Below are positions 1 through 43,862 of a stretch of DNA of 43,862 nt, piece after piece. The stretch lies in the NCBI GenBank assembly GCA_025450235.1, contig JANWHX010000193.1, positions 1-43,862 of the forward strand, in the 5' to 3' direction. Within the stretch, counting starts at the first letter, position 1. Every line of letters begins with the position of its first letter. A program made the position numbers and the translations under genes. This stretch comes from Chitinophagaceae bacterium. Its GTDB lineage: Bacteria; Bacteroidota; Bacteroidia; Chitinophagales; Chitinophagaceae. The notes beneath the pieces were generated by a model that was not told where the DNA came from, ran no database searches, and worked only from the letters and a program-made list of their open reading frames with translations.

Positions 1-447
1 GAAAAAACATACACTGATTTTCATTTGGTCGTTGAATTCAAATGGGGCGAGAAAAAATATCCGCCACGAGAGAATGCTGTGCGTGACAATGGTATTTGTT
101 ATTACGTGGTATCAACGGACAGGGTATGGCCACGGTCGGTAGAATGCCAGATACAAGAAGGAGATTGCGGTGATTTCTGGTTAATTGATAGTGTAACCGC
201 GGTTGTAGATGGAGTGCAGCAGGGACCTACAGGGAATACCAGGGTAATCAAGAAAAAAGATAATGAGAGACCGACAGGGGAATGGAATCGTATAGAAGTA
301 ATCGCCGGCAAAGGCAAATGCACACATATTGTAAACGGCGTTATAGTGAATGAAGGAGAAAATGTAAGCCTCAGGTCAGGAAGAATACTCATTCAATCCG
401 AGGGGGCGGAAATATATTACCGAAAAATTGAGCTGAAAGAACTCTGA
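1..447 (+). CDS. C-terminal part of a DUF1080 / 3-keto-disaccharide hydrolase-domain protein (5' truncated by window edge)
   Basis: Frame 1 is open from base 1 (EKTYTDFHLVVEFKWGEKKYPPRENAVRDNGICYY...WNRIEVIAGKGKCTHIVNGVIVNEGENVSLRSGRILIQSEGAEIYYRKIELKEL), typical of DUF1080 C-termini. Confidence 0.85.
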   Translation, partial: EKTYTDFHLVVEFKWGEKKYPPRENAVRDNGICYYVVSTDRVWPRSVECQIQEGDCGDFWLIDSVTAVVDGVQQGPTGNTRVIKKKDNERPTGEWNRIEVIAGKGKCTHIVNGVIVNEGENVSLRSGRILIQSEGAEIYYRKIELKEL

Positions 448-494
448 GTAAGCGAAAAAAAGATAGGGGTGATTTACCTGAGTTAATATATATC

Positions 495-1256
495 ATGAAA
501 AATCTTAAAGAAAGAATTGTTGCTGGTGAGACCGTCCATGGATCATGGGTCAATCTTGGATCAATCGTATCGGCTGAGATCGTTGGCAATGCAGGATTTG
601 ACTGGGTGCTAATTGATCTGGAGCACGGTGCCGGTAACGATGGAATTATGTACCAGCAATTGCAGGCATTGGAAAGTACTTCCGCAACGCCACTGGTACG
701 TATTGATGAATTGTCAAGACCAAAAGCGCAACGCATCCTTGATGCCGGCGCGATGGGGATCATGTTTCCCCGCATTGACAACGCTGACGAAGCAAAACTT
801 GCCGCCAGTATGTTGTACTATCCGCCGAAAGGAATACGGGGAATGGCAAAAATGGTAAGGGCGAGCGGTTTTGGAAAAACGGTTGGTGATTACGAAGCCA
901 TGCAAAAAAGAATTGTAGGTCTCATCCAGGTTGAAACGATAAATGCCGTAAAAGAAATTGATGCTATTGCTGCTATCGATGGGGTAGATGTGTTATTTGT
1001 TGGGCCTTCGGACCTGACCATGGCGCTGGGTATATTCAACCAGTTTGATCATCCTGTTTACCGGCAGGCAATCAAAGAGGTGGCAAAGGCAGCGCAGGAG
1101 CATGGCAAGGCTGCCGGTGTTTTATTGCAGGACATCAGCGAGTATGAAATGTATCATCAATCAGGATTTCGTGTCCTGGCATTTGGTGGTGATGCTGCAT
1201 TTGTTGCAAAAGGTGCTTCGCAAATCATAAAGCAAATGAAAGAATTCCGAAAATAA
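495..1256 (+). CDS. HpcH/HpaI aldolase family protein (2-keto-3-deoxy-sugar-acid aldolase type)
   Basis: GSWVNLGSIVSAEIVGNAGFDWVLIDLEHG, GAMGIMFPRIDNADEA, VDVLFVGPSDLTMALG motifs. Confidence 0.9.
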   Translation: MKNLKERIVAGETVHGSWVNLGSIVSAEIVGNAGFDWVLIDLEHGAGNDGIMYQQLQALESTSATPLVRIDELSRPKAQRILDAGAMGIMFPRIDNADEAKLAASMLYYPPKGIRGMAKMVRASGFGKTVGDYEAMQKRIVGLIQVETINAVKEIDAIAAIDGVDVLFVGPSDLTMALGIFNQFDHPVYRQAIKEVAKAAQEHGKAAGVLLQDISEYEMYHQSGFRVLAFGGDAAFVAKGASQIIKQMKEFRK

Positions 1257-1259
1257 AGA

Positions 1260-1535
1260 AATGTAGCACAAAGGACACAAAGTACCACGAAGAACACGAA
1301 GGCGATAAAGAAATGCATCGAAATTGAAGAATAAAGCGACGACCACAACATCCCGCAATTTCAGGACAGGAAGTACGCAAAGAAATTTCGGATTAAATCT
1401 ATTGTAGTCTTTGTGTACACTTTGCGTTCTTCGTGCTCCTTGAATTCTTTTGTTTCTTCGTCCTCCTTGAAAATTCCGTCGTGTTCTTTGTGCATTCTTG
1501 TGTTCTTCGTGTTCCTTGTATTATTTAACACCACT
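1260..1535. repeat. Low-complexity inverted intergenic element (cacaaag/cacgaag ... cttcgtg/ctttgtg)
   Basis: Left arm 'cacaaaggacacaaagtaccacgaagaacacgaagg', right arm 'ctttgtgtacactttgcgttcttcgtgctccttg...gtgttctttgtgcattcttgtgttcttcgtgttccttg'. Confidence 0.6.
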
Positions 1536-1550
1536 TCATAAAAATTGACC

Positions 1551-2423
1551 ATGGAAAAAATTGGATTCATTGGTTTGGGCATCATGGGCAGGCCAATGGC
1601 AAAACATTTATTGAAAGCCGGGTATCCAGTTTTCATTCTTTCATCAAGTGCTGCCGCTGCGGAATTAAAAGAAGCAGGGGCCACACTATCAGAAACCCCG
1701 GCAGCTATGGCAAAAGCAACAGACGTGATCATTACCATGCTGCCCGACTCACCCGAGGTGGAATCGATGGTGATGGGGGAAGGAAATCTTTTGCAAGCCA
1801 TGAAACCCGGAACATTATTCATTGACATGTCAACCATTTCTCCCGCTACCAGCATAACTCTTTACAATAAGTTTTCCGGGAGAAGTATTGAAGCGTTGGA
1901 TGCACCTGTATCAGGTGGACAGGCAGGCGCAGAAGGGGCCACACTATCTATTATGGTTGGAGGAAATGAACCAGCATTCCAACGTGCGTTACCTGTCTTT
2001 GAAAAAATGGGAAAAAATATCATCCACATTGGTAAACCAGGAGCAGGTCAAACCGCCAAAGCATGTAACCAGATCATAGTAGGTATGACGATACAGGCAG
2101 TAGCGGAGGCTTTAACCCTTGCAAAAAAATCAGGAGTGGATGTAGCGAAAGTCAGGTCAGCATTGTTAGGAGGATTTGCGCAAAGCAAAATATTAGATCT
2201 TCATGGTCAGCGCATCATTGACCGGAATTTCAAACCAGGATTCAAAATAAAACTTCACAGGAAGGATATGCGTATTGCTTTGCAAACGGGTCAAGATCTT
2301 TCCGTTCCTCTGCCTGGCTCGGCTGTCGTTGCCTCTCAAATGGATGCGATGTTGGCAGAGGGAAAAGGAGATCTTGATCACAGTTCGCTGGCGTTGTACC
2401 TGGAGTCTGTTGCCGGACTATAA
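1551..2423 (+). CDS. garR: 2-hydroxy-3-oxopropionate (tartronate semialdehyde) reductase / 3-hydroxyisobutyrate dehydrogenase family
   Basis: MEKIGFIGLGIMGRPMAKHLLKAGY, DAPVSGGQAGAEGATLSIMVGG, GAGQTAKACNQIIVG; ATG at 1551. Confidence 0.85.
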   Translation: MEKIGFIGLGIMGRPMAKHLLKAGYPVFILSSSAAAAELKEAGATLSETPAAMAKATDVIITMLPDSPEVESMVMGEGNLLQAMKPGTLFIDMSTISPATSITLYNKFSGRSIEALDAPVSGGQAGAEGATLSIMVGGNEPAFQRALPVFEKMGKNIIHIGKPGAGQTAKACNQIIVGMTIQAVAEALTLAKKSGVDVAKVRSALLGGFAQSKILDLHGQRIIDRNFKPGFKIKLHRKDMRIALQTGQDLSVPLPGSAVVASQMDAMLAEGKGDLDHSSLALYLESVAGL

Positions 2424-2519
2424 TTTCTTTGTTTGCAATTCAACATTACAACGGCGGCAATGGGCCTTTTTTGGATGGATTGTCGCAATAAAGTAGATTT
2501 AAGTGGCGACAATATATCA

Positions 2520-2530
2520 GTTAGCAGCAA
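2520..2530 (+). other. Left boundary motif of cassette-like unit 1 (GTTAGCAGCAA)
   Basis: Its first 10 bases are the reverse complement of TGCTGCTAAC at 3076-3085, bracketing the 2551-3063 gene. Confidence 0.6.
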
Positions 2531-2550
2531 TTATGAAACACTATTAAATT

Positions 2551-3063
2551 ATGAGTCGACTCACTAAAACAATTCTTATTATTGGACTTATTCTTCTAAT
2601 TTATGGCTACCTATGTCGTCAATTTCAAATAGGCTTCTTTTGGGATAGTAAGACTATTGGTTTGATCATATTATTCATAACATTACTTTCTTACTGGATT
2701 GACTTGCGCAGAACAAGAAGCCAAAAAGGCAAAAAGACACTTTGGGTTACAATAGGGATTTGTATTTTAATTTTTGGTCTGATCGTTATGCCTGTTGTAG
2801 TTTTTATGCTCAAGACCTCCGATGCTTATGCCACTGCAATCGAATATTTAAAGACAGATCCAAAAATTAAAGATGAGATTGGAAATGTGAAAGGGTTCGG
2901 ACTAATTCCAACAGGTTCAGTGGGGACTACAACAATCAATGGAGCTGAATCTGGAAGTGCCTCTTTTGAAATAACAGTTCAGGGAAATAATAAGAATAAA
3001 GACGTGACAATCCATCTCGAAAAAACTCCTGATAAATCTTGGACGGTAACGGATATAAGGTAA
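2551..3063 (+). CDS. Membrane protein with Coa1/Tim21-like C-terminal region
   Basis: Three hydrophobic segments then SDAYATAIEYLKTDPKIKDEIGNVKGFGLIPTGSVGTTTINGAESGSASFEITVQGNNKNKDVTIHLEK. Confidence 0.7.
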   Translation: MSRLTKTILIIGLILLIYGYLCRQFQIGFFWDSKTIGLIILFITLLSYWIDLRRTRSQKGKKTLWVTIGICILIFGLIVMPVVVFMLKTSDAYATAIEYLKTDPKIKDEIGNVKGFGLIPTGSVGTTTINGAESGSASFEITVQGNNKNKDVTIHLEKTPDKSWTVTDIR

Positions 3064-3075
3064 AACTCAAACAAC

Positions 3076-3277
3076 TGCTGCTAACATTAGGTTTTCGGCT
3101 ATGCTGGCTGAGGAATATATACTCATCGGCATATCGCTATCCACTGTATCATGGTGCGACTTGTCTTCGTAACATCAGCGAAATTTATTCAGCATCAGCA
3201 TTTCTATTTATCTTTAGTTACCGGGCTGAAGTAACACGGAATATCAGCACAGCAGAAAGCCCTGGCCGTTGGCAGCA
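3076..3277. repeat. Structured intergenic repeat A (attC-like element)
   Basis: TGCTGCTAAC-ATT-AGGTTTTCGGCT ... AGCAGAAAGCCC-TGGCC-GTTGGCAGCA; interior shared with element C. Confidence 0.75.
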
Positions 3278-3369
3278 ATATGCTACGATACCTTTGGAAA
3301 AATCATAGTTATTCTAGCTACAGAACCTAAGTGGACAAATAATATTCACCAATTGAAAAGATAATTGTT

Positions 3370-3753
3370 ATGAAAATAGTCGCATATTCGAAAATTAAAA
3401 AAATGAGCCCACAACTACTTGTGGTTGACATTGACCGCTCTATTGAATTCTACACAAAAAAACTTGGCTTCGACATAGACTTTCGTTATGAAGATTTTTA
3501 CGCAGGTATTATTAAGGATGGGTATTCTATTCATCTTAAAACCGGGAAACCTTCAATTGAGGAAAGACAAAACAGGAGAAAAAATCAAGACCTTGACGTT
3601 GTCTTTTCGATAGAAGGTATTGAAGATTTATATGAAGAGCTCTCAAACAAATCTATAGAGTTCACACAACCGTTACGAAAAATGCCTTATGGCAAAGAAT
3701 TTTATATTGCAGATCCCGACGGTTATATCATTTCTTTTCTAGAAGAAGCATAG
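3370..3753 (+). CDS. VOC family (glyoxalase/bleomycin resistance-like) protein
   Basis: MSPQLLVVDIDRSIEFYTKKLGFDIDFRYEDFYAGI...FTQPLRKMPYGKEFYIADPDGYIISFLE. Confidence 0.9.
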   Translation: MKIVAYSKIKKMSPQLLVVDIDRSIEFYTKKLGFDIDFRYEDFYAGIIKDGYSIHLKTGKPSIEERQNRRKNQDLDVVFSIEGIEDLYEELSNKSIEFTQPLRKMPYGKEFYIADPDGYIISFLEEA

Positions 3754-3764
3754 ATTATCATGAA

Positions 3765-4045
3765 CATACTGCTGCCAACAAGGGGTTTTCTGCTATCCGC
3801 CCCGGCGGACAAGTTGCTGGCTGAAGAATATGTACTGATCGTACCGGTAGCTTATCATCTTTAGTCCAAGCTGAACGAATAAATCTCAGCGATAGAATAT
3901 AACATCAACTGAAGTAACTTTACTTAGCACCGGTTTGAGCTAACGAATCACGCCTGCCTGCCGGTAGTGCCGGTAGGCAGGGAATATCAGCACGACTTGT
4001 CCCGCTCCGCGGGAGCAGGAGGCCCTGACCGTTGTGTGTCATGCT
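3765..4045. repeat. Structured intergenic repeat B (attC-like element)
   Basis: CATACTGCTGCCAAC-AA-GGGGTTTTCTGCT ... AGCAGGAGGCCCT-GACC-GTTGTGTGTCATGCT; interior shared with element E; contains two nested palindromes. Confidence 0.75.
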
Positions 4046-4140
4046 GGATAGACAGTACGAACTTTAAAATGATTGCCAGAAATTAATTTCGACAAATTAA
4101 CCAAACAGAAAAAAGTTGTCACAATAATCCATCGAATAAA

Positions 4141-4902
4141 ATGAAAATAGGAATTATTGGAGCAGGACAGATAGGGGGAACTTTGATACGGCAATATTCA
4201 AGAGCGGGGCACCTTGTGAAAATGGCTAATTCCAGCGGAATTGAAAAGCTTAGAAGCTTAGCTTTAGAGACAGGAGCTTCAGGAAGTACATTGACCGATG
4301 TCGCTATTGATGTTGATGTAGTTGTTATAGCCATTCCATTGATTGGAATTCTTGAGTTACCAAAACAACTATTTAAAAAAGCTTCAGCAAGCATTACTAT
4401 TATTGATACTTGTAATTATTATCCTATTAGAGACGGTAGAATTGAAGACATTGAAAATGGAATGCCTGAAAGTGTTTGGGTGTCGAATCAACTTCAACGA
4501 CCGGTTATAAAAGCTTACAACAGTATTCTTGCAGGTTCTCTTATATGCTCAAGTCTCAGCAAAGGCGATCCATTGCGTTTGGCACTTCCTATTTCAGGAG
4601 ACAACAAACAAGCTAAAGATTTGGTATCCACTCTTATTGATGACAGTGGCTTTGATTCTTTTGATTATGGAACACTCCAAGACTCATGGAGACAGCAGCC
4701 AGGAAGCCCTGTTTATTGCACTGACCTAACTTTGACTCAATTGAAAAAGTCTATTGCAAAGGCAAGAAAAGATTTACTACCTGAAAGACGAGAACTCGGA
4801 TTAACTTTTATTATGAAGCACGACCCTGCCTTGTGGATGGATTGGTGGAAAGATTTTGCGGAATACAATAGAGTAATTTATGAAAGTGATTTATCTATTT
4901 AG
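4141..4902 (+). CDS. NADPH-dependent F420 reductase-like / NAD(P)-binding oxidoreductase
   Basis: MKIGIIGAGQIGGTLIRQYSRAGHLVKMANSSG...DVVVIAIPLIGI; Rossmann GxGxxG. Confidence 0.8.
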   Translation: MKIGIIGAGQIGGTLIRQYSRAGHLVKMANSSGIEKLRSLALETGASGSTLTDVAIDVDVVVIAIPLIGILELPKQLFKKASASITIIDTCNYYPIRDGRIEDIENGMPESVWVSNQLQRPVIKAYNSILAGSLICSSLSKGDPLRLALPISGDNKQAKDLVSTLIDDSGFDSFDYGTLQDSWRQQPGSPVYCTDLTLTQLKKSIAKARKDLLPERRELGLTFIMKHDPALWMDWWKDFAEYNRVIYESDLSI

Positions 4903-4945
4903 CTGTGCCTGCAAATATTAACCAACAGACCTTTGTGGCGATCGA

Positions 4946-5242
4946 AGCACGACCGCACAACATGGGGTTTTCTGCTATCCACCCCGGCGGACAAGTTGCT
5001 GGCTGCAGAATATATACTCATTGATATATCACTAGTCGGCTGCATCATGGTGCGACTTTTCTTCGCAACGTCAATTGAAGTTTATTCAACTTCCGCATTT
5101 CTATTTATCTTTAGTTACCGGGCTGGACGTAACACAGAATATCTCCAAAGGAGTCCTTTGGACAGCACAACCTGTCCCGCTCCAAAGGAGTCCTTCGGAC
5201 CGAAAGCGGGAGCAGAAAGCCCTGACCGTTGTGCGTCATGCT
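4946..5242. repeat. Structured intergenic repeat C (attC-like element)
   Basis: AGCACGACCGCACAAC-AT-GGGGTTTTCTGCT ... AGCAGAAAGCCCT-GACC-GTTGTGCGTCATGCT; contains TCCAAAGGAGTCCTTTGGA and CCCGCTCC...GCGGGAGC palindromes. Confidence 0.8.
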
Positions 5243-5316
5243 ATTGAACACTCTGATAATTTAAGAGAATTTTATGCAGGATAAAATTTGAAATGGAAAC
5301 AATAAAATAAATAAGA

Positions 5317-6714
5317 ATGAAGAATTTACTGTTTCTGTTTTGTTTTTTGTTATGTAACCATACGCCTTTCTCCCAAAGTCAGCCTGTTGATTCATTACTG
5401 CAAAAGCTTGCTATTGAAAAGAACGAAGACAAAAAGGTTGATTTGATCGTCAGCCTATTCTTAAGCGGGTTAGACAAAGACCCTTACCTCACTATTCAAA
5501 CCGGCCAGGCAATACTTAAGCAGGGACAGGAAAACAATGACCTCATAAAAGAAGCATCGGCTTATTGCATTTTAGGTACAGGGTACAGAATTAGCGGAAA
5601 TCCTATAAGGGGGTTGCAGGTTCAGCAAAAAGCACTGCAATTGGCAGAAAAAGCTAACAACTTTTCATTATTGGCCATGGTTAAAAACCAAATGGCACAT
5701 ACTTACCGAGACCGTGATGACTGGGAGAATGCTTTCAAGATATATTCCAATGGATTGGATGATGCAGTCAAAGGAAAAAATGTAGTAATAAAAATATGGC
5801 CCGTGATGAATTTAGGTGTTTGTTACCTGAATTTAAATAAACTGGATTCTGCCTTACGTTATTTACAAAGAGCCTATGAATCTAGTATAACAATAAATCA
5901 ATGGGATATACCGTATATGCTCTGGAATTTAGGAAGCGTTCACAGCAAAATGGGCAATTCGCTATTGGCTGTGAGCTATTTTAATATGTCTATTCAAATT
6001 TCGGAATCTTCAAAGAGGTATAGACAACTAAACTTTGCCTATACTGGTCTTGCAGAACATTTTCAACGGATGAACCTACAGGATAGTTGTATTCTTTATC
6101 TAAAAAAAGCACTAGAGGCCGTACAGCATACCCCTTTCTTTTTTATGAGTGTAAAACCTTCAAAAATGCTTGCGGATCTTTATGAAAAAAGCAATTGCGA
6201 CAGTACTTTGAAATATGCCAATATTTATAAAATAGCCAATGATTCGGTATTCAGCAATAAAATAAATCTGGAAATTCAGGTAATGACATTTGATGAAGAG
6301 CTACGGCAACAAGAATCAACAGCAGAAAAAAACAAAGATGAAGAACAACGAAAGCAAAATATACAATATGCTTTGCTGGCATTCGGCATTATCGCATTCA
6401 TAATTCTATTTTTATTACTCAGCCGCAGCATCATTACCAACACTAAGCTCATTGAATTTCTAGGAGTGATTGCTCTTTTAATTGTATTTGAATTTCTAAA
6501 CCTGTTGCTCCATCCTTTTTTAGAACGGGTAACAAATCATTCTCCTGCACTGATGTTAATGGCATTGGTATGCATTGCAGCATTATTGGTTCCATTGCAT
6601 CACAGGTTACAAAAATGGGCAACTTTAAAATTGGTGGAAAAAAATAAGCAAATACGACTTGCAGCAGCGAAGAAAACGATTGAACAACTTGAAAGGAAGC
6701 CTGATAACCTATAG
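5317..6714 (+). CDS. TPR-repeat protein with N-terminal signal and C-terminal transmembrane segments; no kinase domain seen
   Basis: Signal peptide MKNLLFLFCFLLCNHTPFSQSQ, TPR-like repeats, hydrophobic segments near residues 345-425, ends in a coiled region. Confidence 0.7.
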   Translation: MKNLLFLFCFLLCNHTPFSQSQPVDSLLQKLAIEKNEDKKVDLIVSLFLSGLDKDPYLTIQTGQAILKQGQENNDLIKEASAYCILGTGYRISGNPIRGLQVQQKALQLAEKANNFSLLAMVKNQMAHTYRDRDDWENAFKIYSNGLDDAVKGKNVVIKIWPVMNLGVCYLNLNKLDSALRYLQRAYESSITINQWDIPYMLWNLGSVHSKMGNSLLAVSYFNMSIQISESSKRYRQLNFAYTGLAEHFQRMNLQDSCILYLKKALEAVQHTPFFFMSVKPSKMLADLYEKSNCDSTLKYANIYKIANDSVFSNKINLEIQVMTFDEELRQQESTAEKNKDEEQRKQNIQYALLAFGIIAFIILFLLLSRSIITNTKLIEFLGVIALLIVFEFLNLLLHPFLERVTNHSPALMLMALVCIAALLVPLHHRLQKWATLKLVEKNKQIRLAAAKKTIEQLERKPDNL

Positions 6715-6717
6715 ACA

Positions 6718-6925
6718 AGCACGAACGCACAACAAAAGTATTTGCAAAAGCAGGCTGAACAATGAAACATCAGCTATGTGCTACTATCAGCAGTGGTTCC
6801 GGCCCGACGTTCAATTTTCAGCTATAGTTCATAACTTCAACAACATATTTTCAAATGGGCATTTGTTCCAGGCTGGATGTTCAATGAATTCCATGCCTTC
6901 GCAAATACTCGAACGTTGGGTGCAA
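6718..6925. repeat. Divergent intergenic repeat D (degenerate member)
   Basis: Starts AGCACGAACGCACAAC, complementary to GTTGTGCGTCATGCT at 5228; interior retains GGCTGAACAATGAAACATCAGC-like segments. Confidence 0.45.
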
Positions 6926-6942
6926 TTTTAAAAAGACGATAC

Positions 6943-7062
6943 ATGACAAAACAAAAAGATTTCCTCCGAATAGGAGTATTCTATGACGGAACGTTTTTTT
7001 CAAAAGCGCAACGGTACTTCTGGGTAAAACAATACGGTTGGCTTTCTTTAAAAAAGAAGTAA
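6943..7062 (+). pseudogene. Truncated NYN-domain protein N-terminus
   Basis: MTKQKDFLRIGVFYDGTFFSKAQRYFWVKQYGWLSLKKK*, resembles the start of NYN-domain proteins (RIGVFYDGxxF) and stops at the edge of repeat E. Confidence 0.45.
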
Positions 7063-7290
7063 CGCACAACATTAGGTTTTCTGCTATCCGCCACGGCGAA
7101 CAAGTTACTGGCTGAAGAATATAAACTCATCGTCCCGTTCGCTTATCAGCTGCAGTTCGGGGCTGAACGAATAAATCTCAGTAAAAGAATATACCTTCAA
7201 CTTCAGCAACTCGATCGGGCGTCTGTTCCGGCCTAAGCCGGCCCGAACTTTACATGCGACCCTGCAAAACAGCAGGAGCAACAGGCAAAT
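7063..7290. repeat. Structured intergenic repeat E (attC-like left half; right end degenerate)
   Basis: CGCACAACATTAGGTTTTCTGCTATCCGCCACGGCGAACAAGTTACTGGCTGAAGAATAT matches B and C; middle matches B. Confidence 0.7.
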
Positions 7291-7330
7291 ATAGAAAACA
7301 TGTAATCTAACAATAACCAAAACATTTAAC

Positions 7331-8221
7331 ATGAATAACTCAAACAATTCTTCAACAGTCCTTGTTGCCGGGGCTACTGGTTTTTTAGGCAGCGAAATTT
7401 GCCGTCAATTAATAGCAAAAAATAAGAAAGTCAAAGGTTTGGTACGTGCTACGTCAGATCCAAATAAAGTAGCTCAATTAAAAGAATCAGGTGTTGAGAC
7501 GATTGTAGGTGATTTAAAGAATAAGGACTCATTAAAAAATGCATTGCAGGGAGTTTCGGCAATCATTTCAACCGTTTCGTCCACCTTATCAAGACAGGAA
7601 GGTGATTCCATTCAAACAGTAGATGATGAAGGACAAAATAACCTGATTGATGCTGCAATAAGTGCAGGCGTAACCCAATTTATCTATGTTTCTTTTTGTG
7701 CTATGCCCGGTGATTCTCCGCTTGAAAAAGCAAAAAGAAAAGTGGAAAAACATCTTACGGGAAGTGGTTTGAATTATACCATATTGCAACCGACCTTTTT
7801 TATGGAAGTATGGCTAAGCCCTATGCTAGGTTTTGATTATCCTAATTCCAAAGCCGCAATCTACGGAGAGGGGAAGAACAAGATATCCTGGATAGCTATA
7901 AAAGACGTGGCCTCATTTGCCGTGGCATCATTAGATAATCCTGCTGCTAAGAACAGAATTGTTGAACTGGGTGGACCGGAAGCATTGAGTCCACTTGACG
8001 TGGTGAATATTTTTGAAAGAAAAAAAGGAAAAAAATTTGAGCTTCAATTTGTACCGGCAAATGCAATAAGAGCACAAAGAGAAGAAGCGCAGGACCCATT
8101 AAGTGAATCTTTCGCCGCATTGACGTTAGGAGTTGTCAATGGAAGTGAAATTGACATGAAAAATACCATTGATCAATTTTCAATTCAACTAACCTCTGTA
8201 GATGATTATGCTGGAAGATGA
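7331..8221 (+). CDS. NmrA-like / SDR family NAD(P)-dependent oxidoreductase
   Basis: STVLVAGATGFLGSEICRQLIAKNKKVKGLVRATSDPNKVAQLKESGVETIVGDLKN. Confidence 0.9.
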   Translation: MNNSNNSSTVLVAGATGFLGSEICRQLIAKNKKVKGLVRATSDPNKVAQLKESGVETIVGDLKNKDSLKNALQGVSAIISTVSSTLSRQEGDSIQTVDDEGQNNLIDAAISAGVTQFIYVSFCAMPGDSPLEKAKRKVEKHLTGSGLNYTILQPTFFMEVWLSPMLGFDYPNSKAAIYGEGKNKISWIAIKDVASFAVASLDNPAAKNRIVELGGPEALSPLDVVNIFERKKGKKFELQFVPANAIRAQREEAQDPLSESFAALTLGVVNGSEIDMKNTIDQFSIQLTSVDDYAGR

Positions 8222-8303
8222 GAGTATGTTTTAGTTGATGGACGCGGGTATAATACCAATACGACTTGTTCCGGTTCGTCGGAGATACTACATAAATTGA
8301 ATC

Positions 8304-8993
8304 ATGAAAACCGAGAAAAAAATTGGATGGCTGTTGATTGCCGGGGCAGTTGGCGTGCTTATTCCCTACACGATCCTTACAATGAGCTTTGAATACCCGG
8401 ACATACTCCGGCAGGATATCGGTATTATCCTAACAAAGTTTCATGATGGAGGAGGCCCGCTTGTTTTTACCTGGTGGGCATTTGCCATACTCGGATTACC
8501 ATTGCTGGTTGCTTACATAAAAATTGGACAGTTGTTAGAAAACAGGATCAGCTTTATCAGGTGGGCCACTACATTGGGAGTTATTTCCGGAATTGTTCAA
8601 ATCATCGGCTTGTTGAGGTGGGTTTTTGTCGTTCCTGTCATTGCTCATAGCTATACAACATCTGCCGATCCCGTAATAAAAGAAATTGCAAAAGGTAATT
8701 TCCAGACGATTCATCAGTTTGGAGGTGTATTGCTGGGGGAACATCTTGGCCAGCTATTTACTATGGCGTGGACTATTATGATCTCAATCGCCTTTATTAA
8801 ACTAAAGCTATTTCCTAAATGGGTCGGCTGGATAGGTATTATTTCGTCAGTAATTTATTTGGTTGCCCAGGCAGAGTTATTTGCTACTGTCATCCCCGGT
8901 TTTCCTGCATGGAGCATGGCCGGTTTTATAGGCAGCACTCTATGGCTGATATGGCTGATTATTACGGGGATAATGTTCATTCGCACCAAATAG
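8304..8993 (+). CDS. DUF4386-like integral membrane protein
   Basis: Multi-TM protein; overall pattern GAVGVLIPYTIL...GEHLGQLFTMAWTI...LFPKWVGWIGIISSVIYLVAQ. Confidence 0.6.
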   Translation: MKTEKKIGWLLIAGAVGVLIPYTILTMSFEYPDILRQDIGIILTKFHDGGGPLVFTWWAFAILGLPLLVAYIKIGQLLENRISFIRWATTLGVISGIVQIIGLLRWVFVVPVIAHSYTTSADPVIKEIAKGNFQTIHQFGGVLLGEHLGQLFTMAWTIMISIAFIKLKLFPKWVGWIGIISSVIYLVAQAELFATVIPGFPAWSMAGFIGSTLWLIWLIITGIMFIRTK

Positions 8994-9017
8994 TGAATTG
9001 ATCATAAGTTCAAGCGC

Positions 9018-10025
9018 TTATTTTCCCGTTGATTTTCTTTCTACGATCTCGGAAGCAATCATTACCCGTTTTTCGTTTGGCAGCAACATTTTTTTCTCGA
9101 CTATTTTAAAGAGTATGGTGGCAGCCTCTTTACCGATCTCGTAAGCCGGTTGCACAATAGTCGATAATGGAGGATCAAACAAGGCAGCGGCAGATAAATT
9201 GGAGAAGCCAACGAGCTTTAACTGTTGCGGAATCGCAATATTGAGTTCGTGACAAACTTCGTAAGTATTAATAGCAAATTTTTCCACTGCTGCAAATATA
9301 CCGTCAGGTCGTTGATCGCTTTGCAAGAGTTCACGGATATTTTGCCGGTTGGTTTCATCATCAGTTCCGCATTCGATGATCATTTCATTGTCGAGACCAT
9401 GTTTTGCCAGCGCTTTAAGATAGCCGGACCGGCGGCCACTGCTGATCGACAGATTGCATGCGAGGGACAGAAAAGCTATTTTTTTACAACCGACCTTCAG
9501 CAAATGTTCGGTGGCTTTGAATGCAGCTATTGAATCGTCGGTCGTCACACGCGGTACATCTATCTCTTCACAAACTCTGTCGAAAAAAACAAGCGGCATA
9601 CCGGATTGCCGGTAAGCTTCAAGGTGTTCAATATTTGTAGTCGTATTGGAAACAGATATCATGAGTCCGTCTACCCTGCCATTGCGCAATACCTGGAGGA
9701 TCTCTTTTTCCCGGTTATGATCGTCATGAGTAAGATAGATCAGCACGTGATAGCCCTTTCGTTGGGCCACATCTTCCACACCATTCATCACCTGGGAAAA
9801 GAAATTATTTTGAATTTCGGGAATTACAACGGCGATTGTCCGGCTTTTGTTTTGCCGCAAACTGCTTGCGTGCGGATTGGGCTGAAATCCAAGCTTAGCC
9901 GCCAGCGCCTTTACACGGTCTTTTGTTTCCTGGCTGATCTCATGATTATCTCTGAGAGCACGGGAAACAGTAGAAACAGCAAGGTTAAGTTCTTCGGCAA
10001 GCTTTTTAAGATTCACATTATCCAT
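9018..10025 (-). CDS. LacI family transcriptional regulator (1)
   Basis: N-terminal HTH NLKKLAEELNLAVSTVSRALRDNHEISQETKDRVKALAAKLGFQPN and sugar-binding domain. Confidence 0.95.
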   Translation of the reverse strand: MDNVNLKKLAEELNLAVSTVSRALRDNHEISQETKDRVKALAAKLGFQPNPHASSLRQNKSRTIAVVIPEIQNNFFSQVMNGVEDVAQRKGYHVLIYLTHDDHNREKEILQVLRNGRVDGLMISVSNTTTNIEHLEAYRQSGMPLVFFDRVCEEIDVPRVTTDDSIAAFKATEHLLKVGCKKIAFLSLACNLSISSGRRSGYLKALAKHGLDNEMIIECGTDDETNRQNIRELLQSDQRPDGIFAAVEKFAINTYEVCHELNIAIPQQLKLVGFSNLSAAALFDPPLSTIVQPAYEIGKEAATILFKIVEKKMLLPNEKRVMIASEIVERKSTGK

Positions 10026-10063
10026 CGGCGACTAAAGGGTTCTGGACCAAAGATGGCAAATTT

Positions 10064-10077
10064 CGGAAACGTTTCCG
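10064..10077. promoter_or_regulatory. Candidate LacI-family operator, perfect palindrome CGGAAACGTTTCCG
   Basis: 14-bp perfect palindrome with central ACGT, about 40 bp upstream of the LacI(1) start codon. Confidence 0.7.
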
Positions 10078-10090
10078 CAAAAAAGATCGC

Positions 10091-10230
10091 GGATTAAGGG
10101 ATTGATTTTGATTTCGCAGATTCTTAATGGGGAAAAGATGGATCACGGATTAAAGGATTGATTTTGATTTCGCAGATTCTTAATGGGGAAAAGATGGATC
10201 ACGGATTAAAGGATTGATTTTGATTTCGCA
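10091..10230. repeat. Tandem repeat, exact 56-bp period, about 2.5 copies
   Basis: GGATTAA(A/G)GGATTGATTTTGATTTCGCAGATTCTTAATGGGGAAAAGATGGATCAC at 10091, 10147, 10203. Confidence 0.9.
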
Positions 10231-10323
10231 TTTTTTTATGCAGAAAGATGGAGCGTTAAAGTGGTTTACCTGTTTTTATTCATATTTAACCTGTTAAAAC
10301 GGCACTCGTTGCGGGCCGCGATT

Positions 10324-10447
10324 CGTATCTCACGAACCGCAACTATTATTGTGTCGTTTTGGTCATGGGCAAAGAACATTAGCATACAACAGAAATTCGG
10401 ACTTTGAAATTGGTTGAGTGTTTAGAGAAGTTGGTTCGTGAGATACG
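10324..10447. repeat. 15-bp perfect inverted repeat flanking about 94 bp
   Basis: CGTATCTCACGAACC (10324-10338) and GGTTCGTGAGATACG (10433-10447). Confidence 0.85.
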
Positions 10448-10503
10448 GACCAGGGCGGGTGAATAATCGGGCAATCCTCCCGGATTTCTCCATTTCATCC
10501 TGT

Positions 10504-11517
10504 CTAACATCCGGTGGAAGACCGGACGGTAAGAGTGGACGGGATCACCACTGTCTCTTCTTTTAGTTCATTATTGGATTTACCGAGTGCTGTAAACAAA
10601 ACGGCGGCAGCTGTTTTACCCATCTCAAATGCAGGTTGGGTAATAGTTGTCAGCGGCGGATTTAAAATCAAAGCGGTGGGCAGATTTGTGAAGCTGATCA
10701 GTTTTACATTTTTTGGAATAGTGAGGGTAAGGTCTTTGCAGGCAAGGTAAACAGCGGCGGTGAGTTTTTCAACAGATGCAATTATGCCATCGGGTCTTTG
10801 CTTTTTTTTCAATAAGTTTTTTATGATACGATAGTTCTCATCCGGATCATTGCCGCATAAAACGATATCGTGCCCGGACATTTTCATTTTATGATCTTTC
10901 AGTGCTTTTTTATATCCCTGCATCCGGTTATTGCTGATAGACAAACTGGTTGAAGTGGATAAGAACGCTATTTTCTTGCATCCTTTTTCGATCAAGTGAG
11001 CGGCAGCAACATATCCGCTTTCAAAATCGTCGGTAACGACCCTCGCCGTTTCGATGTCTTCACAGATCCGGTCAAAAAAAACAACAGGTATTCCTTCGGC
11101 TGCCACTTCTTTTATATGGCTGCTATCACAGGTTTCGCCTGACACAGAGATCAATATTCCATCTACCCGGCCACTTTTGAATTCGTTCAGTATTGCTTTT
11201 TCCCTGGCAAAACTTTCATGTGTCAGATAGATCAATACATGATATCCTCTTTCCTCCGCGATAGATTCGATGCCATTAATCGCTAATGAAAAAAAACTGT
11301 CCGCTACTTCAGGCAAAACAACAGCAATCGTTTTACTTACTCTTCTTCTCAGGCTGCTGGCATAGGGATTCGGAACATAGTTCATTTTGCGGGCCAATGC
11401 AAGCACCTTCTGCTTGGTTTCATGGCTTATTTCATGACTATCCCTTAATGCTTTTGAAACGGAGGCGACGGAGAGATTCAGTTCTTTCGCTAATATCTTA
11501 ATGGTCGTGTTACCCAT
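10504..11517 (-). CDS. LacI family transcriptional regulator (2), paralogue of (1)
   Basis: TIKILAKELNLSVASVSKALRDSHEISHETKQKVLALARKMNYVPNPYASSLRR. Confidence 0.95.
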   Translation of the reverse strand: MGNTTIKILAKELNLSVASVSKALRDSHEISHETKQKVLALARKMNYVPNPYASSLRRRVSKTIAVVLPEVADSFFSLAINGIESIAEERGYHVLIYLTHESFAREKAILNEFKSGRVDGILISVSGETCDSSHIKEVAAEGIPVVFFDRICEDIETARVVTDDFESGYVAAAHLIEKGCKKIAFLSTSTSLSISNNRMQGYKKALKDHKMKMSGHDIVLCGNDPDENYRIIKNLLKKKQRPDGIIASVEKLTAAVYLACKDLTLTIPKNVKLISFTNLPTALILNPPLTTITQPAFEMGKTAAAVLFTALGKSNNELKEETVVIPSTLTVRSSTGC

Positions 11518-11572
11518 GGACCTGATACTGTTCCAGGCAGCCCTGAAAACTATGTAAAGATACCGTTCCTGG

Positions 11573-11586
11573 CGAAAACGGTTTCG
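11573..11586. promoter_or_regulatory. Candidate LacI-family operator CGAAAACGGTTTCG
   Basis: 12/14 palindromic match, upstream of the LacI(2) start codon. Confidence 0.5.
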
Positions 11587-11857
11587 TAAATAAAAATGTC
11601 CTGATCTGTCTGTTTGCGATTTAAAATAGTCACTTTAGTATCACGGTATCACCAACGATTGCTAATGAATATGCCTGCGAAACGAATGTTAAACATTCTT
11701 CATGTAAGAATTTACAAGTTGGTTTCAGCATTTTATTGTACTCCCGGGCAACCTCTTTTTCTACATACCAAAGTAATTAATCAAATCATAATATATCCTT
11801 ATTACAGTTATCGGCTGTGGAAAGGCTCTGTTATTTAATTTAGCAAAATTGAAAAAT

Positions 11858-12733
11858 ATGAATACAAACAGTTTTGAAGCAGTACCGCTTAAAAATCTTG
11901 ATGAATGGGAAGAGGATTTGCTACGCCGCTATCCTGATCCCGATTCAATTGCAACGTCAAAAACAACTGACGAATTCAGAAATTACGATAGTCCTGAGCG
12001 GGATACCGTCAAAGAATTTTACCGGTTGAATCATCAGTACCAGACCTATGATTTTGTAATGAAAAAAAGGGAGGAATTCCTTTCTTTCTCAAAAAAAGAA
12101 ATGCCGGTTTGGGAGGCGTTCAATTTCTTAAATGAACTCGTGGATGATTCTGACCCCGACACAGATCTTGACCAGTTTCAGCATTTGCTTCAGACCTCGG
12201 AAGCAATACGCAGAGATGGTCACCCCGAATGGATGGTATTGGTTGGCCTGATGCATGATATGGGCAAGGTTCTGTGTTTGTTTGGTGAACCGCAATGGGC
12301 CGTGGTTGGCGATACGTTCCCGGTTGGTTGTGCTTATTCAGATAAAATAGTTTACCCGGAATTTTTTAAGCATAATCCGGATTATGACAACGGGAAATAT
12401 AATTCGAAATATGGAGTATATAAGGAAGGTTGTGGGTTAAGAAATGTTCATATGTCATGGGGGCATGATGAATATGTGTATCAAATGATGAAGAACTATT
12501 TACCAGAATCCGGATTATATATGCTTCGGTACCATTCATTTTATTCCTGGCACCGGGAAGGAGCGTATGGTCACTTGCTGGATGATCATGACCGGGAAAT
12601 GCTTAAATGGGTAAAACTATTTAATCCGTATGATCTCTATTCCAAAAATCCTGAACCGCCGGACTGGAACAAACTAAGGCCATATTATGAAGACCTTGCG
12701 GCTAAATATTTACCGGCCACGCTTAAGTTCTGA
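11858..12733 (+). CDS. myo-inositol oxygenase (MIOX)
   Basis: KEFYRLNHQYQTYDFV, DPDTDLDQFQHLLQTSEAIR, GLMHDMGKVL, WGHDEYVYQ, LRYHSFYSWHREGAYGHL, NPYDLYSK: HD-type MIOX motifs. Confidence 0.92.
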   Translation: MNTNSFEAVPLKNLDEWEEDLLRRYPDPDSIATSKTTDEFRNYDSPERDTVKEFYRLNHQYQTYDFVMKKREEFLSFSKKEMPVWEAFNFLNELVDDSDPDTDLDQFQHLLQTSEAIRRDGHPEWMVLVGLMHDMGKVLCLFGEPQWAVVGDTFPVGCAYSDKIVYPEFFKHNPDYDNGKYNSKYGVYKEGCGLRNVHMSWGHDEYVYQMMKNYLPESGLYMLRYHSFYSWHREGAYGHLLDDHDREMLKWVKLFNPYDLYSKNPEPPDWNKLRPYYEDLAAKYLPATLKF

Positions 12734-12814
12734 TGTTTTCACTGCGTCCGGTTCTTAATTGTCTATTTCGGGTTGATTTTTTATTTACGGGTCATCAAAC
12801 TAAAACTAACTGCT

Positions 12815-15787
12815 ATGATGTTAAAACAACGATTGTCGCTTACGCGGGTGATGCGGGCGACGCTTACATTCTTTCTTTCCCTGATTATGCTGGTAAGTCA
12901 GGCGCAGCAAAGGCAAATTAACGGGAAAGTCAAAGATGCAAACGGCAGTCCCGTCCCTTCAGTGACCGTTTCGGTCAGGGGAAGTCAGACTTCCGCGATC
13001 ACATCTGAGGATGGTTCTTTTATTATTTCTGCACAAGATGGAGACGTACTCATTTTCAGCGCCGTTTCTTTCGAAACCACTGAAGTAAAAATTACTTCAG
13101 CTTCTTCTTATTCTGTTACGCTTACTACCACCTCGGTTGTCCTGGCAGATGTGGCAGTGGTGGGATATGGTACACAGAGAAAAAAAGATGTAACAGGCTC
13201 CGTAAAATCATTGAAGAGTAATGAGTTTAATAAGGGAATTATTAATACTCCGCAACAGCTTCTGCAGGGAAAAGTATCGGGAGTAAATGTTACTTCTTCA
13301 AGTGGTGAACCTGGTGCAGTGATCGGTATTACCGTCAGAGGCCCGGGAGGGGTAAGAACAGGGAGCACACCTCTTTTTGTAGTCGATGGTTTGCCGTTGG
13401 ATAACTCAAGTACCGGTGGAGGTGATCCCTTAAACTTCATAAATCCACAGGATATTGAATCTATTGATGTGTTGAAAGACGCATCTGCAACTGCCATTTA
13501 CGGGGCACGGGGAGCAAATGGGGTAATCTTAATTACTACCAAAAAAGGCAAAGCAGGTGTTTCTACACTTGGAGTTAATTCAAGTGTAGGCTTTTCATCA
13601 ATAGCAAGAGCTTTACCCGTTTTCACAGGAGATGAATTCAGGATTGAAGTTCCAAAAGCTGGTGGAATATTGGATAATAAAGGCAGTAATACAGATTGGC
13701 AGAAAGAAGCTACAAGAACCGCGATCACACAGAATTACAACCTTAACCTGAGTGGAGGAGCTGATAAGCTATCTTACTATGCTTCATTAGGAATGCAGAA
13801 GGAGCAGGGTATTTTGAAGAAAAATGACGTCAACAGGTATTCAGGAAGATTTAATGTTACACAAAAATTTTTACAAGACAGGTTGGTCCTGGAGCTTAAT
13901 ATGGGTGTTGCCAATACTAAACAGACCCGCCCTCCTATAACAAGTGTTTTAGGAGATGTTATTACTTATAATCCAACTTACCCCGCCTATGATGCAAATG
14001 GAAGACCCGCTATCTATCAGAATATAAACCCGTTGCTTTATTTTGAGCTGGACAAAGAAATTACAACCATCAACAGGGTGATAGGTAATATCTCTCCTTC
14101 ATTCAGAATAATTAAAGGACTTATTTATAAACTGAATGTTGGCATTGACAATTCCACTGCAACACGTGACGTTGAAAGTTTGCCAAGTACAGTGCCCTTT
14201 CGCGATGGCAGGTTAGAAAACTTTAACAATTGGAACAGGAATACGCTGGTTGAAAATTATCTCACTTATGCGTGGAGCAAGGCAAAGCACAATTTGTCCG
14301 CGCTTGCAGGCCATTCCTATCAAAAGATATTTGTTCAGCAAAGAAATAGCAGCATAAACCGATTTGTAGTTGGGGGAGTAGATCCAATTTATAATCCCGG
14401 GGTAGGACAGCTTTTAGATTTAGCAAATAATCGTCCCGGCGGCTTTGCTTTTATTAATGAACTGCAATCATTTTTTGGAAGAGTAACTTACCAATACAAC
14501 AATAAATATTTGTTTACTGCTAATTTCAGGGCAGATGGGTCTTCTAAGTTTGGTGAAAATAATAAGTACGGATACTTTCCTTCTTTCTCTGTTGGCTGGA
14601 AAATTTCTGATGAGAAATTTATGGAGAACTCAATTTTTAGTAACCTGAAACTTAGAGCAGGCTGGGGCTTAACGGGTAACCAGGAAATTCCGCCAAAAAT
14701 TACACAGGCCTTATTTACATCACTCGGATCAGCCAGTTATCCACTATATCCTGCTGCAGGAAACTATCCTGCGGGATATGCTTATACAAGGTTGGCTAAT
14801 CCCGATATCAAATGGGAGTCATCTGAGCAAACAGATCTGGGTTTGGATTTTGCCTTATTCAAAGGTGCCTTAACAGGTACAATAGATTTATTCCGTAAGG
14901 TTTCCAACAATATACTTCTGCAGGTAATTCCGGCCGATCCTGTTCAGCCTGCAACAGAGGTATGGTCTAATGTAGAGGATATGACGATAACAAATAAAGG
15001 GGCAGAATTTGAATTGGATTACAGGCATAAATCTGAAAAATCTTTTTCTTACAATATTGGCGGTAACCTCACTCTTATGAATAATAAAGTGGAAAAGTCC
15101 CCGTACTCATTAATACCTGCCGGTTCTGTATCAGGGGCAGGGATAACTTCATCCACCATAAATGGATATGTAAATGGTGAACCAGTCGGTACTTTTTATT
15201 TAAAGGAGTTTATTGGTTTTGATAATAATGGCATGAGTGTTTACACAGATGTTGATAAAAATGGTGTTATCAATGATAATGACAGAATCGCAGCAGGTAC
15301 TGCCTTACCCAATGTTATGTATAGCTTTTATGGAAACGTCGTTTATAAAGGATTTGATTTTGGAATAAATTTTAACGGGGTGTCGGGAAATAAAGTGTAC
15401 AATTATACAGAGAATGTCAGCTTCTCAAAATTAAGGCTGGCCAAAAATGTTAATAGCACTGCCGAAGCAGTGGCTGATCCAAGAGAATCGCTTAATAATC
15501 CTACGCCTGTGACAACAAGATATCTCAGGGATGGGGCCTTCCTAAGGTTGAACAATGCCTCGTTGGGTTATAATTTCAATACAAGAAAATTGGGAATAAA
15601 TAATTGGGTTTCTGCCCTGCGTCTATCCATAACGGGCCAGAATCTTTTTGTCGCCACGAAATATAACGGTTATGATCCGGAAGTAAATATTGACAGGGCA
15701 ATCAATGGGGTATCTTCTTATGGGATCGATTTTTTGAGTTACCCGAAAGCAAGGGCTTTTATTTTTAGTTTAAATTTTTCATTTTAA
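12815..15787 (+). CDS. SusC/RagA-family TonB-linked outer membrane protein (1)
   Basis: CarboxypepD_reg-like domain, DVAVVGYGTQRKKDVTGSV, IESIDVLKDASATAIYGARGANGVILITTKKG. Confidence 0.95.
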   Translation: MMLKQRLSLTRVMRATLTFFLSLIMLVSQAQQRQINGKVKDANGSPVPSVTVSVRGSQTSAITSEDGSFIISAQDGDVLIFSAVSFETTEVKITSASSYSVTLTTTSVVLADVAVVGYGTQRKKDVTGSVKSLKSNEFNKGIINTPQQLLQGKVSGVNVTSSSGEPGAVIGITVRGPGGVRTGSTPLFVVDGLPLDNSSTGGGDPLNFINPQDIESIDVLKDASATAIYGARGANGVILITTKKGKAGVSTLGVNSSVGFSSIARALPVFTGDEFRIEVPKAGGILDNKGSNTDWQKEATRTAITQNYNLNLSGGADKLSYYASLGMQKEQGILKKNDVNRYSGRFNVTQKFLQDRLVLELNMGVANTKQTRPPITSVLGDVITYNPTYPAYDANGRPAIYQNINPLLYFELDKEITTINRVIGNISPSFRIIKGLIYKLNVGIDNSTATRDVESLPSTVPFRDGRLENFNNWNRNTLVENYLTYAWSKAKHNLSALAGHSYQKIFVQQRNSSINRFVVGGVDPIYNPGVGQLLDLANNRPGGFAFINELQSFFGRVTYQYNNKYLFTANFRADGSSKFGENNKYGYFPSFSVGWKISDEKFMENSIFSNLKLRAGWGLTGNQEIPPKITQALFTSLGSASYPLYPAAGNYPAGYAYTRLANPDIKWESSEQTDLGLDFALFKGALTGTIDLFRKVSNNILLQVIPADPVQPATEVWSNVEDMTITNKGAEFELDYRHKSEKSFSYNIGGNLTLMNNKVEKSPYSLIPAGSVSGAGITSSTINGYVNGEPVGTFYLKEFIGFDNNGMSVYTDVDKNGVINDNDRIAAGTALPNVMYSFYGNVVYKGFDFGINFNGVSGNKVYNYTENVSFSKLRLAKNVNSTAEAVADPRESLNNPTPVTTRYLRDGAFLRLNNASLGYNFNTRKLGINNWVSALRLSITGQNLFVATKYNGYDPEVNIDRAINGVSSYGIDFLSYPKARAFIFSLNFSF

Positions 15788-15798
15788 AATAATTGACC

Positions 15799-17487
15799 AT
15801 GATAAAGAAAATATTTAGTCTGCTGCTGATTATTGCAGGGATTGCGGCAATTAACAGTTGTACCAAACTAAAAGAAGATGTACTTGATGAATCTTCGGTG
15901 GCCGGACTTACTGATAAGCAACAGGCAGAAGGAATTATTGCACCTGTATATGCAAAGCTGGAGGATGTTTTTATGCATACTACCTATTTTGCTTTGCAGG
16001 AAATTTCAACAGATGAGGCTATTTTGCCTTTCCGTGGTGGAACTGACTGGGGTGATAATGGTATTTATGTTCAACTGCATAAGCATGAAAACATAAGTTC
16101 GGATGTAAATGTGAGAAATACATGGAATCATATTCTAATAGGAGTATCCAGGGCCGTTACCGCTATGAGTTCGCTTCCTGCCAACCCATATCCTGATGCA
16201 AAAGTATTTCTTGCCGAGGCAAGAGGCATGAAGGCCTATTATGCTATGCTTACCCTGGATCTTTATGGATTGATTTTCGTTAAAGAAGATCCCAGCGAAA
16301 TTTCAAGAATTTTACGGGGTGAAGAAGCTATTGCGTACATCAAATCGGAACTACTGGCTGTAGAACCGCTTTTGGATAATACGACCGGACCCGGCAGGCT
16401 TACCAAAGCAGCCGTCCAGGGATTATTGGCAAGATTGTATTTGAACGCAGCAGTTTACCGGGATATTTATGCCTCCTCTTTTACATTTAAGAATGAGGAT
16501 ATGGATAAGGTGATTGAATATTGCGACAAGATCATTGCCTCAAATCAATATGTTTTATCACCAGACTATTTTTCTATTTTTAATGATAACAATCATACGA
16601 ATAAAGAATTGATTTTTGCGGTAGATCAACGGGCTGATTTGGGAAATGGCCATAACAGGATGGGATATTTTTCTTTGTCAGGGGACCATTTTCCTCTAAC
16701 CAACCAACCAGGGGCCAACGGAACAGATGGACCGGGCATCACTCCCGAATTTTACCGTACATGGGTAAATGCTTATGCCCCGGTGGACCCTGCCGCTGCA
16801 GATCCACGTTTTTATAAACAGAATTTAGTGGTTCCAATTGATTCCTGTGTACCGAAAGCAACTTTTAATCTTGATCGTGGGATCTTGCGAGGTCAACAAT
16901 ATGGATTGATCAGGGTTAGTGGGGCATTTGTGAACTGTGGAACGGGCGGTATAAGAGTTGGAAAACTTTTTAATACTACCCGACCTGGTTCAACTAATGT
17001 ACCGGTTAATTTCACTGAGCAAATTGATTTTACAATCCCAGGGAGTGGTTATAGTACAGGTTACAGGGTATCAAAATATGAGTATAGTAAAACATCAGTC
17101 ACAGGAAGAAATTTTGGAGAGCATGATATTATTATCCTGCGCCTGGCAGATGTTTATTTAATGCGGGCGGAAGCAAAGCTTAGGAAGGGAGGTGCTGATG
17201 CATCTGCGTTGGCAGACGTAAATCTTGTACGAGCTTCCCGCACAGCTACTACACCGGCTGCGCCGCTGCCTGCCATTTCACTGGATATTTTATTTCGTGA
17301 AAGAGGATTTGAGTTGTATTGGGAAATGGTAAGGCGTCCGGACATGATACGTTTTGGAAAATATGAGGGCACGTGGACTGAGAAAACAAGTACTGATAAG
17401 CAAAAAAGGGTTTTCCCTATTCCGCAAACGGCCATCGACGCAGCATCTAATTTGCCAGGTTATTTAACCCAGAATCCGGGGTACTAG
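15799..17487 (+). CDS. SusD/RagB-family lipoprotein (1)
   Basis: Lipoprotein signal (INSCTKL), RGMKAYYAMLTLDLYG, C-terminal RERGFELYWEMVRRPDMIRFGKY...YLTQNPGY. Confidence 0.93.
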   Translation: MIKKIFSLLLIIAGIAAINSCTKLKEDVLDESSVAGLTDKQQAEGIIAPVYAKLEDVFMHTTYFALQEISTDEAILPFRGGTDWGDNGIYVQLHKHENISSDVNVRNTWNHILIGVSRAVTAMSSLPANPYPDAKVFLAEARGMKAYYAMLTLDLYGLIFVKEDPSEISRILRGEEAIAYIKSELLAVEPLLDNTTGPGRLTKAAVQGLLARLYLNAAVYRDIYASSFTFKNEDMDKVIEYCDKIIASNQYVLSPDYFSIFNDNNHTNKELIFAVDQRADLGNGHNRMGYFSLSGDHFPLTNQPGANGTDGPGITPEFYRTWVNAYAPVDPAAADPRFYKQNLVVPIDSCVPKATFNLDRGILRGQQYGLIRVSGAFVNCGTGGIRVGKLFNTTRPGSTNVPVNFTEQIDFTIPGSGYSTGYRVSKYEYSKTSVTGRNFGEHDIIILRLADVYLMRAEAKLRKGGADASALADVNLVRASRTATTPAAPLPAISLDILFRERGFELYWEMVRRPDMIRFGKYEGTWTEKTSTDKQKRVFPIPQTAIDAASNLPGYLTQNPGY

Positions 17488-17517
17488 CAGTTTTAATATA
17501 AGCAGAAAGTAGGAAGA

Positions 17518-17546
17518 CCCGGGGTCATAAAGCCCCGGGATTTTTC
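17518..17546 (+). terminator. Rho-independent terminator after SusD(1)
   Basis: CCCGGGG-TCATAAAG-CCCCGGG followed by ATTTTTC. Confidence 0.85.
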
Positions 17547-17580
17547 TTGCAGGCATTTAACTTTAAGAAACGATTTGCCA

Positions 17581-19209
17581 ATGAATACACTACAAACAGC
17601 AGATTACATTGTCTTCTTTATCTATTTTATAGCGGTATCTGCTTATGGTTATTATATATACCGCCGGAAGAAGGCGGCCACTACCAGCACCAAAGATTTT
17701 TTCCTGGCAGAAGGATCACTTACCTGGTGGGCCATCGGTGCATCGCTGATTGCTTCCAATATTTCAGCAGAACATTTTATCGGAATGAGCGGGTCGGGAT
17801 TTGCCATAGGTCTTGCCATTGCTTCTTATGAATGGATGGCCGCAGCCACCCTGATCATCGTAGCCATATTTATTATTCCCATGTACCTGAAGAATAAGAT
17901 CTATACGATGCCGCAATTCCTTTCAAAACGGTACAGTGACAAGGTAAGCACGATCATGGCTGTATTCTGGCTATTAGTTTATGTCTTTGTAAATCTTACA
18001 TCCATTATTTATCTCGGGGCAATAGCGATCTCCAAGATTTCCCCTCTCAGTTTCGAAGCAGCTATTGTTGGGTTAAGTGTTTTTTCAATCGTCGTTACAC
18101 TGGGGGGAATGAAAGTGATCGGTTATACCGATGTGATCCAGGTGCTCGTATTGATCGTAGGCGGTTTGGTGACAACCTATTTAGCGCTTTCATTACTGGC
18201 CGATAAGTTTGGATATGACGGTGACATCTTAAAAGGACTTGGCGTGTTAAGAAGGGAAGCACCCGAACATTTTCATATGGTGCTGGATAAATCAAGTCCG
18301 CATTATAAAGAATTACCTGGCATCTCTGTATTAATTGGCGGCATGCTGATAAATAACCTGGCTTACTGGGGTTGCAATCAATATATCGTTCAGCGGGCCC
18401 TGGGAGCGGATCTGAAAACGGCAAGAAACGGGATATTATTTGCGGCGTTTTTAAAATTACTGATACCTGTCATTGCCGTATTGCCGGGGATCACGATGTA
18501 CATTATGCATCAGCACGGAATGTTTCAGCAAGAGATGACAGATGGGGGTGCGGTAAAACCTGACCATGCCTATCCGACATTGATGAACCTGTTGCCTGCA
18601 GGATTAAAAGGAGTAGCCTTTGCTGCCCTCACGGCAGCAGTCGTTGCTTCATTGGCTGGCAAGTCAAACAGCATAGCCACAATATTTTCATTAGATATCT
18701 ATAAAAAATATTTTGATAAAGATGCTTCAGATAAAAAAACAGTAAGAGTAGGCAGATGGGCAGTTCTTGTTTCTATGTTGATCGCGGCGATCGTAACTCC
18801 TGCATTAAGATCATTAGACCAGGCTTACCAGTTTATACAGGAATATGTCGGATTCTTTTCGCCGGGGGTGCTGGCTATCTTTTTACTTGGGATGTTTTGG
18901 AAACGGACAACAGCCGGCGCTGCATTAGCCGGGGCCTTACTTACTATTCCGATCTCAACCGTATTGAAATTTTTGCCGGGATGGACGAACGGTGCTTTTC
19001 CGGATTATCCTTTCCTTGACAGAATGACGATCACGTTTTTTGCCGTTGCCATTATTATGATTGTGATGAGTTTAATAAAACCAAAGAGTGAAACCGATAG
19101 CCATACGCTTGAAATGGATAAGTCGATGTTTCGCGTATCGCCGGGCTTCATAATTGGTTCGGTTATCATATGCGGAATATTGGCAGCATTATATACGGTG
19201 TTTTGGTAA
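17581..19209 (+). CDS. Sodium:solute symporter (SSS family)
   Basis: RKKAATTSTKDFFLAEGSLTWWAIGASLIASNISAEHFIGMSGSGFA...; about 14 hydrophobic segments. Confidence 0.93.
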   Translation: MNTLQTADYIVFFIYFIAVSAYGYYIYRRKKAATTSTKDFFLAEGSLTWWAIGASLIASNISAEHFIGMSGSGFAIGLAIASYEWMAAATLIIVAIFIIPMYLKNKIYTMPQFLSKRYSDKVSTIMAVFWLLVYVFVNLTSIIYLGAIAISKISPLSFEAAIVGLSVFSIVVTLGGMKVIGYTDVIQVLVLIVGGLVTTYLALSLLADKFGYDGDILKGLGVLRREAPEHFHMVLDKSSPHYKELPGISVLIGGMLINNLAYWGCNQYIVQRALGADLKTARNGILFAAFLKLLIPVIAVLPGITMYIMHQHGMFQQEMTDGGAVKPDHAYPTLMNLLPAGLKGVAFAALTAAVVASLAGKSNSIATIFSLDIYKKYFDKDASDKKTVRVGRWAVLVSMLIAAIVTPALRSLDQAYQFIQEYVGFFSPGVLAIFLLGMFWKRTTAGAALAGALLTIPISTVLKFLPGWTNGAFPDYPFLDRMTITFFAVAIIMIVMSLIKPKSETDSHTLEMDKSMFRVSPGFIIGSVIICGILAALYTVFW

Positions 19210-19226
19210 AATTAAATCCCTTGTAG

Positions 19227-21005
19227 ATGAACAGGATCAAACGAGCCGAATTCTTAAAACTTGGGACATTGGCAGCGCTGGCTCCGTTATACATCGATTT
19301 TTTCTCAGATACTACTACGAATACGGGCAAAAACGATCGGGATGAAATTGACCTCCTGAATCGGCTTAATACCGCAAATGATGCGCAGGTCGCATTGTTG
19401 CTTGAATCGGTAAGAGAAGGTAATCTCCGGTTCAGCCGGAAGATCGGCTACGATATTGCCGTTTTATCAGCATCCTGGTGTTCACCCGGCTCAAAATATT
19501 TTCATGATGCGTCGCTTATTTCCAAACTTAATCTGTTAATTAGATTCTTGTCAGATTCACAATCAGCAGATGGGACGGTTAATACCGGCAATCTCGAATC
19601 ACCGCCGGATACCGCATTCATCATTGAAATCATTGCACCTGCCGCTCATATACTTTCTAAAGATGGATCCGGTGAATTAGCTGGCACAACCAACAACCTA
19701 AAAAACGTCATAGTTAAAGCAGCAGAAGCATTGACAACAGGGGGTGCCCATACACCTAACCACCGGTGGGTTATTTGCGCCGCGTTATCACAGGTAAATG
19801 CACTGTATCCGAATAAAAAATATGTTGCCCGTGTAGAAAACTGGCTGGCCGAACGAATTTTTATGGACAGCGAGGGACATTATCCTGAACGGAGCTCTAA
19901 TTATTCTGCGGTCGAAAACAATTCTCTCATCACCATAGCCCGGTTATTAAATAAGCCATCATTATTGCAATATGTGCGGAAGAACCTGGAGATGACCTAT
20001 TACTACATGGAAACCAACGGCGATCTTGTTGTTGCAGATTCTCGCAGGCAGGATCAATATACCGGGAAGAGTATCGTGTCTTTTTATCACTATTACAGGT
20101 ATATGGCGATAAAGGACAACAACAAGTTTTTTGCTGCCATAGCCAGGATGATTGGGAGCATGGATGGCTTTAAAGAGGAAGTGCTGGACCGGTCCTTATT
20201 TATCTTCCTTGAAAATACATTATTACAAAAGGAGCTTCCGACACCTGCTCCCTTGCCAATTAATTATGAGAAACTCTTCACGACCTCTCACCTCCTGAGA
20301 ATAAGAAGGAGTAACACAACCGCTACTCTATTTGGTGGAATTGATTGGCCGATCATTATCGCATCGGGCCGATCAAACAGCCCTAACTTTTTTTCCTACC
20401 GGAAAGGCAATGCAATAATGAAATACCTGCGGCTGTCTTCCGGCTTTTTCAGCATGGGTTATTTTTATAGTGAGGGGTTAAAGAAAGATGGCAATAAGTA
20501 TATTCTGCACAAAAAACTGGAAGTGCCGTATTATCAACCTCTGCCTAAAGACAAAAGAAATAGCACGGGTGATTATAAACTTTCTCCAAGTATCGACGAC
20601 CGGTTCTGGAATAAAATGGATTTTAGAAACAGGCCTGTTAGTAATGTGAAAACATTGGAAACGGTGATTACGTTCATTGAGACAAATGGAAGCGTTGAAT
20701 TGAACTTTCATGTCAGAGGTTTGAAAGATGTGCCGGTAACGATTGAGCTTTGTTTTTTGGAAGGAGGAACATTGTCAGGCGTTTCAGCTTCAAAAGATGA
20801 CAATAACTTCTTGGAAAAAGGTTTTGGGGAATACCAACATGGTAATGATACGATCCGGTTTGGACCAGGTTTGGTTGCACACAGATCAATTAACGGGCTG
20901 GAAGGGGAACGATACAGCACCCATTTTGGCAGCTTGAGAACAGAGGGCATGCATGTATATCTCACAGGCATTACGCCGTTTAATCACACGATGGTATTTA
21001 ACTGA
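19227..21005 (+). CDS. Secreted heparinase/alginate-lyase-like protein of uncharacterised function
   Basis: Twin-basic-less N-terminal signal, helical region with EGHYPERSSNYSAVENNSLITIARLLNKPSLLQYVRKNLEMTYYYMETNGDLVVADSRRQDQ, beta-rich C-terminus; co-located with PL6. Confidence 0.5.
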   Translation: MNRIKRAEFLKLGTLAALAPLYIDFFSDTTTNTGKNDRDEIDLLNRLNTANDAQVALLLESVREGNLRFSRKIGYDIAVLSASWCSPGSKYFHDASLISKLNLLIRFLSDSQSADGTVNTGNLESPPDTAFIIEIIAPAAHILSKDGSGELAGTTNNLKNVIVKAAEALTTGGAHTPNHRWVICAALSQVNALYPNKKYVARVENWLAERIFMDSEGHYPERSSNYSAVENNSLITIARLLNKPSLLQYVRKNLEMTYYYMETNGDLVVADSRRQDQYTGKSIVSFYHYYRYMAIKDNNKFFAAIARMIGSMDGFKEEVLDRSLFIFLENTLLQKELPTPAPLPINYEKLFTTSHLLRIRRSNTTATLFGGIDWPIIIASGRSNSPNFFSYRKGNAIMKYLRLSSGFFSMGYFYSEGLKKDGNKYILHKKLEVPYYQPLPKDKRNSTGDYKLSPSIDDRFWNKMDFRNRPVSNVKTLETVITFIETNGSVELNFHVRGLKDVPVTIELCFLEGGTLSGVSASKDDNNFLEKGFGEYQHGNDTIRFGPGLVAHRSINGLEGERYSTHFGSLRTEGMHVYLTGITPFNHTMVFN

Positions 21006-21080
21006 GATGGTTGCTTGTTGATGGAGCCAGGAAAATATTTGATGCCACCTGCCATTCCGGTACAATGGATTTTCATGCCG

Positions 21081-21144
21081 GCACAAAGAACACAACGTTG
21101 TGGGCTTCGTGCCCCGGAGCTTCGGGGCTTTGTGTTCTTTGTGC
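21081..21144. terminator. Bidirectional terminator-like hairpin between convergent genes
   Basis: Perfect 15-bp stem GCACAAAGAACACAA / TTGTGTTCTTTGTGC with inner GCCCCG...CGGGGC. Confidence 0.65.
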
Positions 21145-21164
21145 TAGTTCTTAACGATCTTATT

Positions 21165-23432
21165 TTAGTAATACTTTTTATAATTCGTATCAAAAGTATT
21201 TCCCTTGTCATCTACGAATTGGTTTAGATGCACTGCGCCGGAAGAAACAATCGAGTTATCGTGAAAGATATGATTTGCTCTTACGATGTCAGTATAATGG
21301 ATCAGCCTGCCTGTCACGATCTGAGCCGAAGTCATAGCGGCATTATTGCCATATGATGGGTTGCATTTAGTAAAAAGATTGGAGGATATGTTAGTTTGCT
21401 GAACACCGGTGAGCTTAATCAACGCATCTGTAGAATCCATCGTGGTGCAATTAGTGAGCTTATTTTTCGTGAACGTTAATTTAGGTCCTAACGTACTTTC
21501 ATCAGGGCCGCCACGGTAAACGGATAATAAAACACCTTTCAATTCACTGAATTCGTTGTTGGTAAATGAGACCATTTCTGCGTTGTAATATCCCCTGTTA
21601 TCTGTTTCATCCTTTAGCATAAAACCATCCACCCGGTTGTTGGAAATTTGACAATTGTGAACGACAATACTATCAGCCACCATAGATTTGTAAGCGTTAA
21701 AAAGATTTTGGGACCCATTGCTTCTGTTAAATGAAGAAATAATGCAATCAGAAATAGTGAGGCTGTAGTGATCAGAAGGGCCACTACTGTCGGAAGAAAT
21801 AAAACTGGTTGCCTTTACCCCGCTGCCGGTGATATTAAGGTTGCGGAGACTAAGCTTGCCGTTGCCAGCAATGATAATCGCAGCCTGCATCTCACCAGTT
21901 GTAAAATAAGTTGTGTTCTGCCGGCTGCCTGTAAATTCAACGGGCTTGGTAATGACAAAGGGCTTGCTCAGGATATACTCCTTTCCGGTCAACCGGATAA
22001 TTACCGGTTCTTTTCGTTCGAGTTGTTTAATCACTTCTTCTGCAGTTGCACAATTGACCATTAACGGAGTGGCTATTCCGACATTATTTTTTTTAGAAAA
22101 CCAGGCTGCTCCACTGGAAGTATACACCTTCTTTTCCATCATCGGGATCATGTCTATATGAGGATACTGTGGTCCTGACCTATTGCTGGTTGCAACAGGT
22201 TTTTGCCTGGGTACGTTAGTTTTCACAAAACCATTAGCCAGGACCTGGTTGACATTCTTACTTACATTATTCTTCGCGAACCTGATGCCCCCAATATCAT
22301 CCCATGCCCTGTAGATAATGCTGTCCCTCGTATTGTAAAAACTGTTATTGCTAAAGATCACATCGTCCGGGGGCAAAGTTCTTTCAGCATCGCTGCCCTC
22401 ACCCAAACTCATAGGTGCACATTCATAGAATGTATTGGAAATGATTTGGGCTTTGGTTACCTGCACATAGCGGTGAGCAGGTGAATTCGGAATCCCGTTC
22501 ATGATCGCCAGGGGTGAGCGAAAACCTTCACCTCTGCATTTATAGAATACATTGCTCACTACTGCCTGCCCTTTGTTAATTACACGAACGCCGCCGGTGC
22601 CCGGTTTATCATTGCCGATAAAAATATTGCCCGCGACAAGGTTATTATCCCCATGACGCAGTACCACTGAACCCTGGCATTCCCTGAAAATGTTTTCTTT
22701 AACTGCATTGCCGCCCGATTTAATGGAAATGACCTCAGCTTCTCCGTCGCAGCTTTCAAAATAGTTATCGGCAATCTGCGTATTGGAATTAAACTGGCAA
22801 TGCTGTGATAATCCCACACGGATGATCTCACCCCCATTGGATGCCAGCGGAATTCTCAGCCCAAAATAATTATGATCTATGTAATGAAAGTTCTCCCGGC
22901 TCCGGTCATCATCCAATATCACGGCCAGCAACACTCCCATGTTTTTTTTATTGACAAAACTGCAATGGTCAAGTTTATTGTTCTTGCCGTAAAATAGCAC
23001 CCAGTTGTTTTCATCCATTCGTTTTGGGTTATTGAAATCATCGATCACACAATTCGTGATGCGGCAACTATTGGCTAACCGGTTCTTATCGATCCTGAAT
23101 TCAAACACTGCATCGTCACCTGAATAACCATTCATGAAATACAAACCTTCTACAACAATGAAGCTTCCTCCCAGTTTCAGCATTGAGTTACCCGAGATAA
23201 TTACTTTACCTGCTGTTTGTGCCCTGAAAACTATGGGCTGCTCTTTCGTACCCTTGCAATTCAACGCGATCGTTACATTTTTCCAATCGCCGTCTTGTAA
23301 AACGACAATATCGCCGGGGCGGGCGTTTGCATTGGCCTTGTTGAGCTCTTCGATATTCTTCACAACAATTGTATTGGAAAAGCCTAACGCAGAGATGAAC
23401 AATAGAAAATTAAGAAGCAGCAATCGGTGCAT
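21165..23432 (-). CDS. Polysaccharide lyase family 6 (chondroitinase B / alginate lyase type) protein
   Basis: IVVKNIEELNKANANARPGDIVVLQDGDWKNVTI, NWVLFYGKNNKLDHCSFVNKKNMGVLLAV, FEVISIKSGGNAVKENIFRECQGSVVLRHGDNNLVAGNIFIG (read as AEVISIKSGG...); right-handed beta-helix. Confidence 0.9.
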   Translation of the reverse strand: MHRLLLLNFLLFISALGFSNTIVVKNIEELNKANANARPGDIVVLQDGDWKNVTIALNCKGTKEQPIVFRAQTAGKVIISGNSMLKLGGSFIVVEGLYFMNGYSGDDAVFEFRIDKNRLANSCRITNCVIDDFNNPKRMDENNWVLFYGKNNKLDHCSFVNKKNMGVLLAVILDDDRSRENFHYIDHNYFGLRIPLASNGGEIIRVGLSQHCQFNSNTQIADNYFESCDGEAEVISIKSGGNAVKENIFRECQGSVVLRHGDNNLVAGNIFIGNDKPGTGGVRVINKGQAVVSNVFYKCRGEGFRSPLAIMNGIPNSPAHRYVQVTKAQIISNTFYECAPMSLGEGSDAERTLPPDDVIFSNNSFYNTRDSIIYRAWDDIGGIRFAKNNVSKNVNQVLANGFVKTNVPRQKPVATSNRSGPQYPHIDMIPMMEKKVYTSSGAAWFSKKNNVGIATPLMVNCATAEEVIKQLERKEPVIIRLTGKEYILSKPFVITKPVEFTGSRQNTTYFTTGEMQAAIIIAGNGKLSLRNLNITGSGVKATSFISSDSSGPSDHYSLTISDCIISSFNRSNGSQNLFNAYKSMVADSIVVHNCQISNNRVDGFMLKDETDNRGYYNAEMVSFTNNEFSELKGVLLSVYRGGPDESTLGPKLTFTKNKLTNCTTMDSTDALIKLTGVQQTNISSNLFTKCNPSYGNNAAMTSAQIVTGRLIHYTDIVRANHIFHDNSIVSSGAVHLNQFVDDKGNTFDTNYKKYY

Positions 23433-23737
23433 AAAATCTGTTTAAACCGTCCATTTCGCGGCCGGTAATGATAGGACTTAAATCTGCAAGATAAACAGTT
23501 ACAGCAGTACCGGAAGAAGCGTTTCCGGAATCGTTTTCGTTGTAGATTTTTCCTATATGTCTGACATAGAGTAGGAGCTAATCTGAATTTGCCACGGATG
23601 CACGGAGTTTCACAATGCGACCTTGATCCGTGAATCCCCGCCTGAATGACTCAGTCAGGCAGGCGTGGCCGTTGTTTAACAAGTTCCATGCACCATTTTT
23701 CAAACTGGCCGACTACCTGGCAACGTCAACAAAATCA

Positions 23738-23779
23738 TTTCCGTTATAAATTTCAGCATTTGAAATTTTTCAACGGAAA
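23738..23779. promoter_or_regulatory. Two-tier stem-loop upstream of the cupin gene
   Basis: TTTCCGTT-AT-AAATTTCA-GCATT-TGAAATTT-TTC-AACGGAAA: both arms perfectly complementary. Confidence 0.55.
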
Positions 23780-23865
23780 AAAAACAGCCCATTCTAATTT
23801 CGATTTATATTACACGGGGGATGTACCAGGCGGATAACACATTACTGAATTCTTAAATAACGAGT

Positions 23866-24222
23866 ATGAAAATAACCGGGAAATTGAAAGTATTCATTGA
23901 GGACAGCGAGGTGTCATGGGAAATAGCCGCACCCGGCATACGCAGAAAGGTCATGGCATGGGATGAGAGGGTGATGATGGTAAGGGTAGAATTTGAAAAA
24001 GGGGCCGTCGGTACTTTACATCAGCATCTTCATTCACAGATCAGCCATGTACAAAGCGGCGTCTTCGAAATAGAAATAGGTGGCGAAACGAAAATACTTC
24101 GCCAGGGTGATGCTTTCTATGTCCCGCCAAATCTATTGCATGGAGCTGTTTGCCTGGAACCGGGTGTACTGATAGATATATTCAGTCCAATGAGGCAAGA
24201 CTTTGTTAAGCCAACTTCATAA
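23866..24222 (+). CDS. KdgF-like cupin (unsaturated uronate linearisation) protein
   Basis: Short cupin: GAVGTLHQHLHSQISHVQSGVFEIEIGGETKILRQGDAFYVPPNLLHGAVCLEPGVLIDIFSPMRQDFV. Confidence 0.8.
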   Translation: MKITGKLKVFIEDSEVSWEIAAPGIRRKVMAWDERVMMVRVEFEKGAVGTLHQHLHSQISHVQSGVFEIEIGGETKILRQGDAFYVPPNLLHGAVCLEPGVLIDIFSPMRQDFVKPTS

Positions 24223-24366
24223 TAGTTATCTTAAATGGTCATTCGGCTACAACTTGGGTGGTATTCTATCATCGATCAATTTTTTACTGACAAATAAAAC
24301 TATCCGGTAAATTTTTTTTTGGTAGTAAATTTATAATTCAGCTGGTCCTATTTTTAGATTTACTAA

Positions 24367-25608
24367 ATGTCTTCTGCTATGAAATTTTTTTCAATCTTCG
24401 CGTTAATGGGTTTTATGGCCCTGGTCATGTCATTTGATCCAGGAGCGACAGCCAAAGGTGATAAGTATGGATACCGGGACACTTTACCTGAGCCATTTGC
24501 AACCACATCCGTACGAAACAATAGTAAAGTCATTGGTTGGCCAAAGGATATGACGCCGGTGGCACCGCCTGGGTTTACCGTGTCGAGATTTGCTGATAAT
24601 CTCAGTGATCCACGTTGGATATATGTGGGCGACAATGGAGATGTGTTTGTTTCAGAACCGAGAGGGAGTAAAAACATTGTTTTGTTGCGGGATAATGATA
24701 AAGATGGAGTGGCTGAAACGAGGCATGTTTTTCTCTCCGGCCTCAACCGGCCATTCGGAATGCTGATCATTGGTAATAAATTCTATGTGGCCAACACCGA
24801 TGGCGTTCTTGAATATCCCTATGAACAAGGGGCGACAAGTATAAGCGGCGAAGGCAAAAAAATTATTAACCTGCCTGCCGGTGGGTATAACAATCACTGG
24901 ACAAGGAATATCATTACGAATGCACAGAAAAATAAGATCTATATCTCCGTCGGCTCCGGAAGTAATGTAGGGGAGAATGGAATGGACAATGAAATTCGAA
25001 GAGCAAATATTCTAGAAGCAAACCTGGATGGCAGTAATGAAATAGTATATGCAAGCGGGTTACGCAACCCGATTGGTATGGACTGGGCGCCCGGAACTCA
25101 AACTTTATGGACAGCCGTGAATGAAAGAGATGGATTGGGGGATGACCTCGTTCCTGATTATATCACCAGTGTAAAACCCGGGGGATTTTATGGTTGGCCC
25201 TATTCGTATTTTGGAAAGCATGAAGATCCGAGACGCAAAGGTGAAAGACCTGATTTGGTAGAAAAAACGATTGTACCGGATGTGGATGTCGGTTCGCACA
25301 CCGCTGCCCTGGGGTTGGTATTCTATACAAAGAAGAGTTTTCCCGAAAAATATCGCCAGGGCGTTTTTATTGGGCAGCATGGTTCATGGAACCGGTCTGA
25401 GCTTTCCGGGTATAAAGTCTTGTTTGTTCCTTTTAAGAACGGTAAGCCTTCGGGCAAGCCGGAAGATTTTTTAACAGGTTTTATTGCGGATGCAGGCAAG
25501 AGCGAGGTATATGGAAGACCGGTTTGCACAGCTTTGTTGGCAGATGGTTCGTTGCTGGTGTCGGATGATAGTGGAAAGACTATATGGAGGGTGCAGTATA
25601 AAAAATAA
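24367..25608 (+). CDS. PQQ-dependent sugar dehydrogenase / sorbosone dehydrogenase-like beta-propeller protein
   Basis: APPGFTVSRFADNLSDPRWIYVGDNGDVFVSEPRGSKN, NHWTRNIITN, GLRNPIGMDWAPGTQTLWTAVNERDGLGDDLVPDY, GSWNRSELSGYKV. Confidence 0.88.
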   Translation: MSSAMKFFSIFALMGFMALVMSFDPGATAKGDKYGYRDTLPEPFATTSVRNNSKVIGWPKDMTPVAPPGFTVSRFADNLSDPRWIYVGDNGDVFVSEPRGSKNIVLLRDNDKDGVAETRHVFLSGLNRPFGMLIIGNKFYVANTDGVLEYPYEQGATSISGEGKKIINLPAGGYNNHWTRNIITNAQKNKIYISVGSGSNVGENGMDNEIRRANILEANLDGSNEIVYASGLRNPIGMDWAPGTQTLWTAVNERDGLGDDLVPDYITSVKPGGFYGWPYSYFGKHEDPRRKGERPDLVEKTIVPDVDVGSHTAALGLVFYTKKSFPEKYRQGVFIGQHGSWNRSELSGYKVLFVPFKNGKPSGKPEDFLTGFIADAGKSEVYGRPVCTALLADGSLLVSDDSGKTIWRVQYKK

Positions 25609-25643
25609 TGACGATTATATTGATAGTGCAGCTGTAGAATTTT

Positions 25644-25820
25644 AAACCACATATGAGAACACGGATGACACTGAATACACGGATATTCACAGATCATATC
25701 CGTGTTCTTGTATTGTTTGAACCACATAGGAGAACACGGATGACACCGAATACAGGGATATCCACAAATCATATCCGTGTAAATCTTTTGAATCCGTCTT
25801 ATCCGTGTTCTTGTATTAAT
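25644..25820. repeat. Duplicated intergenic element with inverted 'acacggat/atccgtgt' arms
   Basis: AACCACATATGAGAACACGGATGACACTGAATACACGGATAT... repeated near 25720 as AACCACATAGGAGAACACGGATGACACCGAATACAGGGATAT.... Confidence 0.75.
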
Positions 25821-26475
25821 TAGTAAAGTGAAATAGTTTCCCGAAAATTTCCATGAATGGGTCCCTGTCCACCACGGTGTAGTAAAAAACGCCACCGATC
25901 CAGCCATGGAACAGACCCAGGACATAAATATTTCTTTCGCTTAAATAGATCCATCCATAAAACATAGCAAGAACAAATGTGCCGGCTATTAACCATATGA
26001 AAGGGTAATGAATGATCGCGAATAAAAATGCTGAAATCAGAATTATGATGCCTTTGTTCAGATTTTGTCCTTTGAGATCCTGCATGTTCCCTGCAGTAAG
26101 AGCAATTAATAAGAACTGCTGAATAATTCCCCAGATCGGGTATAAGATCAGAATTGGGATAATATGCCAGGTGAGATTTATAGTGCCCTGGTAAAGCCCG
26201 GTAGCGATACAGGCGATCAAAGCAAAAATTCCAAACGGCAAAACTCTTCTCAGAACGCTTTTGAAATTATCCGTTCTGAATCCCCAGTATTTTCTGATAC
26301 CTGCTGTTGTACTGCTCCGGTAAATGATGTAACCTATCCATGACAACGTGGCCGCTGCAATATAAGGAAGTTGCCATTCGAGGTAGTCCATAAAAAGGAA
26401 CTTACCTGTGGCAGTCAAAAGGACTGCTGCAATCTCTAAGATTCTTCTTTTATTTGAAATAGAAAGTGAAGTCAT
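25816..26475 (-). CDS. CPBP-like intramembrane protease family protein with atypical motif 1
   Basis: Multi-TM; PIWGIIQQFLLIAL at the position of EExxxR, FAIIHYPF and LGLFHGWIGGVFYY. Confidence 0.65.
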   Translation of the reverse strand: MTSLSISNKRRILEIAAVLLTATGKFLFMDYLEWQLPYIAAATLSWIGYIIYRSSTTAGIRKYWGFRTDNFKSVLRRVLPFGIFALIACIATGLYQGTINLTWHIIPILILYPIWGIIQQFLLIALTAGNMQDLKGQNLNKGIIILISAFLFAIIHYPFIWLIAGTFVLAMFYGWIYLSERNIYVLGLFHGWIGGVFYYTVVDRDPFMEIFGKLFHFTN

Positions 26476-26500
26476 GGTGCAGGCCTGTGTAATAAAACTC

Positions 26501-28048
26501 TTACTTCAACTCCAGCACCACCACACTCTGCGCCGGCAACTCCACCACCAGCTCACTTCCTTCCTTTTTTACCCCGCTAAACGTAGCAATCTTGATATTG
26601 TTCGGATTTTCAAACGTATTTATATCCGTCAATTTTTTTGAGGTTAATATTTGCCCGGTCACTGTTTGCCATTTAATTCCAACCAGGTTTGATCGCAAAG
26701 AAATATTCTTATTCGGATTAAGATTGACAAACGAAATATGCACTGCACCGTTTGTTGTATCCAGGGATGCGGAAACATTCAGGGCCGGAATTTTTCTGCC
26801 GTCCACTTCATAATCGGGTGAATTAAAACTAACCGGTAACCATTTCGCATCCATATGTACTTTATAAAGATCGAATACATGATATGTCGGTGTCAGCAGC
26901 ATCTGGTTCCCTTTGGTAAGGACGATGGCCTGCAACACATTGATCGTTTGGGCAAGGTTTGCCATCCTTACTCTTTCACAATGATTGTTGAAAATATTCA
27001 GCGTGGTACCTGCTACCAATGCATCACGGAAACTATTTTGCTGGTATAAAAATCCAGGATTGGTTCCAGGTTCTACATCCGTCCAGATTCCCCATTCATC
27101 CACCACAAGGGCAACTCTTTTTACCGGATCATATTTATCCATGATCGTTGAATGGCGTGTGACCAGCTCCTCCATGAACAAACAATTTTTCATGGTATTG
27201 AAATACTCTTTCTCATCAAAGCTGGTGGCAGATCCTTTCTTGCCCCAATTGCCTGTTGGGAGCGTATAATGATGCAGGGTGAGCCCCCACATCCGGTTAC
27301 CGGCATTTTTCATCAATACATCTGTCCAGTTGTAATCGGATACATTGGCGCCGCTGGCAATTCTATACAATGGAGCATTACGATAATTTCTTGCGTAGGT
27401 AGCATAGCGTTTGTATTGATCAGCATAGAATTCAGCGGTCATATTTCCACCACAGCCCCAGCTTTCATTACCTACGCCCCAGAATTTTACGCGCCATGGC
27501 TCTGCTCTTCCATTATCTTTTCTTAATTCAGTCATGGTGCTTTGTGCATCGGAGTTTAAATACTCAACCCATTTCGCCATTTCTTCAACTGTGCCGCTTC
27601 CGACATTGGCAGCGATATAAGGTTCACAACCGAGCAATGAACACAATTCTAAAAACTCATGTGTGCCAAAGCTATTGTCTTCAGAAACACCACCCCAGTT
27701 GGTATTTACCATGTGTGGCCGCTCTTTACGCGGACCAATCCCATCTCGCCAATGATATTCGTCCGCAAAACAACCTCCCGGCCATCTTAGATTAGGCACT
27801 TTTATTTTTTTCAAGGCATCAACGATATCCAGGCGAATACGATCCTTTTTACGAACAGTAATTGAATCACCCACCCAGAATCCATCATAGATACATCTTC
27901 CAAGATGTTCAGAAAAATGACCGTAAATATGACGGCTGATAACAGTCTTTGGATTGGAGCCGTCAATGGTTACTGCTACCGGGGCCTGGGAAAAGCCAGT
28001 TTGGTTAATGATTACTGCCAATAAGATAAAAGCGGCGCTTTTTTTCAT
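26501..28048 (-). CDS. GH51 alpha-L-arabinofuranosidase
   Basis: [77 protein letters not shown]. Confidence 0.95.
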
Positions 28049-28234
28049 ACAGATTTTTTTTATGAAGACACTGATATAATAACTCGGTTACAATGGTGAA
28101 TTGTCATGTGCATTTATGCAGGCTATAATTTTCGTTTAATAAAAATAGGATAAAGAAAATGTATCTGTAAACTTTTGAAATAAGAAAGAAAGTCTCAATA
28201 ACAGTAGTGTCGGTTTGCAATTCTTCCGATAAGG

Positions 28235-28253
28235 CAGGATAGTGCAGGACGAT
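28235..28253 (+). promoter_or_regulatory. Conserved susC-upstream motif CAGGATAGTGCAGGACGAT
   Basis: Same motif at 33425 and 39369, 74-83 bp before each susC start codon. Confidence 0.6.
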
Positions 28254-28315
28254 AAATGGTTGGAACAATAATAATTTTAAATGACATTTTCGATTGCCAC
28301 AATAAAAACTGCTTT

Positions 28316-31300
28316 ATGAAATTTAAATCCACGCTTGCAAAAGCCGGTGCAATGTTTGTAGTTCTTTCGATTTTTCTCTATTCCCCGCAAGTAAATGCAC
28401 AAAATTCTTTAACCGTCAGCGGCAAAATAACTGATGAAAATGCGAAAGGCATTCCGGGTGTTACTGTCCAGGTGAAAGGAACGAATAACCGCGTGACAAG
28501 TTCGCCGGAAGGATCTTTTACGATCTCCGGTGTTAACGGCAAAGATATTCTTGTGTTTACTTCGGTGGGCTACCTCGAACAGGAAATTCCTGTAAACAAC
28601 CAATCAGTCATTAACCTTTCGCTTGATATTTCACAAAAGACGCTCAGTGATGTTGTAGTGATAGGTTATGGTACGCAAAAGAGGAAAAATGTCACGGGCG
28701 CTGTTAGTTCATTTGATGCGAGGAAACTAGGGGAACGGCCCGTTCTGAGGGTTGACCAGGCTCTGGTGGGACAGTTGGCCGGTGTCAGGGTCAAACAAAC
28801 CACTGGTACACCGGGTAAAGGATTCAGCATACAGGTACGTGGCTCCGGATCTATCAGCGGAGGTAATGAGCCTTTATATGTTATAGATGGTTTCCCTTTA
28901 ACCCAAAATTCTTCCAATACGGCTACGGGTTCCTTTTCAACAGGGAATCCTTTAGACAATATTAATCCTGGAGACATAGAAAACATTGAAGTGTTGAAAG
29001 ATGCGGCGGCAACGGCGATTTACGGTTCAAGGGGAGCGAATGGTGTTGTAATGATCACTACAAAACACGGACAATCTGGTAAGGCAAAAATCAGCTTTAA
29101 TACTTATTTGGGATATAATCAAACAGCAAAAAAATTAGAAATGATGAATGGCCAGCAATGGATTGACCAGGCCACTGAAGTAATTAATGCAACTTATGTT
29201 GCACAATTCAAATCTGTGGGGGCATTAGCTACAGATGATATGGCTACCCGGCTGTCGAGAACTGGCGGGAATAACCCCAACTACATACCTGACCCAAGGT
29301 GGACAATGCCGGGCCATCCCGGTTTGCGGTTTATAGATTGGCAGGACGAGTTAGAAAGGAAAGGTCAAATACAGAACTATGAGATTTCAGCTAGCGGGGG
29401 AAACGATGTGGTCAAGTATTATTTATCAGGAAACTATGGATATCAGGAGGGATTTGTTATAGAGACGAATTATAAATCTTATTCATTGCGGGCAAACTTA
29501 GAAGTCAATGCTTCCAAAAAAATAAAATTTGGTATAAATATCGCCCCAACCTATTCAATTTCCGAGGATCCTGGCGTAGAAGGCAAAGACCAGATTTTTC
29601 ACCAGGCTCTAAGCCTGGCGCCTGTGCAGGAAGACACAGTCGGTCTTTTACCAAATACCGGAAAAAATTTTGAATATCTCTGGAGCAGCAGTACTAATTC
29701 ACCGTATGGTAAATTGACATATAATGTAGGTACAAATAAGAGATACCGCACTTTAGGCACTCTTTTCGGAGAATTTCAGATCATTAAGGGATTAAATTTC
29801 AGAAGCAGTGTCAATTTTGATAACGTCGATAATATAGCAACCACTTATGTGCCTTATACCACCACCGGAAGGGCTCAGCAGGTCATGAGTGCAACAGGAG
29901 TAGTGACTGCTGGACCAAGCAATACAAGAATATTTACCGGATCAAATAATCTTCTTTCGGCTACATCAGGTACTTATAGAAGTTATCGCAGACAAACTTT
30001 TGTGAATGAAAACACGCTTACCTATAATACCGTTTTCAAAAAAGACCACGGCATTACTTTGCTGGCAGGATATGCTTATAACTGGGATCGTTTTGACCAA
30101 AGTGCAATAAGCTCAAGTGGCGGATATAACAGTGCAACGATACAAACATTGAATGCGGCCGCAACAGTAACTGGTAATACTACATCCACCCAGAGTGTTT
30201 TCATTTCTTATTTTGGACGTCTGCAATATGGATATAAGGATAAATATCTTTTGCTGGCAAGTTTGAGGAGGGACGGTTCTTCAAGATTTGGGGCAAATGA
30301 ACAATTTGCATTATTTCCTGCGATATCATTAGGATGGGTAGCGACAGAGGAAAACTTTATGAAAGCAATGACTGTGATCAGTCATTTGAAGATAAGAGCT
30401 TCTTATGGTGAATCCGGAAATGATAATTTGGGAAATGATTATGCCGCCATCGCAACTATCGGTAATGCGAATTACGTTTTTGGTTCAACACAGGCGATTG
30501 GAATTGGTCAGGCCCCCAATGTGTTGGCTAACCCGGATTTGAAATGGGAAAAATCGAAAACGTATGATTTCGGACTTGACTTTGGTTTTTTAAGAAACCG
30601 GATTACCGGCTCCTTCGATTACTATAATAAATTAAATTCTGAACTTTTATTAAATGTTCAGGTTCCGGCAGCAACAGGTTTTACATCTTACCTTAATAAT
30701 ATTGGTTCAGTAAGGAATATTGGTCAAGAACTGGAAATAACCTCACGTAACATAGTAGGTAAATTCCAATGGACCACTTCCGTCAATGTAACACATAACA
30801 CCAACAAAATAGAAGCTTTGGCCCCCGGTCAGACCCAGATCATCATCCCCAATGGTTTTACCGTATCCGATGCAATACTACGTGTTGGTGCGCCGATAAA
30901 CAGTATTTATGTTTTGAAAGTGCTTGGATTTTTAACAGCCAAGGATATTACCGATGGTGTGCCCCGTTACAATGGCACTACTGAACAGCCCGGTGATTTT
31001 AAATTCGAGGACCTAAACAAGGATGGCGTAATAACAGAAGCCGATAAACAGATTGCGGGACACCCCAACCCTGACTGGACGTATGGAATTACCAATACAG
31101 TGAAGTATAGAGGTTTTGATTTTAGCATATTGGTGCAGGGGCAGGCCGGAGGTTCAATATTCTCCCAATTCGGTCGGTCTATTACAAGGCCTGGACAAGG
31201 AAGATCGGATAATCATCCCGCATCTTTTGTCAATCGGTGGTATTCAGAAGCTAACCAGGGAGAAGGGAGATTTAGCAAGGCATATTCAACTTTTAATAGC

Positions 31301-31588
31301 CCGATTACCTCGGCTACTGATTGGTTATATTCATCCGATTATATTCGTGTACGAAACATCACATTAGGATTTGATTTAAAAACCGTGATTAAAAAGAATT
31401 TTTTACAGGCAGCACGTGTGTATTTTACTTTAGAAAATTTCTTCGGGCATGATAAATATGTCAATGGTTTAAACCCCGAGGCAACAAATACTGGTATAAG
31501 TACAAATGCCGCATACCCCGAAGCGGGAGACTATGGCGCAATGCCACTTTCAAAATCATTGATATTCGGAGTAAATATTACTTTTTAA
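28316..31588 (+). CDS. SusC/RagA-family TonB-linked outer membrane protein (2)
   Basis: SLTVSGKITDENAKGIPGVTVQVKGTNN, DVVVIGYGTQKRKNVTGAV, IEVLKDAAATAIYGSRGANGVVMITTKHG. Confidence 0.95.
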   Translation: MKFKSTLAKAGAMFVVLSIFLYSPQVNAQNSLTVSGKITDENAKGIPGVTVQVKGTNNRVTSSPEGSFTISGVNGKDILVFTSVGYLEQEIPVNNQSVINLSLDISQKTLSDVVVIGYGTQKRKNVTGAVSSFDARKLGERPVLRVDQALVGQLAGVRVKQTTGTPGKGFSIQVRGSGSISGGNEPLYVIDGFPLTQNSSNTATGSFSTGNPLDNINPGDIENIEVLKDAAATAIYGSRGANGVVMITTKHGQSGKAKISFNTYLGYNQTAKKLEMMNGQQWIDQATEVINATYVAQFKSVGALATDDMATRLSRTGGNNPNYIPDPRWTMPGHPGLRFIDWQDELERKGQIQNYEISASGGNDVVKYYLSGNYGYQEGFVIETNYKSYSLRANLEVNASKKIKFGINIAPTYSISEDPGVEGKDQIFHQALSLAPVQEDTVGLLPNTGKNFEYLWSSSTNSPYGKLTYNVGTNKRYRTLGTLFGEFQIIKGLNFRSSVNFDNVDNIATTYVPYTTTGRAQQVMSATGVVTAGPSNTRIFTGSNNLLSATSGTYRSYRRQTFVNENTLTYNTVFKKDHGITLLAGYAYNWDRFDQSAISSSGGYNSATIQTLNAAATVTGNTTSTQSVFISYFGRLQYGYKDKYLLLASLRRDGSSRFGANEQFALFPAISLGWVATEENFMKAMTVISHLKIRASYGESGNDNLGNDYAAIATIGNANYVFGSTQAIGIGQAPNVLANPDLKWEKSKTYDFGLDFGFLRNRITGSFDYYNKLNSELLLNVQVPAATGFTSYLNNIGSVRNIGQELEITSRNIVGKFQWTTSVNVTHNTNKIEALAPGQTQIIIPNGFTVSDAILRVGAPINSIYVLKVLGFLTAKDITDGVPRYNGTTEQPGDFKFEDLNKDGVITEADKQIAGHPNPDWTYGITNTVKYRGFDFSILVQGQAGGSIFSQFGRSITRPGQGRSDNHPASFVNRWYSEANQGEGRFSKAYSTFNSPITSATDWLYSSDYIRVRNITLGFDLKTVIKKNFLQAARVYFTLENFFGHDKYVNGLNPEATNTGISTNAAYPEAGDYGAMPLSKSLIFGVNITF

Positions 31589-31607
31589 TTACCCTAATTT
31601 TTTTAAA

Positions 31608-33167
31608 ATGAAAAAGACAACATTTTCATTAATCATAATAGTGGCAATCTTTATTTCGTCTTGTGAAAAGAAATTAAACCAAATTCCCATTTCGACGGCA
31701 ACAACGGCGACGTTCTATGCTCAACCCAGCGATTTTATTCAAGCTGTTAATGCCGCTTACAATGCCTTGAGAGGATATCCCGACAGATTAATGGAGCTTT
31801 CTGAAGTAAGATCAGATAATATCTATCCCTCCAATAATGATGTCGGTCGTGACCATGATCCTATTAATAATTTTGCACCGGGAATCGCTTCGAATGTTTA
31901 TGTTGAGGAAGGATGGAGGGCGGACTATAGTGGTATATTCAAAGCCAACACGGTACTTGAGCAACTTACTAAAAATGCCAGCTTTGTCGGTTCGACGGCT
32001 TTGGCAACAAGATTAAGTGCTGAAGCAAGATTCCTTCGCGCATTCTTTTATTTCGACCTGGTTAAATATTATGGAAAGGTGCCTATTGTTGATCGTACGG
32101 TATCTGCAGCTGAAGCTAATACCATTCCCCGCAGCCCGGTTACTGACGTGTATGCTCTTATCATTTCTGATTTGCAATTTGCCATTGCAAATTTGCCGGC
32201 TAATTTCTCTGGTGCCTATCCTTCTTATGGCGCAACCGATATTGGCAGGGCTACTAAATATGCTGCCGAAGCAATACTTGCACAGGTTTACATGACACGC
32301 TCCGGACCCAATTATGGTATAGAAGGAGCTGGGATGGGACTTAATGAATGGAACTTAGCATTGCCTTTATTACAAGATATTATTAGCAGCGGGGTGTTTG
32401 TTTTTAATCCTGCACAGTACGCCTTTCCCGTGCCGGCTACGGGCATTTTTTCATATAGCAACCAAAATCCCGGATATACTACTGGTAACAGGGAGGCCAT
32501 ATTTGATGTAATGTATCTAACGCAGGCAAACTCGGGATTAGGGGCTACGTATCCATGGGTTCTTGTGCCGCAGGACTTTTTCAATGCTTATGGAAATCCC
32601 TCAACGAGCGGAGCTTTGGGGGCACCATCCGTATCAAGCAATCTGGTGAGTAGTTATGTTTCCACTGATAAACGAGTCGCACCAACTATTCACACGACAC
32701 AGTACGGAAGCAGTGTATATCCATTTTTTAGAAAATATTTAGATACAACCAAAGTGCCTTCAACCAACAGTCGATTTGACTGGGCCATCAATTTTATCGC
32801 TGTCAGATATACAGATGTATTAATGCTTAAAGCTGAATGTATATTACACGGTGCTCCAGGTACACAAGGTGATGTTGATGCAATCGTTAACCAAGTGAGG
32901 GCAAGGGCGGGTCTGGGTGCTATATCCAATGTTAATTTAGACCAATTATTTGACGAACGCAGACGAGAGTTTGCCGGGGAGGGCTCACGGTGGTTTGACT
33001 TGCAACGAAGTGGTAACCTGGTAACTATTATGAACGCCTGGAGAACCGTTGAAGATGCCACACTACACAAAATAAGCCCGATAACGGCCAATCATATTAT
33101 CTATCCTGTACCACAAACGCAGTTGGATGCCGCACCGGGATTATACACACAAAACCCCGGATACTGA
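31608..33167 (+). CDS. SusD/RagB-family lipoprotein (2)
   Basis: Lipobox ISSCEKK, AEARFLRAFFYFDLVKYYGKVPIVDR, DERRREFAGEGSRWFDLQRSG, LYTQNPGY. Confidence 0.95.
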   Translation: MKKTTFSLIIIVAIFISSCEKKLNQIPISTATTATFYAQPSDFIQAVNAAYNALRGYPDRLMELSEVRSDNIYPSNNDVGRDHDPINNFAPGIASNVYVEEGWRADYSGIFKANTVLEQLTKNASFVGSTALATRLSAEARFLRAFFYFDLVKYYGKVPIVDRTVSAAEANTIPRSPVTDVYALIISDLQFAIANLPANFSGAYPSYGATDIGRATKYAAEAILAQVYMTRSGPNYGIEGAGMGLNEWNLALPLLQDIISSGVFVFNPAQYAFPVPATGIFSYSNQNPGYTTGNREAIFDVMYLTQANSGLGATYPWVLVPQDFFNAYGNPSTSGALGAPSVSSNLVSSYVSTDKRVAPTIHTTQYGSSVYPFFRKYLDTTKVPSTNSRFDWAINFIAVRYTDVLMLKAECILHGAPGTQGDVDAIVNQVRARAGLGAISNVNLDQLFDERRREFAGEGSRWFDLQRSGNLVTIMNAWRTVEDATLHKISPITANHIIYPVPQTQLDAAPGLYTQNPGY

Positions 33168-33198
33168 TTTTTTCCAAGCAGTCGTTTTAGATTAAAAG

Positions 33199-33227
33199 CG
33201 CCCCGCCTGATGCGGGGTCTTTTTTTG
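33199..33227 (+). terminator. Rho-independent terminator after SusD(2)
   Basis: CCCCGC-CTGAT-GCGGGG followed by TCTTTTTTT. Confidence 0.9.
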
Positions 33228-33424
33228 ACCGAACCCTGTGACTTGAAATTCATTCCCCGCGGTTTATTTCACAACCATAATAGGGCAATTGCCATTCAAT
33301 CTTAATTCAGGAATATAAAGTGAATTTAGATTCTTAAGCAAATAACATCAATTGTTCCTGCTTAAAGCGTGAAAAATAATTACTTGTCCATTATACAGTT
33401 ATACCCGGTCCTGCATCTCGAAAA

Positions 33425-33443
33425 CAGGATGGTGCAGGACGAT
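33425..33443 (+). promoter_or_regulatory. Conserved susC-upstream motif CAGGATGGTGCAGGACGAT
   Basis: 18/19 identical to the 28235 copy; also inverted GTCCTGCA (33408-33415) / TGCAGGAC (33433-33440). Confidence 0.6.
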
Positions 33444-33507
33444 TAATTCTCTGATAATTACAAACTTTAAAGGATCATTTTACGATTGCTTAAACTAAAA
33501 CTGCTAT

Positions 33508-36500
33508 ATGAAGAAACTGAAATCCTTACTTGCAAGAGTCTTTACAATCTTTGTTTTATTAGTATTATTTATTTCTCCGCCATCCCGGCTTCAAGCCCAA
33601 AATACATCTGTGACTGTAAGCGGAAAGATTACAGATGAGAGCGGCAGCGGACTTCCCGGAGCAACTATACAAGTGAAAGGAACCAGCACCAGTACGGTTT
33701 CAACCGCTGACGGTTCTTTCCGGATCACGGCTCCCGGACCCAGGAGTATATTGATCGTTTCATATGTTGGTCTTGCTTCACAGGAAGTCGCCATCAACAA
33801 CCGCCAGGTAGTGAATGTTTCGTTGTCGCCGGATGCGAAGGCATTGGATGAGGTTGTTATGATTGGTTATGGCACGACTAAAAAAAGTGATGTAACCGGC
33901 GCTCTTACCAAGATCTCCGCTGAAACGATCCGGGAACGACCGGCGCAGAATATATTACAGGCAATTCAGGGTAAAGCTGCCGGAGTTCATGTATCGACCA
34001 ACTTCAAGCCAGGTGAGCTTCCCGTGTTGATCATTCGTGGTTACCGGGATGTTCCCGGCGGTGCGTCTAATTCTCCCCTTTATGTTATTGATGGTATTCC
34101 GCTGGTAAATGCCCTCGGAGTGAATTCATTTACCATGAGCGATATCAATCCAAATGATATCGCTTCCATCGAGATCCTTAAGGATGCATCTGCGACAGCT
34201 ATATATGGTTCGAGGGGTGCCAACGGGGTTGTGCTTATTACTACTAATAAAGGAAAAAGAGGAAAGGTCTCACTGGGCTACAGTTCTACCATTTCTCTCG
34301 ACTCTTATCACTCATTAACTGACTGGATGGATGGAGGAGAGTATGTAGACAGGTGGCGGCAGGCATTAATAAATGGACGTCTCTATCAAACAACAACAAA
34401 TACCAACCTCAATGTTCCTGCTACTATAGGGTATCCTGATCCTTTTTTAGACCGCGATAAAATGGGAGGTCTCACAGCAGATCAGACTTCTCTTGCCTCT
34501 GTATGGATGGGATACGAATGGGATGTTTATGGTGTGACACCCAAAATGCGTCCTACTACGGCTGCAGAACAACAACTCGGTTGGCCGGCGATGGTCCCCG
34601 TTTACAATTCCAGAAACGTCCGGAGCTATGATTGGCCCGCCGACGCATCTCAACAGGGGTTGACTCAAAATCATCAAATTTCAGTTACTGCCGGATCCGA
34701 CATATCACGGTTGTCAATATCTCTTACTTACTATCGTCAAAAAGGAGTTCAGGTGGATCAGGATTATAGTCGCTATTCTGTAAATGTGGGTGGTGATATC
34801 TCACCTACCAAATGGTTTACCCTTGGAACATCTATCATAGCATCTTTGTCGGATCAGAGTTTCGGCATACAGGCGCCGAATACTTCAAATACCGGTTCTA
34901 AGGATCTTTATTCAAGGGCCACCGATCAATTTCCTTATGCTTTACCTAAAGATGCAAATGGTTTCTGGATAAGAAACCCCGGAGGGAATCTTTCGTTGTG
35001 GAACCCTTTGATAGATATTAATCAATCACTGAATGACAGGCGCAGCACTGCTGTATTAACCAGCGTATTCACTGAAATAAAGTTTACACCCTGGCTAAAA
35101 TACCGGATGAATCTCGGTCTTCAGTACCGGCAGTTCAGATCAGGTACATGGACCGGCCCTGATGCAACAAGTCATCTCAAGACCCCCAGTACAGCGGGCT
35201 ATGCTACGCAAGACAATTTTTCATGGGTTATTGAAAATTTGCTCTATGTAGACAAAACAATTAATAAGGTGCATAAAATAGGAGTGACGTTACTTCAATC
35301 ATCCCAAAAGTCCCGGAGAGAAAATACCAGCACCAGCGTGACAGGTCTTATCAATCCTCTTAGCTTGTGGTATGATGTAGGATCTAACACTGCGGGGAAT
35401 CCTGGTATTGGAACTGGCTTCACGGAAAACACCCTTACTTCTTTCATGGGCCGTGTGAATTATACGTTGATGGATAAATACCTGCTTACGTTTTCGGGTC
35501 GTGCCGATGGCTCTTCCGTTTTAGCGCCGGAGCATAAATGGGATTTCTTTCCTTCCGCAGCCATTGCCTGGAAAATGCAACAGGAAAACTTTTTAAGCTC
35601 CGTAAACTGGATCAGTGAACTTAAGCTCCGCCTTGGTTATGGAGTTACAGGAAATTCGGCCGTTGATCCTTACACTACTTCAGGTCCCCTGAGCAGGAAT
35701 CCTTATGTATTTGGTTCTGTTGCAGGGATTGGGTATTTACCACAGTTGGTGCAGAACCCCGATCTGAAATGGGAGAGTACGACGCAAACGAACATAGGGC
35801 TTGACTTTGGAATTTTACAAAGCCGCATATCCGGTTCAATTGAAGTGTATGAACAAAACACTACTGATTTGATTTTCCCAAAAACACTTCCTGCGGTATC
35901 GGGATATGTTCAAAAATTTCAGAATATTGGCAAAACCAGGAATAGAGGTATAGAGTTGACTGTGTCAGCAACTGTTTTGCAAAAAAAGGATTTTAGCTGG
36001 AACCTGGATGTAAACTGGGCGAGAAACAAAGATGAGGTTGTTGAACTGGTAAACGGAAAACAGGATATGGTTGCTGACCGCTTATTTATTGGTCAGTCTT
36101 CACAGGTTTATTATAATTATGCCAATGCCGGTATCTGGGGAGGTGATTCAAAAGATTTGGCGGAGATGGCCCTCTTCAATGCCAATGGAACTTTGTTCCG
36201 TCCCGGTAATATCAGGGTCGTTGATCAGAATAACGATAAAAGGATTGATGCATCTGATATGATAATCCTGGGAACACCCCGTCCAAAATGGAGCAGCGGT
36301 ATCACCAATACATTCCGTTATAAGAACTGGCAATTGAACGCCTTTTTATATCTGCGTTGGGGTCAAACATATTTCGGAGGGTATCCAAATTCTTATGGTG
36401 GTACATTTCCCAATGGCCGTGTAGAAAATGATTTATGGTCATGGACGAATGCAGGTGGACGCTGGCCAATGCCAAATGCTGCTACAAGCCAAACCAATCT

Positions 36501-36792
36501 TACCGCCGCCATGCAATATAATAATGGTTCATTCGGGGCACTAAGAAATATTTCCATTTCCTATGGTGTTCCCAAAAACGTGATAGGAAAAATTGGCATG
36601 AATGATCTTGTAGTGAATTTCCAGGTACTTAATCCGTTTATGTTCGGACCGGGAGTGGTAAAATGGGGCATCAATCCTGAAGACGATACCAACTGGACCA
36701 TTGCCTCTACCAATACTAATCCTCTGGGCGGAACAAATAATAACACGATTTTGCCAAGAAGTTTTGTGTTTGGAATAAGGGCAGCTTTTTAA
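33508..36792 (+). CDS. SusC/RagA-family TonB-linked outer membrane protein (3)
   Basis: VTVSGKITDESGSGLPGATIQVKGTSTSTV, EVVMIGYGTTKKSDVTGAL, IEILKDASATAIYGSRGANGVVLITTNKG. Confidence 0.95.
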   Translation: MKKLKSLLARVFTIFVLLVLFISPPSRLQAQNTSVTVSGKITDESGSGLPGATIQVKGTSTSTVSTADGSFRITAPGPRSILIVSYVGLASQEVAINNRQVVNVSLSPDAKALDEVVMIGYGTTKKSDVTGALTKISAETIRERPAQNILQAIQGKAAGVHVSTNFKPGELPVLIIRGYRDVPGGASNSPLYVIDGIPLVNALGVNSFTMSDINPNDIASIEILKDASATAIYGSRGANGVVLITTNKGKRGKVSLGYSSTISLDSYHSLTDWMDGGEYVDRWRQALINGRLYQTTTNTNLNVPATIGYPDPFLDRDKMGGLTADQTSLASVWMGYEWDVYGVTPKMRPTTAAEQQLGWPAMVPVYNSRNVRSYDWPADASQQGLTQNHQISVTAGSDISRLSISLTYYRQKGVQVDQDYSRYSVNVGGDISPTKWFTLGTSIIASLSDQSFGIQAPNTSNTGSKDLYSRATDQFPYALPKDANGFWIRNPGGNLSLWNPLIDINQSLNDRRSTAVLTSVFTEIKFTPWLKYRMNLGLQYRQFRSGTWTGPDATSHLKTPSTAGYATQDNFSWVIENLLYVDKTINKVHKIGVTLLQSSQKSRRENTSTSVTGLINPLSLWYDVGSNTAGNPGIGTGFTENTLTSFMGRVNYTLMDKYLLTFSGRADGSSVLAPEHKWDFFPSAAIAWKMQQENFLSSVNWISELKLRLGYGVTGNSAVDPYTTSGPLSRNPYVFGSVAGIGYLPQLVQNPDLKWESTTQTNIGLDFGILQSRISGSIEVYEQNTTDLIFPKTLPAVSGYVQKFQNIGKTRNRGIELTVSATVLQKKDFSWNLDVNWARNKDEVVELVNGKQDMVADRLFIGQSSQVYYNYANAGIWGGDSKDLAEMALFNANGTLFRPGNIRVVDQNNDKRIDASDMIILGTPRPKWSSGITNTFRYKNWQLNAFLYLRWGQTYFGGYPNSYGGTFPNGRVENDLWSWTNAGGRWPMPNAATSQTNLTAAMQYNNGSFGALRNISISYGVPKNVIGKIGMNDLVVNFQVLNPFMFGPGVVKWGINPEDDTNWTIASTNTNPLGGTNNNTILPRSFVFGIRAAF

Positions 36793-36835
36793 TTTAAAAG
36801 ACAGGGCATCGTTAGAAAAAAACAAAAATCTTTTT

Positions 36836-39043
36836 ATGAAATATAACATCAATAAATATATAGTGCTTCCCGGGCTGGTTATTTTATTTATCAGCGCCTT
36901 TGTTTCCTGCAAGAAATTTCTTACAGAAAAACAAGTGTCCACGCTAACACAAAATTATTACAACGATGAAAGCGGGCTCACCTCGCTTATCAACGGGCTC
37001 TATGTTTATTCCCGTGTTAAACATGAATGGGAAGTGAATGGAGCCAGGCTGATCGAACCCGAAACTGATGCGTACATGACGTCCGCTGCTGCTTACGCGC
37101 AGATGACTTCCGCTAATTATGGCACCAATGTCAGCCTGATTGCCAATAATAATCTTACGAATTTTCTCGGGAGCGCCAATTCAAACTATGCGCCGATGGG
37201 CTCATATCCTCATATTAATAATTGCAACATTGCACTTGACGTGATCGATAATGTTAAGCCCGGCAAGTATGGCACTGATGAAACTTTTAGAAAACAAAAA
37301 AGAGCGGAAATACTTTTCCTGCGTGCATGGGCCTATTACCTGGTGTCAAATCAATTAGGAGATGTTCCCCTGTTACTCACTCCAAAACGTGAGGACAATG
37401 GCATTTACTTTTATCCAAAGGCAAAGCTGGAAGATATATACAAGCAGATTATAGCAGACACCAAATACGCTTACGAGAATTTAGTGACAACGAGCACCGA
37501 ACGAGGTCGTCTGACCAAATGGGCGGCTGGCCATCTTTTAGCCAAACTCTATTTGAACCGGGCGCAGGCAGCAGCCTTTCAAAACAGCAGTGAAAATCAT
37601 CTTAAGATGTTGTTTAAAGGGAATGTCGCTACTGACCTCGATTCTGTCATACTGATTGCTTCCGAGGTAATTACCGGAAAAGGAGGAGCCGGTGCCCTCG
37701 CTGCCGACTACTGGACATTATTCAACCCCGCCGTATCAGAATCAGGAGCTCAGCATTCCGAAGTGATATGGGCGGCCCAGTTTGATATTAATATCAGCCT
37801 CAACGGACGGTTTGGAGGTAATCGTTCATGTAATTATCATGTAGGTGATTATACCAACCAGACGGGCGTGATCCGTGCGATGGCATATGGACGTCCATTC
37901 GGTACGTTTAAGCCAACAGATTTTGCGTACGATAACTTCCGCGATAAAGTCTATGATTCCCGCTATTATAAGACCTTTTCCTATGAGTATATATCCAATG
38001 CTGCGAGTTTAGCTGCCAGCACATCCTTTGTCTGGAATGCGGCCGCGGCGACATGGTGGAATACTAATAAGCCCGCCGGCGAGCCAACAGTATCTGCTAC
38101 TGCCCCTGCTCCAAACAATAAGAGGATCATCCCGGGCAAACGAGCCCTTATTTATATTGAGAATCAAAAAGACGAAGCCCTTGATTCAACGACCGTAATG
38201 AGTATGCCTTTTCAATTCATGGTGCGTTGGATCAGGTCGGCTAGCACGGACAAATATTATTACAGGCTCTGGCATAATGGTAACAATATGGGGCTGGCTA
38301 CAGGAATGGTTGCTCCGTTTCTCGCTTCTAAAAAACTTGTTGATCCTACGCGTGGAGGCAGTTCGAGCGAAGCCAACTTCGATAGTGAAAATGGTACGCG
38401 CGACGCCATCCTAATGAGATTGGCTGAAACTTTTATGATACGTGCCGAAGCTTATGGAAGGAAAGGTCAATATGCACAGGCGGTTGCCGATATTAATGTG
38501 TTGCGTCAACGGGCCGCATATAAAGGAGGCGAAAGCCGTCCTGATGTTTTAGTACAATGGGAGCCTAAAGCCAGCCTACTTGCGGCCTCCGAGAAGATCC
38601 CACCGTATGCCGCGAATGGGGATGCGTATTCAAAGATTACGGTAACGGAGAATCATTTCACGCCGGGAACGCCACAAGCATTGGCTGAAGGTTATATTCC
38701 CACAGTTACTTCGAAAGCAGACATGTTCGTCCATTTCATTTATAATGAGAAGGCCCGTGAGTTTTTATCCGAAGGTGTCGCCTGGGAAGATCAGCACAAT
38801 GCCGGTATATTATATGATCGTGTAGTGTATCTCAACCAGATGGCTTCCGACAAAACAGGGTTATGGCCGGTAGCGGCCAATACTGCAAATGGTAATGGGC
38901 AGGATGGAAATGGCAAAGGCCAAATGAAGAAACATTACACATTCAGGCCCTGGCCTAATTCTTACCTTGTTCAACTTACAGATCCGGATGGTAAGGTGTT
39001 CGATGCATCAGCCAGGGCTGCTTATCAGAATCCGGGTTATTAA
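36836..39043 (+). CDS. SusD/RagB-family lipoprotein (3), long form
   Basis: Lipobox FVSCKKF, AEILFLRAWAYYLVSNQLGDVPLL, NEKAREFLSEGVAWEDQ, AAYQNPGY. Confidence 0.9.
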   Translation: MKYNINKYIVLPGLVILFISAFVSCKKFLTEKQVSTLTQNYYNDESGLTSLINGLYVYSRVKHEWEVNGARLIEPETDAYMTSAAAYAQMTSANYGTNVSLIANNNLTNFLGSANSNYAPMGSYPHINNCNIALDVIDNVKPGKYGTDETFRKQKRAEILFLRAWAYYLVSNQLGDVPLLLTPKREDNGIYFYPKAKLEDIYKQIIADTKYAYENLVTTSTERGRLTKWAAGHLLAKLYLNRAQAAAFQNSSENHLKMLFKGNVATDLDSVILIASEVITGKGGAGALAADYWTLFNPAVSESGAQHSEVIWAAQFDINISLNGRFGGNRSCNYHVGDYTNQTGVIRAMAYGRPFGTFKPTDFAYDNFRDKVYDSRYYKTFSYEYISNAASLAASTSFVWNAAAATWWNTNKPAGEPTVSATAPAPNNKRIIPGKRALIYIENQKDEALDSTTVMSMPFQFMVRWIRSASTDKYYYRLWHNGNNMGLATGMVAPFLASKKLVDPTRGGSSSEANFDSENGTRDAILMRLAETFMIRAEAYGRKGQYAQAVADINVLRQRAAYKGGESRPDVLVQWEPKASLLAASEKIPPYAANGDAYSKITVTENHFTPGTPQALAEGYIPTVTSKADMFVHFIYNEKAREFLSEGVAWEDQHNAGILYDRVVYLNQMASDKTGLWPVAANTANGNGQDGNGKGQMKKHYTFRPWPNSYLVQLTDPDGKVFDASARAAYQNPGY

Positions 39044-39059
39044 ATTATAGACCGCAAGT

Positions 39060-39145
39060 TGGAAAGTCCGGAAGTCCGAAAGAGCCTTCGATTGAATAAC
39101 ATCATCCTTTCGGACTTACTGACTTCCGGTCTTCCGGACTTAACT
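39060..39145. repeat. Inverted intergenic element (aagtccggaagtccgaaag ... ctttcggactt..gacttccgg)
   Basis: Complementary arms read directly. Confidence 0.65.
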
Positions 39146-39172
39146 TTTTCCGCAAGCAATCGTTCAATAAGA

Positions 39173-39205
39173 AAAAGAATCCCGTCAAAGGACGGGATCT
39201 TTTTC
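39173..39205 (+). terminator. Rho-independent terminator after SusD(3)
   Basis: ATCCCGTC-AAAG-GACGGGAT followed by CTTTTTC. Confidence 0.85.
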
Positions 39206-39368
39206 ATTTAGATTGACGTTATCGTAAGAAAAATTAACTTACATCACCAAAAGATTTAATTGTTTCAGATTTCTTACCTGCACTCGATTAATATTGATCT
39301 GAAGGCCTAAAAGGAGCTATGATTTATTTTCATAATGGGAACGATTGCGTAAAAAAAAACTACCATTT

Positions 39369-39386
39369 CAGGATAGTTCAGGATGA
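39369..39386 (+). promoter_or_regulatory. Conserved susC-upstream motif CAGGATAGTTCAGGATGA
   Basis: Third copy of the CAGGATrGTkCAGGAyGA motif, 74 bp before the susC(4) start. Confidence 0.55.
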
Positions 39387-39442
39387 AAGTGTTAAATTAA
39401 CATTTTACTATTGATTTACCTTTAAAACCTAATAGCTGCTAT

Positions 39443-42400
39443 ATGAACTACTCAACTGCACCATGCAGAAGTATGGGACTTCTCATATTTCTGATGTTTC
39501 TTTCATTTTTCGCATTTTCTCAGAATAATTTTAAGGTAGCTGGTAAAGTAACTAATGAAATCGGGAAACCCGTACAGGGCGCAACGGTACAAGTAAAGGG
39601 TACCACCATAGCTACTGCTACTGTAGCGGATGGCTCTTTTTCATTAATGGCTCCCTCAGGCACTTCAACACTGGTGGTCACATCGGTTGGATATGCTGAG
39701 CTGGAAGTTGCCATTGATAATAAATCAGAAGTGAACATATCCATTGTAAATGCTGCTTCCTCATTACAGGATGTTGTAGTTATTGGTTATACAACAGTTA
39801 AAAGGAAGGATGTAACCGGCGCGGTTGGGGGTATTAATCAGAAGGATATCAAGTCTCGCCCGGTTGACAATGCATTGGAGGCCATGCAGGGTAAAGTAGC
39901 AGGTGTTGATGTTGGTTCAAATGAACGCCCGGGCACTCTTCCATCTATTAATATTCGCGGTGTACGTTCTTTGACTGCATCAAACTCTCCATTATTTGTA
40001 GTTGATGGAATTCCATTAATAACTGGCAGCATCGATAATATCAATCCCCAGGATATTGAATCAATCGATGTCCTGAAAGATGCTTCTGCCACTGCTATTT
40101 ACGGTTCTCGTGGCGCCAACGGGGTTGTTATCATTACTACAAAACAAGCGAAGGCAGGAAAATTGACATTAAGCCTCAATAGTTCTTTTACTCTTGATGA
40201 ATTAGTTGATAATACAGACATGTTTGATGCCGGCGAGTTCATTACTTTTCGTCGCTGGGCATATTATTATGCGGGGTTAAATCCGACAACTGGTATCAGC
40301 ACTTACCCCCGGGGAGACCAACCGGATTTAAACAGAGACAGAGTTTATTTTAGCGCAACTGCTGATCCTTATGCATGGGCTAATATCGCACAGGGATGGG
40401 CTTCTGGAACATGGGATCCTTCTAAAGTTAAGACTACAGATTGGAGGGGAATGGTTACACAACAATCCATGACTTCAGATAATCTACTCAGCGTAAGTGG
40501 TGGAACCGATAAAATTAAAGCGTATGCTTCTTTCGGTTATTTGAATAATGAAGGAACCATAAAAGGACAGTCATTTAAAAGATATACTGCAAGGGCTAAC
40601 GTAGATATTTCTGCTACTAAATGGTTTTCTTTTGGAGCTAATTTAAACTTTAGTTATGGCACGCAACAATTTGGGCAATCCAATGCCGGTGTATCCACTG
40701 TTGGTACCCCGCAGGGAGGGTTATATGAATCTGCAAGGGGAGTATTCCCTTTTGCAGTACCTTTTGATTCTGCCGGTAACAGGATTTCATTTCCGGGAGG
40801 TGATAATGCTATAAAGACCGTTGTTGATGAATGGCAATATAATATTGATGAACGGGTAACACTGAGAGCTTTTGGAAGTTTATATGCCCAGGTAGATTTT
40901 GGTTCAATTGCCCCTGTATTAAAAGGATTGAAGTATCGTCTGAACTTTGGTCCGGACCTATCTTATTATCGTGGTGGAGTTTATATTGATAAGAACTCAG
41001 TGGCTAATGGAGGGAGCAGTAGCTATGCTTCACTCAACAAAACCAGTATCTATTCCTATACATTAGATAATTTGCTTTATTACGATAGAACCGTTGGCGA
41101 CCACATTTTTGGATTGACTTTATTACAAAGTGCAACAGGTTATACAAGGGACACAAGTATTATAACAGGTCTGGGTGTCCCTTTATCTTCACAATTATGG
41201 AATTCATTATCAAGTGGTACAGTTACAGGGCAACTTAGTACTGGGACTGGAATCATTAAACAACAGCTCGTGTCATACATGGCAAGACTTAACTACAGCT
41301 TTAAGGATAAATATTTATTAACTGTTTCAGCTCGCCAGGATGGTTCTTCTGTTCTTGCAGAAGGACATAAATATTCATGGTTTCCTTCAGCTGCATTAGC
41401 CTGGAGAATTAGCAAAGAAAGGTTCATGGATGGTTTGGGTTGGATCAATGATCTAAAATTAAGAATTGGTGCCGGTGTTACGGGTAATTCAGCTATTGCA
41501 CCTTATGCAACACAAGGTCCGGCAACATCACTTTTTTATCCTTTTTATACGTCCAGTACTGCAGGTTCAATACCAAATACAGTTTTGGCAAACCAGGAAC
41601 TGGGTTGGGAAAAAACGACTCAATATAATGTCGGAGTTGATTTCAGCTTATTCAAAAACAGAATCTCCGGAAGTGTCGATGTGTATAAGTCAAACACATC
41701 AGATTTACTACTGCAGAGATCTATTCCAACTGTTACAGGTTTCACCACCACGTTTGCTAATATTGGTGAAACAGCAAACACGGGGGTAGATATTACACTA
41801 ACAACAGTGAATATTAAGCAAAAAGATCTAATATGGACTACTACGACGAGTGCTGCATGGCAAAAAGATCATATTGTAACACTATCCAACGGAAAACAAA
41901 ATGACATAAGCAATAACTGGTTCATTAATCAGCCAATTGGTGTAATTTATGGTTATAAGCCTCTCGGGTTATGGCAACCAAAAGATGCAAGTGAAATGCA
42001 GGCTTTTAACGCCAACGGTAATGCGTTTTCTGCTGGTAACGTAAGGGTTGAAGACGTTAACGGGGATCACAAAATTGATGGAAATAATGATCGTCAGATA
42101 ATTGGATGGACTAGGCCTCGTTGGATAGTTGGTATGACAAATACTGTTAACTATAAAGGATTCGACTTTTCTATCTTTTTATACGGACGATTGAACTATA
42201 TGTATAACTACGGAGGTGAAACAGAACCAGCACGATATGTTACAAGGAAGGTTAACTATTATACTGAAAATAATACAACAACTGCTGAATTTCAAAAGCC
42301 CATCTTCAATGCGGGTGGTGCGCCACTCGATCCTTATTATGCGTCATTAGGTTATTTGCATGCTTCATTTATTAAGATCCGAAACATATCATTGGGATAT

Positions 42401-42562
42401 AATTTTAAAAGTAATGCTAAATTGGGGTTAACTAACTTAAGAATTTATGCCCAGGTGCAAAACCCCGGGATGCTCTACTCCCAGATCAAATTCCGTGATA
42501 TGGATGTTGTTGGCCCAACCTGGAACAGAGGCTATACACTTGGAATCAATGCATCATTTTAA
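39443..42562 (+). CDS. SusC/RagA-family TonB-linked outer membrane protein (4)
   Basis: FKVAGKVTNEIGKPVQGATVQVKGTTIATATVADGSF, DVVVIGYTTVKRKDVTGAVGG, IESIDVLKDASATAIYGSRGANGVVIITTKQ. Confidence 0.95.
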   Translation: MNYSTAPCRSMGLLIFLMFLSFFAFSQNNFKVAGKVTNEIGKPVQGATVQVKGTTIATATVADGSFSLMAPSGTSTLVVTSVGYAELEVAIDNKSEVNISIVNAASSLQDVVVIGYTTVKRKDVTGAVGGINQKDIKSRPVDNALEAMQGKVAGVDVGSNERPGTLPSINIRGVRSLTASNSPLFVVDGIPLITGSIDNINPQDIESIDVLKDASATAIYGSRGANGVVIITTKQAKAGKLTLSLNSSFTLDELVDNTDMFDAGEFITFRRWAYYYAGLNPTTGISTYPRGDQPDLNRDRVYFSATADPYAWANIAQGWASGTWDPSKVKTTDWRGMVTQQSMTSDNLLSVSGGTDKIKAYASFGYLNNEGTIKGQSFKRYTARANVDISATKWFSFGANLNFSYGTQQFGQSNAGVSTVGTPQGGLYESARGVFPFAVPFDSAGNRISFPGGDNAIKTVVDEWQYNIDERVTLRAFGSLYAQVDFGSIAPVLKGLKYRLNFGPDLSYYRGGVYIDKNSVANGGSSSYASLNKTSIYSYTLDNLLYYDRTVGDHIFGLTLLQSATGYTRDTSIITGLGVPLSSQLWNSLSSGTVTGQLSTGTGIIKQQLVSYMARLNYSFKDKYLLTVSARQDGSSVLAEGHKYSWFPSAALAWRISKERFMDGLGWINDLKLRIGAGVTGNSAIAPYATQGPATSLFYPFYTSSTAGSIPNTVLANQELGWEKTTQYNVGVDFSLFKNRISGSVDVYKSNTSDLLLQRSIPTVTGFTTTFANIGETANTGVDITLTTVNIKQKDLIWTTTTSAAWQKDHIVTLSNGKQNDISNNWFINQPIGVIYGYKPLGLWQPKDASEMQAFNANGNAFSAGNVRVEDVNGDHKIDGNNDRQIIGWTRPRWIVGMTNTVNYKGFDFSIFLYGRLNYMYNYGGETEPARYVTRKVNYYTENNTTTAEFQKPIFNAGGAPLDPYYASLGYLHASFIKIRNISLGYNFKSNAKLGLTNLRIYAQVQNPGMLYSQIKFRDMDVVGPTWNRGYTLGINASF

Positions 42563-42585
42563 TAATAATAATCAAATTGAATTAT

Positions 42586-43862
42586 ATGAATAAGTATAAT
42601 ATTTTTAAAAAATTAATAATTTTTGCAGGAGTACTTCTTATTATTCCGTCTTGCAAAAAAGATTTTTTGAAAGAAGAACTTACAACGGCACAAGGCAATG
42701 ACTTTTATAAAACTGATGCTGGCATACAACAATTGGCCGTTGGTACGTATTACCAGGTTTTTGAGGTTCCGACAAACGGGGAATGGTTTTATTGTGCTAC
42801 GAATTATGGAACGGATGAATTTCATATCGGTGGAGATCCGTCCAATTCACCCTGGAACAATTATGATGCAACTTTTAATCCCGGACTTGCTACCAATGGT
42901 AATTTGCAGGGAGTCAATAATCAATGGGATGCCTTATATATAGGGATCGGAGATGCTAATTTGTTAATTCAAAACGCTACAAATAGTACTTCCACAGCCG
43001 ATGCTGTTAAGAAGACAGCTTTAGGGGAAGGATATTTTATGCGGGCATACTGCTATTTAAGATTGGTAAGTCAATTTGGCGCTGTACCGCTTAAGTTATC
43101 ACCATCAACAACAGTTGAATTGGAATTTACAAGACAAGATCCAAAAGATATATACGATCAAATAATTAAGGATCTGCAACAGGCATCTAATCTGTTACCA
43201 ACTGCAGGAGGCCCTTATCGTATTACAAAAGATGCTGCTTCGCATTACTTGGCAAAAGCATATTTATACAGGTCAAGTGAAATAAACAGTTCATGGAACG
43301 CTTCTACTGTGGCTGCAGACTTAGCAGCTGCTGTTACTCTTTGTGATGGGATAATCTCAAGGCACCCATTGGCTGCGGATTTTAAAAGTATATGGAATTT
43401 TACGGGTATCAATTCAGCAAATGAAACTTTACCGGAAGTTATCCTGTCTGCTCAATTAACCAATGATGTAACTACCAATCTTGGTACAGGGAATACTCAG
43501 CATTTGTATTTTGTTTCCAGGTATGATATCCAGGACCAAATGGCCCGTGATCTGACTGGCGACAGACCTTTTAGCCGGTTAGCGACCACTTACTACGACT
43601 ACCGTTTATATGATATGGTTAATGATTCAAGATTTTGGAAATCCTTTAGAACTAAAAGCGCTGTAAATGGTACAGTTACTGCTCCAAATATTAAAGGTGA
43701 CCTGGGAATTATGTTTGTAATTGATCAGCCAGGTGATACACGATTCCCGTTATCAAAAATTAGTAAAGGCACAATTGGCACGACATATTCTCTTGTTACT
43801 GATGTTAATGGCACCGGGAGACCAGTACCAACCACTTATGTAGCATATCCTAATGGCAGAAC
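42586..43862 (+). CDS. SusD/RagB-family lipoprotein (4), 3' truncated by window edge (absent from the ORF track)
   Basis: ATG at 42586 translates MNKYNIFKKLIIFAGVLLIIPSCKKDFLKEELTTAQGNDFYKTDAGIQQLAVGTYYQVFE..., open over the stretch translated by eye (about 130 codons), with lipobox and SusD-like start. Confidence 0.9.
   Translation, partial: MNKYNIFKKLIIFAGVLLIIPSCKKDFLKEELTTAQGNDFYKTDAGIQQLAVGTYYQVFEVPTNGEWFYCATNYGTDEFHIGGDPSNSPWNNYDATFNPGLATNGNLQGVNNQWDALYIGIGDANLLIQNATNSTSTADAVKKTALGEGYFMRAYCYLRLVSQFGAVPLKLSPSTTVELEFTRQDPKDIYDQIIKDLQQASNLLPTAGGPYRITKDAASHYLAKAYLYRSSEINSSWNASTVAADLAAAVTLCDGIISRHPLAADFKSIWNFTGINSANETLPEVILSAQLTNDVTTNLGTGNTQHLYFVSRYDIQDQMARDLTGDRPFSRLATTYYDYRLYDMVNDSRFWKSFRTKSAVNGTVTAPNIKGDLGIMFVIDQPGDTRFPLSKISKGTIGTTYSLVTDVNGTGRPVPTTYVAYPNGR

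Follow-up and report, generated by a model that had tools for sequence, protein, structure and literature searches.

A survey with IntegronFinder 2.0 reported nothing in Bacteroidetes proper beyond cassette-less integrases and a single complete integron, that of Salinibacter (PMC9024848), and the insertion found in the integron integrase IntI is considered essential for integron recombination (PMC8138268, PMC9668308). We analysed a stretch of 43,862 nucleotides from a Chitinophagaceae bacterium (hereafter the window), in which a series of genes very probably represents movable cassettes of a Bacteroidota integron with a non-IntI integrase; their recombination is inferred and no assay was carried out. 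No account of the system was found in the open-access literature searched, and an earlier description in subscription papers or preprints is not excluded.

The array of the window lies on the + strand; the match values below compare the first 10 bases at the two ends of a cassette, ungapped, across the gene. Cassette 1 (2521-3268, from TT to G) carries a Coa1-like gene (2551-3063; the Pfam Coa1 match, with E 0.0023, is below cut-off), and its boxes R' (GTTAGCAGCA at 2520) and R'' (TGCTGCTAAC at 3076-3085) match at 10/10. Its attC-like site A (3076-3278) is a 188 bp hairpin with the L'' and L' arms of the family, in which R'' (3076-3085) is followed by L'' (about 3088-3104), L' (about 3246-3262) and R' (GTTGGCAGCA at 3268-3277). 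Cassette 2 (3269-4031) contains a VOC/glyoxalase gene (3370-3753; Pfam Glyoxalase, E 8e-13) and its ends, GTTGGCAGCA/TGCTGCCAAC, match at 10/10; site B (3770-4041) has both the fold and the arms, and is made larger by inserted G+C-rich palindromes. Cassette 3 (4032-5228), with an F420-dependent NADP reductase-like gene (4141-4902; Pfam F420_oxidored, E 2e-15), has ends GTTGTGTG.../...CGCACAAC that match at 7/10, a value that improves if a gap is allowed for an additional base at the R'' end, and its site C (4946-5238) is enlarged by a palindrome inserted at about 5144-5200, which recurs elsewhere in the genome. Cassette 4 (5229-6915) encodes a TPR protein (5317-6714; Pfam TPR_12, E 9e-18), its ends match at 9/10, and its site D (6718-6925; 187 bp, detector score 23.5) is made of R'' CGCACAAC, L'' AGTATTTGC, L' GCAAATACT and R' GTTGGGTGC at 6915. 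Cassette 5 (6916-7290) begins at the end of repeat D and is apparently truncated: it has an ORF of 39 amino acids (6943-7062) and a site E of which the left half, from about 7061, has an arm that fits the family, while the right half is not recognisable. Basic elements are about 124 or 188 bp long and fold as attC-like hairpins, the excess length of B and C being that of the inserted palindromes, which are of a kind present at dozens of other places in the genome. Rfam gave no relevant hit when searched with the first 12 kb of the window.

An earlier note on this locus, made from the sequence alone, had described four genes each bracketed by their own matching ends. The boundary sequences that it quoted were all found at the positions it gave, and the bracketing held. 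It did not list a fifth unit, apparently truncated, that comes after the TPR cassette (6915 to about 7070), and its element length of about 200-300 bp is to be corrected to about 188 bp plus inserted palindromes. Its statement that the window lacks a tyrosine recombinase also held, and the metagenome-assembled genome (MAG), which is 64.5% complete, has only two Xer-like ones. The array is therefore likely to be a short integrase-less cluster of the CALIN type, with the reservation that the MAG is incomplete. Against our proposal, cassette 5 breaks the end-matching rule, its own ends matching at 6/10, and neither the window nor its MAG has the array-type recombinase. A candidate second array in the same genome (C32:9342, L288) was rejected, the match being to the palindrome only. 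Synteny of the flanks was uninformative in nine relatives: these lack conserved counterparts of the genes flanking the window array, so that no empty site turned up in them, which also counts against our proposal.

The ends match across the gene in four of the five units of the window. For random GTTR/YAAC pairs drawn from the window, the probability of at least 9/10 is p=0.003 and that of 10/10 is p=0.0002, and the matches are therefore not due to chance. The two ends of one and the same repeat match at 9, 5, 8 and 6 of 10 positions for A to D, so that in the window alone only B and D separate a gene-wise from a repeat-wise pairing; A and C, with 9/10 and 8/10, leave the question undecided. 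A wider set of 166 elements and 117 cassettes from 42 loci was scored at R-box positions 5-9. A full match was seen in 86/117 cassettes, as against 8/166 elements and 4.8% of random pairs. The mean match at these five variable positions was 4.36 for the ends of one cassette, 2.38 for the ends of one element and 2.37 for random pairs, and none of 2000 shuffles reached the observed total (sum 510, shuffled maximum 322). These statistics overstate the evidence somewhat, since related sequences are not independent. Matching ends inside one copy, the hallmark of MITE or REP repeats, were thus not a feature of the wider set.

Elements in relatives were detected by an arm-pairing scan with shuffled controls. 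Their R boxes read GTTRNNNGY in 143/166 and GTTRRRY in 9/166, and do not meet the consensus of canonical attC R boxes (RYYYAAC/GTTRRRY). Systematic strand-marking mismatches are present: at one arm position about 70/71 have A opposite C, and R-box position 11 is mismatched in 93%. Array ORFs point with the array in 95 cases and against it in 4; their median start is 36 nt past the cassette start and their median stop 18 nt short of R''. Folding predicts the reunited circular site to be more stable than the array site for 103/117, and the bottom strand to fold more stably than the top for 83/117, the latter being a folding preference only. Duplicated units were found three times: within L065 (2840-3575 and 5384-6119; 736 bp, 99.9%), within L118 (12407-12877 and 14718-15188; 471/471) and, as a cassette shared by two genera, between L131 (1035-1845) and L125 (7597-8407; 811 bp, 83.6%). 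All three consist of a gene plus an element and end at the predicted G|TT points.

In relatives, a dedicated tyrosine recombinase is encoded beside such arrays. Around 80 GTDB recombinase loci we counted 125 elements, compared with 9 in shuffled sequence; 98 were downstream (30 loci) and 27 upstream (12 loci), with both sides occupied in one locus only, and in five additional loci from a phylum-wide sample the sites adjoined the gene in 5/5. In most families the recombinase gene is read towards the array, in Flavobacteriaceae away from it. Its product has invariant catalytic R, K, H-R, H and Y residues and an extra N-terminal domain of about 85 amino acids, which all 94 of the array recombinases possess and the IntI and Xer references all lack. 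The IntI-specific insertion is missing: IntI4 residues 184-246 have no counterpart, and TIGR02249 aligns only as two pieces (2-180 and 238-315), with 164-189 bits for a curated cut-off of 265. NF040815 scores 196-219 bits, its cut-off being 220. XerA and IntI4 are the top PDB matches of the full model, and a quick tree with long branches tentatively groups the new family with IntI to the exclusion of Xer (SH-aLRT 93), IntI forming a clade of its own (99). For the N-terminal domain, Pfam gave only a weak resemblance to DUF5710 (best E 3e-5, 12/26 members), a sequence search of the PDB gave no match, and Foldseek with a confident model (pLDDT 93) gave nothing significant. Its best matches include the HARP domain of SMARCAL1 and XPB (E 0.1-0.4), and this possible HARP-likeness, which rests on a predicted model, is a lead and nothing more. 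Beside the recombinase gene lies an attI-like site, CGTATATTTATGA|GTT: in 24/29 loci the R' of the first cassette and the first R'' agree at 9/10 or more, and in many of them the conserved CGTATATTTATGA directly precedes this R'. The strict motif occurs in 16/77 loci versus 5/1717 background windows; that the remaining loci have variants or no recognised site counts against our proposal.

The integron-type cassette reading of the earlier note has thus essentially held, with the covariation of ends, the G|TT duplicates, and the recombinase and attI in relatives. Its claim that pairing varies by gene and not by repeat is decided only in part within the window but is settled by the wider set. It had proposed looking for precise gain or loss of units between G|TT boundaries and for a recombinase beside similar repeats; precise duplication of such units and a recombinase of this kind were found; ends matching within other repeat copies, which it had named as a refutation, were not seen beyond the eight elements above. 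Its caution that the class would be unusual stands as well, the recombinase not being a canonical IntI and the sites lying outside the canonical R-box consensus.

In our proposal, each unit has a single gene and, behind it, an attC-like hairpin site; the cassette starts with its own site's TT(R)NNNGY and ends with the remainder of that site up to the G. The tyrosine recombinase with the N-terminal domain would most likely cut at G|TT. Excision would yield a circle that brings the two cassette-specific R boxes together again as a better-paired site, and the circle would be inserted at the attI adjoining the recombinase's own gene. The data show that the boundaries covary, that the sites have hairpin arms, that duplicates run exactly from one G|TT point to another and that recombinase, attI and array lie together; relatives have the complete integron architecture. 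Recombination itself, and its catalysis by the array recombinase, are inferred. So is a folded single strand as substrate, with the bottom strand favoured, for which the folding preference is the only datum. We may also suppose that the N-terminal domain aids hairpin recognition, standing in for the missing IntI insertion.

One alternative is that the elements are ordinary MITE- or REP-like palindromes lying between genes by chance. They are indeed palindromic, and G+C-rich REP-like palindromes sit in B, C and elsewhere in the genome. However, the two ends of an element agree no more than random pairs do, whereas those of a cassette agree far better, duplicated units span gene and element between G|TT points, and the arrays adjoin one single recombinase family; this explanation is practically ruled out. 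Another possibility is that a canonical IntI integron built the cluster. The cassette logic is identical, and one genome of the same order (G107) has a true IntI above the model cut-off. But this is the only one among 150 relatives, while the element is matched at the DNA level in 35/150, the R boxes are of the GTTRNNNGY type and rarely GTTRRRY (143 and 9 of 166), and it is the other recombinase that adjoins the arrays, so we regard this origin as highly improbable. Finally, the units could have spread solely by homologous recombination between repeats, with the recombinase as a bystander. Repeats of the same subfamily are similar and might recombine, but the duplicates stop exactly at G|TT and not inside repeats, R boxes travel with the gene, adjacent sites often belong to different subfamilies, and recombinase and attI occupy one fixed end of the array. 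Hardly any room is left for this view.

A Bacteroidota integron with a non-IntI integrase thus remains the preferred reading. Such integrons are very probably common in the phylum and missed by present detection rules, because neither the recombinase nor its recombination sites are of the textbook type. Of 297 sampled Bacteroidota genomes, 51 (about 17%) encode the N-terminal domain, many of them with arrays; a large pool of cassettes, in soil, water and animal-associated bacteria, has therefore been overlooked. A recombinase family without the IntI insertion also makes the rule that this insertion is essential testable. In one Bacteroidota genome such an integron has tet(X) as its first cassette, and in Acinetobacter a truncated recombinase copy precedes tet(X3); the system is a candidate route for the exit of tet(X) from Bacteroidota. 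In Riemerella, published transformation data (PMC13148043) show the homology-free integration of a gene along with 27 bp of its 5' flank and 140 bp of its 3' flank, which folds like attC. This unexplained integration fits the Bacteroidota system, and the recombinase is a candidate enzyme for such integration of resistance genes.

With class 1 and sedentary chromosomal integrons (IntI, attI, attC) the system shares an array of one-gene cassettes, hairpin sites, the G|TT crossover, insertion beside the integrase gene, co-oriented genes and a tyrosine recombinase. It differs by a recombinase without the IntI insertion and with an extra N-terminal domain, by the R box GTTRNNNGY with up to 10 cassette-specific bases, and by sites of about 124 or 188 bp. 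Like a CALIN (cluster of attC lacking integrase), the window array consists of cassettes without an integrase nearby, but its sites are of the Bacteroidota type. XerA, XerC and XerD (NF040815, 'tyrosine recombinase/integron integrase') have the core-binding and catalytic domains in common with the array recombinase, and NCBI names its relatives accordingly; the array recombinase is set apart by the N-terminal domain, the cassette arrays and an IntI-like SPLD C-terminus. The tpnF/xerD gene beside tet(X3) and tet(X5) in Acinetobacter has 51.5% identity to the recombinase and lies upstream of a cassette start, GTTATGTGCC; unlike the array recombinase, it is truncated N-terminally and mobilised with ISVsa3/ISCR2.

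All four pairs of boundary sequences that the earlier note had quoted are present in the window, where the + strand array of one-gene cassettes spans about 2520-7290. Ends facing each other across each of the four cassette genes agree at 10, 10, 7 and 9 of their first ten bases, and the two ends within each of the four repeats at 9, 5, 8 and 6; a 9/10 match has p=0.003 among random GTTR/YAAC pairs of the window. Because of these figures, the window alone is suggestive but thin as evidence for gene-wise matching. A fifth unit (6915 to about 7070) has mismatched ends and appears truncated. No recombinase gene adjoins the array, and only two recombinases, both Xer-like, were found in the 64.5% complete MAG; the array is probably a cluster of the Bacteroidota integron type that lacks an integrase. 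Outside it, the intergenic region 1256-1526 contains inverted and direct repeats of the CTTCGTGTTC type.

When folded, the window repeats form long hairpins on either strand, in which the boxes R''/R' pair outside and the arms L''/L' (GGTTTTxTGCT / AGCAxAAAGCC) inside. Elements B and C owe their greater length to G+C-rich palindromes that sit within them and are also found at dozens of other places in the genome. The dispersed REP-like palindrome family CTCCAAAGGAGTCCTTTGGA is represented in more than 20 contigs of this genome, and one copy (window 5144-5200) landed within site C. DNA matching element A was found in 35 of 150 relatives, and an arm-pairing scan of regions from those genomes detected 166 elements at 42 loci, of which nearly all measure about 124 or 188 bp. 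Their R' is GTTRNNNGY in 143 cases and the canonical GTTRRRY in only 9. At score 26 the scan yielded 218 hits in real sequence versus 0 in shuffled sequence, with the caveat that the real count covers both strands and the control only one. Some cassettes of L226:13948-20063 and L241:12430-19460 are followed by two sites in tandem (124 bp and 84 bp), with apparent repeated tiny gene-poor cassettes in between.

Since position 4 (R in R', Y in R'') had partly guided the choice of the core set of elements, the covariation test was restricted to positions 5-9 and 10-16. It compared the start R' with the end R'' of 117 cassettes, each lying between consecutive elements. Positions 5-9 matched fully in 86/117 cassettes; for comparison, the ends of a single element did so in 8/166, and random pairs in 4.8%. 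The observed match sum was 510, and none of 2000 shuffles exceeded 322. The claim that the ends covary by gene and not by repeat thus held in this set from outside the window. Positions 10-16 behave in the same gene-wise manner except for position 11, where only 7% agree (A in R', mostly G in the complement of R''), a conserved mismatch. A second fixed mismatch, A opposite C, lies in the arms of about 70/71 elements of the commonest register. On folding, joining into a circle gives a site of higher stability than the array form in 103/117 cases, and the bottom strand folds more stably than the top one in 83/117.

That units end exactly at G|TT, as the earlier note had proposed, is borne out by three cassettes that exist in two copies, each bounded on both sides by the predicted points: two duplicated within one array (736 bp, 99.9% identical; 471 bp, 100%) and one shared by two genera (811 bp, 83.6%). 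The ORF follows the direction of the array in 95/99 units, with its start at a median of 36 nt into the cassette and its stop 18 nt short of R''. The cargo varies widely: the 92 cassette proteins with hits matched 36 Pfam families (E 1e-4), nearly all once, including aminoglycoside adenylyltransferase, DNA methyltransferase, restriction-like nucleases, PIN domain and SUKH immunity-like proteins.

The search for a tyrosine recombinase next to similar repeats, which the earlier note had suggested, was successful in relatives. The enzyme (about 385 aa) begins with an N-terminal domain of about 85 aa (W...CWY..P), followed by a SAM-like domain; in its catalytic domain R, K, H..R, H and Y are invariant, and it ends in SPLD. 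Eighty GTDB loci, from Chitinophagaceae, Flavobacteriaceae, Cytophagales, Pedobacter, Saprospiraceae, Bacteroidales and Ignavibacteria, contain 125 elements versus 9 in shuffled sequence, and in a phylum-wide sample attC-like sites lie beside the gene in 5/5 further loci. Downstream of the gene there are 98 elements (30 loci) and upstream 27 (12 loci), with both sides occupied in one locus; thus the gene faces the array in most groups and the opposite way in Flavobacteriaceae. Several contigs stop within a few hundred bases past the recombinase, as would be expected from repeats. Of 297 Bacteroidota genomes sampled, 51 encode the N-terminal domain. On the plasmid of Chryseobacterium sp. SNU WT5 (L254:11974-15389), small cassettes whose R boxes match come after the recombinase gene, and therefore the system occurs on plasmids too; farther along there is a group II intron gene.

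An attI-like site, as the integron reading implies, was also found beside the recombinase gene. Among loci with a first element, the counterpart of the first R'' lies mostly 70-250 bp past the recombinase stop, with CGTATATTTATGA or a variant before it, and the match reaches 9/10 or better in 24/29. In its strict form, the motif is present within 320 bp at 16/77 loci versus 5/1717 background windows, and on the opposite side of the gene in two divergent loci.

On Acinetobacter plasmids, a truncated recombinase of this family (51.5% identity over 237 residues) immediately precedes tet(X3) and tet(X5) (L253:2967-5117; L256:4516-6537). Cassette-start sequence precedes both genes (GTTATGTGCCATTTTTGA-ATG for tet(X3)), and tet(X3) is followed by a typical R''-L'' half-site, AAAAAACGGCTACTAAC-AAGCAGTTTTGCAATAGTGGGGC, which is then cut off; the two R boxes of tet(X3) disagree at positions 5-7. 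In a Bacteroidota genome (G204, L278:7393-11184), a tet(X) that shares 86% identity with Tet(X3) follows a recombinase fragment. Its R boxes, GTTATGTGCC and GGCACATAAC, match, it has an attC-like site of its own, and another two cassettes come after it, so that here tet(X) is the first cassette. That tet(X3) left Bacteroidota in this form is only inferred. According to a 2026 paper, aph(3')-IVb integrates in Riemerella anatipestifer without homology and brings along 27 bp of 5' sequence and a 3' stretch of 140 bp with an attC-like fold; the mechanism was unresolved, with no known recombinase (PMC13148043). Judged by the published description alone, this fits the present system.

For Bacteroidetes, an IntegronFinder survey reported only In0 elements at an earlier stage and subsequently a single complete integron, from Salinibacter (PMC9024848), and taxon-specific attC models include no Bacteroidota (PMC8352920). 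A recombinase classification recognizes an 'integron-like' subgroup whose insertion is 'not fully conserved' yet 'essential for integron function' (PMC8138268), so relatives may be in that set with their arrays unrecognised. We found no description of the system in the open-access literature searched; subscription literature was outside the search. The 'unusual or undescribed class' of the earlier note held as to a non-IntI recombinase and non-canonical R boxes, its absence from the literature being limited to those open-access papers. A canonical IntI (422 bits; L128:3280-4539) is present in G107, a genome of the same order, and therefore both integrase types occur in that order. In a quick tree, whose branching order is uncertain because of long branches, the recombinase family and IntI stand apart from Xer (93) and IntI forms its own clade (99).

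The system is very likely an integron in architecture, recombination being inferred from sequence, and by the criteria tested its recombinase falls outside the IntI family. Against an IntI cut-off of 265 bits, this recombinase scores 164-189 in a match split into two pieces; it lacks any counterpart of IntI4 residues 184-246, which include the IntI-specific insertion, and bears the extra N-terminal domain. All 94 array-type recombinases possess that domain, and every IntI or Xer reference lacks it. While the integrase gene of class 1 integrons points away from the array, as in Flavobacteriaceae, that of most other groups points towards it. The elements depart from the GTTRRRY box of canonical attC, being mostly GTTRNNNGY. 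Unpaired features distinguish the two strands of canonical attC, and the fixed mismatches of the Bacteroidota elements recall them.
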